DNA from: an uncultured SAR86 cluster bacterium
GTDB lineage: Bacteria; Pseudomonadota; Gammaproteobacteria; Magnimaribacterales; D2472
DNA length: 64,000 bases
NCBI GenBank assembly: GCA_902594515.1
Contig: CACJML010000004.1
Coordinates: 1 to 64,000, forward strand
Direction of reading: 5' to 3'
The notes under the pieces are model-generated. The model searched no databases and was not told where the DNA came from. It was given only the letters and a program-made list of their open reading frames with translations. Position 1 is the stretch's first letter; the number at the start of each line of letters is the position of its first letter. Shown in pieces: positions 1 to 64,000 of this stretch. Both the position numbers and the translations under genes were made by a program.

Positions 1-46
1 TAATCTGATAAGAGTGGGTGAAAATATTTTTGGTAAAAGAGAATGA
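1..46 (+). CDS. yggS: YggS/PLPBP family protein, C-terminal fragment
   Basis: Only the last 14 codons are in the window, reading NLIRVGENIFGKRE and then TGA. This matches the usual C-terminus of the YggS/PROSC pyridoxal-phosphate homeostasis protein, which ends in a R-I/V-G-x-x-I-F-G-x-R motif. The stop overlaps the proC start as ATGA, and yggS-proC-yggT is a standard bacterial gene order, which strongly supports the call. Nothing can be said of the rest of the protein. Confidence 0.75.
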   Translation, partial: NLIRVGENIFGKRE

Positions 47-834
47 ATATTGGTTTCTTAGGTTGTGGAAATATTGCGCAAGCCATGATTGTGGGTTTGC
101 TAGATAGCGGATTAAAGCCTAGCTCTATTACCGTACTAACTAGAAACCAAAAAAAGAAAAAGTTTTATGAAAAAAATTCAATTAAAAGGCTTGCAGTAAG
201 TAAAGCAAATTTAGCTAAATTTGACTTTATTTTTTTATGCGTAAAGCCTAAAGATGTTAAAGATGCCATTGAAGGGTCTGGAATTAATTGGGAGAATACC
301 CCTCTTGTTTCTGTAGTTGCAGGAATTTCATCTCAGAAGCTACAAAAATTCGCAAATTCGGAGAGGGTTATAAGAATAATGCCAACTACCAGTGCAGAAT
401 TTGGCAAAAGCATTACTGCTATTTACATGGCAGAAAGACAAAAAAAACAAATAATAAAATTAATTCCTCTTCTAAATAAAATAGGTTCTACAATTGAGCT
501 TTCATCAGAAAAAGATCTTCATGAATTTACTGCTGTTGTGGGTAGCGGACAAGCTTTCATAATGGAGGCTTTAAAACAGTATGATGACAAACTTTTAAAG
601 TTTTCAAAAAATAGAAATGCTGCCTCAAAAAATTTAGCTATGTTTATATCTAGTATCGCTCAACATATTGAATTAAATAATGGGATTGAGGCATCCATAA
701 AAAAAATTATGTCGCCAAAAGGTACTACTTACAGCGGATTAAAAGCTCTCAAGAAAAACAAAATTAGTAGTGTCTTTAAGTCTGCATTTAAGGCTGCTGA
801 GAAAAGGTCAAAGGAAATACAAAATGAATATTGA
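43..834 (+). CDS. proC: Pyrroline-5-carboxylate reductase
   Basis: Catalyses the last step of proline synthesis, NAD(P)H-dependent reduction of pyrroline-5-carboxylate to proline, in the cytoplasm. The 263-residue product has the N-terminal Rossmann motif GFLGCGNIAQAM and the C-terminal dimerisation domain with AVVGSGQAFIMEAL and SPKGTTYSGLKAL, the counterparts of the substrate-binding segments in ProC proteins. The usual GSGP is GSGQ here, a minor deviation. Length is normal for the family (about 265-280). It overlaps the end of yggS by four bases and the start of yggT by 11, so the three genes are probably one translationally coupled operon. Confidence 0.93.
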   Translation: MNIGFLGCGNIAQAMIVGLLDSGLKPSSITVLTRNQKKKKFYEKNSIKRLAVSKANLAKFDFIFLCVKPKDVKDAIEGSGINWENTPLVSVVAGISSQKLQKFANSERVIRIMPTTSAEFGKSITAIYMAERQKKQIIKLIPLLNKIGSTIELSSEKDLHEFTAVVGSGQAFIMEALKQYDDKLLKFSKNRNAASKNLAMFISSIAQHIELNNGIEASIKKIMSPKGTTYSGLKALKKNKISSVFKSAFKAAEKRSKEIQNEY

Positions 835-1363
835 ATACAGCTTCTTTGTTGTGCTAATTACAATGTTTTTAAGTTACTTATTCCTATTTTCATTTCTATT
901 TAGAATCACTAGAGTAAATTTTTACAACCCTGTGGTTAACTTTTTGGCAACAAAAGTAGAGCCTGTTTCAAGTTTAGTATTGCCATTAGGAAATCCTTTA
1001 TTTTCGAGTTTGCTGTTTGCATTGGGCCTGAGGATAGTTGGCCTATTTGTTGCCTACTCAGATAGTTATTCTTTGATATTTATATCGATCCTCTCTTTTG
1101 TGGATATTGTAAATTTCCTATTTAGGATAATGTTTTACGCTGTAATTGGATCGGTCATCCTTAGTTGGGTAGCTCCCATGAATCAACATCCCATTGCAGA
1201 GTTGGTTAATAGTCTTTCTGATGCTGTTCTGAGTCCCATTAGAAAATATCTGCCATCAATGGGAGGCTTAGATTTCTCACCTATTATTGGTTTGTTGCTC
1301 TTAAACTTGGTGAACTCAGTATTGATCAGTTTAATTAAAAGTCTGTCAGGTCCTCTGCTGTGA
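824..1363 (+). CDS. yggT: YggT family integral membrane protein
   Basis: A 179-residue membrane protein of the YggT family, which has two YGGT repeats of paired membrane helices. The helices run at about residues 5-30, 50-75, 85-115 and 155-178. The second repeat has the typical 'SWVAPMNQHPIAELV' and 'DAVLSPIRKYLPSMGGLDFSP' style sequence, the most conserved part of the family. I chose the ATG at 824, after the purine-rich AAGGAAAT, rather than an in-frame upstream start at 770 that would lie deep inside proC. The exact role is unsettled; proposals link the family to membrane protein function and osmotic or cell-division phenotypes. It overlaps metX by four bases (GTGA). Confidence 0.85.
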   Translation: MNIEYSFFVVLITMFLSYLFLFSFLFRITRVNFYNPVVNFLATKVEPVSSLVLPLGNPLFSSLLFALGLRIVGLFVAYSDSYSLIFISILSFVDIVNFLFRIMFYAVIGSVILSWVAPMNQHPIAELVNSLSDAVLSPIRKYLPSMGGLDFSPIIGLLLLNLVNSVLISLIKSLSGPLL

Positions 1364-2454
1364 AAAAAAATAGTGCTGTCTTCAAATCTAATCTAAGTTT
1401 TAAGTTCGCTTGCAATAAAACGCTTCCTTCGATCGAACTTGTATACGAAACATATGGCGAAATCAATGCGGATAAATCTAATGCTGTTTTAGTTTGTCAT
1501 GCCTTTTCTGGAAGTCATGAAGCAGCAGGTTTGACTAGTGATGGTAATAAAACCGGTTGGTGGGATGAAATTATTGGGCCCGGCAAAGCAATTGACACCG
1601 AAAAATATTTTGTGGTGTCGGTCAATAACTTAGGGAGTTGCTATGGATCTTCTGGGCCGAAGTCCATAAGCATGGAAGCAAATGAGCCCTATGGCTCAAA
1701 ATTTCCTGATGTTTGTGTTTTGGATTGGGTTAATTCACAAAAACTTTTGATGGATGAATTAAAAATTGATTGTTGGGAAATGGTTGCAGGCGGAAGTTTA
1801 GGTGGCATGCAAGCCCTTCAGTGGGCAGTATCCTACCCAGAAAAAATTAAGAGAGCAGCAATAATTGCAGCCACTGCACAAACTTCACCTCAAAACATTG
1901 CGCTCAATGAGGTTGCACGTCAAATAATTAGAAAAGACTCTTCTTTTAATAACGGTGAATATATAACGCATAACACAACCCCAAAAGAAGGCTTAAAAAC
2001 TGCAAGGATGTTGGGACATATTACTTACCTGTCAGAAACTAACATCCAAAGAAGGTTTGGAAGAAAAAAACAAGCACCTGGAACCAAAGTTGCCGAGGAA
2101 GTTAATTTCGAAATTGAAAATTACCTGCAATATAAAGGAGATCAGTTTTCTGAATTTTTTGATGCCAATTCCTACATTTTGATGACCAAGGCGATGGATG
2201 AATATAATTTGGCTGATCAATTTGAAGGCAGTATGAGCAAGGCGTTGGAAAGAATTAAATCGAAACTGCTTATTATTAGTTTTACTTCAGACTGGTTATT
2301 CCCAAGCTGGCATAGCAGACGCCTACAAAAAGATTGCATTCTTTCTGATGTAGAAAGTTCTTTTATTGAGCTAGAAGGTTCGTACGGGCATGATAGCTTT
2401 TTGTTCGCTTCACCTGAATATTCAAAAATACTAAAAACTTTCTTGGGCTCGTAA
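1360..2454 (+). CDS. metX: Homoserine O-acyltransferase MetX
   Basis: Activates homoserine by O-acylation, the first committed step of methionine synthesis. The 364-residue alpha/beta hydrolase has the nucleophile elbow AGGSLGGMQALQWA (Ser146), the oxyanion-region motif NNLGSCYGSSGP, a TSDWLFP segment for the catalytic Asp and GSYGHDSFLF for the catalytic His. Start is GTG, overlapping the yggT stop. The downstream metW is the standard partner in proteobacteria. MetX proteins of this clade can use succinyl-CoA instead of acetyl-CoA; the sequence alone does not let me decide the donor, so only the acyltransferase reaction is asserted. Confidence 0.92.
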   Translation: MKKNSAVFKSNLSFKFACNKTLPSIELVYETYGEINADKSNAVLVCHAFSGSHEAAGLTSDGNKTGWWDEIIGPGKAIDTEKYFVVSVNNLGSCYGSSGPKSISMEANEPYGSKFPDVCVLDWVNSQKLLMDELKIDCWEMVAGGSLGGMQALQWAVSYPEKIKRAAIIAATAQTSPQNIALNEVARQIIRKDSSFNNGEYITHNTTPKEGLKTARMLGHITYLSETNIQRRFGRKKQAPGTKVAEEVNFEIENYLQYKGDQFSEFFDANSYILMTKAMDEYNLADQFEGSMSKALERIKSKLLIISFTSDWLFPSWHSRRLQKDCILSDVESSFIELEGSYGHDSFLFASPEYSKILKTFLGS

Positions 2455-2456
2455 TT

Positions 2457-3035
2457 ATGGACTCTGCTTATTTAAATAATTGGATCAAGGATGAAAGCAA
2501 GGTTATTGATCTTGGCTGCGGAGATGGTTCACTTCTTAGAGATCTCATGAATACAAAAAATGTGCATGGTTTCGGGGTTGAGAATGATTTAGAAAAAATA
2601 GAAAAATGTATCGAAAATAATGTTCCTGTAATTCAGCATGATTTGGATGATGGACTGAAAGATTTTAAACATCTTGGCTTTGATGCTGCCATCATGGCTA
2701 GCTCTATTCAATGCCTCAGAAACCCTAAAAGTGCTTTGATTGATTTGTTGGATGTCGCAACCACCTGTGTGGTTTCAATACCTAATTTTGGTTATTGGAA
2801 AATTAGACTATTAATGATGGCAGGAAGAATGCCTGTTTCTTCAAGATTGCCATCAAAATGGTATGAAACAAAAAATATCCACCTGTGCACTATTAAAGAT
2901 TTTGAGGAGCTGTGTGCTGAACTGAATTTAAAGATCTTAGAAAAAATCTATCTCAATGATCATGGAAGACCTTTAAAAAAACTCAAAAGAGGAAATCTGT
3001 TAGCTGCTGAGGGAGTTTATCTAATTGGGGCCTAA
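2457..3035 (+). CDS. metW: Methionine biosynthesis protein MetW
   Basis: A 192-residue class I SAM-dependent methyltransferase-fold protein. The SAM-binding motif VIDLGCGDGSLL is near residues 16-27, followed by the MetW-typical segment 'PNFGYWKIRLLMMAGRMPVS' and 'WYETKNIHLCTIKDFEELC'. MetW is found next to MetX in many proteobacteria and is needed together with it for homoserine acylation; its exact biochemical job is less clear. It starts two bases after the metX stop. The 3' end overlaps rdgB by 11 bases, so it sits inside the long rightward housekeeping operon. Confidence 0.92.
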   Translation: MDSAYLNNWIKDESKVIDLGCGDGSLLRDLMNTKNVHGFGVENDLEKIEKCIENNVPVIQHDLDDGLKDFKHLGFDAAIMASSIQCLRNPKSALIDLLDVATTCVVSIPNFGYWKIRLLMMAGRMPVSSRLPSKWYETKNIHLCTIKDFEELCAELNLKILEKIYLNDHGRPLKKLKRGNLLAAEGVYLIGA

Positions 3036-3615
3036 CGATGTCTTTGTTATCGCATCAAATAACAAAGGTAAAATTGATGAATTTAAAACTCTGCTGTCCC
3101 CAGCCAAAATTATTCCCCAAAGTGAAATAGTCCAGTTAGAGGTTGATGAAACTGGCTCGACTTTTTTTGAAAATGCGCTCCTTAAGGCTAGGGGAGTTGC
3201 TGAATTCACAAATCATAATGTTATAGCGGATGACTCAGGTCTAATAGTGCCTGGCCTTAATAATGAGCCTGGATTAAAGTCTGCAAGATATGCATCTGAT
3301 GATGCTTCAGATGATGAAAATAAAGAAAAACTTAAAAGTGAAATGCGTCGTCTAGGCTTCAAGGAAATGCCAGCCTACTTTGTGTGTGTGCTGGTGATGA
3401 TTGCTTCAAAAGATGATCCTCTTCCGCTGTATGTAGAAGGAAGGTCAAATGGCACAATTAAAACAAAATCAATTGGTGATCAAGGTTTTGGCTATGATGA
3501 TATGTTCTACCCTGATGGCTACAGTGAGTCCTTTGCCTCCATAAATCCCTTAACAAAATTAAGGCTAAGTCATCGAGGAATAGCATTTGCAGCATTAAAA
3601 GACAGATTAAAATAA
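3025..3615 (+). CDS. rdgB: dITP/XTP pyrophosphatase (HAM1/RdgB)
   Basis: Hydrolyses non-canonical purine nucleoside triphosphates (dITP, XTP) to the monophosphate and pyrophosphate, cleaning the nucleotide pool. The 196-residue product carries the family signature at the N-terminus, ASNNKGKIDEFK, the metal-binding ENALLKAR and ADDSGL region, and the C-terminal SHRGIAFAAL. The only start that leaves room for the first beta strand is TTG at 3025, inside the metW 3' end. hemW follows with no gap, and this rdgB-hemW adjacency is common in gammaproteobacteria. Confidence 0.92.
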   Translation: MGPNDVFVIASNNKGKIDEFKTLLSPAKIIPQSEIVQLEVDETGSTFFENALLKARGVAEFTNHNVIADDSGLIVPGLNNEPGLKSARYASDDASDDENKEKLKSEMRRLGFKEMPAYFVCVLVMIASKDDPLPLYVEGRSNGTIKTKSIGDQGFGYDDMFYPDGYSESFASINPLTKLRLSHRGIAFAALKDRLK

Positions 3616-4734
3616 ATGGATAATTTGCCAGAGCTATCGCTGTATGTTCATTTGCCTTGGTGTGATAAAAAATGCCCCTACTGTGACTTTAATATTACAA
3701 CTGATTCTTTAGATGATTCCGTTAAAGAGCTTTTTAATGCGCTTAAAAATGACCTTGGCCAATCCGAGCCGTTAATTAATCAAAGGCCTTTTAAGTCGAT
3801 CTATTTTGGTGGTGGTACGCCATCTAAGGTTCCAACAACCTTTATAAAAGATTTTTTAGATTTCTTACATAGTAAATTTAAGGTTGTTTTGAATTGCGAG
3901 GTAAGTTTTGAAGCAAACCCCATTGATCTCACTTCAGATTATATTGCCGAACTAAAAGATAGTGGCATTAATCGAATGTCTGTTGGGATACAAAGCTTTG
4001 ATGATAAGTACCTTGGCTCTTTGGGAAGAAATCATAATGCGTCTGATTCATTAAAAGCTCTTAGGCTTCTTTCAGAAAGCGAGCTGATTGGAACAATTGA
4101 CTTAATATATGGAGGGCCAAATTCAAATTCACTAACTCTAAAAAATGATCTGGAGATATTCCTTGATGCAGGGATAAATCATCTTTCTTTGTACCAACTA
4201 AATATTGAGCCAAATACTATTTTTTATAAAAAAAGACCTCTGCTGCCAGATGAAAATGAAATTGAAAAAGCAGAAATTATTTCTTCAAATCTTTTAGTTA
4301 AAAATGATTTTAGCCAGTATGAAATTTCATCTTGGTCAAAAGAAAATTCAAAATCCATTCATAATCAAAATTACTGGAAGTACGGAGATTATTTAGGAAT
4401 CGGGCCTGGCGCATCCAGCAAAATTTTTAAAGATAATTTTCATCATCGTTTTAGAAAAAGTAATTCTATAAAGAGTTACATCAATGATACAAAACCCATG
4501 CAAATGGAAAAATTAGAGGGTAAAGAACTTGATTTTGATTTAGCTATCAACATTTTAAGAAATAAGTCGGGCATAGATAACAAAAACCTAGCAACCAATC
4601 AAATTAAATTATCTGAGCGCTTTATTAAAAAATATAAAATCGGAGTTGATCTAGGATACTTTCAAAAGAGAAGGCTTGGGACAACTGAGAAAGGGTTTAA
4701 GTTTTTGGATGATGCAGTTTCTTTATTTTCATAG
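3616..4734 (+). CDS. hemW: Radical SAM heme chaperone HemW
   Basis: A 372-residue radical SAM protein of the HemN/HemW family. The cluster motif is LPWCDKKCPYCDFN with Cys16, Cys20 and Cys23, followed by YFGGGTPS, the GIQSFDDKYL segment and a C-terminal HemN domain. It has the length and cysteine spacing of HemW, a heme-binding protein that delivers heme to membrane targets, rather than of true oxygen-independent coproporphyrinogen oxidase HemN, which is longer. Annotation as a coproporphyrinogen oxidase would therefore be a misnomer. It converges on trmB with a 6-base overlap of the 3' ends. Confidence 0.9.
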   Translation: MDNLPELSLYVHLPWCDKKCPYCDFNITTDSLDDSVKELFNALKNDLGQSEPLINQRPFKSIYFGGGTPSKVPTTFIKDFLDFLHSKFKVVLNCEVSFEANPIDLTSDYIAELKDSGINRMSVGIQSFDDKYLGSLGRNHNASDSLKALRLLSESELIGTIDLIYGGPNSNSLTLKNDLEIFLDAGINHLSLYQLNIEPNTIFYKKRPLLPDENEIEKAEIISSNLLVKNDFSQYEISSWSKENSKSIHNQNYWKYGDYLGIGPGASSKIFKDNFHHRFRKSNSIKSYINDTKPMQMEKLEGKELDFDLAINILRNKSGIDNKNLATNQIKLSERFIKKYKIGVDLGYFQKRRLGTTEKGFKFLDDAVSLFS

Positions 4735-5364
4735 TTTTGTAAATAAAAAACTGTTTATCTCCCTGCCCTCTTTTATTGCACGCTGATGAAAGCGCGTCTC
4801 AAACTCAAATTCAATATTTTGTGTTCTCTCTAATCTAAAATGAGAACTCATTACTTCGGGTAATTCGCTAATTTGTTCTGCATAGTCTGCCCAGTCAGTC
4901 CGTACAAAAATTTTTGCATTAGGCTTAAGTAAAGGATGCAACTGATGCAAAAAGTCTTCACCGATAAGTCGTCTTTTGTGGTGTTTTGCCTTTTGCCAAG
5001 GATCAGGAAATAGAATATTAACCGAATCTAAAAACTCCTTGGGCATTTCGTCCATTAATAACCTTACATCTTCATCAAAGATACTGATGTTTGAGATTTT
5101 ATACTTATTAATTAAACCTATCAGACTTCCAATTCCAGATAAATAGACCTCAGTTGCAATTATATGTTTTTCTTGAAAAGCATTCGCATAAGCAGCAGTG
5201 TATTCGCCATTGCCAAAACCAATATCCAACACAACGTTTTTGTTTTTTAAGTCCTTTATCTTTGTCTTGTAGAAATCTAAATCATTTAGATTTGCTTTTT
5301 GTGCAGATGTAATTCTGCCCAACCGTTTCACAAAACTTGGAAGATATTTTTTTTGTTTATTCAA
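4729..5364 (-). CDS. trmB: tRNA (guanine-N7-)-methyltransferase
   Basis: Methylates G46 in the variable loop of tRNAs using SAM. The 211-residue protein shows the SAM motif [12 protein letters not shown] and the diagnostic TrmB motif [15 protein letters not shown], then [13 protein letters not shown] and the C-terminal [15 protein letters not shown] see no in-frame ATG upstream of the conserved start of the fold. The best start is TTG at 5364, which overlaps the thiG stop by eight bases; a GTG about 11 codons in is the alternative but would remove the expected N-terminal segment. Last gene of the leftward rpoH-thiS-thiG-trmB cluster. Confidence 0.92.
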
Positions 5365-6136
5365 TTAGATTTGTAGTTGGCGATGATGGAGAGGCTGTTT
5401 CTCTTTTCGGCATTCTGCCTGCAAGAAAAGCTTTACGACCTGATAGCACTGCTTCCTTCATCGCTTCAGCCATCAAGATAGGATTTTTTGCGTGTGCGAT
5501 TGCAGTATTCATCAAGATTCCATCGCAACCTAGTTCCATTGCAATTGAAGCATCTGAGGCTGTGCCAACACCAGCATCAACAATGATTGGCTTAGATGAA
5601 TTTTCTAAGATAATTTCAATGTTATATGGATTAATAATCCCTAAACCAGAACCAATAGGTGATGCTAGCGGCATAACTGCTGCACAACCCATGTCATCGA
5701 GCTCCTGACAAAAAATTGGATCATCAGAACAATAAACAAGGACCTCGAAGCCATCATCGATGAGTGTCTTTGCGGCCTCGATGGTTTGCGACATATGAGG
5801 AAACAGATTTTTTTTCTCGCCAAGAACCTCTAATTTTATAAAAGCCTTTCCATCCAAAAGCTCTCTTGAGAGCTGACATGTTCTGACTGCATCCTCAGCG
5901 TTAAAACACCCAGCAGTATTTGGAAGGATGGTCCACTTATTTGGGTCAATAAAGTCCAGGAGATTGGGTTCATCTTTGTTCTGACCCATATTAGTTCTTC
6001 GCAATGCGACCGTAACTACTTCCGCACCAGATGCAGTGATAGCACTTTTAGTTTCTTCAAAATCTTTATATTTACCGGTTCCAACCATCAAACGAGATTG
6101 AAAAGAATGCGTGCCTATTTTTAGTGTTTTATCCAT
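5357..6136 (-). CDS. thiG: Thiazole synthase ThiG
   Basis: Builds the thiazole phosphate of thiamine from 1-deoxyxylulose 5-phosphate, dehydroglycine and the thiocarboxylate of ThiS. The 259-residue TIM barrel contains [10 protein letters not shown], the Lys-bearing strand [21 protein letters not shown], and the phosphate-binding loops [10 protein letters not shown] and [12 protein letters not shown], all typical of ThiG. The start overlaps the thiS stop (TAATG), so the two partners are coupled. No thiC, thiE or thiH is in the window, so the rest of the pathway must lie elsewhere. Confidence 0.95.
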
Positions 6137-6345
6137 TACCCTCCGCCTACTGCTTCAACGATTTCGATTCTATCATTCTCTGACAGCTGATAGGATGAAT
6201 GTTTTGATCTTGGAATTATTTCTCTGTTTATTTCAACAGCATATCTTTTATTTTGTAGGTTTAGGGAATCTAAAAGATCTTCAAGTTTATCTGAAGGTAG
6301 TGTGGTTGGTTCTCCGTTGAGAGTAATTGATAATTTAGGCGGCAT
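6136..6345 (-). CDS. thiS: Sulfur carrier protein ThiS
   Basis: A 69-residue ubiquitin-like sulfur carrier. The C-terminus is EIVEAVGGG; the terminal diglycine is the site adenylated and converted to a thiocarboxylate that donates sulfur to ThiG. The N-terminal strand '[12 protein letters not shown]' and the internal '[20 protein letters not shown]' match the family. ATG at 6345 overlaps the rpoH 3' end by 11 bases, so thiamine-thiazole genes are read behind the heat-shock sigma factor gene, which is an unusual coupling although probably only a product of genome compaction. Confidence 0.92.
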
Positions 6346-7195
6346 CTGACATTGCAGACTTCAACTTTTTCAATGCGCCATTTTCAATTTGTCTAACTCT
6401 TTCAGCAGAAATACCATACTCGTCTGCTAAATCATGAAGCGTAACCTTCTCATCAGAAAGAAATCTCCTATTGATGATATCCTTACTTCTCTCATCAAGA
6501 TCTTTGAGTGCTGAGAAAAGAAGGTGTTTATTGTGTTGCTCAAAGTCATCTGCCTCAACAATATCTTCTGGGCTAAATCTTTTATCCTCAAGATACTGTG
6601 AAGGTGCCATAACATCACTCTCATCATCATGGTCTGCTGGTCCGTCAAATGACGAATCATTTGAAGACAATCTATTTTCCATATGAAGGACGTCCTTGAC
6701 TTCAACATTTAAATCTTCAGCTATTTTCTCTGCCTCATCTTTGGTAAGCCAATCCAATGACTTCTTTTTGCTTCTAAGATTAAAGAACAATTTTCTTTGA
6801 GCTTTTGTGGTCGCTATTTTTACGAGTCTCCAATTCTTTAAAATGTACTCATGTATCTCTGCCTTAATCCAATGAACAGCAAATGATACAAGCCGTACAC
6901 CTTTATTAGGGTCAAATCGATCAACAGCTTTCATTAAACCTACATTCCCTTCCTGAATAATATCTGCAAGTGGAAGCCCGTAACCTGAATAGGTTCTTGA
7001 GATATGAACCACAAAACGTAAATGAGCCAGCACTAACTGTCTAGCTGCATCAAGATCGTCATTATCATAAAGTTTTTGGGCTAATTCTCTCTCTTGAACA
7101 GGCGTTAGAATTGGAATTGAATGCACAGACGAAAGATAAGATTCAATATCCTTACCCGGAGTTGATAGCTCAATTGTCTGTAATTCGGTTCCCAT
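6335..7195 (-). CDS. rpoH: RNA polymerase sigma-32 factor RpoH
   Basis: Heat-shock sigma factor directing RNA polymerase to chaperone and protease promoters. At 286 residues it is normal length. Visible are region 2 (AHLRFVVHISRTYSGYGLPL, DIIQEGNVGLMKAVDRFDP), the core-binding RpoH box QRKLFFNLR, which separates RpoH from RpoD or RpoS, and the region 4 helix-turn-helix near the C-terminus (LHDLADEYGISAERVRQIE). The 51-base gap to cysQ upstream is almost pure A/T and must hold the promoter if the gene is not read through from cysQ. I could not pick one promoter with confidence. Confidence 0.95.
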   Translation of the reverse strand: MGTELQTIELSTPGKDIESYLSSVHSIPILTPVQERELAQKLYDNDDLDAARQLVLAHLRFVVHISRTYSGYGLPLADIIQEGNVGLMKAVDRFDPNKGVRLVSFAVHWIKAEIHEYILKNWRLVKIATTKAQRKLFFNLRSKKKSLDWLTKDEAEKIAEDLNVEVKDVLHMENRLSSNDSSFDGPADHDDESDVMAPSQYLEDKRFSPEDIVEADDFEQHNKHLLFSALKDLDERSKDIINRRFLSDEKVTLHDLADEYGISAERVRQIENGALKKLKSAMSDAA

Positions 7196-7246
7196 TATAA
7201 AATATTAGTATAAGTATTTATAAGTTTGAATTATATAATATCATAA

Positions 7247-8059
7247 TTATAGCAAGGTTTTATTAAACTCTTCTACTAATTTTAAAACCTCTATGCCATT
7301 TATATAAGGGCTGATTGCTATAAAACGAGGATTTAGAACAGAATCTTGCTTTCCATAAGCTAATTTTTGATGTGATTCTAAATCTACTAAAAGCCCCCCG
7401 GCATTACTAAGTACGGCATTTGCAGCAGCTATATCCCATTCACTTGTTGGACCAAATCTTGGATAAATATCTACATCGCCATCTGCTGCTAAGCAGATCT
7501 TCAAAGAGCTCCCAAGTGGCATGGGTTGTGCGTCTACTCCGCTATCTTTAAGAAAATTTAAAAAGCTGCTGTCATCACTAGTCGTATGGCTAGCGCTGGT
7601 GGCTACATTAATTTTGCGATCAAAAACTGACTCTTGAGTTTTTATAACTTTATTTGATTTGGCTGATAGCCAGATCTTTTTCATCGCAGGCGCGCTTACC
7701 ATTCCATAAATTGATTCAGATTTATGAACTAAGGCAATATTTATTGTAAATTGGTCAGTTTTTTTTATGAATTCTTTTGTGCCATCAAGGGGATCAACTA
7801 ACCAAAATGTTTCTGGAATATTTTCTGGATATTCGAGCTCCTCTGAAAGCACTGGAATATGTGGAAAGATACTATTAAGACTATTTTTAATTATTTCATT
7901 TGCAGCTAAGTCCGCAGATGTAACAGGAGAGCCGTCTGATTTATTTTCTTGCAAAATTTCATTGGACTCATAAATATCAAGTATTTTTATTGAGCATTCT
8001 TGTTCTATTTCACGCAAGACTGATTCTGCTTCCAAAAAGAAATTATCATCTAGTCTCAT
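7247..8059 (-). CDS. cysQ: 3'(2'),5'-bisphosphate nucleotidase CysQ
   Basis: An inositol-monophosphatase-superfamily enzyme, expected to dephosphorylate PAP/PAPS-type 3'-phosphoadenosine nucleotides, recycling the by-product of sulfate assimilation and carrier-protein phosphopantetheinylation. The 270 residues include the metal-binding motifs SDGSPVTSADLAANEII, SEELEYPE and DPLDGTKEFIKK, and the C-terminal SEWDIAAANAVLSNAGG; the DGTKEF sequence is the CysQ-type variant. It starts with an ATGA overlap with the upstream alkaline phosphatase gene, making three phosphatases in one leftward operon. Confidence 0.92.
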   Translation of the reverse strand: MRLDDNFFLEAESVLREIEQECSIKILDIYESNEILQENKSDGSPVTSADLAANEIIKNSLNSIFPHIPVLSEELEYPENIPETFWLVDPLDGTKEFIKKTDQFTINIALVHKSESIYGMVSAPAMKKIWLSAKSNKVIKTQESVFDRKINVATSASHTTSDDSSFLNFLKDSGVDAQPMPLGSSLKICLAADGDVDIYPRFGPTSEWDIAAANAVLSNAGGLLVDLESHQKLAYGKQDSVLNPRFIAISPYINGIEVLKLVEEFNKTLL

Positions 8060-9180
8060 TGATCCGCTGAGCAGCTTGCCTCAGATGCAAGGTCTGTAAT
8101 GATTTTATATATTTCTGTTTGATCAATCTTGCCTGAAAAATTTTTAGCGCCTGGACCATATGCAAAAATCCCAATTGGTGCGAGTGTGTGACTTCCGCTA
8201 GTCCAGCCTATGACAACATCATCACCAGACTGCTTAATGACATCCAGTCCTCCAGTCTCGTGATCTGAAGAAACGATTACCAGAGTGTCTTCTCTAGTTG
8301 CAGCATAATCCAATACATAATTGATCGTTTCATTAAAATCTTTTAGTTCAACCAGCATTTCATCTACTTTATTGTCGTGAGACTCCCAATCAATCTGACT
8401 GCCCTCACTCATAAGAAAGAAATTATTACAGTCCTTTGCAGCAGAGGATAAAAACTTTAGTGCTGCTTTTGTCATTTCAATTTGTGATGGGCCTTCAGAT
8501 CTTTCGATGCCATCTTCGGCAAACAAGCCTATAACGCGAATGTCAGTGCTGATGTTTTTTAATTCACTTAGATCTTCGATAAAAAATAAATCTTGTTTAT
8601 TTTCTTGTTCGAAAAACTCTGTTCCTCCACCTAAAGCTATTCGAATTTCAGATTCTACTAGTTGTTGAGCAATTAGCTCTTCTTTGTACCTACTATCTGT
8701 ATGAGCATATTGAGCTGCAGGCGTTGCGTGTGTCACCGATGATGTTGCTACTAAGCCAGAAATAAAACCAAAGTCTTTGATAGTTTCTGAAATATTTTTT
8801 TTAGGTTCTTTGTCGACGGTTACTCCAACAAATCTATTTTTTGTTTTAAAGCCTGTATTCCATGCGGTGGCACTTGCTGCTGAATCAGTATATAAGTCAT
8901 CAACTGAATGAGTAGTGACAATTCCAAATACTGGCATTCTATCCATTGCCATATTGAACTCTGGACCCCCGAATGCAATTCGACCTAAAAGTATATGATT
9001 GAGCCCCATCCCGTCTCCGATAAGAAGAATGATTTTTTTCGGAGGACCTTGATAGTCTCTTTGAGTAAGTTTTTCAGGGCTAGCGGATGATCCAATCTTT
9101 ACTTTTTCTTGATCATTGGATTGAAAAAAATAAATTGCAGAAATTGCAATCAAAGCTGCTACCACTAAGACCCTTTTCAT
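8056..9180 (-). CDS. Alkaline phosphatase (PhoA family), membrane-anchored or exported
   Basis: A 374-residue alkaline-phosphatase-fold monoesterase. The metal-binding motif ILLIGDGMG (Asp56) and the nucleophile motif TDSAASATAWNTG (Ser100) are present, as are the second metal cluster SEGSQIDWESHDN and the C-terminal SSDHETGG, so the active site looks complete. The N-terminus 'MKRVLVVAALIAISAIYFF' is a hydrophobic export signal or membrane anchor, placing the enzyme in the periplasm. Shorter than many PhoA proteins (about 450). It overlaps cysQ and the upstream HAD gene by four bases each. Substrate is most likely dissolved phosphomonoesters; the exact specificity is not visible. Confidence 0.88.
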   Translation of the reverse strand: MKRVLVVAALIAISAIYFFQSNDQEKVKIGSSASPEKLTQRDYQGPPKKIILLIGDGMGLNHILLGRIAFGGPEFNMAMDRMPVFGIVTTHSVDDLYTDSAASATAWNTGFKTKNRFVGVTVDKEPKKNISETIKDFGFISGLVATSSVTHATPAAQYAHTDSRYKEELIAQQLVESEIRIALGGGTEFFEQENKQDLFFIEDLSELKNISTDIRVIGLFAEDGIERSEGPSQIEMTKAALKFLSSAAKDCNNFFLMSEGSQIDWESHDNKVDEMLVELKDFNETINYVLDYAATREDTLVIVSSDHETGGLDVIKQSGDDVVIGWTSGSHTLAPIGIFAYGPGAKNFSGKIDQTEIYKIITDLASEASCSADQ

Positions 9181-10004
9181 CTGGCCTCATCCAACTTTTT
9201 ATTTCTAATCTGAATGATTTCTTGATTTGATCTATCAAAATTAAATTTATAAAGAGCGCCTTCCCAGTCACCGTAAGTAGGATTTTCAATCATGAACCAA
9301 TACTTACCCCACATATCATTAAATTCGGTAACAACTTCAACACGCTTTTCTGGCGATTGATGACTGAGAGAAAGATCTACAAAATCACCAAGATTATCTC
9401 CAATTTGAAATATCACTCTGTGATTTTTAGCTATAAGTTCTCTTCTAGATGTTTTATTTGAGTCCCAACCATTTTCATATCTCATCAAGAGTGAGTCCTC
9501 ATCACCCTCAATAGGAATACCAAATTTTTTAAAATTCTCAAGCGTCCCTTTTTCGTATTCATATTTTCTATTGGTCACATAAAAAATCTTGACTCCCATT
9601 TGCTCTGCTTTTAAAAGAAATTCCAAAACACCTGGTAAAGGTTTTGCTTGTGATTCGTTGCACCAATCTCCCCATCCTGAAGGATAAGATTGTCCAGATT
9701 TAATAAGCCGCGCTTCATAGGGTGAGTTATCCAATACTGTGTCATCAACATCTATGATTATTGCCGGAGCTAGATCGCGATTGCTTGATGCAAGGTTTGG
9801 CAAGGCATTCCATGATGCATCCTCAATGGCCTCTGGCAACAGGTTGGTTGCTGTCTTAAAAGTTTGGAGCACAGAGGCGCGATGCTCTGCGGCTGTTTGT
9901 ACATAAAGGGTTGAGAGCATGCGTTGCTCTTCATGACTAAAATCCTCTGCGGAAAAGTTAAATGCAAATAATAAAAAGAAAAGGTAAATTAAAGGTGCTT
10001 TCAT
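9177..10004 (-). CDS. Exported HAD-family acid phosphatase (class B/C-like, PF03767 type)
   Basis: The 275-residue protein begins with a signal peptide (about residues 1-18) and carries the HAD nucleophile motif IIIDVDDTVLDNS (Asp85, Asp87), the YVTNRKYEYEKGTLENF motif II region, and IFQIGDNLGDF as the metal-binding motif IV. 'GWGDWCNESQAKPLPGV' is typical of the 5'-nucleotidase lipoprotein e(P4)/acid phosphatase subfamily. There is no lipobox cysteine, so it is more likely soluble in the periplasm than a lipoprotein. First gene of the three-phosphatase operon. Known relatives dephosphorylate nucleoside 5'-monophosphates, which would fit nucleotide scavenging; this is inference. Confidence 0.85.
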   Translation of the reverse strand: MKAPLIYLFFLLFAFNFSAEDFSHEEQRMLSTLYVQTAAEHRASVLQTFKTATNLLPEAIEDASWNALPNLASSNRDLAPAIIIDVDDTVLDNSPYEARLIKSGQSYPSGWGDWCNESQAKPLPGVLEFLLKAEQMGVKIFYVTNRKYEYEKGTLENFKKFGIPIEGDEDSLLMRYENGWDSNKTSRRELIAKNHRVIFQIGDNLGDFVDLSLSHQSPEKRVEVVTEFNDMWGKYWFMIENPTYGDWEGALYKFNFDRSNQEIIQIRNKKLDEAR

Positions 10005-10049
10005 GATGAGGTGCTATTATAATTTTTTGTCTAAACAAAGTATCTAATT

Positions 10050-10211
10050 ATGTCAAAAGAGTTACAGGAAAAATTAAACGAGCTAGAAAAAGGGTTAAAG
10101 CTGCTGTCTAGAGACCGAAAGGTTGTTCTACCGCATCACAAAACCTTCGATCTAATTGATGAAATGCTAACAACTGTTAAAGAGCTTAAGACAAAGGAGT
10201 CCGGTCAATGA
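10050..10211 (+). CDS. Small orphan protein (53 aa), coupled to the downstream isomerase
   Basis: An ATG at 10050 opens a 53-codon frame, starting MSKELQEKLNELEKGLKLLS and ending EGSGQ-like (KESGQ) before a TGA that overlaps the next ATG as ATGA. The product is charged and probably all helical with a heptad-like leucine pattern (L5, L9, L12, L16, L19), suggesting a short coiled coil. I recognise no family. The exact four-base overlap with the dienoyl-CoA isomerase gene, the same strand and the absence of any other use for this gap argue that it is translated. Function unknown. Confidence 0.65.
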   Translation: MSKELQEKLNELEKGLKLLSRDRKVVLPHHKTFDLIDEMLTTVKELKTKESGQ

Positions 10212-11068
10212 GTGACTATACATGCTTTAAAACTGAAATATCTAACGGTGTTGCTCACATTATTATGTCTCGTGGTAATGAGCTTAACACTATGACACGA
10301 CTATTCTGGAAAGAGCTTCCAGAAATTATCAAAACAATTGATAAAAATGCTGATGCAAGAGTGATCCTTCTTCGAGGTGAAGGTAAACACTTTAGTGCAG
10401 GCATGGATTTAGCTAATTTTGTTAATGACGGTTCTGGAAAGAAGAAAAAAGATCCTTCAAGAACAAGAGAGGCTTTTTATCATGAGTTATTAGAACTTCA
10501 GGGAGCATTTACTGCATTAGAAAAGTGCCGTATGCCAACAATTGCTGCAATCCAAGGTGCTTGTGTTGGAGGTGCCATAGATATGGCTGCTGCTTGTGAT
10601 ATGCGTTATTGCTCGACTGATGCTTTTTACAAAATTGCTGAAGTTGATATTGGTATTGCGGCCGATGTAGGCACTCTGCAAAGACTGCCTACCCTAATGC
10701 CTTTGGGTGCAGTAAGAGAATTAGCCTACACCGGTAGAAAGTTTGACTCTGCAGAAGCTCAACAACTTGGATTTGTCGAAAAAGTTTATCAAGATCATGG
10801 CCAACTGTTGGAAGAAGTAACTAGGCTCGCTGAAGAAATCGCATCAAAGTCTCCCTTAGTCACGAGCGTTATCAAAAAGCAAATCAATTATGCGCGTGAT
10901 AATAGTGTTGATGATGCACTTGATTATCATGCGATATGGAATTCAGCATTGATTAGCTCATCTGATATGGAATCAGCCATGAAAGCTTATATAGAAAAAG
11001 TCTCTGGTGATTTTGAAGACCTAGAACCCAAAAAATCTTTTTGGGAAAAGCAGGGTTTAATCTCTTAA
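10208..11068 (+). CDS. Crotonase-family enzyme, ECH1-type dienoyl-CoA isomerase
   Basis: The 286-residue crotonase-fold protein has the oxyanion-hole segment KHFSAGMDLANF and a stretch GGAIDMAAACDMRYC followed by AEVDIGIAADVGTLQRLP. These reproduce the three catalytic acids of the mammalian peroxisomal/mitochondrial delta(3,5)-delta(2,4)-dienoyl-CoA isomerase ECH1, here Asp125, Glu145 and Asp153. The enzyme would shift double bonds during oxidation of odd-position unsaturated fatty acids. This is a firmer assignment than generic enoyl-CoA hydratase, but needs assay. Coupled by ATGA to a 53-residue orphan upstream and convergent with yaaA, sharing 12 bases. Confidence 0.85.
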   Translation: MSDYTCFKTEISNGVAHIIMSRGNELNTMTRLFWKELPEIIKTIDKNADARVILLRGEGKHFSAGMDLANFVNDGSGKKKKDPSRTREAFYHELLELQGAFTALEKCRMPTIAAIQGACVGGAIDMAAACDMRYCSTDAFYKIAEVDIGIAADVGTLQRLPTLMPLGAVRELAYTGRKFDSAEAQQLGFVEKVYQDHGQLLEEVTRLAEEIASKSPLVTSVIKKQINYARDNSVDDALDYHAIWNSALISSSDMESAMKAYIEKVSGDFEDLEPKKSFWEKQGLIS

Positions 11069-11824
11069 AAAAACTGGCTCTGAGTCAGTCGAGAGTTTTT
11101 TGGAATAGTAATATCCCTGTTCATTGAAGTTTTTTAAGTCGCAGGACTTCTTAACTCGGTTCTTAATTATCCAATTGGACATAAAGCCTCTAGCTTTTTT
11201 TGCATAAAAGCTAATGAGTTTATATTCACCATTCTTAGCGTCTTTAAAAACCGGAGAAACAACATTTACTTCTTTTGGAAAAGCGCCAAGCACAGAAAAA
11301 TATTCATTTGAGGCCAGGTTGATAACCAAATTAGACTTATTATCTTTTAATTCTTTAAGGATATTTTTCTGTATCTTATCTCCCCAAAACTGATAAAGAT
11401 TATCACCTCTCTCATTTTTATATTTTGTTCCCATTTCAAGTCGGTAAGGTTTTATTAAATCAAGAGGTCTCAACTCCCCATACAGCCCTGAAAGGATTCG
11501 AAGGTGTTTCTGCGCAAAATTCACATCACCTTTTGAAAAGTCTTCTGCTTGGAGACCCTGATAAACGTCCCCTTTAAAAACAAAAAGAGCGTGCTTTGCA
11601 TCAGCACCAATTTTTTTTGCTGCTGACCAAGACTGAAACCTATCAAAATTCAGTGTTGCTAGCTTATCACTCAAACTCATAAGGCTTGCTATATCTTTTG
11701 GCTCTTTAGATTTTAGTCCCTTCACTAACTTAGAAGAATCATTTAAAAAAGTAGGCACAGAAGGTTGGAAATTAAAGTCCTTACTGTAATCTAGTGTTTT
11801 GGCAGGGGATAATAAAATAATCAT
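11057..11824 (-). CDS. yaaA: Peroxide stress protein YaaA (DUF328/UPF0246)
   Basis: A 255-residue protein beginning MIILLSPAKTLDYS, the hallmark of the YaaA family, with the internal 'RILSGLYGELRPLDLIKPYR' motif and 'NLASNEYF' characteristic of it. In E. coli YaaA lowers free iron and limits oxidative damage under hydrogen peroxide stress, and the fold binds DNA. The length matches (about 258). It is read alone leftward, 38 bases from the divergent dctQ start, and its 3' end overlaps the isomerase gene. Confidence 0.92.
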   Translation of the reverse strand: MIILLSPAKTLDYSKDFNFQPSVPTFLNDSSKLVKGLKSKEPKDIASLMSLSDKLATLNFDRFQSWSAAKKIGADAKHALFVFKGDVYQGLQAEDFSKGDVNFAQKHLRILSGLYGELRPLDLIKPYRLEMGTKYKNERGDNLYQFWGDKIQKNILKELKDNKSNLVINLASNEYFSVLGAFPKEVNVVSPVFKDAKNGEYKLISFYAKKARGFMSNWIIKNRVKKSCDLKNFNEQGYYYSKKLSTDSEPVFLRD

Positions 11825-11862
11825 ACTATGTATTTTACTGAAATCTTTGAAATTAAGACAAT

Positions 11863-12315
11863 ATGAATAAGCTTTTAGGAAAACTAATTGCGCTTCTAAT
11901 ACCTTTGCTTTTAATGCTTATGATTGCGGTTGTAGTAAGCAGGTATTTTTTTGGGGTTGGGAGAACTGATCTTCAAGAGCTAGCTCTTTATGTTCATGGT
12001 CTCATATTTTTAGGATGTGCAGGCTGGGCTTACCTTGAAGATGAGCACGTTAGAGTTGATATTATCTATCGCAATGCATCGGATAATTACAAAAGAAAAA
12101 TTGATACATTAGGAATAATATTCTTTTTGATTCCATTGGTTATATTAATTGGATACTTTTCAATTAATTTTGTTTCGAGCTCGTGGATGGTTCAAGAAGC
12201 ATCAACTGAGCCTGGTGGGCTGCCATTTGTTTATTTACAGAAGACCATAATCTTATTGTTGCCAATAGTTTTATTCTTTGCAGCTATTGAGAAACTTATA
12301 AAGCTATGGAAATAA
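11863..12315 (+). CDS. dctQ: TRAP transporter small permease subunit (DctQ family)
   Basis: A 150-residue membrane protein with four predicted helices (about residues 8-26, 42-58, 82-103, 123-142) and the DctQ-typical segment ELALYVHGLIFLGCAGWAY followed by 'DEHVRVDI'. It is the small membrane subunit of a tripartite ATP-independent periplasmic transporter, driven by a sodium gradient. It overlaps dctM by 10 bases. The matching binding protein gene is not next door but at 15.4-16.5 kb on the other strand, beyond lipA and lipB. Confidence 0.9.
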   Translation: MNKLLGKLIALLIPLLLMLMIAVVVSRYFFGVGRTDLQELALYVHGLIFLGCAGWAYLEDEHVRVDIIYRNASDNYKRKIDTLGIIFFLIPLVILIGYFSINFVSSSWMVQEASTEPGGLPFVYLQKTIILLLPIVLFFAAIEKLIKLWK

Positions 12316-13634
12316 TCCCGCTTTTATTGATAGCTCTAATTTGTGGCGCTTTGATTTTAGGTTATCCAGTTGCATTTACGCTTGCAGGAGTATCAATATT
12401 GTATGCTTTCCTAGGAATTCAATTAGGTTTTTTTGAGGAAAACCTTTTAAGAAATATTCCGATAAGAATCTTTGGGATCATGAATAATCAAACTTTGCTT
12501 GCGGTTCCTTTGTTTGTTCTGATGGGAGTTATTTTAGAGCGCTCAGGAATAGCAGCAAAAATGCTGCAAGACATGGCAGCTATCTTCAAAGGCACGCCAT
12601 CAGGTCTAAGTATTTCAATTATTGTTGTGGGTGCTCTACTAGCAGCAAGCACTGGCATTGTAGGTGCGACTGTTGTAACAATGGGTTTAATGTCATTACC
12701 TGCTTTAATCAAGCAAGGGTATTCAAAAGAATTTTCATCTGGCTTAGTAGCCTCCACTGGAACATTAGGTCAAATCATCCCACCATCGATTGCCCTGGTT
12801 TTGCTTGGAGATGTGATGACTAATGCCTACCAAAGAGCTCAGAATAATTTGGGTATTTTTTCTCAAAAAACAGTTTCGGTAGGAGATCTTTTTGTAGGCG
12901 CAATTATTCCTGGAATCATGATAATAATTGGGTATCTTACTTATGCAATCTATAAAAATAGATCAAAGAAATTTATCCATAATGATGAACCTAATCATGA
13001 GATCAACATAGCAATAACACTACTTCCTCCGATATTACTTATATTTGTTGTGCTTGGATCAATCATTGCTGGAATAGCGACCCCTACAGAAGCTGCGGGT
13101 GTTGGAGCCCTCGGGGCAATTTTGATTGGAATGCTGAATGGCAAGTTTGACCTGAAGCTCCTAAAAGAAACAAGCTTTAAAGCAGCCACTGTAACCACAA
13201 TGATTTTTAGTATTTTGATAGGGGCATCAATATTTTCTTTGATCTTTAGAGGTGTTGGGGGTGATGCATTGGTTGATGAAATTTTTAACTTAATGCCGGG
13301 AGGAAAATATACTGCCTTAATTTTTATTCTGATAGCGATTTTTATTTTTGGATTTATCTTGGATTTTATAGAAATATGCTATGTCATCATTCCTTTAGTT
13401 GCTCCACCGCTATTGATGATGGGATTTGATCCAGTCTGGCTGGGTATTCTTTTTGCCATCAATCTCCAAACATCATTTCTAACACCCCCATTTGGATTTT
13501 CATTGTTTTATCTTAGAGGTGTGGCTGATAAAGACATCAGGACTCAAGAGATCTATAGAGGGGTTGTGCCCTTTATTTGCATCCAATTAACTGTGCTCTT
13601 GATGATAATCTTGTTTCCGATTCTAATAATATAA
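12306..13634 (+). CDS. dctM: TRAP transporter large permease subunit (DctM family)
   Basis: A 442-residue polytopic membrane protein with about 12 helices. Family features include 'AVPLFVLMGVILERSGIA', the 'STGTLGQIIPPSIALVLLGD' hairpin and, near the C-terminus, 'INLQTSFLTPPFGFSLFYLRG', matching the two sodium-binding hairpin regions of DctM/SiaM. It forms the translocation unit with DctQ. Substrate cannot be read from the permease. The only TRAP binding protein in the window (15427-16509) belongs to the group that includes 2-oxoacid binders, so organic-acid uptake is a reasonable guess. Confidence 0.92.
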   Translation: MEIIPLLLIALICGALILGYPVAFTLAGVSILYAFLGIQLGFFEENLLRNIPIRIFGIMNNQTLLAVPLFVLMGVILERSGIAAKMLQDMAAIFKGTPSGLSISIIVVGALLAASTGIVGATVVTMGLMSLPALIKQGYSKEFSSGLVASTGTLGQIIPPSIALVLLGDVMTNAYQRAQNNLGIFSQKTVSVGDLFVGAIIPGIMIIIGYLTYAIYKNRSKKFIHNDEPNHEINIAITLLPPILLIFVVLGSIIAGIATPTEAAGVGALGAILIGMLNGKFDLKLLKETSFKAATVTTMIFSILIGASIFSLIFRGVGGDALVDEIFNLMPGGKYTALIFILIAIFIFGFILDFIEICYVIIPLVAPPLLMMGFDPVWLGILFAINLQTSFLTPPFGFSLFYLRGVADKDIRTQEIYRGVVPFICIQLTVLLMIILFPILII

Positions 13635-13636
13635 CT

Positions 13637-13873
13637 ATGACGGCAAATACAGCATTATTTATTTTAGGAGGGTTAGTATTTTTGGTGGCTTTTTCTTGGT
13701 TTAAAGCTGCAGCTCTAAAACTTTACTCCACTTCAATAAATAAGGATGCCTATGACAATAAAAGTGAATGGCTTAAACTTTTTAGAGTATTTCTTGTGGA
13801 CTGGCTTGTTTGTATTTTAGGGGCTTTATTAACCGGAATTATTTTTGTAAGTCTTTTTAATTTATTTCACTGA
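13637..13873 (+). CDS. Small two-helix membrane protein, unknown function
   Basis: A 78-residue protein starting at ATG 13637, three bases after the dctM stop; an in-frame upstream start at 13577 would lie inside dctM and is not favoured. Two hydrophobic segments (about residues 6-24 and 51-75) flank a charged loop ([18 protein letters not shown]). I recognise no family. Its position directly behind dctQ-dctM suggests an accessory membrane protein of the transporter or simply a co-transcribed orphan. The 3' end overlaps the convergent lipA by seven bases. Confidence 0.6.
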
Positions 13874-14835
13874 TTTAAGCCTGCATTATTTTTTTCTAAA
13901 GCTCTCTCAGCTCGATAACTTGATCGAACCATTGGTCCAGAAACTACTTCAAGAAATCCTTTTTTGAGACCGATGTCTCTGTACCTATCAAACTCTTCTG
14001 GAGTTACCCATCGCTCAACGGGCAAATGATTAAGCGTCGGTCTTAAATACTGACCTAAAGTTAAGATGTCGACCTTGTTTTTTATTAAATCATCCATGGT
14101 CTCTTCGATCTCAGAATCGGTTTCTCCCAAGCCAAGTATTAAACTGGTTTTTGTTAGCACCTTGGGATTGATTCTTTTTGATTCTGCAAGCACATCAAGA
14201 GTTTGTTGATATCCAGCTCTAATGTCCCTAACTGGATGCGTGAGTCTTTTCACGGTTTCAACATTTTGAGCAAACACTTCGAGCCCGCAATTGACCAGTG
14301 TTTCAATTGATGAAGACAAACCTTTGAAGTCTGGTGTTAAAGCCTCAACGGCAGTATTGGGATTAAGTTCTTTGATGGCCTTGACTGTATTGGCGTAATG
14401 TTCTGCTCCTCCATCCTCCAGATCATCTCTATTGACAGAGGTAAGAACAACGTACTTAAGCCCCATGGTTTTAACTGCTTTAGCAGTATTGAGAGGTTCA
14501 TCCTGGTCCAACCATCCTTTTGGATTGCCCGTATCTACAGAACAAAACTTACAGGCACGTGTGCAAACAGAGCCCATGAGCATAAATGTTGCGGTACCTG
14601 CTGACCAGCACTCTGACATATTTGGACACATACCCTCCTCGCATACGGTATTAAGTCTTTTACCATCAACTTGTGCCTTAACTGCCTTAAAGTTTTTATC
14701 AAAAGTTGCTTTAACCCTAATCCAATCTGGTTTCTTTTGATTAGGAATCGCGGAATACTTATTGGCTTTTTGGCCATTTTTTACAGCCTTGATGCCATCT
14801 CGATTAACGATTTTTTTTGTTGGTATGATTTCCAT
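13867..14835 (-). CDS. lipA: Lipoyl synthase
   Basis: Radical SAM enzyme that inserts two sulfur atoms into protein-bound octanoyl groups to make lipoyl cofactors. The 322-residue protein has both [4Fe-4S] motifs: the auxiliary cluster C65-x4-C70-x5-C76 ([12 protein letters not shown]) and the SAM cluster C91-x3-C95-x2-C98 (CTRACKFC). The C-terminal '[11 protein letters not shown]' carries the RSSY motif that supplies the serine ligand. Coupled by TAATG to lipB. Lipoate is needed for pyruvate and 2-oxoglutarate dehydrogenase and glycine cleavage. Confidence 0.97.
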
Positions 14836-15437
14836 TACTCAAAAATTTTAATTATTTCTTGCTGGGCAATAGATTCTACATCTTTCATTTTCACATTTGA
14901 ATCATAATTTTTTATTTGAGTAACCTCTAATCCTTCATACCCACAAGGATTAATAAATGAAAAAGGTGTTAAGTCCATGTCCACATTGATGCTAATACCA
15001 TGGTAGGTTTTGCCCTGTGAAATCCTTAACCCAATTGAAGCTATTTTTTTATCATCAACATAGACTCCAGGTGCGCCCTCTATAAAACTAGATTCAATAT
15101 CATAATGACTCAGAATGCTCGAAATTAATTCTTGAAGCTTTTGAACCAATGCCTTTGGTCCAAGTTTTATTTCTCTAATATCGATCAAAAAGTAAATTAC
15201 CAGTTGTCCCGGTCCATGATAAGTAACCTCGCCGCCTCGATCGGTTTGGATTACAGGGATTTGGCCAGGATTAATAATATGAGATTTTTCTGCTGCTGTG
15301 CCCAAGGTAAATACTGCATCATGCTCCAGCATCCAGATCTGATTGCTGGAAAAATTTTGGATATGTTCTTTCATATCCTTATATGTATCTTTATAAGGTT
15401 GTTTTCCTAGATGAAAAAATTTCAAATTATTCTTCAC
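14835..15437 (-). CDS. lipB: Octanoyl-ACP:protein N-octanoyltransferase
   Basis: Transfers octanoate from acyl carrier protein to the lipoyl domains of target enzymes, feeding LipA. The 200-residue product shows [16 protein letters not shown], the Lys of DDKKIASIG (Lys131), [10 protein letters not shown] and the catalytic Cys165 in [11 protein letters not shown]. Start is GTG at 15437, which overlaps the end of the TRAP binding-protein gene by 11 bases; I see no better start. Reads leftward in a run uvrD-dctP-lipB-lipA with no gaps. Confidence 0.95.
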
Positions 15438-16509
15438 TCAGATTACGCGCTTCAACAAATGCATCTTCGGCAATTGCATTAAAGGACCTAACTTCTCCCA
15501 TAAATTTCTTGAATGATTCATAAACTTTTTTAACGTCAGCATTGTTCTCTGCTGACGATGTCAAAATATCATCGGAAATTGCTCTGAATTCATTGATAAC
15601 ATCATCAGGCAATCTTCTTAACTGAACATTATGAGTATTAACTAGTTCCTGTAGAGCTCGATTATTAGAAGCTGTATATTCATCTAAGAGATCTTGATTA
15701 ACTGCCTTGGCTGCAACCTCAACAATCTTTTGTAAATGGGGAGGCAGTGTATTCCACTCATCAATGTTGATCATAAACTCAAGCATGGACCCCGGCTCAT
15801 GCCAGCCTGGATAGTAATAATATTTTGCAACTTGCTGAAAGCCAAAAGCGAGATCGTTATATGGGCCCACCCACTCCACAGCATCAATGGTCCCAGTCTG
15901 CATTGCTGTATACAGTTCGCCGCCAGGAATATTTACCGGTGTGCCACCTGCTCTTTTAAAAACCTCTCCTCCAAAACCAGGGAACCTCATTTTTAAACCC
16001 TTCAGATCTGCAAGTGAATTGATTTCCTTATTAAACCACCCAAACATCTGGGTGCCGGTATTACCACCCGGTAAGGGTTTTATGTTAAAAGGCTGATAGA
16101 TTTCTTCCCACAACTCTAAACCGCCGCCTCGATAAACCCATGCATTAATTTCATCAGCCGTGAAGCCAAATGGAACCCCTGCAAAGAACTGTGCAGCAGG
16201 AACCTTGCCTTTCCAGTAATAAGCTCCACCGTGACCCATTTCAACAGAACCTGAGGAAACCGCATCAAAAACTCCCATGGCAGGAACAAATTCGCCGGCA
16301 CCATATACAGTTATCTTCAGTTGACCTTGAGACATCTCATTCACCATTTTACTAAAGCGCTCAGGTGCCATCCCTAATCCAGGATAGTTTTTTGGCCATG
16401 TAGTCACCATGGACCAGTTAAATTTCTTTACGGCTACTTCCGACTGGACAGAATCCTGTGAGCAAGAAATTAAAAATAAAACAAAAAAAGATACACAAAA
16501 CTTTTTCAT
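15427..16509 (-). CDS. TRAP transporter substrate-binding lipoprotein (DctP-type, COG4663-like)
   Basis: A 360-residue binding protein. The N-terminus MKKFCVSFFVLFLISCSQ has a lipobox with Cys16, so it should be a lipoprotein rather than free in the periplasm. 'MVTTWPKNYPGLGMAPERF', the conserved 'LKGLKMRFPGFGGEV', 'TGTIDAVEWVGPYND' and 'KYYYYPGWHEPGS' match the DctP group that includes the 2-oxoacid binder TakP of Rhodobacter (family knowledge; not searched here). Start ATG follows a strong GAGGTGA. It is separated from dctQ-dctM by lipA/lipB and lies on the opposite strand, so the transporter is probably split over two transcripts. Confidence 0.88.
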   Translation of the reverse strand: MKKFCVSFFVLFLISCSQDSVQSEVAVKKFNWSMVTTWPKNYPGLGMAPERFSKMVNEMSQGQLKITVYGAGEFVPAMGVFDAVSSGSVEMGHGGAYYWKGKVPAAQFFAGVPFGFTADEINAWVYRGGGLELWEEIYQPFNIKPLPGGNTGTQMFGWFNKEINSLADLKGLKMRFPGFGGEVFKRAGGTPVNIPGGELYTAMQTGTIDAVEWVGPYNDLAFGFQQVAKYYYYPGWHEPGSMLEFMINIDEWNTLPPHLQKIVEVAAKAVNQDLLDEYTASNNRALQELVNTHNVQLRRLPDDVINEFRAISDDILTSSAENNADVKKVYESFKKFMGEVRSFNAIAEDAFVEARNLSEE

Positions 16510-18680
16510 TAAATCACCTCAAGATTAGCAAAAGAAAGCACCAGCCACTTAGTGCCAGCAGACTCAAAATTTATTTGTACTCTTGCTGACTCTCCAGAGC
16601 CTTCGTAATTTAAAACTATGCCTTGACCAAATTTTGGATGCAAGACTTTTTGACCAAGCGCAATGCCGATCTCTTCTTTAAAATCCATCGGGCTTGATTG
16701 TGAAGTTCTTTTATAAGGAACGTTAACTGAAGCCCTAGGTCTTATTTCATCAACGTATTCTGCAGGTATTTCTTTAATAAATCTTGATGGTGGATTAAAT
16801 ACATCAGAACCATGCAGCCTTCTGGACTCTGCATAAGTTAAATAAAGTTTTTTCATTGCTCTGGTGATGCCGACATAACAAAGACGTCTTTCTTCCTCTA
16901 ATTGATTAGGTGATTCCATTGATCTGCCATGAGGAAACAGAGTTTCCTCAAGTCCTGTCATAAATACCAAAGGAAACTCTAAACCTTTGGCTGAATGCAA
17001 TGTCATCAGCTGGACCGCATCATCAAATTCTCCAGCCTGAGTCTCCCCTGCATCTAAAGATACGGTGTCTAAAAATGATACGGAAATTTCTTTAATTGTT
17101 TTTTCTTTATCAAAACTCTGTTCAAAGTTTTTAGCTGCGGTAATCAGCTCCTCTAAATTCTCTATTCTTGTTTTGCCCTTTTCACCTGGTTCTTTTTCAT
17201 GGTGTTGTATTAGGCCTGATGATTGAATAATTGAATCAAGCAAATCGGATATCGGAGTCTTATCAAGTTGTTCGCCATGATCGATCAATAGCTTTAAATA
17301 TGATCTCAGGCCAGCAGCACCCCTGCCGCCGATTGAACCTTCATCAAGCATTTTCGCTGAAGCTTGAACGTAAGATAAATTATTGTGATTGGCCTTATTT
17401 CTAATTTTAATCAGCGTCTTTGCTCCAATGCCTCTGGGTGGATTTGCAATTGAGCGCTCAAATGATGGGTTGTCATGTGGATTAAATATAACCTTTAAAA
17501 AACTCATGGCATTTTTGATTTCTAACCGCTCATAAAACCGTAAGCCTCCATAAATTCTATATGGAATACTGATTCTCAATAATGCTTCCTCGATTGCTCT
17601 TGACTGAGCATTGGATCTATACACAACCGCGCAATCCTTATAGAGCTCACCGCTGTTCATCCAGCCCTTGATTACTTCAGCAATAAATCTAGCCTCATCT
17701 TGTTCACTATAGGCTTGATAAAGTGTAATCAACTCACCTTCTTTTGAGTTAGTCCATAGATTCTTGCCAAGCCTTTCTTGATTATTTTCTATCAGGGCAT
17801 TCGCAGCATTTAGAATAACACTCGTTGATCTATAATTCTGCTCTAGCCTGATGGTTTCACTTTGATCATGAGATTTCTTATAGGCATCTATGTTTTCAAC
17901 CCTTGCTCCCCGCCAACCATAGATTGATTGATCATCGTCGCCCACTGCGGTTAGATTAGCTTCATTTGAAGCAACCTCTTGAAGCCATTTATACTGAATT
18001 TTATTTGTATCTTGAAACTCATCAATCAGAATGTGTTTAAACCTAGAGTGAAAAAATTTCTTTACCTTTGCTTCATCGCGGATAAGCTCATAGCTCCTCA
18101 ATAACAGTTCTGCGAAATCAACTAGGCTGTCCTGCTTACATAAATCTTCATATTTTTTATAAAGACCTTTTATGGTTTCGGTATAAAAATCTTTTTCGGC
18201 TTTAATATCTTTTGATCTTTTTCCATCATCCTTCCATGAATTGATTTGCCATTGAATTTGCTTGGGTGGCCATGCGCTATCCTCAAGCTCGAGCTCTTTA
18301 GCTAATCTTTTGATAATTCTGAGCTGATCATCTGCATCAAGAATCGTGAAACCAGAAATAAGATTTGCCTCTTTATGAAATCTTTTTAGTGTTCTATGTG
18401 CTAATCCATGGAACGTTCCGCACCATAGTTCAGGGACAGGTGATTTGAGTAGCTCCTGAATTCTGCTCTGCATTTCGTTTGCAGCCTTATTGGTAAAGGT
18501 AACCGTCATGATGGTTCCAGGATTCGATCTAAATCCATCTACAATCCAAGCTACACGATGAACCAGTACCCTTGTTTTTCCAGACCCAGCACCAGCCAAA
18601 ACAAGCAGATGTGGTGATTCAGATGTTACGGCCTCACGCTGTTTTTCATTGAGGCTTTCTAAAATATATGAAACGTCCAT
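16509..18680 (-). CDS. uvrD: ATP-dependent DNA helicase UvrD/PcrA family
   Basis: A 723-residue SF1A 3'-5' helicase. Motifs in order: LAGAGSGKTRVLVHR (Walker A, about 29-43), ILIDEFQDTNKIQYKWL (motif II), GDDDQSIYGWRGA (III), EQNYRSTSVILNAAN (IV), LMTLHSAKGLEFPLVF (V) and CYVGITRAMKKLYL (VI), plus a C-terminal Tudor-like segment 'GQKVLHPKFGQGIVL'. This is the UvrD pattern used in mismatch and nucleotide excision repair. Length is normal. The stop overlaps the binding-protein start (TAATG), and the gene is divergent from hexR. Confidence 0.93.
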   Translation of the reverse strand: MDVSYILESLNEKQREAVTSESPHLLVLAGAGSGKTRVLVHRVAWIVDGFRSNPGTIMTVTFTNKAANEMQSRIQELLKSPVPELWCGTFHGLAHRTLKRFHKEANLISGFTILDADDQLRIIKRLAKELELEDSAWPPKQIQWQINSWKDDGKRSKDIKAEKDFYTETIKGLYKKYEDLCKQDSLVDFAELLLRSYELIRDEAKVKKFFHSRFKHILIDEFQDTNKIQYKWLQEVASNEANLTAVGDDDQSIYGWRGARVENIDAYKKSHDQSETIRLEQNYRSTSVILNAANALIENNQERLGKNLWTNSKEGELITLYQAYSEQDEARFIAEVIKGWMNSGELYKDCAVVYRSNAQSRAIEEALLRISIPYRIYGGLRFYERLEIKNAMSFLKVIFNPHDNPSFERSIANPPRGIGAKTLIKIRNKANHNNLSYVQASAKMLDEGSIGGRGAAGLRSYLKLLIDHGEQLDKTPISDLLDSIIQSSGLIQHHEKEPGEKGKTRIENLEELITAAKNFEQSFDKEKTIKEISVSFLDTVSLDAGETQAGEFDDAVQLMTLHSAKGLEFPLVFMTGLEETLFPHGRSMESPNQLEEERRLCYVGITRAMKKLYLTYAESRRLHGSDVFNPPSRFIKEIPAEYVDEIRPRASVNVPYKRTSQSSPMDFKEEIGIALGQKVLHPKFGQGIVLNYEGSGESARVQINFESAGTKWLVLSFANLEVI

Positions 18681-18722
18681 TTCTTGAGGTTACAATTGAG
18701 GTGTATAGAATATTTTACCTTT

Positions 18723-19565
18723 ATGCAGACTAAATTACTCAGAGAAATCCAAGGAGCGTACGACAATTTAAGAAAATCCGAAAAGCTAGTCGCTGACTTT
18801 ATTTTAGAGAATCCTGCTGATGTAATTGCAAGCACCATGGCACAAGCTGCCGAGAGGATGGGTGTTAGTGAGCCAACTTTAAATAGGTTTTGTAAGGCGT
18901 TAAATTATTCGGGGTTTAATGAATTTAAACTTATTCTTGCCCAGCAACTTGCTGCAGATGAATACTTCACCTCTTATGAAATTGATCCAGAAGACTCTAT
19001 TCAGGTGCTTACTGAAAAAGTTTTTGATACAACGATTAGTGAAATCTTAAATATTCGCTCGCAGCTAAATCAAGAGCTGTTGGAGGAAGCTATTGAGGCG
19101 CTGGCAAATGCAAAGAGAATTGAATTTTTTGCTTTTGGTGGATCTGCACCGGTTGCTATGGATGCACAACATAAATTTTTTAGATTGAAAATCCCATCTT
19201 CCTGTATATCTGATCCGCACATCCAATTCATGTCTGCTAACTCACTGAATGAGGATGATGTTGTTGTTGCAATTTCTCACTCTGGAACTACCAGCGCATT
19301 AGTAGATACTGTCAAAACTGTTAGGAGTTTCAATGCCCGTGTGATTGGATTGATGCCCTCGGGAACACCACTCTCAAAAGAGTGCGATATTTCCCTAGAA
19401 GTAGACGTTGGAGATTCGGCTAGACTAAATAGTCCTATAACTTCAAGGCTGGCTTATATGGCAATAATTGATGTTTTGGCCGTGGGAGTTGCGCAACTAA
19501 AACCAGAAGCACAAGACCATCTATATAACATTATAGTAAGTCAGTCTTCGTTAAAAATAAAATAG
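18723..19565 (+). CDS. hexR: HexR-type RpiR-family transcriptional regulator
   Basis: A 280-residue regulator with an N-terminal RpiR helix-turn-helix (KSEKLVADFILENPADVIAS, then MGVSEPTLNRFCKAL) and a C-terminal SIS sugar-phosphate-binding domain (FFAFGGSAPVAMDAQHKFFR, VVVAISHSGTTSALVDTV). The sequence follows E. coli HexR closely from memory, for instance 'SGTPLSKECDISLEVD'. HexR represses Entner-Doudoroff and other central carbon genes and senses KDPG. I preferred ATG 18723 over an in-frame ATG at 18684, which would use up the divergent promoter space next to uvrD and adds residues HexR proteins lack. Confidence 0.88.
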   Translation: MQTKLLREIQGAYDNLRKSEKLVADFILENPADVIASTMAQAAERMGVSEPTLNRFCKALNYSGFNEFKLILAQQLAADEYFTSYEIDPEDSIQVLTEKVFDTTISEILNIRSQLNQELLEEAIEALANAKRIEFFAFGGSAPVAMDAQHKFFRLKIPSSCISDPHIQFMSANSLNEDDVVVAISHSGTTSALVDTVKTVRSFNARVIGLMPSGTPLSKECDISLEVDVGDSARLNSPITSRLAYMAIIDVLAVGVAQLKPEAQDHLYNIIVSQSSLKIK

Positions 19566-20147
19566 TTACTTAATCAGCCTTTCTCTAAAAATTAATTTCA
19601 AATACCAGCTAGCAATTTTGTTTGTTGCTCGAATGGTATATTTAGATTTTGGGTTTGGTGAAATTGATCCTTCAAAGCAATTATGTAAAACAAGGATTTC
19701 TCCGATTTGCAATTTTATATTTAGGTCCAATTCAGGAAAAGTAACTACTAAACAATCTTTTTCAGCAAGTGCTCCCATTAGAGACAATAATCTTTGGCCT
19801 CCAGAATCTTTTTTCATAAGCTCAGATTGAGTTTCTGGATTTAATGAATCAATTGTTTCGTCTGATTTAGTTTGTTCACTGAAAGTTGTGACTAAATATT
19901 TCTCTGCGTTTCTTATGGGCGTCTGAACAAGTATAGAAAGTCGCTTACTTGTTTCATGAAGTAAATTACTTGCATCATGATTGACTCTATAAATATTAAT
20001 ATCTTCTGGACCAATCTTTTTTGCAATATTTATAAATTCTTCACACTCGTCTTTGGATAAAAAATCATGAACAACGTAAATGATAGGATCAGCTGAGTAC
20101 ATTGTTACATTATCAGCAAGTTTTTTTGGAAAATTATTAGGGCTCAT
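19566..20147 (-). CDS. Prolyl-4-hydroxylase-like protein with degenerate iron site
   Basis: A 193-residue protein that follows the bacterial/animal P4H pattern: 'DPIIYVVHDFLSKDECEEFI' at residues 20-39, GGQRLLSLMGAL at 116-127, VVTFPELDLNIKLQIGEILVL at about 134-154 and a C-terminal 'IASWYLKLIFRERLI'. The iron site is lost by my alignment: the HxD motif just before GGQR reads T98-I-D100, and the distal His position reads Tyr170, while the 2-oxoglutarate-contacting Lys appears kept (Lys177). It is therefore probably not an active dioxygenase. ATG 20147 is preferred to an upstream TTG inside the divergent gene. Its neighbour is a Skp1-type GlcNAc transferase gene 22 bases away. Confidence 0.6.
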   Translation of the reverse strand: MSPNNFPKKLADNVTMYSADPIIYVVHDFLSKDECEEFINIAKKIGPEDINIYRVNHDASNLLHETSKRLSILVQTPIRNAEKYLVTTFSEQTKSDETIDSLNPETQSELMKKDSGGQRLLSLMGALAEKDCLVVTFPELDLNIKLQIGEILVLHNCFEGSISPNPKSKYTIRATNKIASWYLKLIFRERLIK

Positions 20148-20169
20148 ATGCGATAATTGTATCTTATCT

Positions 20170-21168
20170 ATGGCAATATTTATTTCAGTACCGTCATACA
20201 AAGATCCGTTATTAACAGAGACCTTATGCAGTGCTTATCAAAATGCAAAATTTAAAAAAAATTTGAGATTTTGTGTTCTTGATCAGTCTGAACATGGTAT
20301 TGAAATTGATAAGTTAGTTTTTAAAGATCAAATAATTTATGAAAATGTTCCACCAGTAATCTCAAAAGGAGTATGTTGGGCTAGAAATAGAATTCAAGAA
20401 CATTTTGAGGATGAGGAGTATTATTTACAAGTCGATTCACATACAATTTTTCAGGAAAATTGGGATGAAATCCTTATTACTTATCATGATTGGCTAAAAG
20501 CTCAGAATAATAATTTTGTTATTTCTTCATACCCAAGAGCATTTACCTGCAACAAAACATTAACTGAGTTTGAGTTAGATACAAAATTTCAAGGAACTCA
20601 TGGTATGTCATTTAAAAAAGGAGATGTATTCAAGTACGATATCGTCTCGATTCAAACTGCAATACCAACCTCTTCATCTGAACCGCTAAAGGGTCATCTT
20701 GTTGCAGCAGGATTTTTATTTTCTAGTGGTAATTTTGTAAAAGAGATTCCATATGATCCTGAATATTATTTTCATGGAGAAGAGCTTGCTATCGCCGTAA
20801 AACTTTTTACTAGGGGCTGGGATGTTTTTCATGTTCCAAAGACACCATTATTTCATTTATATACAGATGTAGAAAATCTTCCAAGAGATCTGCATTGGAA
20901 TCCCAAAGATGAAGAAAATAGAATAAAAAAATGGACTGAACTGGATGCCATTAGCAAGAAAAAGATTGAATCCCTTTTCAATGGAGAGGTTGATGGCAAA
21001 TTTGGGCTTGGAGATAAAAGAACTATCAAAGATTTTGGAATTGCACTAGGTTTGGACTTTGAAAAAAAAGAAATTGTATCTCCCGACCTTGCATTTACTG
21101 AATCTAGATTTTTAAAAGTAACAAATGAGTCTGTGCCATTCGCTAGCGTGCTTGCAGACAATAAATAG
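20170..21168 (+). CDS. Glycosyltransferase of the Skp1-GlcNAc-transferase type (PF11397-like)
   Basis: A 332-residue soluble GT-A glycosyltransferase. It begins MAIFISVPSYKDPLLTETL and contains GVCWARNRIQEHFEDEEYYL, the metal-binding DxH motif VDSHTIF (Asp89, His91) followed by QENWDE, and near the C-terminus PYDPEYYFHGEELAIAVKLFTRGWD and FHLYTD. That order of motifs is the one I know for the Dictyostelium Skp1 GlcNAc transferase family (GT60), which modifies hydroxyproline. The ATG at 20170 was chosen because the homology starts there. The divergent P4H-like gene makes the pairing notable. Ten bases on, a MazG-like gene follows, probably in the same transcript. Confidence 0.75.
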   Translation: MAIFISVPSYKDPLLTETLCSAYQNAKFKKNLRFCVLDQSEHGIEIDKLVFKDQIIYENVPPVISKGVCWARNRIQEHFEDEEYYLQVDSHTIFQENWDEILITYHDWLKAQNNNFVISSYPRAFTCNKTLTEFELDTKFQGTHGMSFKKGDVFKYDIVSIQTAIPTSSSEPLKGHLVAAGFLFSSGNFVKEIPYDPEYYFHGEELAIAVKLFTRGWDVFHVPKTPLFHLYTDVENLPRDLHWNPKDEENRIKKWTELDAISKKKIESLFNGEVDGKFGLGDKRTIKDFGIALGLDFEKKEIVSPDLAFTESRFLKVTNESVPFASVLADNK

Positions 21169-21177
21169 GAAATAAAA

Positions 21178-21597
21178 ATGAGTGAAGAAAATATAAAAAA
21201 TTATCTAAAAGAGTACTGCGACTTCGTAACAAATGTCACTAGCAAACCAAGCCTTGATCAAAAAGCTCTCTTTGAAAGGATGGAGGAAATTGAATCAGAA
21301 TCTAATATTAAACCAGCTAGGTTGCTTACTGCCGCACTTGGTTTAGGGAGTGAGGGCGGCGAATTTGTTGAAATTGTTAAGAAAATTTTCTTACAAGGTA
21401 AGCCGTTCACAGAAGATAATGTATTTCATATGAAAAGAGAGCTGGGTGACATTATTTGGTACTGGGCAACTGCTTGCATGGCTTTGGATTTGGATCCTTA
21501 TGAAGTTATCAACGAGAACAAATCAAAACTTGAAGCAAGATACGGTAAAGGCTTTAAGGTTGAAAAAAGTGAACATAGAAAAGATGGAGATCTGTAA
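21178..21597 (+). CDS. MazG-like nucleotide pyrophosphohydrolase
   Basis: A 139-residue all-alpha NTP pyrophosphohydrolase. The metal-binding acids appear as LGSEGGEFVEIVKK and KRELGDIIWYWA, the EExxE and ExxD motifs of the MazG/dUTPase-like superfamily in slightly altered form, followed by 'YEVINENKSKLEARYGKGF', typical of short phage-like MazG proteins. Start follows AGGAAATAAAA. It is placed ten bases after the glycosyltransferase gene. Likely removes pyrophosphate from a nucleotide or nucleotide-sugar; the substrate is not visible. Confidence 0.82.
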   Translation: MSEENIKNYLKEYCDFVTNVTSKPSLDQKALFERMEEIESESNIKPARLLTAALGLGSEGGEFVEIVKKIFLQGKPFTEDNVFHMKRELGDIIWYWATACMALDLDPYEVINENKSKLEARYGKGFKVEKSEHRKDGDL

Positions 21598-21606
21598 TTT
21601 AAAAAA

Positions 21607-22581
21607 TTATATTTCTGATTTTTGATTAAGGTCTTGAACTGCCTCTTCAAACTCCATCATTAAATTATCGACAAGTTTTTCAACTGAGGGTGAATCTTTT
21701 ATTGAGCCTGTTCCCTGACCTGAGCCCCAAATATCCTTCCAAGCTTTTGATTCAGTGTTCCCACCTGATCCAAAATTCATAGTAGATTTATCGGCATCTG
21801 GTAAATTTTTGGGATCCAGGCCAGCCTTTTCAATTGAACCTTTCAAATAATTCCCATGAACACCGGTAAACAATGATGAATAAACAATATCATCTGCAGC
21901 ACTTTCAATAAGCATTTGTTTGTAGCCTTGGTCAGCATTGGCTTCTTCTGTAGCAATAAATCTTGTTCCGATGTAAGCAAAGTCTGATCCTAATGCTAAA
22001 CTAGATGCAACTGCACTTCCTGAACTAATTGCACCTGAAAGAATAATTGCTCCATCAAACCATTCTTTTACTTCTCTAACTAAGGCAAATGGAGAGAGTG
22101 TACCGGCGTGACCCCCTGCTCCAGAGCAAACCAAAATAAGCCCGTCAACTCCTTGCTCAGCAGCTTTCTTTGCATGTCTTACATTAATTACATCATGGAA
22201 AACCAACCCACCATAAGAGTGGGCAGCTTGAACTATTTCTTCTGGAGGTCTCAAAGATGTAATAATAATTGGGACTTCGTGTTTAACACAAATTTCCATA
22301 TCACTAAACAGTCTGTCATTTGAACCATGGCAGATCTGATTAACAGCGAATGGAGCTATCCTTTTTTTTGGGTCAGCCTCTTTTGCCTTAGCTAGCTCAC
22401 TTTTTATTCTTGTAATCCATTCATCAAGAACATTTTGAGGCCTTGCATTTAATGCAGGAAATGAACCAACAATGCCAGATTTACATTGAGCTATTACCAA
22501 CTCCGGACCTGATACTAAGAATAAAGGCGCACCGATTACTGGAATTTTTAATTGCGATTTTAGTTGATCTATTTGGTTCAT
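21607..22581 (-). CDS. Nitronate monooxygenase (2-nitropropane dioxygenase family)
   Basis: A 324-residue FMN-dependent TIM barrel. Conserved segments include 'LKIPVIGAPLFLVSGPELV', VICSLRPP-like 'IIITSLRPPEEIV', VLVCSGAGGHAGTLSPFALV-like LVCSGAGGHAGTLSP and 'LSGAISSGSAVASSLALGSD', with 'YIGTRFIATEEA' as the phosphate-binding end. Family members oxidise alkyl nitronates such as propionate-3-nitronate, although many homologues have other or unknown substrates. It converges on the MazG-like gene with a nine-base gap and reads away from the AGCS symporter gene. Confidence 0.85.
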   Translation of the reverse strand: MNQIDQLKSQLKIPVIGAPLFLVSGPELVIAQCKSGIVGSFPALNARPQNVLDEWITRIKSELAKAKEADPKKRIAPFAVNQICHGSNDRLFSDMEICVKHEVPIIITSLRPPEEIVQAAHSYGGLVFHDVINVRHAKKAAEQGVDGLILVCSGAGGHAGTLSPFALVREVKEWFDGAIILSGAISSGSAVASSLALGSDFAYIGTRFIATEEANADQGYKQMLIESAADDIVYSSLFTGVHGNYLKGSIEKAGLDPKNLPDADKSTMNFGSGGNTESKAWKDIWGSGQGTGSIKDSPSVEKLVDNLMMEFEEAVQDLNQKSEI

Positions 22582-22680
22582 AATAATGATAAATTTTAGG
22601 TATCTTAGGCGATAGAAAAATTAACATCAAACAGTTTATTTTGTGCTTTAATAACCATCATTTAAAGTCTTTCAATTGAT
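22582..22680. promoter_or_regulatory. Divergent intergenic region, nitronate monooxygenase / AGCS symporter
   Basis: A 99-base AT-rich gap that must hold the promoters for the leftward oxygenase gene and the rightward symporter gene. I see no clear inverted repeat or consensus promoter and no small open frame with a ribosome binding site, so it is recorded only as shared regulatory space. Confidence 0.35.
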
Positions 22681-24030
22681 ATGAGCTTTGCAGAAATTAC
22701 TAACTTATTTGTTTCGCTCGCATGGGGTCCATGGTTGGTTTTCTTGTTAGTGGGTGCAGGAATCTTTTTTTCTGTTTTCTCAAGATTTATTCCGTTTTTA
22801 AATATTAAAAAAGGGTTTAAATATATGTTTCAAAAGGATCGCTCCTCCGAGGGAAGCATTTCAAAATATGAAGCTCTAAGTTCAGCACTTTCAGGAACAA
22901 TAGGCTTAGGAAATATAGCTGGTGTTGCACTTGCTGTTCAGCTTGCTGGCCCAGGGGCTGTTTTTTGGATGTGGGTAACGGCGTGCCTTGGAATTGCTAC
23001 AAAGTTTTTTACCTGCTCACTCTCTGTAATGTATCGCGAGAAAGCTAGTGATGGAACTATTTTAGGCGGCCCCATGTATGTAATTAAAAATGGACTGTCA
23101 AGTAAGTGGGCATTTTTAGCGTATTTATTTGCGTTTTTTGGAATGATAGGAGGACTACCAGCAGTTCAGAGCAATCAAATGGTTCAAATAATTAGTGAGT
23201 TTGTCTTACCGATTTTATCAATTGAAAGTCAGTTAATTTTCAACATGTTATGCGGTCTTTTAATTGCTGTCATAGCTGGAACAGTAATTATTGGTGGCCT
23301 TACTAGAATAGCCAAAGCGTCATCTTGGCTTGTCCCTATTATGGGAGGGCTTTATGTATTGACGGCAACTTTTATTTTGCTTCTCAACCTTGGTGATGTG
23401 CCACGTGTAATTCAAATAATTTTCACGGATGCGTTTTCAGGTACCTCAGTTGCAGGTGGCACTTTAATGGGCGTAATTATGTATGGCATTCAGAGAGGTG
23501 CCTTTAGCAATGAAGCAGGAATTGGAACAGAAGCATTAATTCATGGCACAGCAAAAACAAATAGCCCTATTCAGCAAGGTTTTGTTGCAATGATTGGCCC
23601 AATTTTTGATACATTGCTAATCTGTACGGCAACTGCTCTTGTAATTATTCTCTCTGGCTTATGGACAAGCAATGAATACTCAGGAGTAAGTCTAACTGCG
23701 ATGTCTTTTGAGTTTTTCCTGGGTAATGCAGGCATTATTGTTGTCTTTCTAAGTGTTGTTTTTTTTGGAATTAGTACTATTTTTACTTACTCATATTATG
23801 GTTCTGTATGTGCAAGATTTCTCTTTGGCCCCAAAGGACAAAAGTTATATTTGTATATCTTTATAGCAACCATCATCTTCTTTGCTTCTATTTCATTGGA
23901 TTCTGCAATTAATATCATTGATGGTTCATTCGCAATGATGGCAATCCCCACCCTTATATCTTCAATAATTTTGGCTCCAAAAGTTATAACCCTTGCAAGA
24001 GAGTTTCTTTCAAATGAGGATAGTCTTTAA
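22681..24030 (+). CDS. Sodium:alanine/glycine symporter (AGCS family)
   Basis: A 449-residue inner-membrane transporter with about 10-11 helices. It has the AGCS signature SGTIGLGNIAGVALAVQLAGPGA-type segment (SALSGTIGLGNIAGVALAV, about residues 68-86), 'GGPMYVIKNGL', 'GGLPAVQSNQMVQI' and 'AFSNEAGIGTEALIHGTAKT'. AGCS proteins import alanine, glycine or related small amino acids with sodium, common in marine bacteria. The 3' end overlaps the convergent 2H phosphoesterase gene by 21 bases, so there is no room for a separate terminator. Confidence 0.92.
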   Translation: MSFAEITNLFVSLAWGPWLVFLLVGAGIFFSVFSRFIPFLNIKKGFKYMFQKDRSSEGSISKYEALSSALSGTIGLGNIAGVALAVQLAGPGAVFWMWVTACLGIATKFFTCSLSVMYREKASDGTILGGPMYVIKNGLSSKWAFLAYLFAFFGMIGGLPAVQSNQMVQIISEFVLPILSIESQLIFNMLCGLLIAVIAGTVIIGGLTRIAKASSWLVPIMGGLYVLTATFILLLNLGDVPRVIQIIFTDAFSGTSVAGGTLMGVIMYGIQRGAFSNEAGIGTEALIHGTAKTNSPIQQGFVAMIGPIFDTLLICTATALVIILSGLWTSNEYSGVSLTAMSFEFFLGNAGIIVVFLSVVFFGISTIFTYSYYGSVCARFLFGPKGQKLYLYIFIATIIFFASISLDSAINIIDGSFAMMAIPTLISSIILAPKVITLAREFLSNEDSL

Positions 24031-24543
24031 GGGTCGCCAGTGAGATATCTCGTTCACGATTTCCATAATCTGAATTGCGTCAACAGTTAATTTAAAACTC
24101 TCTTTTAGGAGGAGATTAAGTTCATTCTTACAGTCAATATTTGGTTGCCCATATATCAATGATATATGTGGGAAAAGCGTTGCATAGGTTAAGCCAAGGA
24201 TAGAATTAATTTTTGCGGCTATTAGATCAAGCTTTTCGCTTTTCTTGATACTAAAATAATGAGATTGAAAGTATGTGTTTCCAGTGAGGAGTGTTTCGGT
24301 TTCAATTTCAAAAGGCTCAAATGATTTTGCTATCTCATTAAGAGATTTAAATTCTCTTTCTGTTAAAAAACTATGATCCTTAGATATTGAAATATGAGGT
24401 TTAAATAATGGAGCATCATACTTAATTGCAAAGTGATTTATGGCTTGCTCAAACATTTCATCATTTTTAAATGTTAGCCACAAACAACAATGTCTTTTAA
24501 TTCTAGGTTTTGAAAAATTCATTTGATAAATATCTGACTGCAT
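24010..24543 (-). CDS. 2H phosphoesterase superfamily protein (cyclic phosphodiesterase-like)
   Basis: About 177 residues with the two H-x-S motifs that define the 2H superfamily: KPHISISKDH in the N-terminal half and FPHISLIYGQP in the C-terminal half. The spacing and 'CCLWLTF' start resemble the plant/yeast cyclic phosphodiesterase branch, which opens ADP-ribose 1'',2''-cyclic phosphate or similar cyclic phosphates; an RNA-end or nucleotide substrate is equally possible. The start is uncertain: ATGs at 24549, 24543 and 24522 are all in frame and none has a strong ribosome binding site. It overlaps the upstream acetyltransferase gene by at least 20 bases. Confidence 0.72.
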   Translation of the reverse strand: MQSDIYQMNFSKPRIKRHCCLWLTFKNDEMFEQAINHFAIKYDAPLFKPHISISKDHSFLTEREFKSLNEIAKSFEPFEIETETLLTGNTYFQSHYFSIKKSEKLDLIAAKINSILGLTYATLFPHISLIYGQPNIDCKNELNLLLKESFKLTVDAIQIMEIVNEISHWRPLKTILI

Positions 24544-25009
24544 GTCCATCTTCAAAAGTTTTTTCACCAACTGAAACAAATCCATGTTTTTGATGAAAAT
24601 TTAACGAAGGTTGATTTAAGGGTTTAATATTTACTTCACAACAAACTTTCTTTCTGGTGGACTCTTGGATTTGTAAGTATCTATATATTTTAGAACCTAA
24701 CCCGGAGTTTCTAAATTTAATATTAATTGCTATCCGGTCAATGTAAGTGAAAGCGGAATATTTTTTTAAAAAAAATAAATAATTTTTGGATGCATATTCT
24801 GAATTCTCATACATGCAAATCATAAAGCCAACTATTGTTTTTTCAACGGAAGCAATTATGACAATACCGGACATTGAAATTAATCTTTTTAAGTGATCTA
24901 TGTTATCTAAATATCCAACCTCAGGTGTATTCTCTTGGTTAAGCTTATAAATAGAATCTAAATATAGAAATGATTCTTCCTTTGAAAGGCTGCGGATTTC
25001 AATATCCAT
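24503..25009 (-). CDS. GNAT-family N-acetyltransferase
   Basis: A 168-residue GNAT-fold protein. The acetyl-CoA-binding motif A is seen as 'RIAINIKFRNSGLGSKIYRY' (the Q/R-x-x-G-x-G/A signature), with 'LNFHQKHGFVSVGEKTF' as the following strand-helix. The substrate cannot be inferred. The gene lies between a crotonase gene (11 bases upstream) and the overlapping 2H phosphoesterase gene, all leftward, so the three probably share a transcript. Confidence 0.78.
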   Translation of the reverse strand: MDIEIRSLSKEESFLYLDSIYKLNQENTPEVGYLDNIDHLKRLISMSGIVIIASVEKTIVGFMICMYENSEYASKNYLFFLKKYSAFTYIDRIAINIKFRNSGLGSKIYRYLQIQESTRKKVCCEVNIKPLNQPSLNFHQKHGFVSVGEKTFEDGHAVRYLSNEFFKT

Positions 25010-25020
25010 GTTTAAGAAGT

Positions 25021-25707
25021 TTATAAAACTTTTTCTTTAAATTTATTCATGGCATCCAATACCACTTTTGCTTTTTCGCCCTTTGCATAACGCTTCGTAT
25101 TTTCATAAAAAGGGTGGCCCAAAGTTGCTAGATCGTCTGCTTTTTCAAGGGCCGTTTTCATGAGAGATTCTTCGGTAACAACCTCATCAAGGTACCCAGC
25201 CTCCACTGCATCATCCGTTGAAAAAGGCAAGCCATGCAATACAGCATTATAAAAATGCTTTTTTGAAACTCTATCCTTAAGAATTTCCATCATTTGAGTG
25301 GGTATGTCCATATTGTTGCGTACCTCATTTGCCTGACAAATATATTCTCCATTGACTCCAATTCTGTAGTCTGCACAACATAGAATAAATACTCCTAAGG
25401 CTATGCAGTGACCTGATGCTGCAACAATAACGGGTCTTGGAAATGTATAAATATCATAGAGAAGTTGATTTCCTAGTATCACCATCCTGGCTATCTTTTC
25501 TCTGTCTCCGGATGCAAATGTTTTTAGATCAAATCCTGCAGAAAACATCCCTTTTCTGCCAGTAATAACCAAGCATCCTTTGTCTCTATGTACTTGGCCA
25601 AGACATTCATAGAGGCTTTCAAGCATGTTTTGTGAAAAGACATTGGCCTTACCATCATCAAGCGTGATGATTGAAATATCATTTTGGAATTCTATTTTTG
25701 CTGTCAT
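25021..25707 (-). CDS. Enoyl-CoA hydratase/isomerase family protein
   Basis: A 228-residue crotonase-fold protein, on the short side for the family (250-290). It has the first oxyanion segment GRKGMFSAGFDLKTF and the second ASGHCIALGVFILCCADYRIG. The acids that define hydratase activity are not obvious in the region after CADYRIG, so it may be an isomerase, a hydrolase or another member. It differs clearly from the ECH1-like gene at 10.2 kb. It follows the DUF952 lipoprotein gene by ten bases in the same leftward cluster. Confidence 0.8.
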   Translation of the reverse strand: MTAKIEFQNDISIITLDDGKANVFSQNMLESLYECLGQVHRDKGCLVITGRKGMFSAGFDLKTFASGDREKIARMVILGNQLLYDIYTFPRPVIVAASGHCIALGVFILCCADYRIGVNGEYICQANEVRNNMDIPTQMMEILKDRVSKKHFYNAVLHGLPFSTDDAVEAGYLDEVVTEESLMKTALEKADDLATLGHPFYENTKRYAKGEKAKVVLDAMNKFKEKVL

Positions 25708-25717
25708 ATTTTCTCAG

Positions 25718-26176
25718 TTATAAATTATTTTCTGCCTCGAGAATTATCTCATCGGGCAAACTAAATGCATCTCTCTTAATTTCCCACTTATTTATAATCT
25801 TTTCAACTTTTAGGGTGCTATACAAGTGAGGAAATTCACCAGTCCTCTCTCCTGCTGGGACTGCTTTCTCGAAAATAATTTCATCATTAAAATCCTGTGT
25901 ATTGATTTGCAAAAGAATCAAAGAGTCAAAATCATCAAAATAAAAGGCCAGTGTACCCGCTAATTGTTGTGCAGTTGATAAGTGAATGAAGCCATCCTTG
26001 CGGTCGAGAGCAGTCTCAATTTCACCTAATGCTTCTGCATCTGTCCATTCGCTGATAGTTAGTATTTTATAAACTTGTTTATTCATATTTTTGTCTCTAT
26101 CAAAGGAGCATGCCATTAACAATATGCTGCTCAAAGTAAGCAAAAGCATTTTTGACTTAAATTTCAGGATTCTCAT
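25718..26176 (-). CDS. DUF952-family lipoprotein
   Basis: A 152-residue protein with an N-terminal lipoprotein signal (hydrophobic run ending LSSILLMACS, Cys at about residue 23) joined to a DUF952 domain: YKILTISEWTDAEALG, DGFIHLSTAQQLAGTLAFYF, 'LILLQINTQDF' and GEFPHLYSTLKVEKI. DUF952 proteins are usually short cytoplasmic proteins related to ADP-ribosyl-handling folds, function unknown; a lipoprotein version is unusual. I chose ATG 26176 over an upstream TTG. Divergent from the di-iron hydroxylase gene with a 32-base gap. Confidence 0.75.
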   Translation of the reverse strand: MRILKFKSKMLLLTLSSILLMACSFDRDKNMNKQVYKILTISEWTDAEALGEIETALDRKDGFIHLSTAQQLAGTLAFYFDDFDSLILLQINTQDFNDEIIFEKAVPAGERTGEFPHLYSTLKVEKIINKWEIKRDAFSLPDEIILEAENNL

Positions 26177-26208
26177 AAAACTCAATAATAATTAGTATAA
26201 TTTCGATC

Positions 26209-27417
26209 ATGGATTATGTGCCATATGCAGTTCCGTTTTTTTTGTTAGCCATTTTGGTAGAACTTACCTATGGTTTTTTAAAACAGAATAATACCTACAG
26301 GCTTAATGATGCGATCTCAAGCTTATTTATGGGATCCCTTCGTACAGCTAATAAACTTATCTTTATCGGCGTGGGCGGATATGTATTTTACTTAATTGAA
26401 ACAAACCTTTCGCTTTGGCGGATGGATGGAAGTTCGGTCTTTACCTGGATTTTTGCTTTTATAGTCTATGATTTTTTTTATTACTGGTTTCACCGTATTA
26501 GTCACGAACGCCAAATTTTTTGGGCTTCACATGTTGCTCATCATCAAAGCGAGGATTACAACCTGAGCACTGCTCTAAGACAAACGGGGACAGGTGCCTT
26601 ACTGACCTGGGTCTTTTACATACCTGTTTTCTTGATGGGTGTGCCTTCATATGTATTTGTTAGTGTTGCATCATTAAACCTGATTTATCAATTTTGGGTT
26701 CATAGTGAACACATTCCAAAACTTGGGTTCTATGAATGGGTTTTTGTGACACCCTCAAATCATCGTGTTCATCATGCTCAAAATGACGAATATATAGATA
26801 AAAACTATGGCGGTGTTTTTATCATTTGGGACAGAATGTTCGGGACCTTTAAAGAAGAGGACACCAAAATTCCTTGCATCTATGGAATAAGGGGCCCTAT
26901 TAGAACCTTTAATCCGATTTGGGCAAATTTACATATTTATGTTCAGATGTTGAAAGATATTTGGAACTCTAAATCATTAAGAGATAAACTCTATGTCCCC
27001 TTTGCACGAACGGGCTGGCGCCCAAGCTCGTTGGAGAATGATACTTTCAAAGACGACTTTGATCCAAATTTATTTAAAAAATATGATCCACAGTCGTCAA
27101 AAAAAATTAAGTTCTATGCTTTTCTTCAGTTTATAGTCCTAAGTTTTGTTGGGCTCATAGTTCTTGAGTCAGGCATATTTGAATATTCCGAATTATGCAT
27201 AATTATCGGAATGATGGCATTCACAATGTTTTGTACTGCCGCCTGGTTAGACGGGAAAAATGCATACAAATCTGAATCACTTAGATTGATAGTGCTACTA
27301 GTGCTTGGAGTATATGCGTTAAGCAATCCTCTTACCTACCAGCTGGCCCTAGGTTTATTAATTTATGTAGCCTTGAACCTTTTTGCATTGCCGATCCTAA
27401 AGCCATCGATTAATTAA
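26209..27417 (+). CDS. Sterol desaturase/fatty acid hydroxylase family membrane protein
   Basis: A 402-residue integral membrane di-iron enzyme with helices at both ends. The histidine clusters are complete: HRISH (95-99), HVAHH (108-112), HSEH (165-168) and NHRVHH (184-189). The arrangement and the longer C-terminal membrane part (three to four extra helices after residue 300) resemble alkylglycerol monooxygenase (TMEM195) relatives more than short hydroxylases, suggesting ether-lipid or fatty-acid oxidation. That is inference from architecture. The GH3 gene follows four bases later. Confidence 0.85.
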   Translation: MDYVPYAVPFFLLAILVELTYGFLKQNNTYRLNDAISSLFMGSLRTANKLIFIGVGGYVFYLIETNLSLWRMDGSSVFTWIFAFIVYDFFYYWFHRISHERQIFWASHVAHHQSEDYNLSTALRQTGTGALLTWVFYIPVFLMGVPSYVFVSVASLNLIYQFWVHSEHIPKLGFYEWVFVTPSNHRVHHAQNDEYIDKNYGGVFIIWDRMFGTFKEEDTKIPCIYGIRGPIRTFNPIWANLHIYVQMLKDIWNSKSLRDKLYVPFARTGWRPSSLENDTFKDDFDPNLFKKYDPQSSKKIKFYAFLQFIVLSFVGLIVLESGIFEYSELCIIIGMMAFTMFCTAAWLDGKNAYKSESLRLIVLLVLGVYALSNPLTYQLALGLLIYVALNLFALPILKPSIN

Positions 27418-27421
27418 GATC

Positions 27422-29347
27422 ATGAGGTCATCTGTTTTAAGCAGAATTTTCTTAATATTACTTTTCATAATTAGCGTTTTGATTGTTAATTTTATTTTTT
27501 CTCCAATTGAGAGACTAAATTACATAATGAAATTGGGGCCTGAAGTAAAAACGCTTTATATCGATGGCATGTCATTTAGGGATCTTAATAAAAATAATCA
27601 ACTTGATCGATACGAAGACTATAGGCTTGATACTACTCATCGAGTAGAGGACTTATTATCGCAAATGACCCTTGAAGAAAAAGTAGGAATGCTTTTCCAT
27701 CCCCCTGTAACAATAAACCCTGACTGGATGTTTAGGCTATATTCATTATTTGTAGATGGAGGCAAACTGACCGAAAGTGAAATCATCAATCAGCACATCA
27801 ATCACTTTAATTTATACGGCAATCCAAAACCAGAAAAACTTGCAATAAGATTAAATAAGATTCAAAAAATAGCCTCGAGATCAAGACTGGGTATTCCCGT
27901 AACCATAAGTTCAGATCCCATTCATGAAGTGCCTAACGGAGGGGGCGTAGCGTCTTTTTCTTTGGACGGGTTTTCTAAATGGCCCTCTCAGCTAGGCCTT
28001 GCTGCCTCTCAAGATCCTGGCCTTGTAAAACAATTTGCAGAAATAGCTAGAGAAGAATATCTTGCTGTTGGGATAAGAACAGCTCTGCACCCAATGGCAG
28101 ATCTAGCAACTGAACCTAGGTGGGCAAGAAACTTTGGTACGTTTGGTTCTGATAATGCTTTAAGTTCAAAACTAACCATGGCATACATGGATGGATTTCA
28201 GGGTGAAATTATTGATTCACAGAGTGTCATGACCATGGTGAAACACTTTCCTGGCGGTGGGCCTCAAGAAAATGGGTTGGATCCTCACCTCTTTTCTGGA
28301 AGGAATCAAGTTTATCCTGGAAACATGTTTGATTATCATGTTAAACCTTTTGCTGATGCCATTAATAATAACCTTGCCGTCATCATGCCTTACTATGGCA
28401 TTACTGTTGATCAAACTGCTGAAAATGTTGCTATTGGTTTTAATAAAGATCTTTTATCAACATTGCTAAGAGATGAACTAGGTTTTGATGGTGTTATTTG
28501 TTCTGATTGGGGAATCATTAATGGTCGACATTGGGGTGTTGACAGTTTGTCGATAGAAGAACGCTATGTTAAGGCCATAGATGCAGGGATTGATCAGTTT
28601 GGGGGAGAAAAGGATACAAAAATAGTAATAGAACTATTGGAAAAAAACCTAATTTCAGTTTCCAGAATAGATGATTCAGTAAGAAGAATTCTTAAAAATA
28701 AGTTTAGCCTAGGCCTGTTCGAAAACCCTTACGTGGAAGTAGATCTGGTAAAGGATAGTGTGAACACTGATCGGAATATCAAACTGGGCCGAGAGGCTCA
28801 AAAAAAGTCTATGGTTCTTCTAAAAAATGATTCGATCTTACCCTTAAAAAAAAATATCAATATCTTTCTTGATGGATTCAAAACTAAAGATCTCTCATAT
28901 GGCAATGTTGTTGATAACATTGAAAGTGCAGACGTAATAGTTTCATACCTTCATACTGTTTTTAATGGAAATCAACCTTCTGGAATAAATAGATTGGTCG
29001 ACAATGTATTGAGTACTATTTTCCCAAATCAAGATCTTAATTTTAATCCAGAGATCATTAATAAATTAGACTCCTTTGCTAAAGAAAAGCCGACTATTGT
29101 GATTGTCGACTTAAATCGTCCTGCGATTCTAAACAGAATAAATGAAATGAGCTCAGGCTTATTAGCTACATTTGGGGTCGATGAGGAGGTAATTTTTGAG
29201 ATTCTTTTTGGGTATCATGCACCAAATGGAAAACTGCCCTTTGAAATACCTTCATCAATGGATGAGGTTAGAAATCAATTTGAAGATGTTCCTGATGATA
29301 CTAAAAACCCCACATTCAAAGCTGGATTTGGTTTAACGTACAAATAG
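27422..29347 (+). CDS. Glycoside hydrolase family 3 protein (beta-glucosidase-like)
   Basis: A 641-residue GH3 enzyme. An N-terminal hydrophobic segment (about 8-27) should anchor or export it. Residues 54-65 form an EF-hand-like DLNKNNQLDRYED calcium loop common in exported GH3 proteins. 'EPRWARNFGTFGSD', KHFPGGGPQ (274-282) and the nucleophile Asp362 in VICSDWGI are typical of the family, and a C-terminal alpha/beta sandwich starts near residue 460. Expected to cleave beta-linked glucosides or related sugars in the periplasm. It follows the hydroxylase gene at four bases and is probably co-transcribed. Confidence 0.88.
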   Translation: MRSSVLSRIFLILLFIISVLIVNFIFSPIERLNYIMKLGPEVKTLYIDGMSFRDLNKNNQLDRYEDYRLDTTHRVEDLLSQMTLEEKVGMLFHPPVTINPDWMFRLYSLFVDGGKLTESEIINQHINHFNLYGNPKPEKLAIRLNKIQKIASRSRLGIPVTISSDPIHEVPNGGGVASFSLDGFSKWPSQLGLAASQDPGLVKQFAEIAREEYLAVGIRTALHPMADLATEPRWARNFGTFGSDNALSSKLTMAYMDGFQGEIIDSQSVMTMVKHFPGGGPQENGLDPHLFSGRNQVYPGNMFDYHVKPFADAINNNLAVIMPYYGITVDQTAENVAIGFNKDLLSTLLRDELGFDGVICSDWGIINGRHWGVDSLSIEERYVKAIDAGIDQFGGEKDTKIVIELLEKNLISVSRIDDSVRRILKNKFSLGLFENPYVEVDLVKDSVNTDRNIKLGREAQKKSMVLLKNDSILPLKKNINIFLDGFKTKDLSYGNVVDNIESADVIVSYLHTVFNGNQPSGINRLVDNVLSTIFPNQDLNFNPEIINKLDSFAKEKPTIVIVDLNRPAILNRINEMSSGLLATFGVDEEVIFEILFGYHAPNGKLPFEIPSSMDEVRNQFEDVPDDTKNPTFKAGFGLTYK

Positions 29348-29361
29348 TTTTTTGAGATAAA

Positions 29362-32169
29362 TTATTGTAATGCACTCCAGCTAAAGAACTCTGTCTTTTT
29401 AAAGTCATCTCCTTTAAGCTGAATCAAAACGTTCATAAAATTCCCATCAAATACTATTGAGTTCATTAAACTGACTAAATCTTCCTTAGAGGATTGAGAA
29501 ATGTATCTTTTCATTCTGTCGCTGGTATCAAAATTATAATTACCCTGCTCCCAATCATAAACAAAGTTGCCTGACTCAATGTATACATTTTCAGGCTTTT
29601 GATTCATTTCGTCTAACAAAGCTTTAATGGTTCCATCAACTGTTTTCTTATCAATTTTTTCTAAAGCAAGAGCAAATCCATATTGAAAATCAATAATTTT
29701 TTCTTTTAAGCTCTGCAGATTAGTATTATCACTAATAATAATCATAGAAATTGCAGGGTACTCTCTTACCTCGCTTTCATTACTGAATACTACATATCCT
29801 ACCTGCTGATCTGTCCTCAATGCATTGAAAAAAGTTGGTCCAAGAAGTTTATTTACTATTGTAAATTCACTAAGAACCTTCAGTGACTTTTCTGGATAAA
29901 TGTACATATCCACAATACCAACACCATCTCTTGGAATGTTCACCTTTTTCATTCTTGATGTTCCAACTTTTACATTAAAGTTATCCTCTTTAATAATTGG
30001 CACTTTTTGGGAAGTCTCACCAAAAATATTTCTAGCATTTTGCGCAAATGAAGTCATGGATTCAGGCGCAAATAGTCCATGACCATATATATCAATGTAT
30101 ATAGAGCTCTTAAGAGCCTTTTGAAAAGAAAGAACGTTCGCAAAACTTGCATTATTTATGGCATTCATTATTTGTTTTTTTGAATAAATGTTGCCCGACT
30201 GTTTAAGGGTATTGTCGGTATACCAGTCTAATTGATCTGAAATATCTTGCTCATCAAAGCCGTCATAGAAATCTTTAAGCAACTTTACTGCATTATTGAA
30301 CATAAATTCTTTTGGTTGAAAATCATCAAACTTTTCCAAGATTTTAGTTGCATAATCAATCTGTTTGCTACTTCTGCCATATAGACGAAAAACCAAGTTA
30401 CCCTCATCATTTGGAGAAGGATCTATTGCGATGCCTCTCTTAAATGCTCTTTGATAAAGGCTTCTGTTGTTGTTCAAAAACATTATTGTTAGTAATCCAG
30501 ATGAAATAAGGTTATCAACGGTGGACATAGGTAGATCTGAAATCAGGCCCACCTGCAATGTTGATTCGCGACCCTTAAAATACTGTGTGTGAGAAAGGTA
30601 GGCTTGAACTCCATCATCGGAATAAACCTTCTTAGGTGACTTATAATCTGCAAGCGCAAGGCCGAGCGATTGCTCATCGTCATCTTCAATGACTTCTGGA
30701 TTTGGGATAGCTAGAGCTAAGGATGTGTTACTCCATTCTTGGAAGCTCTCTTTAGAGATATCTTCTACTCTATATCCTCCATCAGCAAATTGTAGATTCT
30801 GATCTGTTACCTCATCTGGGCTCACATGATAGATCCTAATATTTTCAGAGTTCATCTGATTCAATACTGATCTGACTAACTCTGGGCTGAAATTCTCGGT
30901 AACATATTCACTATCAATAATATGTTTAGGCTCAATATCATAAACTCTTAAACTTAGGCTTATTGCGAGAGACAGCGGAGTTTGCGGAGTATAGTTTTCA
31001 AAAGCAATCTGATTAATTGATTTTAATTCATTGAAATGATCTTCTACGATTCCTTCCTTATTAATTAAATTAATGTAAGAAAAGACTGATGAAATAATAT
31101 CATCCTTATTATTCTGACCTTTATCGGTAAGTGTAAATTCTAAGAAAATTGAGCCATCATGTGCCCAAGCATCAGGACTAAAGACTGCAGCGCCTGATTG
31201 AATATACCCATTTTCTGTTAGAGATCCCATAAGGGTTCCCTCTTCTTGGGAATTAAAAAGTTTTTCTAGATATTCGTTAGGTTTTTGACGCCAGTTTGAT
31301 GAATTATTTTGCATCGGGAACTCGAGAACAAGGCCAGGAGACTTAACCTTGCTTTTGATATAAATGTTCTTTTTAAGATTTTCTGGAAGATAAGCTTTTG
31401 CATCAATAAGGTCACGGGATGCATTTGTATTTTTTATGCTCCCAAAATATTTTTTAGCCATTCGCTTCAATTTTCTTGGTGACTCATTGCCCACCAAAAT
31501 AAGCTTCATTATGTTCGCTGAGTAGTAACGCTTATGAAATTCTCTTAGCGACTGAAGTAAGGTTTCTTTTTCAGATGAAAGTGTCTCTTTATTTCCAACA
31601 CCAAGGAGAGTCTTGGGATGATTTAGGTTTCCAGTCATTGCTGCCGTTCTTTGTCTAATAAATGCCTCAGACTGCCTGCGAAGAAGCCATTCTGAGTTGA
31701 CTGCATTAATCTCTTTTTCAACCATTGTTCCATCGAACAAAGGAGACTTTATTGCAGCTGAAAGCCTATCAAGTGCATCTTCAAATTTATCACTGTTGAT
31801 TGAAAACAAGTATGTTGTTTGTTGATCTGCAGTAAAGGCATTTGTCTCTCCGCCATTCTCACTTATAAATTGCATGTATTCATTTGGATCTTTATATTTA
31901 TCTGAGCCCATAAAGATCATGTGTTCTAAGAAATGGGCTATGCCTTGTGCGCTAGCTGGATCTTGGTATGCGCCCACACCTACGCTCAAGGTCGCCGCAG
32001 AAGTGGCAAGATTTTCATCACTAATTGTAATAACCTCTAGGCCGTTATCCAATTCAAAAACCTCATAAGATCTTGGGTCTGCAGGGCTTTTATTAATAGT
32101 ATTTGCATTTAAAAATATAGGTGCGGTTAGAAATACTATAAGAAAAAGAAAGAGACGTCTGATATGCAT
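29362..32169 (-). CDS. Insulinase-family (M16) zinc metallopeptidase, pitrilysin-like
   Basis: A 935-residue periplasmic peptidase with a signal peptide (about 1-22). The inverted zinc motif is HFLEH at 79-83 with the third ligand Glu160 in INAVNSEW, exactly the 77-residue spacing of E. coli pitrilysin. Four M16 half-domains fit the length, with R/Y substrate-binding near 'RTDQQVGYVVFS'. It would degrade peptides. Upstream, a perfect 20-bp palindrome overlaps the likely -10 element, so the gene is probably under a dedicated repressor or activator. Confidence 0.93.
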   Translation of the reverse strand: MHIRRLFLFLIVFLTAPIFLNANTINKSPADPRSYEVFELDNGLEVITISDENLATSAATLSVGVGAYQDPASAQGIAHFLEHMIFMGSDKYKDPNEYMQFISENGGETNAFTADQQTTYLFSINSDKFEDALDRLSAAIKSPLFDGTMVEKEINAVNSEWLLRRQSEAFIRQRTAAMTGNLNHPKTLLGVGNKETLSSEKETLLQSLREFHKRYYSANIMKLILVGNESPRKLKRMAKKYFGSIKNTNASRDLIDAKAYLPENLKKNIYIKSKVKSPGLVLEFPMQNNSSNWRQKPNEYLEKLFNSQEEGTLMGSLTENGYIQSGAAVFSPDAWAHDGSIFLEFTLTDKGQNNKDDIISSVFSYINLINKEGIVEDHFNELKSINQIAFENYTPQTPLSLAISLSLRVYDIEPKHIIDSEYVTENFSPELVRSVLNQMNSENIRIYHVSPDEVTDQNLQFADGGYRVEDISKESFQEWSNTSLALAIPNPEVIEDDDEQSLGLALADYKSPKKVYSDDGVQAYLSHTQYFKGRESTLQVGLISDLPMSTVDNLISSGLLTIMFLNNNRSLYQRAFKRGIAIDPSPNDEGNLVFRLYGRSSKQIDYATKILEKFDDFQPKEFMFNNAVKLLKDFYDGFDEQDISDQLDWYTDNTLKQSGNIYSKKQIMNAINNASFANVLSFQKALKSSIYIDIYGHGLFAPESMTSFAQNARNIFGETSQKVPIIKEDNFNVKVGTSRMKKVNIPRDGVGIVDMYIYPEKSLKVLSEFTIVNKLLGPTFFNALRTDQQVGYVVFSNESEVREYPAISMIIISDNTNLQSLKEKIIDFQYGFALALEKIDKKTVDGTIKALLDEMNQKPENVYIESGNFVYDWEQGNYNFDTSDRMKRYISQSSKEDLVSLMNSIVFDGNFMNVLIQLKGDDFKKTEFFSWSALQ

Positions 32170-32188
32170 AAAATTAACTCATATTTAT

Positions 32189-32208
32189 ATGTAAAGTATA
32201 CTTTACAT
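32189..32208. promoter_or_regulatory. 20-bp perfect palindrome, TyrR-box-like operator
   Basis: The sequence ATGTAAAGTATACTTTACAT is a perfect inverted repeat 20 bases before the M16 peptidase start. The inner 18 bases fit TGTAAA-N6-TTTACA, the consensus I know for TyrR boxes. On the minus strand a TATACT lies inside the palindrome with TTTTGA 17 bases upstream, so the site would cover the -10 region, as expected of a repressor operator. No TyrR gene is in the window; the regulator is unknown. Confidence 0.6.
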
Positions 32209-32236
32209 TATTTATAATCAAAATAAACAATAAACT

Positions 32237-33076
32237 TTAGTTATGTTGAATAAATAAAGTAGGAACATTATGCACATTGCTTTTAACAGTCATTACAAGT
32301 GTTCCTTCTTTAACGCCCTTCTTGATCTGTGTTACATCCACTCCATGCGATATTAATCTTTTTCGTGCTGCCTCGATATCCTTAACATTCCAAGCCAACC
32401 CCCAAAGAATGTCTTTTGGTTCATTGTCATTTTGTTCTTCTATTACCTCAATGGTTGTTTTGTTTAATCTAAAGAAAAGCATGCGCTTTTGCCAATGCTC
32501 TACGAATTTATCTAATGCAAGCCTGATGTTGAATATATCTCTATAAGTTTTAATAAAGCCTTCTGCATCGTTGGTACTTATAACAACATGATCTAATCGG
32601 TGAACTGATGAATCTGCATATTTTTTAGCCTTAGCCAGTTTGCCTCCGGTATGCTCAATGATGAATGAGAATAATCCCCTTGAAAGCTCTGGCACTAAGA
32701 ATTGATTTATCCAAGTTCTCTTTTCTCCCGTTTCGAAGTTTGTGCCTTCGCCTAGAGATGCATCAGCCAAGTTAATTGAATTTTTCTGCATGATGTTCCT
32801 AAATTGATTCATGTCCGAAGTTCCGAAGACAATACCGTTTAGTCCCTCGCCGCTGTTTGCAAGCATGTGCTTAATAAGGTCAGCACCAACCCCTTCACCA
32901 CCAGCAGCGAGTAATTCAAGGTAGGTGTTTTGGAAATTAAAAAGGGTGTTTTTGGTCCCAAATTCTTTATGCTCCCCCTTCCAAACAGGAGGGTTGCCAA
33001 GGATCATTTCATAACTTTTTGATGCTTCATCTAGATCTTCAACTGCAATAATTACATGATCAACTGAATCTAACAT
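32237..33076 (-). CDS. Glyoxalase-like (VOC) domain protein
   Basis: A 279-residue protein with two vicinal-oxygen-chelate modules, beginning LDSVDHVIIAVEDLDEASKSY and again at about residue 155 with 'VHRLDHVVISTNDAEGFIKTY'. This resembles the 'glyoxalase-like' PF13468 group rather than canonical glyoxalase I. Substrate unknown. I chose ATG 33076 because the longer frame starts with TTG inside the preceding gene. It is the last gene of the leftward block DUF5665-PepSY-outer-membrane protein-VOC, separated by ten bases. Confidence 0.75.
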   Translation of the reverse strand: MLDSVDHVIIAVEDLDEASKSYEMILGNPPVWKGEHKEFGTKNTLFNFQNTYLELLAAGGEGVGADLIKHMLANSGEGLNGIVFGTSDMNQFRNIMQKNSINLADASLGEGTNFETGEKRTWINQFLVPELSRGLFSFIIEHTGGKLAKAKKYADSSVHRLDHVVISTNDAEGFIKTYRDIFNIRLALDKFVEHWQKRMLFFRLNKTTIEVIEEQNDNEPKDILWGLAWNVKDIEAARKRLISHGVDVTQIKKGVKEGTLVMTVKSNVHNVPTLFIQHN

Positions 33077-33086
33077 CGAAAGGGGT

Positions 33087-34205
33087 TTATAGATTTTTTT
33101 GATAACCAAAAATAACTTTGTAATCTGTTTTCATCTGCAGGTTATTTTTGTCCTGATCAATTGGAAAGATGACTTCTAAACCGAACCTATGATTGTCGCT
33201 TGAAAATATTGAAGTGAGCAGGTTAACCCCAAAAGCAAAGTAAACATTAAGACCACCATAATTTCTCGGATCTGCAGTTTGTACTGGCGCAGATATTAAG
33301 ATGTTTCTTCCCGAAATTTTATCTTGATGTATTGTGTTTAACCTCGATGATATTGACACAGATTTGCTTAGGGGCATTTGTACCCATGAGTTAAATTCTG
33401 CCTTATCTCCAAAAGCCCAGACTTTGTCATTAATAACAGTTTTGTTCCTAATCTGGTTACCCCAAACCATGCCGTTTTTAAATGTTCTGACATTGGTTAG
33501 TCCTAATATCACTGATGTTGCATCATCACCAGGCTGCATCCCATAAGGCAATATCATATCCATCCTTTGGTTCATTGGGGTTAGCACTATGTCCTTTGAG
33601 GTATTTTCTCCAATTGACTGCTGAAGGCCTGTTTCTAGATGCCACCTTGAACTCATGCTTTGGTTAAATCTATAAAGCAGGCTTACAGATAAGTCAGATA
33701 AATCACTTGATGAGGTTTTAAACTTTCCAATGAAGTCCCTGTTCATCATTGGCTTAAATGTTTTTAGGTCCATGCTTTTAGACATGTACATGGCCATGGC
33801 CATTAAAGTTATATTTTCGGATGGGGAGTACATTCCTCCCAACATGGTCATTTGCATGTTCATTTCTTTGGGCACCACAGACAGATTTGCCGGCATGTTT
33901 GAAACGGAGTTTGGCAAATTTATGATTGCCTGTTCTCTAATATCTTTTCCATCGAGCAGGTTGCCATTCATATTCATATATTCTTGCCTCAAAGAGAGCA
34001 TGAATCTACTGTGATGCATGTCTCCCATTATTCCAATGGGTGCATGATCAGAAGCGCTCATCATTTTATGATGATGCATGTGTTGGTGTGCCATTTTCTT
34101 TTCTTCAGATAACTTGCTGAGCAATGGCTCACACATTTCGCAAACCGAATAAGTGCCAACACTCATGAGCAATATGGCCAAAAGTAAATATTTTTTTCTA
34201 ATCAT
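33087..34205 (-). CDS. Outer-membrane beta-barrel protein of the copper-cluster 'transporter' family
   Basis: A 372-residue exported protein with a signal peptide and then a His/Met-rich stretch (about 40-66: MAHQHMHHHKMM and GIMGDMHHSRF). The alternating barrel strands contain 'ENITLMAMAMYMSKSM', 'ISAPVQTADPRNYGG' and a final 'DYKVIFGYQKNL' ending without a terminal aromatic. This matches a family I know from copper-resistance gene neighbourhoods ('MGDHMHxxGEW...SYRYM'); the family name is from memory. The metal link is inferred from composition and the PepSY and MerC neighbours. ATG 34205 follows GAGGTGA. Confidence 0.72.
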   Translation of the reverse strand: MIRKKYLLLAILLMSVGTYSVCEMCEPLLSKLSEEKKMAHQHMHHHKMMSASDHAPIGIMGDMHHSRFMLSLRQEYMNMNGNLLDGKDIREQAIINLPNSVSNMPANLSVVPKEMNMQMTMLGGMYSPSENITLMAMAMYMSKSMDLKTFKPMMNRDFIGKFKTSSSDLSDLSVSLLYRFNQSMSSRWHLETGLQQSIGENTSKDIVLTPMNQRMDMILPYGMQPGDDATSVILGLTNVRTFKNGMVWGNQIRNKTVINDKVWAFGDKAEFNSWVQMPLSKSVSISSRLNTIHQDKISGRNILISAPVQTADPRNYGGLNVYFAFGVNLLTSIFSSDNHRFGLEVIFPIDQDKNNLQMKTDYKVIFGYQKNL

Positions 34206-34214
34206 CAATTCACC

Positions 34215-34757
34215 TCATGTTCGTCGATTAAAAAATAAAATTATGCCTGATAGGGATGTAAAAAGTGCAATGAAGGAAAAAACTTTTAGCCATAAATTAT
34301 CTATATTATCTCTTTCCCACCAGTCCATTATGTGGATGCCCCACATGAAATCCCAGATACGCCACTGCAGAGATCTTATGGCGCTTACCTCACCTGAAAA
34401 TGGATCTATATACACATTTATTTTTTTACCCTTTTCATTTTCAGAAATTACTTTGTACAGCGGCAAATTGCGTCCCCTAAATTCAGAGCCACGAACTTCT
34501 TCATCGATCAACAGGGATTGAATTGGGATGAGGGTAGTTTTAAGGGAGACTATTTTCTTTGCCTCTTCTGAACTGAGCATTTTAGTTTGTTCTTTTTGAT
34601 TGGGGCTGAGGTCTTTATTCTCTATCCTGTATTGCTCGCCACGTACGTTTTCTATTTTATTGAATGAGAAATAAATTCCTGAGATGGTCCAAAGCAAAAG
34701 CTGAATCGAAACAATAAAACTAATGTATTTATGAAACTTCCTTAAAGTAACTTTCAT
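34215..34757 (-). CDS. PepSY-associated transmembrane domain protein
   Basis: A 180-residue inner-membrane protein with an N-terminal helix 'FHKYISFIVSIQLLLWTISG' (the H-K/R-Y-x-x-F start typical of PepSY-TM proteins), a periplasmic PepSY-like region containing 'KINVYIDPFSGEVSAIRSL', then WRIWDFMWGIHIMDWWERDN and a final helix to the C-terminus. Relatives accompany iron or copper transport systems. It lies six to ten bases from the outer-membrane protein gene and 15 from DUF5665, so it belongs to the same operon. Confidence 0.82.
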   Translation of the reverse strand: MKVTLRKFHKYISFIVSIQLLLWTISGIYFSFNKIENVRGEQYRIENKDLSPNQKEQTKMLSSEEAKKIVSLKTTLIPIQSLLIDEEVRGSEFRGRNLPLYKVISENEKGKKINVYIDPFSGEVSAIRSLQWRIWDFMWGIHIMDWWERDNIDNLWLKVFSFIALFTSLSGIILFFNRRT

Positions 34758-34772
34758 AGACTAGATTGAGGC

Positions 34773-35036
34773 CTACCCCTTCTTATCAAGCTTTTCAATA
34801 ATCTCAATAACTTGGTGGGCATAATTTCCAAGAATAGGAATAAATTCAATCTGAGCAAGAATTGCTACCAGGATTGAAACCAGCAGTGTGGCGCCAACCA
34901 CTGAGCCCAACCCAATGGCAAGTCCTCGTAGAAGATTGTAATAAATAAACTTAATTGGGCTTTCATGGATCCTCATAAAATTATGATCCTTAAGTTCCTC
35001 TAGGGCGTCTGCTAGTCTTTTTTGATCATCGCTCAT
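34773..35036 (-). CDS. DUF5665-type small membrane protein
   Basis: An 87-residue protein: a charged N-terminus (MSDDQKRLADALEELKDHNF), a conserved region 'YYNLLRGLAIGLGSVVGATLL' and a single long hydrophobic helix with 'SILVAILAQIEFIPILGNY'. This is the pattern of DUF5665. Function unknown. ATG 35036 follows AGAGGTGCTT, a good ribosome binding site; an upstream GTG at 35042 is less likely. It is the first ordinary gene after the Cys-rich leader and the two hairpins at 35080-35192. Confidence 0.72.
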   Translation of the reverse strand: MSDDQKRLADALEELKDHNFMRIHESPIKFIYYNLLRGLAIGLGSVVGATLLVSILVAILAQIEFIPILGNYAHQVIEIIEKLDKKG

Positions 35037-35079
35037 AAGCACCTCTGGTTAGTTCTAATATACTAAACTAATTACTAAA

Positions 35080-35100
35080 CGATTACGCAAACCGTAATCG
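35080..35100 (-). repeat. 8-bp perfect inverted repeat before DUF5665
   Basis: On the minus strand CGATTACG-GTTTG-CGTAATCG forms a perfect 8-bp stem with a 5-base loop, followed by TTTAG. It lies 44 bases before the DUF5665 start and after the Cys-rich peptide gene. It could be a short terminator, an attenuator arm or a protein-binding site; the following U-run is too short to call it a strong terminator. Confidence 0.55.
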
Positions 35101-35114
35101 GTCTTGTAAAACAA

Positions 35115-35192
35115 ACAAAGAAGTAGTGCGCATAAGAGTGTTGGTCTAATTTATGACCAATACCTTCTTTTAGATACTACTTACTACTTTGT
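35115..35192 (-). promoter_or_regulatory. Putative attenuator: long helix overlapping the leader peptide end
   Basis: On the minus strand the end of the Cys-rich frame, ACAAAG (35192-35187), and AAGTAGT (35182-35176) are both complementary to a contiguous downstream arm, ACTACTTCTTTGT (35127-35115). This gives 13 base pairs with one 4-base bulge that contains the stop codon. An inner hairpin TTGGTC/GACCAA lies in the loop, and the 3' arm is followed by TTGTTTTA. A helix closing on the last codons of a peptide and leading into a U-rich run is the layout of a translation-coupled terminator. Predicted by eye only; no energy was computed. Confidence 0.45.
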
Positions 35193-35231
35193 GCAACAAG
35201 TGCACTCGCAGCAACTACAACAATCACACAT
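35184..35231 (-). CDS. Cysteine-rich leader peptide (15 aa, 8 Cys)
   Basis: The frame encodes MCDCCSCCECTCCTK and then TAG; 8 of 15 residues are cysteine, arranged as repeated CC pairs with single spacers. A TATAAT sits six bases before the ATG, with TTGCGA 18 bases further up, so transcription would begin at or next to the ATG and the peptide would be read from a leaderless message. The stop lies in a helix that leads into a U-rich run. Such a composition is very unlikely in random AT-rich DNA. It may act as a cysteine or metal sensor for the operon behind it, or be a tiny metal-binding peptide. No known family is recognised. Confidence 0.55.
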   Translation of the reverse strand: MCDCCSCCECTCCTK

Positions 35232-35237
35232 CTATAA

Positions 35238-35267
35238 ATTATAGATTAAATAAAGAATATTTCGCAA
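35238..35267 (-). promoter_or_regulatory. Promoter for the Cys-rich leader and metal-related operon
   Basis: On the minus strand TTGCGA (35267-35262), an 18-base spacer and a perfect TATAAT (35243-35238). The A of the leader-peptide ATG is seven bases after the -10 box, the usual distance to the start of transcription. Consensus-type match only, with no experimental support. Confidence 0.6.
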
Positions 35268-35271
35268 TCTG

Positions 35272-35296
35272 TTTGTTGCAGAAGGGCTTTGTTGCA
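35272..35296. repeat. Direct repeat TTTGTTGCA x2 upstream of the leader promoter
   Basis: TTTGTTGCA occurs at 35272-35280 and 35288-35296, a 16-base period, just upstream of the -35 element of the leader promoter and just after the merC stop. Tandem sites in this position commonly bind an activator. The core TTGTTGCA also recurs within the Cys-rich frame, on the other strand, so RNA pairing on a read-through merC transcript is another option. Confidence 0.45.
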
Positions 35297-35299
35297 AAC

Positions 35300-35710
35300 T
35301 TAGGCTAGTTTTTCGTGACAGTCATCGCACTCTAATTTTTTACAGGTCTGAAAGTTTTGGTAATGAGCAAAAACCAACAAAAGAGATCCCAGCAGTGTAA
35401 TGGCTTGCTCACCTAGCTCACCCAATAATCTCTCCCCCATAATTACAGCAGCAACCAATGCAATCATTCCAATGATTGCGGCAGGAAAAAAAGAGGTAGT
35501 CTTATGATTTTTATATCCCGCATATAAAGCGAAGATGCTAACAGGAACAACAATAAATATTAATAGTTTATGAATAAATTCATTATCGATAGTGATGGAT
35601 AAAAATCCTGCTGAAAGAATTACAAAAGACGGTACAAATAGACAATGAATTGCGCAAGCTAAAGAAACGGTGATAGCAAACTTATCTGTACGTTTTTGAG
35701 TTTTTTGCAT
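35300..35710 (-). CDS. MerC-domain membrane protein
   Basis: A 136-residue protein with four membrane helices (about 12-34, 43-62, 72-92, 97-115). The MerC signature is seen at the start, SLACAIHCLFVP (Cys19, His22, Cys23), and two further cysteines end the chain in KLECDDC. MerC proteins import mercuric or other metal ions, but chromosomal MerC-domain proteins without mer genes have less certain roles. No merA, merR or merT is nearby. It reads leftward toward the Cys-rich leader and metal-related operon, with 68 bases between its stop and the leader ATG. Confidence 0.8.
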   Translation of the reverse strand: MQKTQKRTDKFAITVSLACAIHCLFVPSFVILSAGFLSITIDNEFIHKLLIFIVVPVSIFALYAGYKNHKTTSFFPAAIIGMIALVAAVIMGERLLGELGEQAITLLGSLLLVFAHYQNFQTCKKLECDDCHEKLA

Positions 35711-35743
35711 GGCTTATTGTAATACAGTAACAAAAATTTTTAT

Positions 35744-35790
35744 ATGTAACCTTTACTTCCCATTTAAATAATGATAAGTTTACGTTACAT
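35744..35790. promoter_or_regulatory. Divergent region with ATGTAAC/GTTACAT inverted half-sites
   Basis: Between the merC start and the rightward gene at 35808 the sequence ATGTAAC (35744-35750) is repeated in inverted form as GTTACAT (35784-35790), 33 bases apart. Additional GTAAC or TTAC fragments surround them. This could be a paired operator shared by the two divergent genes. Spacing is unusual for a single dimer, so I rate it low. Confidence 0.35.
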
Positions 35791-35807
35791 TTTAAAGAGG
35801 AGATATT

Positions 35808-36200
35808 ATGGATCCAGCAGTAATAGCTATTTTAGGAATATCGGTGGGAATAATAGTTCCTATATCAATTTTTATTTTGCTGTATTTTGAAGCCAAGGAT
35901 AAAAACAAAACGATATTAGAAATATCTAAAAACATAGATGATCCAGCAAAAGTAGAAGACCTATTAAGCATGCTAGATGAGAGAAAAAAAGAGCCGATTG
36001 ATTATCGTAGAGGTGGCTTAATAACACTTTTTGTAGGTGTTGGAATTTACTTATTAGGTGTCTGGGCAATGGGTCAATTCTTTGAAGGTGTTGGTCTCCT
36101 AGTTGGTGCCATAGGAATTGGGACAATGTTGGCAGGATATATGTACCCAAATACAAGCGAAGAAATTACTAATGCGGTTGATGAATATGAAAAGAGATAA
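35808..36200 (+). CDS. Small membrane protein, DUF6249-like
   Basis: A 130-residue protein with an N-terminal helix (about 5-26), a charged cytoplasmic stretch (DKNKTILEISKNIDDPAKVEDLL), then two helices around 'GGLITLFVGVGIYLLGVWAMG' and 'GVGLLVGAIGIGTMLAGYMY', ending EEITNAVDEYEKR. The layout resembles DUF6249 proteins, though I am not sure of the family. Strong ribosome binding site GAGGAG. First of four rightward genes ending with an XRE regulator. Function unknown. Confidence 0.65.
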   Translation: MDPAVIAILGISVGIIVPISIFILLYFEAKDKNKTILEISKNIDDPAKVEDLLSMLDERKKEPIDYRRGGLITLFVGVGIYLLGVWAMGQFFEGVGLLVGAIGIGTMLAGYMYPNTSEEITNAVDEYEKR

Positions 36201-36450
36201 TAAAAAAATTATCAAGGAATTATTTGGCAGTGAATCTGAAATATCCTCACTGTTAGGCGTTGGAGTTGGATTTTTAAACTTTTACTTTCTTTACTCTCTA
36301 TGGGGTATTACTTGGGAGATAAGTTTTGCCATTGCCATTGCCTTGGGATTATTGGTGGGATTTATTCTAGACGAATATTATTTTGAGAGACATAAAAATG
36401 CGGAGGCAAAAAATATTTCAAAAGCAGTCGAGGAATTTGAGAAGAATTAG
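36187..36450 (+). CDS. Small 2TM-domain membrane protein, unknown
   Basis: An 87-residue protein starting MKRDNKKIIKELFGSE (an ATG at 36181 is two codons earlier and equally in frame). Two hydrophobic helices (about 21-37 and 44-60) are followed by a charged tail ending ISKAVEEFEKN. That tail resembles the end of the preceding protein (ITNAVDEYEKR), hinting at a shared partner or shared origin. It overlaps the preceding gene by 14 bases and abuts the next one directly. Confidence 0.62.
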   Translation: MKRDNKKIIKELFGSESEISSLLGVGVGFLNFYFLYSLWGITWEISFAIAIALGLLVGFILDEYYFERHKNAEAKNISKAVEEFEKN

Positions 36451-36894
36451 ATGACCTATTTTAAACGCTTCTTAGTAATTTTTATTTCTGGGACTGTTCA
36501 AGTATTTTTTGCGACCTACTTAATTTTGGAGCTGCTAGGTTTTAGTTTGGGCTGGCACCTTTCGAATCATAATATTATGTTTGTCCCTGGAGTCTTGGTT
36601 TTTTTGGGAGCAGCATATCTAACGCTCTCTTATTATTTCCTTGATACCAAAAAAATTAATAATGCGCTTTATGACGAATTTACTGCTCTCCGAGCCTATA
36701 AGCTTGGTTCAGTAGGTTATGGGCTTAATGGAATGGGAATCTTCGTTCTTTTTTCTATTCAAGACTGGTCAAACTGGAGCTTTCAAATGGCCAATAGCAT
36801 GATTTACCAAATTGCTGCCTTTGCTTGGCTTGTTTTTGGAGTGCTGCTGGTATCTTTTTCTATTGGCGATTATCAGGAATCAAAAAGTGGGTAG
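36451..36894 (+). CDS. Four-helix membrane protein, unknown
   Basis: A 147-residue protein with four predicted helices (about 9-30, 43-62, 91-107 and 119-138), short loops and no motif I know. It starts directly at the stop of the previous gene and its 3' end overlaps the XRE regulator gene by eight bases, so it is part of one tightly packed unit. Membrane protein plus small XRE regulator pairs are common in bacteria and are usually autoregulated. Confidence 0.65.
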   Translation: MTYFKRFLVIFISGTVQVFFATYLILELLGFSLGWHLSNHNIMFVPGVLVFLGAAYLTLSYYFLDTKKINNALYDEFTALRAYKLGSVGYGLNGMGIFVLFSIQDWSNWSFQMANSMIYQIAAFAWLVFGVLLVSFSIGDYQESKSG

Positions 36895-37105
36895 AAGTCA
36901 TGAAAAACTTCTTAATAACTTAGAAGGGCTTAGAAAATCGGCTCGCCTTACGCAACAAGAGCTATCTGAAAGTGCGGAGGTCTCAAGAAAAAGCATTAAT
37001 GCAATTGAGAATGGTATTTATGTGCCTTCAACTGTGCTTGCTTTGAAAATCTCCAAAACTTTGGGTTGCAAGGTAGAAGATATTTTTAAGCTTCCGCAAA
37101 GCTAG
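36887..37105 (+). CDS. Small XRE-family transcriptional regulator (YozG/Cro type)
   Basis: A 72-residue single-domain helix-turn-helix protein. LEGLRKSARLTQQELSESAEVSRKSINAIENG is the XRE fold, followed by 'YVPSTVLALKISKTLGCKVEDIF', the typical end of the YozG/Xre subgroup. I chose GTG 36887 because it gives the normal length and has AGGA upstream; the longer in-frame ATG at 36812 lies deep inside the membrane protein gene. It probably controls the membrane-protein cluster. Confidence 0.8.
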   Translation: MGRSHEKLLNNLEGLRKSARLTQQELSESAEVSRKSINAIENGIYVPSTVLALKISKTLGCKVEDIFKLPQS

Positions 37106-37542
37106 AGTACTGGAGATGAATGGTGGATTTTAATTTTTAAAGAGCCCTCTATTCCAATAAAACAAAAGGTGAAAGCAACCAAAGAGATTGCTTCTGAATT
37201 AAATGGCTTAAACTTGAGGGTTCCCATGGCAGCTAAAAGATTTTCTTCTTCAAGGACTTTAAGCTCATCTAGTTCGATCTGTTCCCATGGCTTTAAAGCA
37301 AATCCATTATCTTCGTTGATATCGCCCTTTACAAAATAAGATAAAGCAAGATCCTTTGTATTCCTAAAAATTACCTCCTTGGTAAAGGTCGGCTTAAAAA
37401 GAACCTCGTCTGTATCAAATGCATAATGTTTAGATACAAATCTCTCGGCACACCTATAATAATCACCCCCATCGAGAAAAACTCTTCCTATCTCTATCAC
37501 GCCCTCTATCCATGAGTTTAAGAAGCTTTTTACCTTTTCCAT
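37102..37542 (-). CDS. NTF2-like (SnoaL-type) protein often mislabelled phosphoribosyl-AMP cyclohydrolase
   Basis: A 146-residue protein with an N-terminal helix 'VKSFLNSWIEGVIEIGRVFL', the segment 'ALSYFVKGDINEDNGFALKPW', then an AMGTLKF strand and the C-terminal KIKIHHSSPVL. The YFV...GFALxPW and final HHSS(L)P pattern is that of a SnoaL-fold family frequently given the wrong name phosphoribosyl-AMP cyclohydrolase. Function unknown. ATG 37542 is used; a GTG three codons earlier is possible. It converges on the XRE gene with a four-base overlap. Confidence 0.65.
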   Translation of the reverse strand: MEKVKSFLNSWIEGVIEIGRVFLDGGDYYRCAERFVSKHYAFDTDEVLFKPTFTKEVIFRNTKDLALSYFVKGDINEDNGFALKPWEQIELDELKVLEEENLLAAMGTLKFKPFNSEAISLVAFTFCFIGIEGSLKIKIHHSSPVL

Positions 37543-37622
37543 ATCGCTCACAGTTATATTTTTAGAAGGCTTAAAAATGATGGTTTTTTGGTTTCATTTT
37601 TCATAGTTAATTAAATCATAAA

Positions 37623-37650
37623 TTTACAGCTAATAATTTTCTTGTATATT
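37623..37650 (+). promoter_or_regulatory. Promoter of the secreted 144-residue protein
   Basis: TTTACA at 37623-37628, a 16-base spacer and TATATT at 37645-37650, followed by an AAAAAAAGG ribosome binding site before ATG 37669. The only clear promoter in this 126-base divergent gap. Confidence 0.5.
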
Positions 37651-37668
37651 AGAAAAAAAGGAAACGCT

Positions 37669-38103
37669 ATGAAAAAAACGCTAGCTATGTTTTTAATATT
37701 TTCTTCGTTTGTTTTTGGGCATAGTGCACAGAAGGGAGACTTTTCAGGAACATGGAGGCTGGTTGAATATGCAGTCAATGACGAGTATCAGGATGTGCCT
37801 AATCCCACTCCCATAAAAATGTATATTAATGGTGAATTCATCATTATCTTTTATTTAGAGGGCAAAATGCATTTCAACAAAGGAATATATGCACTTAAAG
37901 ATGGAATTGTAAATGAAACTATTTTATCTAGTAGCAACGAATCCCTAATTGGCCAGACAGTTTCATTTAAACCAAATTTCATGGGTGATAAAAACTCTTT
38001 TAACTTAAAGATTGATTTTGGTGATAGCACAAATTTTGAGAGATGGGAAAAAACTCACTGTGATGTAATTAAGTGCGCAAAAATTAGAACAAGAAACAAC
38101 TAA
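37669..38103 (+). CDS. Secreted lipocalin-like protein, unknown
   Basis: A 144-residue protein with a signal peptide (MKKTLAMFLIFSSFVFGHSA, cut near residue 20) and a mature part starting 'GDFSGTWRLVEYAVNDEY' with alternating strands and 'FERWEKTHCDVIKCA' at the end (two cysteines, perhaps a disulfide). The 'GTWRLVE' start is typical of small lipocalin-like domains, but I cannot name a family. ATG 37669 has a good ribosome binding site; a TTG nine codons earlier is rejected. Periplasmic location expected. Confidence 0.65.
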   Translation: MKKTLAMFLIFSSFVFGHSAQKGDFSGTWRLVEYAVNDEYQDVPNPTPIKMYINGEFIIIFYLEGKMHFNKGIYALKDGIVNETILSSSNESLIGQTVSFKPNFMGDKNSFNLKIDFGDSTNFERWEKTHCDVIKCAKIRTRNN

Positions 38104-38119
38104 TAAAGTGAGCTTTATT
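38102..38119. terminator. Weak bidirectional hairpin between convergent genes
   Basis: AATAAAG-TGAG-CTTTATT, a 7-bp perfect stem with a 4-base loop, lies at the stop of the 144-residue protein gene and is followed by TATTC. It is low in G/C, so termination efficiency is doubtful. The rest of the 113-base gap to the next gene holds nothing I recognise. Confidence 0.35.
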
Positions 38120-38216
38120 TATTCTATATATTAAATATTCTTTAATTAACTGTTCAATAGTACTTCGCTGATGCATCATAAGTGAGAGTTATGTTATGCC
38201 TTAAGAGAGAAGGATA

Positions 38217-38897
38217 TTAATTAAGAGGATTTCCGTTGAAGTCATACTGCTCAATAATCTCTATGAGGTTTCCATTTTCATACTTTGCTTTTGTCTCTAA
38301 CTGTCCATTTGGGTGGTAGGTTACAGTTATTCCATGTTGAAGTTGATCACTATTATAAGTTTTTAAGAACTCCAACTGCCCAGAGTCGTAATATGAAAAT
38401 TCTTCAAGACTCAAAAGCACATCTTTTTTAAAGTATTCTTTATAAGTAATTAGGCCATATTCATAACTGATCCATTCCCCATCTAACTTATCGTTTACAA
38501 CATTTCCTTCAACAGACAGGAACCCCTCTTCATATCCTTCATATCTACCATTTTCAGAACCATTCTTATATTTTGTTTTATAGGAATAAAACACGCCACA
38601 CGCTTCATATTCTTCATATTGTCCATGCAATAAACCATTCTTATAGCTGCCTGCTTTGTTAACGCAAAATCCATACTCATCATCAAAGCCCATAAATTTG
38701 CCTGAAAATGGCTTTGAAGTGTTGATTTGATATTTTAAGCCTTGTCTTTCAACAAGCGTGGCTTCATTGATTGCGGAATCAGCATACTTTTCAAACAGAG
38801 GCTTCTCTTCGAAGAACTGGCTCAACTGGCTCTTTACAGGAGCATTAAATACAGTGGCAGTTAAAATAATGAGTGTTAGGGAGTAATATCTCTTCAT
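38217..38897 (-). CDS. MORN-repeat (YwqK-like) exported protein
   Basis: A 226-residue protein with a signal peptide (about 1-22) and a series of MORN_2-type repeats of the form Y-x-N/D-G-x-x-x-G-x-x-x-x-Y, for example YKNGLLHGQYEEYE, YKNGSENGRYEGYE and YHPNGQLETKAKYENGN. This is the architecture of YwqK-family 'toxin-antitoxin immunity' annotated proteins, but a signal peptide and lone position point to a periplasmic repeat protein with an unknown partner. No toxin gene is adjacent. Confidence 0.75.
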   Translation of the reverse strand: MKRYYSLTLIILTATVFNAPVKSQLSQFFEEKPLFEKYADSAINEATLVERQGLKYQINTSKPFSGKFMGFDDEYGFCVNKAGSYKNGLLHGQYEEYEACGVFYSYKTKYKNGSENGRYEGYEEGFLSVEGNVVNDKLDGEWISYEYGLITYKEYFKKDVLLSLEEFSYYDSGQLEFLKTYNSDQLQHGITVTYHPNGQLETKAKYENGNLIEIIEQYDFNGNPLN

Positions 38898-38964
38898 TAA
38901 AATATTCTGCCATAGAATTTAATAGAATTCCCCTATTGTAAAATAAAAGTAAAAATGATTGCTG

Positions 38965-39375
38965 CTATCCTTCTTTGTTTGGATTCCAGATCACTAAGTT
39001 TTTAGTTTTAAGTCTGTTTACAACTAACTTGTATCTTGATCGTTCTTCCTTCCATTCTTTTAGCCACTTTTCACCGTCTCTTTCTGCATCAACGAAGATG
39101 GCGTTTGTAAAAGCCAAAGGCAAGATTATTGAAACATGAATAATAATGCTTGCAATTGTATTGTAGTTAAAAAATCCTAGATAATTAGCTGCCAAAAATC
39201 CGAAGAAAACACTCCATATTATAAATAGTACCAGCATGAAATAGGTTTGAAGGCTTGGATCGGGGATATACTTCAGTGGGTTATATCTCACGTCCATTAC
39301 TCTTCTCCAACCACTCACGAGTTTCATTACAAATCTTCTGAAAAGACTAGGTTTTTTCATATTTGGTTTAATCAT
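38965..39375 (-). CDS. Two-helix membrane protein, unknown
   Basis: A 136-residue basic protein. The N-terminus is rich in Arg/Lys (MKKPSLFRRFVMKLVSGWRR) and contains KYIPDP. Two helices (about 45-65 and 74-93) precede a charged tail 'WLKEWKEERSRYKLVVNRL'. No family recognised. The ATG overlaps the last eight bases of a 34-codon frame just upstream (39368-39472), suggesting that both are expressed together. Confidence 0.6.
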   Translation of the reverse strand: MIKPNMKKPSLFRRFVMKLVSGWRRVMDVRYNPLKYIPDPSLQTYFMLVLFIIWSVFFGFLAANYLGFFNYNTIASIIIHVSIILPLAFTNAIFVDAERDGEKWLKEWKEERSRYKLVVNRLKTKNLVIWNPNKEG

Positions 39376-39472
39376 TTTTTTTTCTATTAAATCTTATGAA
39401 CTCTTTAATCACATGCATGCCTACAGTTAACCATGTCACTAAGACTAAACTCCAAAACAATATCTCTATCAT
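39368..39472 (-). CDS. Small single-helix membrane peptide (34 aa)
   Basis: The frame encodes MIEILFWSLVLVTWLTVGMH followed by VIKEFIRFNRKKND. It is one hydrophobic helix with a strongly positive tail, as in genuine small membrane proteins that follow the positive-inside rule. Its TAA overlaps the ATG of the next gene by eight bases. There is no obvious ribosome binding site, so I give it moderate confidence; an alternative overlapping frame looks less protein-like. Confidence 0.45.
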   Translation of the reverse strand: MIEILFWSLVLVTWLTVGMHVIKEFIRFNRKKND

Positions 39473-39537
39473 ATGAATTTAGAATTTTTAATTTCATAAA
39501 AATTGTAACCGAGTATTCTTGCTCAACCCAAAATAAA

Positions 39538-39633
39538 TTAAAGAATAATTTTAAAGAAAAACCAAAAGATTGAGCCCCATATAGCTGCATTAACAAGAAC
39601 CGATCTAATAAAACTTATTACGTGCGATTGCAT
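39538..39633 (-). CDS. Small single-helix membrane peptide (31 aa) with a strong ribosome binding site
   Basis: A 31-codon frame, MQSHVISFIRSVLVNAAIWG then SIFWFFFKIIL, preceded by AGGAGGAATAATCAA, the most consensus-like ribosome binding site in this region. The product is almost entirely one aromatic-rich hydrophobic helix. Small membrane peptides of this kind often bind and regulate a transporter or act as membrane-active toxins; no partner or antitoxin is visible. The 309-base stretch 39376-39684 holds this and the 34-residue frame and nothing else I recognise. Confidence 0.55.
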   Translation of the reverse strand: MQSHVISFIRSVLVNAAIWGSIFWFFFKIIL

Positions 39634-39684
39634 TTGATTATTCCTCCTATGTTAATCTGCCCCATTAAAAAACCTGCAACATTA

Positions 39685-39972
39685 TTAAGTTATCAGCTTG
39701 GGTATTATTCCTAGTTGGGCAAGAATACCAAAGATAATTAACAATATAATGCTGGAGAGTATTCTAAGATTCTTTTTTTGAATCAATTCAAATGAATAAT
39801 CTATAAATTTTCTTATCCATTTATCAGCTTTGTCCATCCATTTAATAGCTTTTCTTGTCCATGTATCAGTAATATCAATTAATAATATAGAAAATGCTGC
39901 GATGATAAGCCACACAAAACCATTAATGGTCATATCTATTAACCAACCTAAAATGACCCAATTTATTTCCAT
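39685..39972 (-). CDS. Small membrane protein, unknown
   Basis: A 95-residue protein with hydrophobic segments at about 5-32 and 72-90 around a charged, Trp- and Lys-rich middle (WTRKAIKWMDKADKWIRK). ATG 39972 is preferred (AGGA upstream) to a TTG one codon before. No family recognised. One of a row of small membrane proteins on this strand. Confidence 0.58.
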   Translation of the reverse strand: MEINWVILGWLIDMTINGFVWLIIAAFSILLIDITDTWTRKAIKWMDKADKWIRKFIDYSFELIQKKNLRILSSIILLIIFGILAQLGIIPKLIT

Positions 39973-40062
39973 CAACAGGTCCTAGAAACTAATCTTTATT
40001 TATTCCGCCATCACTGAGTGTTTTGTTTACAAAAAAATTTCTTATAAAAAATAATATGTTTT

Positions 40063-40455
40063 TTATCCATTTAGTTTATTTCTGTTTTTCGGCAAACATA
40101 ATATTAAAGTGATGATAAATGAAATTATTGAAATTGGCATAGTAAATGCCAAGACATACATGGTTGTCTCAACTAATTCAGTTGCCGTTCCATCAATTAC
40201 ATCATCAAATCTCCATGCCCAACTCCTATAGTGAAGACAGAATGCAAATCCCCAAGCACCGCACAGAATACCTATAGCATTTGAATCCTTGATGGTTAGA
40301 TATCCTGCAGTTATTAGTAAGGCAACTGCGATAAGGTCAGGCAAATATCCAGCAATAGTTTGTCCGAACTTTATCGTAAATAATGTTTCAAGTGTAAAGT
40401 GAACAAGGGCAATAAAAATAGTGAAGATAGAAAATTTATAAAGAAATGCTTTCAT
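40063..40455 (-). CDS. Four-helix membrane protein, unknown
   Basis: A 130-residue protein with helices at about 8-28, 38-54, 60-78 and 95-122. 'GYLTIKDSNAIGILCGAWGFAFCLHYRSWAWRFDD' in the middle contains an HYRSWAWR-like segment and two cysteines. The pattern recalls small uncharacterised marine membrane proteins. Function unknown. A hairpin lies upstream at 40492-40524. Confidence 0.6.
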   Translation of the reverse strand: MKAFLYKFSIFTIFIALVHFTLETLFTIKFGQTIAGYLPDLIAVALLITAGYLTIKDSNAIGILCGAWGFAFCLHYRSWAWRFDDVIDGTATELVETTMYVLAFTMPISIISFIITLILCLPKNRNKLNG

Positions 40456-40491
40456 ATCCTATAGATTAATTCGTCAAACGAAACTACTCCG

Positions 40492-40524
40492 CTGTCACTG
40501 TTCAAACTTACTCTACAGTAACAG
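40492..40524. repeat. 10-bp imperfect hairpin upstream of the 130-residue membrane protein gene
   Basis: CTGTCACTGT at 40492-40501 and ACAGTAACAG at 40515-40524 form a 10-bp stem with one mismatch (G-T type on one strand) and a 13-base loop. It lies between two leftward genes and may be a terminator without a U-run or an operator. A similar CCGCCATCACTGAGTG stretch occurs near 40010, but is not a clean repeat. Confidence 0.35.
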
Positions 40525-40546
40525 AATATCCATAACCAAATTATAT

Positions 40547-40741
40547 TTACCCATAATTATCTGAATAATGTTTTTCTCTCTCTTCTTTCTTCATGCCAAC
40601 TGTATCATTCATAAAATTGTTTCTATCTTCTCTAGATTTGAAAACCCAAATGCAAACAGTGTCATGCGAATGATAAATTGCTTTTAATTCGTCATCTATT
40701 TCACAAATTTTTTTTGGTATTTCTGTTTTAATACAAATCAT
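40547..40741 (-). CDS. Small soluble protein, unknown (64 aa)
   Basis: A 64-residue protein, MICIKTEIPKKICEIDDELK onward, with two cysteines near the start, a strand-like 'HDTVCIWVFKSREDRNNF' and a charged tail. I recognise no family and the ribosome binding site is weak, so its reality rests on frame length, position and amino-acid composition. It lies 45 bases upstream of the glmS 3' end side on the same strand. Confidence 0.45.
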   Translation of the reverse strand: MICIKTEIPKKICEIDDELKAIYHSHDTVCIWVFKSREDRNNFMNDTVGMKKEEREKHYSDNYG

Positions 40742-40786
40742 GTTTCAAATCTTAATGTGGTTTGCGACCAACCAGGAAATCTTTCT

Positions 40787-42613
40787 TTATTCAACAGTGA
40801 CTGACTTGGCTAAGTTTCTTGGCTGATCAATGTCAGTGCCTCTTAGTAATGCAACTTCATATGAAAGAATTTGTAGCGGGATGGTATAGATGATTGGTGT
40901 TAATAAAAAATCGCATTTTGGCATGGGAACAAGGCTTCCTGATTTTACATCGATGGAGACACTCGGATCAGAAAACACATATAAAGTTCCACCACGGGCT
41001 TTTACTTCTTCTAAATTAGAAACGAGTTTTTCCGCAATCTCACTTTCAGGTGCTAGCGCTATGACAGGCATGCTTTCATCAATAAGTGCCAAGGGTCCAT
41101 GTTTAAGCTCACCTGCCGGATAAGCCTCGGCATGAATGTATGAAATCTCTTTTAGTTTTAGTGCACCCTCTTTAGCGACCGGATAAAAAATACCGCGCCC
41201 CAAAAACAATGCATTATCCTTGCTGGCAATTTCTGGCGCCATCTCAATAATAGAATCTTTTAATTCTAAAGTTTGCGTGATGATTTCTGGCAAAGCTCTT
41301 AGCGCGGTAACAATCCTCTTTCTCAATTTTGGATTCAACTTTCTCGCTTTTGCCAGTGAAAGGGTTAGCAGCATTAAGGCAGCAAGCTGGGTTGTAAAAG
41401 CCTTAGTTGAGGCAACTCCGATTTCTGGACCTGCATTAGTAAATAAAATAAAATCAGATTCTCTTGCCAAAGTGCTGGTTGGCACATTACAAATTCCAAC
41501 AGTTGCAAGATAGTTTTTTTCCTTTGCATAATTTAATGCGGCAAGCGTATCAGCTGTTTCGCCTGATTGAGAAATAGTAATTAGAATTGAATTCTCATCA
41601 ACATGAGGATTTCTATATCGATATTCACTTGCGTAATCTATTTGGCAAGGGAGTTCAGCTATTGCTGAAAGCCAATTAGCAGCTACTCTACCAGCATGAA
41701 GACTGGTACCGCAGGCAACAATCTGAATGCGCTCTACTTTTTTAAATAGCTCTGTGGAACCCAAACCAAAAATATTATCTAAAACATCTTCGCCACTGAT
41801 GCGACCGTCAATAGTGTTTAGCAATGCATCGGGTTGTTCATAAATTTCTTTTTCCATGAAATGTCTGTAATCTCCTTTGGAGGTTGCCTGTGATGAGATA
41901 TCAATGTGACTTACCTCTCTTGGTGCATCTGAATCAATTGCATCAAAGATCCTATAAGTTTCTGCGGATATTTCAGCAACATCACCGTCTTCAAGGAAAA
42001 TAAAATCATTGGTTAGTTGAGATATAGCTAAGGGATCTGATGCAGCGAAGACCTCGTCTGTACCTAGACCAATAAGGAGTGGCGATTTTTGTCGAGCAAT
42101 CACTAACTTGCTTTCATCATCCCTGTGCATGGCAGCAATTGCATATGCTCCATCAAGCTTTTCTTTAGAAGCAAACATTGCCTCAATCATGGTCATGCCT
42201 TGCTTTAAGTTAAAGTCTAGTAGATGCGCAATAATTTCTGAGTCTGTTTGCGATGTAAAAGAATAACCTTCTTTTTCTAGCTCAGCTTTCAGCTCCAAAT
42301 GATTTTCAATAATGCCATTATGAACAATATATACTTCATCATTTGATTTGTGAGGGTGAGCATTAGTTTCCGAAGGCTCTCCATGTGTTGCCCATCGTGT
42401 GTGAGCTATGCCAAGTTTGCTTTTAGGTTTTTCTTCAATCATCTTGTCCTCAAGAAGCTGAACTTTCCCCAGTGTTCTTAAGTGTGCAACACCGTCTAAT
42501 TGATGCAGAGCAATCCCTGCAGAGTCATAACCTCGGTACTCCATTCTATGAAGGCCTTGAACCAAAAGCTTTCCAACGTTACGAGTAGAAGCTGCAGCTA
42601 TGATTCCACACAT
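40787..42613 (-). CDS. glmS: Glutamine-fructose-6-phosphate aminotransferase
   Basis: Makes glucosamine-6-phosphate, the entry to UDP-GlcNAc, peptidoglycan and lipid A synthesis. The 608-residue protein has the N-terminal nucleophile Cys (MCGIIAAAS), the glutaminase motifs RMEYRGYDSAGIA and IAHTRWATHGEPS, two SIS domains ('ACGTSLHAGRVAANW', 'SQSGETADTLAAL') and the C-terminal LRGTDIDQPRNLAKSVTVE. Follows glmU by three bases. No GlmY/GlmZ or ribozyme-type element is visible. Confidence 0.97.
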   Translation of the reverse strand: MCGIIAAASTRNVGKLLVQGLHRMEYRGYDSAGIALHQLDGVAHLRTLGKVQLLEDKMIEEKPKSKLGIAHTRWATHGEPSETNAHPHKSNDEVYIVHNGIIENHLELKAELEKEGYSFTSQTDSEIIAHLLDFNLKQGMTMIEAMFASKEKLDGAYAIAAMHRDDESKLVIARQKSPLLIGLGTDEVFAASDPLAISQLTNDFIFLEDGDVAEISAETYRIFDAIDSDAPREVSHIDISSQATSKGDYRHFMEKEIYEQPDALLNTIDGRISGEDVLDNIFGLGSTELFKKVERIQIVACGTSLHAGRVAANWLSAIAELPCQIDYASEYRYRNPHVDENSILITISQSGETADTLAALNYAKEKNYLATVGICNVPTSTLARESDFILFTNAGPEIGVASTKAFTTQLAALMLLTLSLAKARKLNPKLRKRIVTALRALPEIITQTLELKDSIIEMAPEIASKDNALFLGRGIFYPVAKEGALKLKEISYIHAEAYPAGELKHGPLALIDESMPVIALAPESEIAEKLVSNLEEVKARGGTLYVFSDPSVSIDVKSGSLVPMPKCDFLLTPIIYTIPLQILSYEVALLRGTDIDQPRNLAKSVTVE

Positions 42614-42616
42614 GCT

Positions 42617-43969
42617 TTACTTTTTATTTTTTGCCCAGCCGGGCTTATTTGATTGTTTGCCGCGCGCGACAGCAAGAGCATCATCTTCGACATCTTTAGT
42701 AATCACTGAGCCTGCCCCAATGTATGAATTATTACCAATATTTAATGGCGCCACTAAGGACGAGTTGGTTCCAACAAAAGTTTTATTACCAATTTTTGTT
42801 TGATGTTTGTTGGTCCCATCATAGTTACAAGTAATAGTGCCGGCCCCAATGTTTGAATCCTCTCCAACCTCAGCATCTCCCAAATAAGCTAAATGATTTG
42901 CTTTAGAGCCTTTACCAATTTTAGTTTTCTTGGTTTCAACAAAATTACCAATCTTTGCCTGATCCTCTAATACAGTTCCCTCTCTAAGCCTTGCATATGG
43001 GCCAACATTGCAATCTGCACCGATTTGAGTTGAAACTATGTGTGAAAAAGCCTCAATGGATACGTTGTCACTAATAACAACATCTTTTAAGTAGCAGTTT
43101 GGTCCAATGGAAACATTAGTGCCAAGCGTTATTTCGCCCTCTAAAATTACATTAACATCGATCGAGCAGTCCTTCCCTGCGGAGACACTACCCCTTACAT
43201 CTACTCTTAATGCATCCGATAAGGTGATTCCCTGTTCAAGTAAATCCTTAGATTTCATCTCTCTGAAAATATTCTCTATTTCATGAAGCTCACTTTTGGT
43301 GTTAGCACCCAACACCTCGGTTTCTTCAACTACTATAGTGTTAATTTTAACACCCTTTTTGCTTGCTATCTTAATGACGTCAGTTAAGTAATATTCTCCA
43401 GCTGCATTGTTGTTGTTAACCTCTTCCAGAGATGATAAAAGCATCTCACCCTTAATGATCATAATTCCAGTAAATACCTCATTAATTTTTTTTTGCTCAG
43501 CGTTAGCATCTTTTTCTTCGATGATTTCTGTTGCCAGGCCTGAATCATTCTTTATAACTCTTCCATACCCAAAGGGGTCTTTTGGGATCATAGTCAAAAT
43601 TACAGCATCATGATTATCATTTAATGCTTTTTTTAGACTCCCACGGCTAATAAGGGGTACATCGCCGTAAAGAATTAATACATCTTCGTCATCCATAATG
43701 TTCTTTTGGGCTGCTTTGACCGCCCCTGCAGTTCCATTAAGTTCGGGTTGAACAAAAGTCTCTACATTTCTGAAGTTTGCACTTAGGTGTTCATTAAGAA
43801 CATCTTTTTTGTAACCGATGATGGTGCTTATTTTATTTGTTAATGTGCCTGCAGTTGTGATGACATGATCTATCATGGGTCTTCCCGCTAAAGGTTGCAT
43901 CACCTTAGGAAGATTCGTATGCATTCTGGTACCTTTTCCAGCTGCGAGAATAATAGTATGTAAATTCAC
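42617..43969 (-). CDS. glmU: Bifunctional GlcNAc-1-P uridyltransferase / GlcN-1-P acetyltransferase
   Basis: Catalyses the last two steps to UDP-N-acetylglucosamine. The 450-residue protein has the N-terminal pyrophosphorylase motif LAAGKGTRMHTNLPKVM and LNGTAGAVKAAQ, then a left-handed beta-helix of hexapeptide repeats from about residue 250 (IGPNCYL, NVSIEAFSHI) and the acetyltransferase motif 'NYDGTNKHQTKIG'. Start is GTG at 43969. It stands between the ATP synthase genes and glmS, the usual gammaproteobacterial order, with a 23-base gap to atpC. Confidence 0.97.
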   Translation of the reverse strand: MNLHTIILAAGKGTRMHTNLPKVMQPLAGRPMIDHVITTAGTLTNKISTIIGYKKDVLNEHLSANFRNVETFVQPELNGTAGAVKAAQKNIMDDEDVLILYGDVPLISRGSLKKALNDNHDAVILTMIPKDPFGYGRVIKNDSGLATEIIEEKDANAEQKKINEVFTGIMIIKGEMLLSSLEEVNNNNAAGEYYLTDVIKIASKKGVKINTIVVEETEVLGANTKSELHEIENIFREMKSKDLLEQGITLSDALRVDVRGSVSAGKDCSIDVNVILEGEITLGTNVSIGPNCYLKDVVISDNVSIEAFSHIVSTQIGADCNVGPYARLREGTVLEDQAKIGNFVETKKTKIGKGSKANHLAYLGDAEVGEDSNIGAGTITCNYDGTNKHQTKIGNKTFVGTNSSLVAPLNIGNNSYIGAGSVITKDVEDDALAVARGKQSNKPGWAKNKK

Positions 43970-43992
43970 AAGTAAACTAAATAAAGAATACC

Positions 43993-44406
43993 TTACTTGT
44001 TTTTGCGGAGCTTTTGTATAGTTTTGATTCTTGCAGCAGCTTCTGCAAGTTGGGCTGCGGCTTTAGTGAAATCCATATCAGCATCTCTGTCAGATAATTC
44101 TTTTTGGGCGAGCTCTTGCGCCTTAATAGCCTCTGCCTCATCTAAAGAGTCAGCCCTTTCTGCGGTGTCTGCCAAAAAAGTTACTTCGTTGGGTTGGATT
44201 TCAATAAATCCCCCCGAGCAAAAGAAAGTCTCTTCACCGTTTTCAGTTTCAAGTCTTACTGGACCGGGCGCTAAGCCTGTTAACAAGGGAGTGTGTCCTG
44301 GTGCAATACCAAGCTCTCCAAGTGAACCGGTGGCGTAAACCATTTTAGCCTCACCTGAATATATCTCTTCATTAGAAGAAACAACACTTACCTTAATCTC
44401 GCTCAT
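43993..44406 (-). CDS. atpC: F1 ATP synthase epsilon subunit
   Basis: Central-stalk subunit that couples rotor to catalysis and can inhibit ATP hydrolysis. The 137 residues begin with the beta-sandwich (KVSVVSSNEEIYSGEAKMVYA, GELGIAPGHTPLLTGLAPG) and end in the two-helix C-terminal domain. Last gene of the atp operon, seven bases after atpD. Confidence 0.95.
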   Translation of the reverse strand: MSEIKVSVVSSNEEIYSGEAKMVYATGSLGELGIAPGHTPLLTGLAPGPVRLETENGEETFFCSGGFIEIQPNEVTFLADTAERADSLDEAEAIKAQELAQKELSDRDADMDFTKAAAQLAEAAARIKTIQKLRKNK

Positions 44407-44412
44407 TGTTAA

Positions 44413-46684
<2,272 letters not shown>

Positions 46685-46693
46685 CTATGGTCT

Positions 46694-48238
46694 CTAGTAA
46701 GTTTGTGTTTTCTTAAAGTTTTCTAACAAAGACTCGAACTGCTTCTCGATGTCATCATCCCAGTCGCCCGTATCATTGATTCTGTTTTCAAGCTCACCAG
46801 CTTCTGCATGAAAATACGAGTGCAATGCATCCTCAAAAGAGCCAAGTTTTTCAACTTCAACGTCTTTTAAAAATCCTCGGTCAGCAGCAAAAAGAGTTAC
46901 TGCTTGTTGGGCCACGCTTAAAGGTGAATATTGTTTTTGCTTGAGCAGCTCGGTAATTCTTTGGCCGTGAGCCAATTGCTCTTTGGTGGCATCATCTAAA
47001 TCAGATGCAAATTGAGCAAACGAAGCAAGCTCTCTAAACTGAGCTAGTGCTAACCTAACCCCACCACCAAGTTTTTTAATAATTTTGGTTTGCGCCGCAC
47101 CACCAACCCTTGATACAGAAATACCTGGGTTAATCGCGGGCCTCACTCCTGAATTAAATAAGTCAGTTTCTAAAAATATCTGACCGTCAGTAATGGAGAT
47201 GACGTTGGTTGGGACGAACGCCGAAACATCACCGGCCTGTGTTTCAATGATTGGAAGTGCTGTTAAGGATCCTGTTTTTCCCTTCACTTCACCATTGGTA
47301 ATTTTTTCAACATAGTCAGCATTTACTCGCGCTGCTCTTTCTAAAAGACGTGAATGCAGATAGAAAACATCACCCGGGAAAGCTTCACGACCTGGAGGTC
47401 TTCTTAAAAGAAGTGATATTTGTCTGTAAGCTACAGCTTGTTTTGATAAGTCATCATAAACAATTAGTGCATCCTCTCCTCTATCCCTAAAGTATTCACC
47501 CATCGCACATCCAGAATAAGCAGAAAGATATTGCATTGCAGCAGGATCTGCTGCTGCGGCTGAAACAACAATAGTGTGATCCATGGCGCCGTACTCTTCT
47601 AATTTTCTTACAACATTAGCAATGGTGGATTGTTTCTGACCTATTGCAACATAAATACATTTAATACCGGTATCTTTTTGGTTGATGATGGTATCAATAG
47701 CAACAGCCGTTTTACCTGTTTGCCTATCACCAATGATGAGCTCCCTTTGTCCCCTGCCAATAGGCACCATAGCGTCAATAGCCTTTAGTCCTGTTTGAAC
47801 AGGCTGGTCAACAGACTGTCTTGCGATCACCCCTGGGGCAACCACCTCCACAGGAGCAGTTAAAGATGTTCCAATTTCTCCTTTACCGTCAATGGGGTTA
47901 CCTAAAGCATCAACAACCCTACCCAACATTTCGCTACCGACTGGTACTTCGAGGATTCTTCCGGTACAAGTTGCTTTTTGTCCTTCAATCAATCCAAGAT
48001 AGTCACCCAGGACAACAGCCCCTACCGAATCCTGCTCTAAATTTAGCGCCAGACCAAGCACGCCGTTCTCAAACTCTATAAGTTCGCCAAACATGACATC
48101 TCCCATGCCATGAATACGTACAATTCCGTCTGAGACACTAACAATAATTCCCTCATTCTTTCGCTCTGCACTAAGGTCCAAACCTGCAATTTTTTCCTTT
48201 AGAACGCTTGAGATTTCTGATGGGTTAAGTTGGCTCAT
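46694..48238 (-). CDS. atpA: F1 ATP synthase alpha subunit
   Basis: Non-catalytic nucleotide-binding subunit of F1. The 514-residue protein has the P-loop [15 protein letters not shown], the [20 protein letters not shown] motif with the arginine finger further on in [14 protein letters not shown], and the C-terminal helical bundle. Reads ten bases after atpH. The coding strand here is clearly richer in G than C, unlike the parB-mnmG block upstream. Confidence 0.97.
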
Positions 48239-48248
48239 AATTTCACCT

Positions 48249-48785
48249 TTAAATATTTAGTTCGTTTACTAATTTTTGAACTCTTCCTTTAATTGAGAGG
48301 TCAAGGATCTCATCATCTATTTTGATAGTGATGCCACCCATAATTGCTGGATCAACTAAAAAGTTAATGTTAGAAGTTTCTCCATATTTTTTTAATATTG
48401 ATTGTTTTAATCCTTCCTTGGTTTCATCACCAAGATCAACAGGAATTGAAACATCTATGTCGAGTTGTTGGTTATGTTCTGCAAGCAGGGATTCATATAA
48501 GTTAGATATTTCAGGACAAATTTCTAACCTATCGTTTTCTGCCAAAGCCCCTAGCAAATTATTTACCAACTCATTAACCTCTCCATCAAATATTGATGTG
48601 AGTTTTTTTAGAATTTCACTTCTTGATAGAGTTGGTGAAGAGATAAGGTCTGTAATTGCTTTTTCTTTAAATCCTGCAGCAAGACTTTTAAGGCTCGCTT
48701 GAGTCTCTGAAGTAGACCCACTATCAACAGCGGCATCAAAAATTGCTTTGGCGTATGGTCTTGCTAGTGGGACTAAGTCTTGCAT
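48249..48785 (-). CDS. atpH: F1 ATP synthase delta subunit
   Basis: Joins F1 to the peripheral b stalk. The 178 residues begin '[20 protein letters not shown]', the ARPYAKA motif of delta/OSCP, and end '[29 protein letters not shown]', matching the conserved C-terminal GG-I-x-I signature. It overlaps the atpF stop by one base (TAATG). Confidence 0.95.
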
Positions 48786-49254
48786 TAGATTTTTTGGGCA
48801 GCCTCAGAAATAATTTTTTCATGTTTTTCTTGTGAAATTTCATCTCCAAGAATTTTTTCTGTTGTTGAAACGATAATTTCTGACACATCTTTTCTTAAGG
48901 CTTCTTTGGTCTTATTAATTTCAGCCTCAAGATTTTTGTTTGCAGATGCAATAATCTTTTCTGCTTCAGCCTCTGCTTTTGTTTTAGCCTCAGAGATTAT
49001 TTGTGAGGCGCGCTGATTGGCTTTCTCAACAATATCTGCTGACTCTGATTTGGCTTTATCCAATTCTGCTTCGTAATTTAGTTTAGCCTCCTCTAAAGAG
49101 TCGTTGGCTTTTTTAGCAGCCTCAAGACCATCTGAAATTCTTTTTTCTCGCTCCTCCATAATCGCAATAATTGGGGGCCATACATACCTCCAACATATGG
49201 CCACAAAAAGCACGAATGCTAATGTCTGGCCAAGAAGCGTTGCGTTGATATTCA

Positions 49255-49255
<1 letters not shown>
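48785..49255 (-). CDS. atpF: Fo ATP synthase b subunit
   Basis: Peripheral stalk. A 156-residue protein with one N-terminal membrane helix (NATLLGQTLAFVLFVAICWRY) followed by a long charged coiled coil with Ala/Glu/Lys heptads ending in 'KIISEAAQKI'. Length and order match E. coli b. Coupled by TAATG overlaps to both atpE and atpH. Confidence 0.95.
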
Positions 49256-49491
<236 letters not shown>

Positions 49492-49505
49492 CTAAATTTT
49501 GAGGA

Positions 49506-50649
<1,144 letters not shown>

Positions 50650-50723
50650 TGTTAAGAGAGCAATAATTGCTGGAAAACTTTCTTTTATGTTTCTGATGTT
50701 TCTAATAAAAATTTTCAGGCTGA

Positions 50724-50752
50724 ATTATAGGAATTATGTCCTCTTCAAACAA
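50724..50752 (-). promoter_or_regulatory. Promoter of the atp operon
   Basis: On the minus strand TTGTTT (50752-50747), a 17-base spacer and a perfect TATAAT (50729-50724), in the 105-base gap between parB and atpI. The best consensus-like promoter in this gap. It begins three bases after the parB stop. Confidence 0.65.
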
Positions 50753-50754
50753 GG

Positions 50755-51591
50755 TTATTTGGAACTTAATTTTGATAATTTCTTGATAATGATTTCTCTC
50801 TCATCAGCTGAAAAATACTGAATTGTAATTTGTCCTGTTTTTTTGGATTTTTCTTGGATTGAGATTTTGTGGCCAACACTCTCAGACAATGACTCAAAGA
50901 GGCCCTCTACATCGGTGTCTTTCTTTGTTTGTGGTTTTGTTTTTTTAACTTTGGAGGTTAGATCTTTTACTGTTAAGCCCTCTTCAGCTATTTTTTTGGC
51001 CGCTTTTAAGGCATCTTTTTCAGGAAGAGAAATAAGAATTTTTGCATGGCCTCTCTCTATCTTTCCGGATTCAAGCAAACTCAAAACTTCAGGGTTAAGA
51101 GATAGAAGCCTCACTGCGTTTGCGATTGTGCTTCTTGCCTTTCCGGTAACGCCAGATATTTCTTCTTGTGTTAAGTTAAATTCCCTTTTAAGCCTGTCGT
51201 AACCTCTGGCCTCCTCAACAGGGTTTAAATTTTCACGCTGAAGGTTCTCAATCAATGCTATTTCTAGAGACTGTTGGTTTTCAGTGTTTTCAATGAGGCA
51301 TGGCACCTCCTTGAGTTTTAGGTTTTTTGCTGCCCTAAACCTTCGTTCACCGGCAATAATTTCATACTGATCAAGCGAGGCTTCTCTAACTATAATGGGT
51401 GAGAGGATGCCGTGTTGTTTTATTGAGTCTGCAAGCTCCGATAGTTTTTCATCATTAAATGAGGTTCTGGGTTGATACCTGTTGGGTGCTATTTTGTTGG
51501 TTGGTATGTTTTTGACTATGTTGGCATTTGGTTGTTCTACATCACCAAGCAAAGCATCCAAACCCTTATTAAGTATTGGTTTTTCAGGCAC
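50755..51591 (-). CDS. parB: Chromosome partitioning protein ParB
   Basis: A 278-residue CTP-dependent DNA clamp that loads at parS sites near the origin. It has the N-terminal ParA-interacting stretch (PILNKGLDALLGD), the ParB/Srx domain with HGILSPIIVREA and YEIIAGERRFRAAKNL (GERRFRAA is the CTP-binding motif), the NLQRENLNPVEEARGYDRL segment and a helix-turn-helix. Start GTG overlaps parA by eight bases. A matching parS is at 61996-62009. Confidence 0.95.
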   Translation of the reverse strand: MPEKPILNKGLDALLGDVEQPNANIVKNIPTNKIAPNRYQPRTSFNDEKLSELADSIKQHGILSPIIVREASLDQYEIIAGERRFRAAKNLKLKEVPCLIENTENQQSLEIALIENLQRENLNPVEEARGYDRLKREFNLTQEEISGVTGKARSTIANAVRLLSLNPEVLSLLESGKIERGHAKILISLPEKDALKAAKKIAEEGLTVKDLTSKVKKTKPQTKKDTDVEGLFESLSESVGHKISIQEKSKKTGQITIQYFSADEREIIIKKLSKLSSK

Positions 51592-52327
51592 CCTCTATCC
51601 TCCTTAAAAACTCACCAGTTAATGCTATGTATGCCTTTGCTCCAAGCGATTCTGGCACATATTTTGTACCAGATAGTCCGTGGCTTGGCGCTTCTGCTAG
51701 CTTAACATTTCTTGGAATAAGCGTGTTAAATAACAGGTCCGGGAAGTGTTTTTCAAGATCGTCCGACACGCTTTTTGCCAGGTTGTTTCTCATGTCTACC
51801 ATTGTTCTTATAATCCCAACAACCTTATTGCTGCTCAAACCCCTATTTCCAAGGGAGGTTATTGTATTTAACAGTGAGGAAATGCCTTCAAGAGAATAGT
51901 ATTCGCATTGAAGGGGAACAAGTGTGCCAACAGAAGATATTAACGCCTCTACCGTAAGTGAGTTTAGGGCTGGGGGAGTGTCTATAATTACAAAGTCATA
52001 CTTTAGTCCTGATATAGATTCCTCAATGAATCCCTTTTTGGGCTCTGTTCTGATGTGGGCCTCTAAAGCAACAAGATCTTCTCCTCCAGGAATAACATCA
52101 TAGCCATTGTTTGAGCTTACAACTATCTCGTTAATATTCTTACCTTCAAACAGCCCTAAAAGCGTGTTTTCTTTTTTTAGGCCTGAGGCGGTGGTTGCGT
52201 TTCCCTGGGAGTCGAGATCAATTAAAAGGAGCTTTCTTTTGGTGGATGCTAAAACCGCAGCCAAATTAACAGCTGTTGTTGTTTTACCCACCCCGCCTTT
52301 TTGGTTTGCGACTGATATGATTTTCAT
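51584..52327 (-). CDS. parA: Chromosome partitioning ATPase ParA (Soj)
   Basis: A 247-residue Walker-type ATPase that moves ParB-parS complexes over the nucleoid. The deviant Walker A VANQKGGVGKTTTAVNLAA, the Walker B FVIIDTPPAL and VPLQCEYYSLEG segments are clear. Short N-terminus, chromosomal Soj type. Coupled to rsmG by an ATGA overlap. Confidence 0.95.
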   Translation of the reverse strand: MKIISVANQKGGVGKTTTAVNLAAVLASTKRKLLLIDLDSQGNATTASGLKKENTLLGLFEGKNINEIVVSSNNGYDVIPGGEDLVALEAHIRTEPKKGFIEESISGLKYDFVIIDTPPALNSLTVEALISSVGTLVPLQCEYYSLEGISSLLNTITSLGNRGLSSNKVVGIIRTMVDMRNNLAKSVSDDLEKHFPDLLFNTLIPRNVKLAEAPSHGLSGTKYVPESLGAKAYIALTGEFLRRIEGA

Positions 52328-52893
52328 TGCGTGTTAATTGTTATTCTAACAAGATGTCTTTGTTTGTCTGTTTGATCGCTTTTAAAAACTTCTGTTTTGT
52401 ATTTTTTGATTTTTGCTATCTCCTTTTCGACCATTTCCTTTTTGCCTTTAAATAGCAAGTATTCTCCATTCTTTTCTAGAAGATGTGATGATATATTAAT
52501 AATTTTCTCAATCTCAGCGAGGGCTCTCGCTGTTATGTGGCTAAAGCTTTTAAGTTGAGTTTGTTTGTTTATGCTTTTGTTAAACACGGAAGCATTTGAA
52601 ATTTTAAGTTTTTTGATTGTTTTTTCTAAAAAATAAGCTTTCTTTTGGTTTTTTTCTGCAAGGGTAATTTGGGTTTCTGGGAGATGAATTGCCAAAACGA
52701 TTCCTGGGATCCCTGCGCCTGTTCCTATGTCTAAAACGTTTTTTGCTGTTTTAAAGTGGTTTAAAAACAAAAGCGTGTCGAGTATATCTTCTTTGTAAAT
52801 TTGTTCCTTTGATGACCTTTTAAGAAGGTTGTGAACTGAGTTGTACCTTAAAATTTCCTCGATGTAGGCATCAACCTGTTTCTTTCTCAACAT
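52324..52893 (-). CDS. rsmG: 16S rRNA (guanine-N7)-methyltransferase RsmG
   Basis: Methylates G527 of 16S rRNA. The 189-residue protein has the SAM motif [17 protein letters not shown], '[15 protein letters not shown]' and the '[13 protein letters not shown]' region. It overlaps the mnmG 3' end by 23 bases, which is long for this operon but consistent with the compact arrangement. Confidence 0.94.
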
Positions 52894-54700
52894 TTTGACT
52901 TGATTGTTTTCTAAGATAAATTCTTAATAGGTTAATGCTTGCTGGGGTTATCCCCTCAAGCTGGGCTGCGACCCCAATACTTGGTGGCCGAAGGTTTGAA
53001 AGCTTCTCTTGAATCTCGTTTGATAATCCGGGTATCAATGAATAGTCAAGCCCCGTCGGTATTCTTGTTGAGAAGTGTTTTTTGTTTGTCTCAATTTCCC
53101 TGAGTTGTTTTTTTATATACCCGCTGTACCTCTGATCTATGATTGCTCGTTCGATTTGGGGGTGGGATGCAAGCTCTTCTCCGATGGCTTGTTTTAGTTT
53201 TGCTGTGCTTACATCTGTTCTTTTTAAAGCCTCAAGAGCCGTTACACCCTCAAAGGGTTTTGAAAGTTTTTTCTTATCGAGAAGTTTTTTAAAGCCTTGA
53301 TATTCCTCCTCTTCTTTTTTGAAAGACTTAAAATCCTTTTGATCGATTAGCCCAATGCTGTTCGCTTTGGCTGTGAGCCGTTCTCTTGCAGTGTCTTGTG
53401 ACAACATTAGTCTGTGTTCTGCTCTGCTGGTGAACATACGATAGGGCTCAGTAACACCATGAGAGATAAGATCATTAATTAATACTCCGATATAAGATTC
53501 GTGTCTTTCTAAAACAAAGGGCTTTTCTTTTAACAAAGACTTACAAGCGTTAACCCCTGCCATTAGTCCTTGCGCAGCTGCCTCTTCGTAACCAGTGGTC
53601 CCATTAATTTGTCCTGCGAGGTAAAAGTTGTTGAAGAATTTTGTCTCAAGGGTGTCGTTAAGGTTTCTTGGGTCTATAAAATCATACTCAACAGCGTATC
53701 CAAACTCATCTATCTCACAATTTTCTAGACCAGTTATTGTTCTAATAAATCTTTCTTGGGTTGGTTTGGGTAAGCTGCTTGATATGCCGTTGGGATAAAC
53801 CAGATCAACATTGATGCCTTCAGGCTCAATGAATACTTGGTGGGTGTCTTTGTCTTTAAATTTAAAAACCTTATCTTCGATGGATGGACAGTAGCGGGGC
53901 CCAATTCCTGATATTTGACCAGAGTACATTGCAGAAAGGTGTAGGTTTTCCTCGATAATTTTCTTGGTTGCCGGTGTTGTCCTGGTTATGTAGCAGGATA
54001 GTTGTGTTGGGTGAGGGTGTTTTTCTTGAAGGCTGCTCATAAAGGGTGTTGGGCTGTCACCTGGCTGCTCCTCCATTACCCCAAGATTTAGTGAAGACAT
54101 TTTTATTCTTGCTGGGGTACCTGTTTTAAGTCTTCCCATTGGGAGTTTAAGATCGTAAAGTTTTTGAGATAGTGGGATGGAGGGCTTATCCCCAACTCTC
54201 CCGCCTGACTCTTTTTCATCTCCGGTATACAGGATGCCGTTCAAAAAGGTGCCTGTTGTTAAAATAGTTTTTTTAGCTTCTATGGCTCCCAAAGAGTCTG
54301 TGATTACTCCCATCACATTGTCTTTTTCAACAATAAGGTCGGTGACCTCGCCCTCCATAACTTCAATGTTTGAATTATTGATGATTGATTGAATGGATTG
54401 CTTGTAAAGATCTCTATCACATTGCGCTCTTAGTGCTTGGACTGCTGGTCCTTTGCGTGTATTGAGAGTTCTGAACTGTATGCCTGATAGGTCAGTTGCT
54501 TGAGCCATAATGCCGCCCATAGCATCAATTTCCTTTACGATATGAGATTTTCCCAGCCCACCAATTGCAGGATTGCAAGACATCTGACCGATGGTATTTT
54601 TTTTATGGGTTATGAGGCCGCACTTTAATCCTAATCTATGACATGCATGAGCTGCCTCAACCCCCGCATGACCGCCGCCAACAACCAAAACATCAAACAT
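52871..54700 (-). CDS. mnmG: tRNA uridine-5-carboxymethylaminomethyl modification enzyme MnmG (GidA)
   Basis: With MnmE makes the cmnm5 modification at tRNA wobble U34. The 609-residue FAD protein has the N-terminal [19 protein letters not shown], the [13 protein letters not shown] motif, the tRNA-binding segment with [14 protein letters not shown] and the C-terminal helical domain '[21 protein letters not shown]'. The first gene to the left of the mnmE-mnmG gap (54701-54913), which is a candidate origin region. The coding strand is unusually poor in G and T. Confidence 0.96.
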
Positions 54701-54913
54701 ATGAGAATAATAATAAATATAAATATAAATATATATTTTTAGTTGTTTTTATTGGGGAGCGTGTTTTCTGTTGGTATCTCGCTGAAAAGCTGTCCGCGCA
54801 TAAGTCTCGAGTTGTTAATAAACAGGGATAAGCTTTCTTACTCTTTTGTGGCATGCGAATGTATAAACTGTGTATATTATTTTTTATACCAAAATCCCAA
54901 CAAGATACCCCCA
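54701..54913. other. mnmE-mnmG intergenic region, candidate origin (oriC)
   Basis: A 213-base gap, the longest in the origin part of the window. Next to mnmG is a 36-base run of A and T only (54706-54741), a possible DNA unwinding element. Further in are near-matches to the DnaA box TTATNCACA, for instance ATATACACA and TTATTAACA, each with one mismatch when read on the minus strand. In E. coli oriC lies beside gidA in this way. There is no perfect DnaA box here, and the strand-composition change at this point has the wrong sign for a standard origin, so the call is tentative. Confidence 0.35.
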
Positions 54914-56227
54914 TCATTTCCCAATACAAAAATTTGCAAATATATCACCCAGCAAATCATCTGCAGACTTGGACCCAACAAAATCGTCAAGACAGGCGCG
55001 TGACTGTTTGAGCTCTTCTGCAGCCAACTCAAAATCCTCTATGGATATTTTTTCTAAACAATTTACACAATACACAGTTGCCTCATCAATAAGCTTTGCT
55101 TGCCTGTTATTAATAAGAAAAAGACGCTCTTTATCTTGTTTGACTGAACCGATTAATTCAGCCACCCCTTTCACCAACTCACTTACACCAAAACCAGTTT
55201 TTGCGGAGACAGTGAAATTCACATCTGGGTGAGAATCACAATCATCAAGGTCAGATTTATTTAATATGATGATGTGTGGAACATCTTTTAATATCCCTTT
55301 TGAAGCATCTATAAAATCTAAACAAGTGCTATCAACCACCACCAAAACCAATGATTGATTTTTTGCTTCCTGCAAAACCAATGATATACCGCTAGATTCG
55401 ATCTCATCATTCGTATCTCTTATCCCAGCAGAGTCAAAAAGACTGAATTTATTTGAATTAAAAACTATCTCACTTTCAATCATATCTCGAGTTGTTCCTG
55501 CAATATCAGATGTGATAGATCTTGTCCTTCCTAACATACTATTGAACAATGAGGATTTCCCCGAGTTGGGTGGACCCACCAACAAAACACTTTTTTTCTC
55601 CCCGACATCATCGACCAGCCTTGAATTATTTCTGAGGTTGCCCAACCGCTTGATTGTGTCATTACACATAACTCCCAGCCGATCAACATTCTTTTCATTA
55701 ACCCCATCTTCATCTGAGAAATCAATTTGAGATTCTAATTCCACCCTTAATAAATCAATCGAATCTCCAATCCGGACAACCCTCTCAGACAAAGCCCCAG
55801 AAATTGCAGCAACACCCAGCATTACCTCATGCTCATCAACAGAGTCGATGAGAGTCGAAACCATTTCAGCTTCATTTAGAGACATTTTATTGTTAGCCAC
55901 CGATAGCCTTGTAAATTCTCCGGGTTCAGCCTCGCGCATACCAAGCTGCTCCAAAAAACCAACAATACCCTTAATTACACCAAGCCCCCCATGTGAAAAA
56001 ATTTCAACCATATCCTCACCGCAGTAGCTTTTCGGACCCTTATAAAAAACCAACATACAACTATCAAGAACCCCCTCACAAGACCTTAAATCTCTAAGGA
56101 AAATTTGACCAAAAGAGTTGATCGGCCTGTCTAGAGAGGCATTTATTTTTTTATGACAGCCCTCCCCAGCAATCCTTATAACTGCTATAGCTGACCTACC
56201 TACAGGTGTCGCAAGAGCAAAAATCAT
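54914..56227 (-). CDS. mnmE: tRNA modification GTPase MnmE (TrmE)
   Basis: GTPase partner of MnmG. The 437-residue protein has an N-terminal tetrahydrofolate-binding domain (IFALATPVGRSAIAVIRI), a helical domain, the inserted G domain with P-loop VGPPNSGKSSLFNSM, switch DIAGTTRDMIES, DSAGIRDT and NKSDLD, and the C-terminal Cys in DLLGDIFANFCIGK. Normal length. Reads 11 bases after yidC. Confidence 0.95.
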   Translation of the reverse strand: MIFALATPVGRSAIAVIRIAGEGCHKKINASLDRPINSFGQIFLRDLRSCEGVLDSCMLVFYKGPKSYCGEDMVEIFSHGGLGVIKGIVGFLEQLGMREAEPGEFTRLSVANNKMSLNEAEMVSTLIDSVDEHEVMLGVAAISGALSERVVRIGDSIDLLRVELESQIDFSDEDGVNEKNVDRLGVMCNDTIKRLGNLRNNSRLVDDVGEKKSVLLVGPPNSGKSSLFNSMLGRTRSITSDIAGTTRDMIESEIVFNSNKFSLFDSAGIRDTNDEIESSGISLVLQEAKNQSLVLVVVDSTCLDFIDASKGILKDVPHIIILNKSDLDDCDSHPDVNFTVSAKTGFGVSELVKGVAELIGSVKQDKERLFLINNRQAKLIDEATVYCVNCLEKISIEDFELAAEELKQSRACLDDFVGSKSADDLLGDIFANFCIGK

Positions 56228-56238
56228 TGTCTTGAAAC

Positions 56239-57780
56239 CTAACCACTAGGGTCATGATATGAAGCAGCGCCGTACTTTCTATACATCATACGCTGCTGAA
56301 CCAGTGAAAATAAGGCGTTGGCAACCGAGTACAAAACCAACCCCGATGGTAGAAAAATAAAAAACACAGAGAACAAAACAGGCATGTACTTCATAACTTG
56401 AACCTGCATTGGATCCATGTTTGGTGGTGTTGGGTTTAGCTGCTGAGTTAGATACATAAGCCCACCCATTAGGACCGGTAAAACAAAAAAAGGATCCGGG
56501 GCTGAAAGATCTTGTAACCAAAAAAAGAAAGGAGCATGCCTAAGCTCAACAATTTCTCTGAGAGCAAAAAAAAGAGCGATAAAAACCGGAAACTGTAACA
56601 ACATTGGAAAACAACCTCCAGCTGGATTAATCTTCTCTTTTTTGTACAACGCCATCATCTCAACACCGAGCTTTTGTCTATCATCTTTATAGCGCTGCTG
56701 AATCTCCTGAAGCTTTGGCTGTACTACACGCATTTTTGCCATTGACCTAAACCCAGCCGCAGAAATTGGCCAAAGCAAGAGCTTAACTACAACAGTCAAC
56801 AACAAAATTGATACACCCCAGTTACCAATAAAGCCATTTATCACCACAAGCAACATAACAAGGGGCTGGGCTAAAAACCAAAACCACCCCATATCGATAG
56901 ACAGCTCTAAGTCTTTGGCAATTAGCATAAGATCAGACCTGATTTTCGGCCCAAAAAACAACCTATGTGAAATACCTGAGTTAATATCAGAAACTGATTT
57001 TTCTCTAACAATGGAGCCCATCGAGTAAACACCACCAGAAACGCTGGGAGGATTTGCAAACATTGTCACCACATCATTTGGGTTAACCAATAAAGCGGTT
57101 AAAAAATATTTTTGAATAAAACCAACCCAACCACCAACCTGATCAAACAAAAGCCTTTCATCAATAGAGCGCAGCCTATAACTATCATAGGGATCATCAG
57201 GAGTATTAAATGCAACCCCAACATATGAGGCGTTATCAATCCAAGAGTCTGTAGCGTCCAAGGGCTTGCCGTCAGTTCGATACATTGCAACAAAAGGATC
57301 CCCGGGTTTGTTCCCGCCCAAATAACTATCATTTATATCAACCATATATCCCTCTCTAATTGATATAACTTTTTTGTAAAGACCATCACCCGAAACAAGC
57401 GTGATGCTAGAACCATTGTTGTTTCTTAGAGAAAAGACAGGGCTTTCAATTCCAAAACCACTTTTAACATAAAACCTAAACACACCCTCTGACCCCAACA
57501 ACCTAACACTTGGAGACCCAGTTTTTTGAAGCACAGGATATTCTCTCAACTCTACGCCAATTATTGAACCGCTCAAATTATCAACAACAAGGGTTAAAGA
57601 GTCATTACTTATTTTTGAGGTATTTGAGCTATCAATACTTTCGAAACCAAAAGAAACTTCATCAACTCTTGTGGTTGCAACAAGCTCTGCCTTTGCAGCA
57701 GATTCCTGTGACCACTCCCAAAAAAGAAGGTAAGCAAACAATCCCACCATCAGGATCCATAACAACCTAAAACTCATCAT
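56239..57780 (-). CDS. yidC: Membrane protein insertase YidC
   Basis: Inserts and folds inner-membrane proteins, alone or with SecYEG. The 513-residue protein starts with a membrane helix (FRLLWILMVGLFAYLLFWEW), then a large periplasmic P1 domain and the conserved insertase core: 'WGVSILLLTVVVKLLLWPIS', SMAKMRVVQPKLQEIQ, 'GGCFPMLLQFPVFIALFFAL' and a final 'QQRMMYRKYG'. Conserved Arg of the groove lies in the KLLLWPIS...RSMAK region. Two ATGs start the frame. Coupled to yidD by four bases. Confidence 0.95.
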   Translation of the reverse strand: MMSFRLLWILMVGLFAYLLFWEWSQESAAKAELVATTRVDEVSFGFESIDSSNTSKISNDSLTLVVDNLSGSIIGVELREYPVLQKTGSPSVRLLGSEGVFRFYVKSGFGIESPVFSLRNNNGSSITLVSGDGLYKKVISIREGYMVDINDSYLGGNKPGDPFVAMYRTDGKPLDATDSWIDNASYVGVAFNTPDDPYDSYRLRSIDERLLFDQVGGWVGFIQKYFLTALLVNPNDVVTMFANPPSVSGGVYSMGSIVREKSVSDINSGISHRLFFGPKIRSDLMLIAKDLELSIDMGWFWFLAQPLVMLLVVINGFIGNWGVSILLLTVVVKLLLWPISAAGFRSMAKMRVVQPKLQEIQQRYKDDRQKLGVEMMALYKKEKINPAGGCFPMLLQFPVFIALFFALREIVELRHAPFFFWLQDLSAPDPFFVLPVLMGGLMYLTQQLNPTPPNMDPMQVQVMKYMPVLFSVFFIFLPSGLVLYSVANALFSLVQQRMMYRKYGAASYHDPSG

Positions 57781-57986
57781 TTAACCTCATCTATGCCACC
57801 TTTAGACCATGGCCCACATCTTAATATTCTTATTAAGGAATACCAACCACCAACAATTACCCCATGCTTGTGAATGGATTCTACACAATATTCTGAACAG
57901 GTGGGGTGAAATCTACAATTGTTACCAATTAATGGACTTATAAGCCACTGGTAGCCCCGAACTAAACGTATTGCAATATTACGCAT
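57777..57986 (-). CDS. yidD: Membrane protein insertion efficiency factor YidD
   Basis: A 69-residue protein, RLVRGYQWLISPLIGNNCRF then HPTCSEYCVESIHKHGVIVG, the unmistakable YidD (DUF37) signature with three cysteines. It aids membrane protein insertion and lies in its standard place between rnpA and yidC, overlapping both. Confidence 0.95.
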   Translation of the reverse strand: MRNIAIRLVRGYQWLISPLIGNNCRFHPTCSEYCVESIHKHGVIVGGWYSLIRILRCGPWSKGGIDEVK

Positions 57987-58239
57987 TTACCTTGGACAGC
58001 GCGAACGACACCACTTTTTTTATCCCCACATATGATTCGCTCAACAAACCACCACCCACAACACACACAAGATCTTTAGACCGATCACCTTTATAGGTTT
58101 GAGCAAGAGCATTTTTTATTTGTCTCTTTATCCTGTTTCGATCCACGGCTCTAGGATAATCTTTTTTTCTTATCACTATAAATATTCCAGGTTTAATGGA
58201 AAAAGATTTTTTTAAAAAAATTTTTAAATTAGCTCTCAC
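57979..58239 (-). CDS. rnpA: Ribonuclease P protein component, N-terminally short
   Basis: Protein subunit that assists the RNase P RNA in cutting tRNA 5' leaders. The 86-residue product has the RNR motif 'VDRNRIKRQIKNAL' and the upstream strand IFIVIRKKDYPRA, but is about 25-30 residues shorter than usual (110-120): the N-terminal helix that carries the aromatic cleft residues is missing. The only possible start is GTG at 58239, six codons after the rpmH stop, which is in the same frame. Either the protein is truly short or the stop is read through at times. Confidence 0.85.
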   Translation of the reverse strand: MRANLKIFLKKSFSIKPGIFIVIRKKDYPRAVDRNRIKRQIKNALAQTYKGDRSKDLVCVVGGGLLSESYVGIKKVVSFALSKVNA

Positions 58240-58257
58240 CCTATGTGCGTGGTGCGG

Positions 58258-58392
58258 CTAAGCTGATAGAACTTTCCTACCCTTTTTTCTTCTGTTAGAA
58301 AGCACAGCTCTGCCGGCCTTGGTTGCCATTCTGGCCCTGAAGCCATGAGTTCTTTTTCTTTTGATGTTGCTGGGTTGAAAGGTTCTTTTCAT
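58258..58392 (-). CDS. rpmH: 50S ribosomal protein L34
   Basis: The shortest L34-type frame: 44 residues, [20 protein letters not shown] then [20 protein letters not shown], ending VLSA. This matches L34 closely. It heads the leftward rpmH-rnpA-yidD-yidC-mnmE unit and starts 173 bases from the dnaA start. It is too short to be picked up by simple frame-length cut-offs. A TATAAT-like element upstream (minus strand, near 58407-58420) may be its -10. Confidence 0.95.
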
Positions 58393-58565
58393 GGTTAACT
58401 CTAAATAGGGGCAAAATTATATAGCAAAGTATTTTTTTTTCCATAAAATAAAAAAAGAATTTCAATATAAAGATAGCCACAAGTTATCCACAAAAAATTC
58501 ATTGGTTTATGCTGTAGATATCTTGTTAATTTTTGCTAGACTTGTTTCAAAACCGGAGAGATATA
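58393..58565. promoter_or_regulatory. rpmH-dnaA divergent region, alternative origin candidate
   Basis: A 173-base AT-rich gap that holds the divergent promoters of rpmH and dnaA. It includes one perfect DnaA box (58484-58492). In Pseudomonas-type genomes oriC lies in exactly this gap. A single box is thin for an origin and may only serve autoregulation of dnaA, so both this and 54701-54913 remain candidates. Confidence 0.4.
58484..58492 (+). promoter_or_regulatory. DnaA box (TTATCCACA)
   Basis: TTATCCACA is the perfect strong R1-type DnaA box, on the plus strand 74 bases before the chosen dnaA start. It suits either origin binding or feedback control of dnaA transcription. Confidence 0.85.
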
Positions 58566-59855
58566 TTGGAACTTTGGACACAATGTTCAGGTCTTCTTGA
58601 GTCAAAGCTTTCATCAGAAGACTTTAATACCTGGATTAAGCCCTTATCTGCAGAAACAATTAACAATTCATTAGAGATAAAAGCACCAAATGATTTTATC
58701 TTAAATCATGTAAGAGAGAACTTTTTAGATGACATTAATGATGCGCTCAATGGTATTGACCCAGAGAAGGAAATAATTTTTAAAACACTTGATAAGTCAA
58801 CATTTGTTGACAAACTTGATTCTACTGAAGACAGAAACCCTGGCTTAGTTCAGGCTTTCACATTTAGTACTTTTGTTGAAGGCAAATCCAACCATATGGC
58901 ACTGGCTGCTGCCAAACAGGTTGCCCAAAACCCAAAAGGAGATTATAACCCACTTTTTATTTATGGGGGTGTTGGGCTTGGAAAAACTCATTTAATGCAC
59001 GCTGTTGGGAATGAAATTCTCAGAAACAGTCCAAAAAAGAGAATTGTTTATGTGCATTCTGAAAAATTTGTAGCTGACATGGTAAAGGCATTGCAATTAG
59101 GGGCTATGAGTGAATTCAAATCTTTTTATAGAAACGCTGATGCGCTATTGATTGATGATATTCAGTTTTTTGCTGGTAAAGAACAATCACAAGAAGAATT
59201 TTTTCATACATTTAACACCCTATTGGATAGAAACCACCAAATGGTGCTGACTTGTGACAAATACCCAAAAGAAATTGACGGTTTAGAGGAAAGACTAAAG
59301 TCTAGGCTTGGTTGGGGCCTGCCAGTTATTGTTGAGCCACCAGAGCTAGAAACTAGAGCAGCTGTATTACTAAGGAAAGCACAGCTGATGGGTGTCGAAC
59401 TTCCCAATGATTGCGCTATCTATATTGCACAAAGAATCAGATCAAATATTAGAGAGTTAGAGGGGGCACTAAAAAGGGTGGTTGCAAATGCAAGGTTTTC
59501 TAATACAGAAATTGATGTTGCTTTTGTTAAGGAGTCTTTAAAAGATTTGTTTGTTATTTCTGCAAAAATGGTTTCAATAGAAAACATCCAGAAAACAGTT
59601 GCAGAGTATTACAATATGAAACTATCAGACCTCTTATCCAAAAGAAGAAGCAGGTCCATTACCAGGCCAAGACAACTCGCCATGGCTCTAACCAAAGAAC
59701 TTACCAACCACAGTCTGCCTGAAATAGGTGAGTCTTTTAATGGTCGTGACCACACAACCGTCATTCACGCATGTTCGAAGATAGCTGAACTCAGAAAAGA
59801 ACTACCCTCACTTGAGGAAGATTACAGAAATCTAACCAGAACACTAACAAATTAA
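58566..59855 (+). CDS. dnaA: Chromosomal replication initiator DnaA
   Basis: Initiator ATPase. The start is chosen as TTG 58566: GGAGAG lies five bases before it and the product then begins [20 protein letters not shown], which lines up with E. coli DnaA from its start; a TTG at 58533 adds residues with no counterpart. The 429-residue protein has domain I (WIKPLSAE), a short linker, the AAA+ core ([22 protein letters not shown]) and the domain IV signature [16 protein letters not shown]. Overlaps dnaN by one base. Confidence 0.95.
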
Positions 59856-60952
59856 TGCAAGCAGTATTTAAAAAAGAGGACATTACTAAGGCTCTTGGGG
59901 TAACGTTAGGCGTTGTTGAAAAAAAACAAACCCTTCCGATTTTAGCAAACGTACTTCTTGAAGTTAACGAGTCAGGTTTTCATTTAACTGCCACGGACTT
60001 AGAGTCAGAAGTAAGAACAAGCGGACCACTAGAAAGTGTTTCTAGCGAGGGAAAAACTACAACCTCTGCTAAAAAATTAAACGATCTATGTCGATTAATA
60101 CCCGACGGATCAAGCATAGAAATTAAACTCTCGGGAGATAAAATTCAACTTAAAACGCCCTCAGGAAAGTATTCACTAGCAACTCTCTCAAGCGATGATT
60201 TTCCTATATTTGAGAATCAAGAAAGTGGAGAACAATTAAAAGTTAACTCAAAAGATCTGAGAAAAATTTTTTCAACAACATCTTTTGCTATGGGAAATCA
60301 AGATTGGAGACATTATTTAAATGGACTCTACTTGGAGCTCAAAGATGATTTTTTAACCGCTGTGGCAACAGATGCGCACAGATTAGCAATGAACACATTT
60401 GAAGTGTCTGCTGGAAGCTCGTTTTCTGGAATAGTACCCAGAAAGTCTGTAAATGAGATGACAAAGTTTCTAGCTGATGCAGATGGGGAGGTCTCATTAT
60501 TAATAACTGATTCCTCAATTGAGCTTAATGCAGGAAACATAACCTTTAAAAGTAAGCTGATTGATGGAAACTATCCTGATTTCAATCAAGTCATACCATC
60601 CGGTGATAGTTTTGTTCTTGAGGTTGATGTTAAAGAGCTTTCTGAAAGCCTAAGTAGAGTTAGTATTTTATCAAGTGACAAATATAGGGGGATAAGGCTG
60701 AATGTATCTGATGGAAGCTTGATTGTCTCCGCAAATAATCCTGAGGAAGAGGCCGGAGAAGAAACCCTGGGTGTTAATTATTCTGGTGAAAACATTGATA
60801 TAGCTTTTAATGTGAATTATTTGCAAGAAATATTGAGCCACCAGGAAGGAAATGTTTGTAATATAAAATTCTTTGGATCTGATAAAAGCTGTTTAATGCT
60901 TCCACCCGATGCTGATTTTCCAAAATATGTTGTAATGCCACTTCTTATCTAG
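59855..60952 (+). CDS. dnaN: DNA polymerase III beta clamp
   Basis: Sliding clamp. 365 residues in three similar domains: domain I 'KALGVTLGVVEKKQTLPILANVLLEV', domain II and the C-terminal 'LQEILSHQEGNVCNIKFFGSDK' ending YVVMPLLI, the usual clamp C-terminus (VVMPMRL type). The start overlaps the dnaA stop as TAATG. Second gene of the dnaA operon. Confidence 0.97.
   Translation: MQAVFKKEDITKALGVTLGVVEKKQTLPILANVLLEVNESGFHLTATDLESEVRTSGPLESVSSEGKTTTSAKKLNDLCRLIPDGSSIEIKLSGDKIQLKTPSGKYSLATLSSDDFPIFENQESGEQLKVNSKDLRKIFSTTSFAMGNQDWRHYLNGLYLELKDDFLTAVATDAHRLAMNTFEVSAGSSFSGIVPRKSVNEMTKFLADADGEVSLLITDSSIELNAGNITFKSKLIDGNYPDFNQVIPSGDSFVLEVDVKELSESLSRVSILSSDKYRGIRLNVSDGSLIVSANNPEEEAGEETLGVNYSGENIDIAFNVNYLQEILSHQEGNVCNIKFFGSDKSCLMLPPDADFPKYVVMPLLI

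Positions 60953-64000
<3,048 letters not shown>

Follow-up and report, generated by a model that had tools for sequence, protein, structure and literature searches.

Layout of the locus

The window, a stretch of 64,000 nucleotides from a SAR86 genome (G000; 1.36 Mb, 93% complete), carries a very short cysteine-rich open reading frame on its minus strand. A TTGCGA hexamer (35267-35262), 18 spacer nucleotides, a TATAAT element (35243-35238) and six further nucleotides lead to an ATG at 35231. This codon opens the frame MCDCCSCCECTCCTK (35231-35184), which has eight Cys in 15 codons before its stop. The Cys pattern occurs once in the whole 1.36-Mb genome. A MerC gene lies upstream, and genes for a DUF5665 protein, a PepSY_TM protein, a His/Met-rich outer-membrane-like protein and a glyoxalase/VOC protein lie downstream. 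An earlier sequence-only reading of this DNA had described the same promoter elements, frame and neighbours, and our re-reading agreed with it on each. The features are as follows.

35262..35267, minus strand: -35-like hexamer TTGCGA, read directly; 18 nt from the -10 element; relatives do not conserve the -35 region
35238..35243, minus strand: -10 element TATAAT, 6 nt before the ATG; the transcript probably starts at the A of the ATG (leaderless)
35184..35231, minus strand: micropeptide ORF MCDCCSCCECTCCTK, 15 aa, 8 Cys; Cys geometry kept in 75 SAR86 loci
35115..35192, minus strand: terminator-like hairpin with its 5' arm over the last two codons, an inner hairpin at 35141-35160 and a T-rich run after it; comparable hairpins in G087, G089, G090 and G091
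35300..35710, minus strand: MerC family protein (PF03203), upstream neighbour; usually single-copy, and close to the peptide at 30 of 56 well-flanked loci
34773..35036, minus strand: DUF5665 protein (PF18910), downstream neighbour; next gene here and in G087 only
34215..34757, minus strand: PepSY_TM protein (PF03929), further downstream; near the peptide in several genera
33087..34208, minus strand: outer-membrane-like protein with a His/Met-rich N-terminus, no Pfam hit; near the peptide in several genera

Conservation of the micropeptide in SAR86

We searched the 203 genomes of the SAR86 order for the Cys frame. A degenerate MCDCCxCCxCxCC pattern matched in 59 of them, and allowing up to three mismatches brought this to 74 genomes, which represent three of the four families and 11 of the 22 genera. 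The total is 75 loci, because G187 carries the gene twice, as divergent copies on separate contigs (L144 and L145). A reversed control pattern had no match in the 203 order genomes, and MCxCCxCCxC had none in 365 sampled Gammaproteobacteria from outside the order. Patterns without an anchor were discarded because their matches were dominated by (TGY)n repeats. The search for the short frame in relatives, which the sequence-only reading had suggested, thus found it strongly conserved.

The SAR86 peptides are 14-19 residues long, and the spacing C-x-CC-x-CC-x-C-x-CC is invariant across the loci. The 51 distinct ORFs retain 406 of 408 Cys codons, with TGT and TGC interchanging. The four linker positions vary (D/E/K/N; S/D/K/N; E/N/Q/K/T; S/T/A/D/N) and every one of the 204 linker codons specifies a polar or small residue. 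Base composition predicts 42% polar or small codons at these positions and 46% hydrophobic, aromatic or Cys codons. Linker Ser is retained through AGT, AGC and TCT codons. A frame search with TATANT-N6-ATGTGYNNNTGY returned 59 places, namely 50 poly-Cys frames and nine unrelated ones. All 50 poly-Cys frames share a single Cys spacing, and in the frame from G109 a stop replaces the last Cys. The single spacing and the polar-only linkers indicate a constraint on the geometry of the peptide that goes beyond a mere count of Cys codons.

The promoter is similarly regular. TATANT stands exactly 6 nt before the ATG at 63 of the 75 peptide loci, as compared with 9 of 625 flanking ORFs of at least 100 aa and none of 64 ORFs in the window. 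Since this distance is fixed and fits the normal spacing from -10 to +1, the RNA is expected to begin at the A of the ATG. The micropeptide gene thus appears to be leaderless in SAR86, as the sequence-only reading had proposed for the window. A TTAGT motif directly before the -10 element (TTAGTTTATAAT) is common at the promoters of the 75 loci; the window has no match to a related pattern, TTWRKTTATANT.

These results bear on whether the frame is a functionless product of chance or low complexity. The ORF is very short, and un-anchored Cys patterns do match (TGY)n repeats. Against a chance origin stand the empty reversed-pattern control in the order, the synonymous variation around nearly invariant Cys codons and the fixed promoter spacing. 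Conservation already refutes this reading, and we give it next to no weight.

The gene appears to be dispensable, because it was not found in most SAR86 genomes, high-quality ones included (present in 17 of 40). Several copies may be decaying: the last Cys codon has become TGA in L171 (G109), the first Cys has become Tyr in L173 (G200), and the ATG has become AAT in L162 (G052).

Copies in marine phages

We scanned 2.9 million viral contigs with the full ATG-anchored 8-Cys motif. The scan returned 24 stretches, one of which is a repeat artefact; the other 23 encode peptides of 13-14 residues with identical 8-Cys geometry, such as MCKCCKCCNCTCCE and MCTCCKCCNCTCC from marine phages. In most of these copies a Shine-Dalgarno-type sequence precedes the ATG, and the phage gene that follows has another in front of it. 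The copies are flanked by phage genes, for example in a cytidyltransferase cluster or beside the terminase small subunit. A looser scan added about 20 contigs that encode related MCxCCxCC forms, most of them preceded by a Shine-Dalgarno site. Among them are forms with another tail, such as MCKCCKCCTCTCPECN (14 contigs) and MCKCCDCCDCGCDC. L197, MCDCCICCNCCC..., MCTCCPCCTCDT... and a few other phage matches were not counted, as they had no Shine-Dalgarno site or were of low complexity.

The SAR86-type sequence MCDCCxCCEC is absent from the viral contig collection, which argues that the phage copies are not stray SAR86 contigs or contamination. The phage and SAR86 peptides may be homologous or convergent, 13 residues being too few to tell. 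The same Cys geometry in phages, with a different mode of initiation and unrelated neighbours, is the strongest argument that the peptide itself is the functional product. In the cultured relatives HTVC008M and Melnitz, the annotated genes at the homologous place leave no room for the peptide. On one IMG/VR contig of 102,910 bases (L178, positions 3577-4359), IscU/NifU-like and A-type Fe-S carrier-like genes follow 8 nt behind the peptide, and a terminase small subunit gene is close by. In L371, the phage micropeptide is followed by a second Cys-rich ORF of about 55 aa (MSSREDEIHKCKCKSCGHENQDMEKCVSTKCVCC...).

Neighbouring genes vary between loci

The sequence-only reading had cast the peptide as a leader dedicated to the operon of DUF5665, PepSY and outer-membrane protein genes. 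DUF5665 is the next gene only in the window and in G087. Over the 75 loci, the next downstream gene belongs to 33 families: glyoxalase II at 14 loci, NosD-like beta-helix at seven, MerC at six, alpha/beta hydrolase at five, DUF5665 at two, and DoxX, cupin, GFA, SMR, PepSY and others at the remainder. This gene is on the same strand at 70 loci and on the opposite strand at five, where it lies 32-134 nt from the peptide. Three of the five are a conserved cyclase-family gene that ends 32-57 nt from the peptide stop. The number of families and the opposite-strand neighbours indicate that a leader role is not general. We also rejected a dedicated DUF5665 leader in general on the basis of L002, L004 and L005, where the peptide lies about 1.1 kb from DUF5665, and of the variation in neighbours between loci. 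Relatives that share the operon and lack the Cys frame and helix, which would have spoken against the sequence-only reading, did not turn up, because the Cys frame is conserved; what fails is its link to the operon.

In genus g3, the next gene starts about 12 nt after the stop codon, leaving no room for the proposed attenuator. Some genera have the peptide ORF about 12 nt from the next gene or overlapping it, an arrangement that would suit translational coupling.

The peptide lies in a variable island whose genes are ordered differently from one relative to the next, even among close relatives. At positions 33000-40500 of the window and at loci L107-L156, the island is cassette-like and consists of small genes, most of them on one strand (MerC, SMR, GFA, DoxX, VOC, cupin, cyclase, HXXEE and sulfatase). 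MerC is near the peptide at 30 of 56 well-flanked loci and is typically single-copy in a genome. We do not count this association as independent evidence for a metal role, because island genes are shared by synteny and ancestry.

Metal- or thiol-linked neighbours at part of the loci (MerC, GloB, NosD-like beta-helix, GFA), together with the constraint at the peptide level, could be explained if a nascent peptide responded to metal and controlled the gene behind it. CruR, which acts in copper operons, is a DUF2946 protein with a CxxC and an arrest motif and works through Rho (PMC9426467, PMC9973294). The SAR86 peptide resembles CruR/CutF copper uORFs in being a Cys-containing small ORF near metal-related genes; its 14-19 residues hold neither DUF2946 sequence nor a CxxC arrest-type architecture, and MCDCCSCCECTCCTK is quite unlike CruR. 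Apart from its Cys residues the peptide has no arrest motif, and the gene that it would control varies and may be on the opposite strand. In addition, a 15-residue chain barely leaves the ribosome tunnel. We consider control of this type very unlikely.

A terminator-like hairpin in the window genus

A 13-bp helix overlapping the end of the ORF, an inner hairpin and a U-rich tail had been reported for the window, and all three are present as described. The helix pairs ACAAAG (35192-35187) with CTTTGT (35120-35115) and AAGTAGT (35182-35176) with ACTACTT (35127-35121), with a 4-nt bulge. The inner hairpin pairs TTGGTC (35160-35155) with GACCAA (35146-35141), and the T-rich stretch TTTGTTTGTTTT follows the helix. 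The hairpin scored -14.6 kcal/mol against a mean of -2.0 for shuffled sequences (none of 20 as good) and, in a second scan, -16.4 against a mean of -2.8 (none of ten as good). We also ran a permissive scan that allowed a spacer before the T-run, with ten shuffles per locus. All five members of the genus with this locus (G000, G087, G089, G090 and G091) have ORF-overlapping terminator-like hairpins, each with its 5' arm in or beside the last codons and a T-rich run after it. These five loci are among the eleven strongest of 74, and four of them beat all ten shuffles. The hairpin is a real feature of the genus.

Across the order, structure after the ORF showed no excess (median z -0.46). A terminator-like structure beating 95% of shuffles occurred at two of 74 loci, and in the permissive scan seven of 74 beat all ten shuffles, which is about the chance number. 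Most other genera have no such hairpin, and no RNA structure conserved throughout the order was found. The helix proposed for the window thus holds for the genus and does not extend to the order. The covariation suggested as a check gave no significant signal: of the 19 helix pairs in the window, the sister G087 retains 13, with double changes at three, a result within chance expectation (P about 0.15-0.2). Genus g5 (L113, L114, L126, L163-L168 and others) has a small hairpin, ATTGTTGC-TCATAA-GCAACAAT, that covers the stop and the final Cys codons and precedes a glyoxalase II gene. It shows one compensatory change, and 39 of 500 shuffles were as good, so the signal is weak.

The hairpin accompanies the peptide even where a different gene follows, as would be expected if it terminated the peptide's own RNA. 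Attenuation through translation could also operate, because the 5' arm sits under the ribosome at the stop codon. The main alternative to a functional peptide is built on this point. Under it, the frame would be a leaderless poly-Cys leader that attenuates the downstream gene in response to cysteine, with the speed of the ribosome on the Cys codons deciding read-through or translation. Mycobacteria offer the precedent, as their leaderless polycysteine short ORFs mediate cysteine attenuation (Canestrari et al. 2020, as relayed in PMC9031893 and PMC13236596). The SAR86 frames share with these ORFs a leaderless start, a very short length and multiple paired Cys codons (three consecutive CC pairs per frame). 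The hairpins overlapping the ORF in the window genus and in g5, and the same-strand next gene at most loci, would also fit.

Several properties of the SAR86 frames depart from the mycobacterial pattern. Counting codons requires neither an invariant spacing nor polar-only linkers, and the phage copies are internal and Shine-Dalgarno-led. A gene to be controlled is not found directly behind the peptide on the same strand throughout, given the five opposite-strand neighbours, and the 33 downstream families have no sulfur-assimilation theme. Nor is there a conserved structure across the order. The end of a short ORF overlapping a terminator-like hairpin, as seen 5/5 in the window genus, also recalls the trp and his attenuators. 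The SAR86 hairpin differs from these in being conserved no further than a genus or two, in having no constant target gene and in having no established, mutually exclusive antiterminator. We regard cysteine attenuation as unlikely, while ranking it first among the rival readings.

A proposed metallothionein-like role for the peptide

The fixed Cys spacing, the polar-only linkers and the Shine-Dalgarno-led phage copies point to the peptide as the product. It is probably a miniature peptide that itself binds metal, and not a switch for neighbouring genes. On balance, and by a slight preference that rests on sequence comparison, we read it as an independently translated Cys-thiolate micropeptide that is most likely metallothionein-like. 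The gene would be an independent micro-gene on its own short leaderless promoter unit. Its product would be a cytosolic peptide of 14-19 residues with the geometry MC-x-CC-x-CC-x-C-x-CC, whose eight thiolates may wrap a small metal cluster of Cu(I), Zn, Cd or Hg. Such a peptide, if stable, could serve as a minimal metallothionein-like buffer or scavenger. A metal role would suit the variable island where the gene resides together with MerC and other genes of detoxification type. The hairpin at the end of the ORF in the window genus would most simply be the peptide's own terminator, and read-through to the next gene could be modulated. The metallothionein-like and cysteine-attenuation readings are not mutually exclusive in that genus, where the hairpin overlaps the ORF.

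Metallothioneins include very short fungal copper-binding forms of 25 residues. The micropeptide resembles metallothioneins in being very small and Cys-dominated, with CC and CxC motifs, polar linkers and no aromatics in the core. Short length and a composition of at least about 30% Cys with CxC/CC and few aromatics mark metallothioneins as a functional class, and the micropeptide has eight Cys in 13-15 residues, with only D, E, S, K, T, N, A and Q as linker residues. It is about half as long as the 25-residue fungal forms and has one fixed 8-Cys motif. Further differences from metallothioneins are its apparently leaderless expression in SAR86, its presence in phages and the lack of detectable sequence homology. 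Peptides of 13-19 residues are too short for a reliable homology search. When a profile was run against PDB sequences, nothing matched at E 10; this 14-position profile has little power and missed known metallothioneins too. The micropeptide thus resembles metallothioneins in composition and, within a low-power search, matches no described family by sequence.

A translated Cys-rich peptide could also have a role without metal, as a thiol/persulfide or redox carrier, as a helper in Fe-S cluster assembly, or as a partner of a host protein that phages also use. The Fe-S genes behind the peptide in phage L178 and the glutathione-linked island genes (GloB, GFA) are in line with such roles. The Fe-S link appears in one phage context only, and the other phage contexts hold structural or unknown genes. 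We assign these roles together a low probability, below that of cysteine attenuation.

Returning to the metallothionein-like reading, our literature search found nothing linking SAR86 with metallothionein, no description of a phage-encoded Cys-rich metallothionein and no relevant occurrence of the peptide strings; subscription papers were mostly outside its reach, so absence is not proven. More tentatively, and with less than even confidence, we propose that the leaderless SAR86 and Shine-Dalgarno-led phage peptides form an undescribed class of 13-19 residue, 8-Cys micropeptides. Each would form a defined metal-thiolate cluster, and the class would represent a minimal genetically encoded metallothionein of ocean bacteria and viruses. 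If so, the peptide would be unusually small for a metal-thiolate peptide that is genetically encoded, and dominant ocean bacteria and viruses would have a metal or thiol trait in common. If the frame is a cysteine attenuator instead, the leaderless poly-Cys mechanism would extend from mycobacteria to Gammaproteobacteria. SAR86 bacteria are among the most abundant in the surface ocean, with genomes of about 1-1.5 Mb, and the micropeptide gene is shorter than annotation pipelines usually call.
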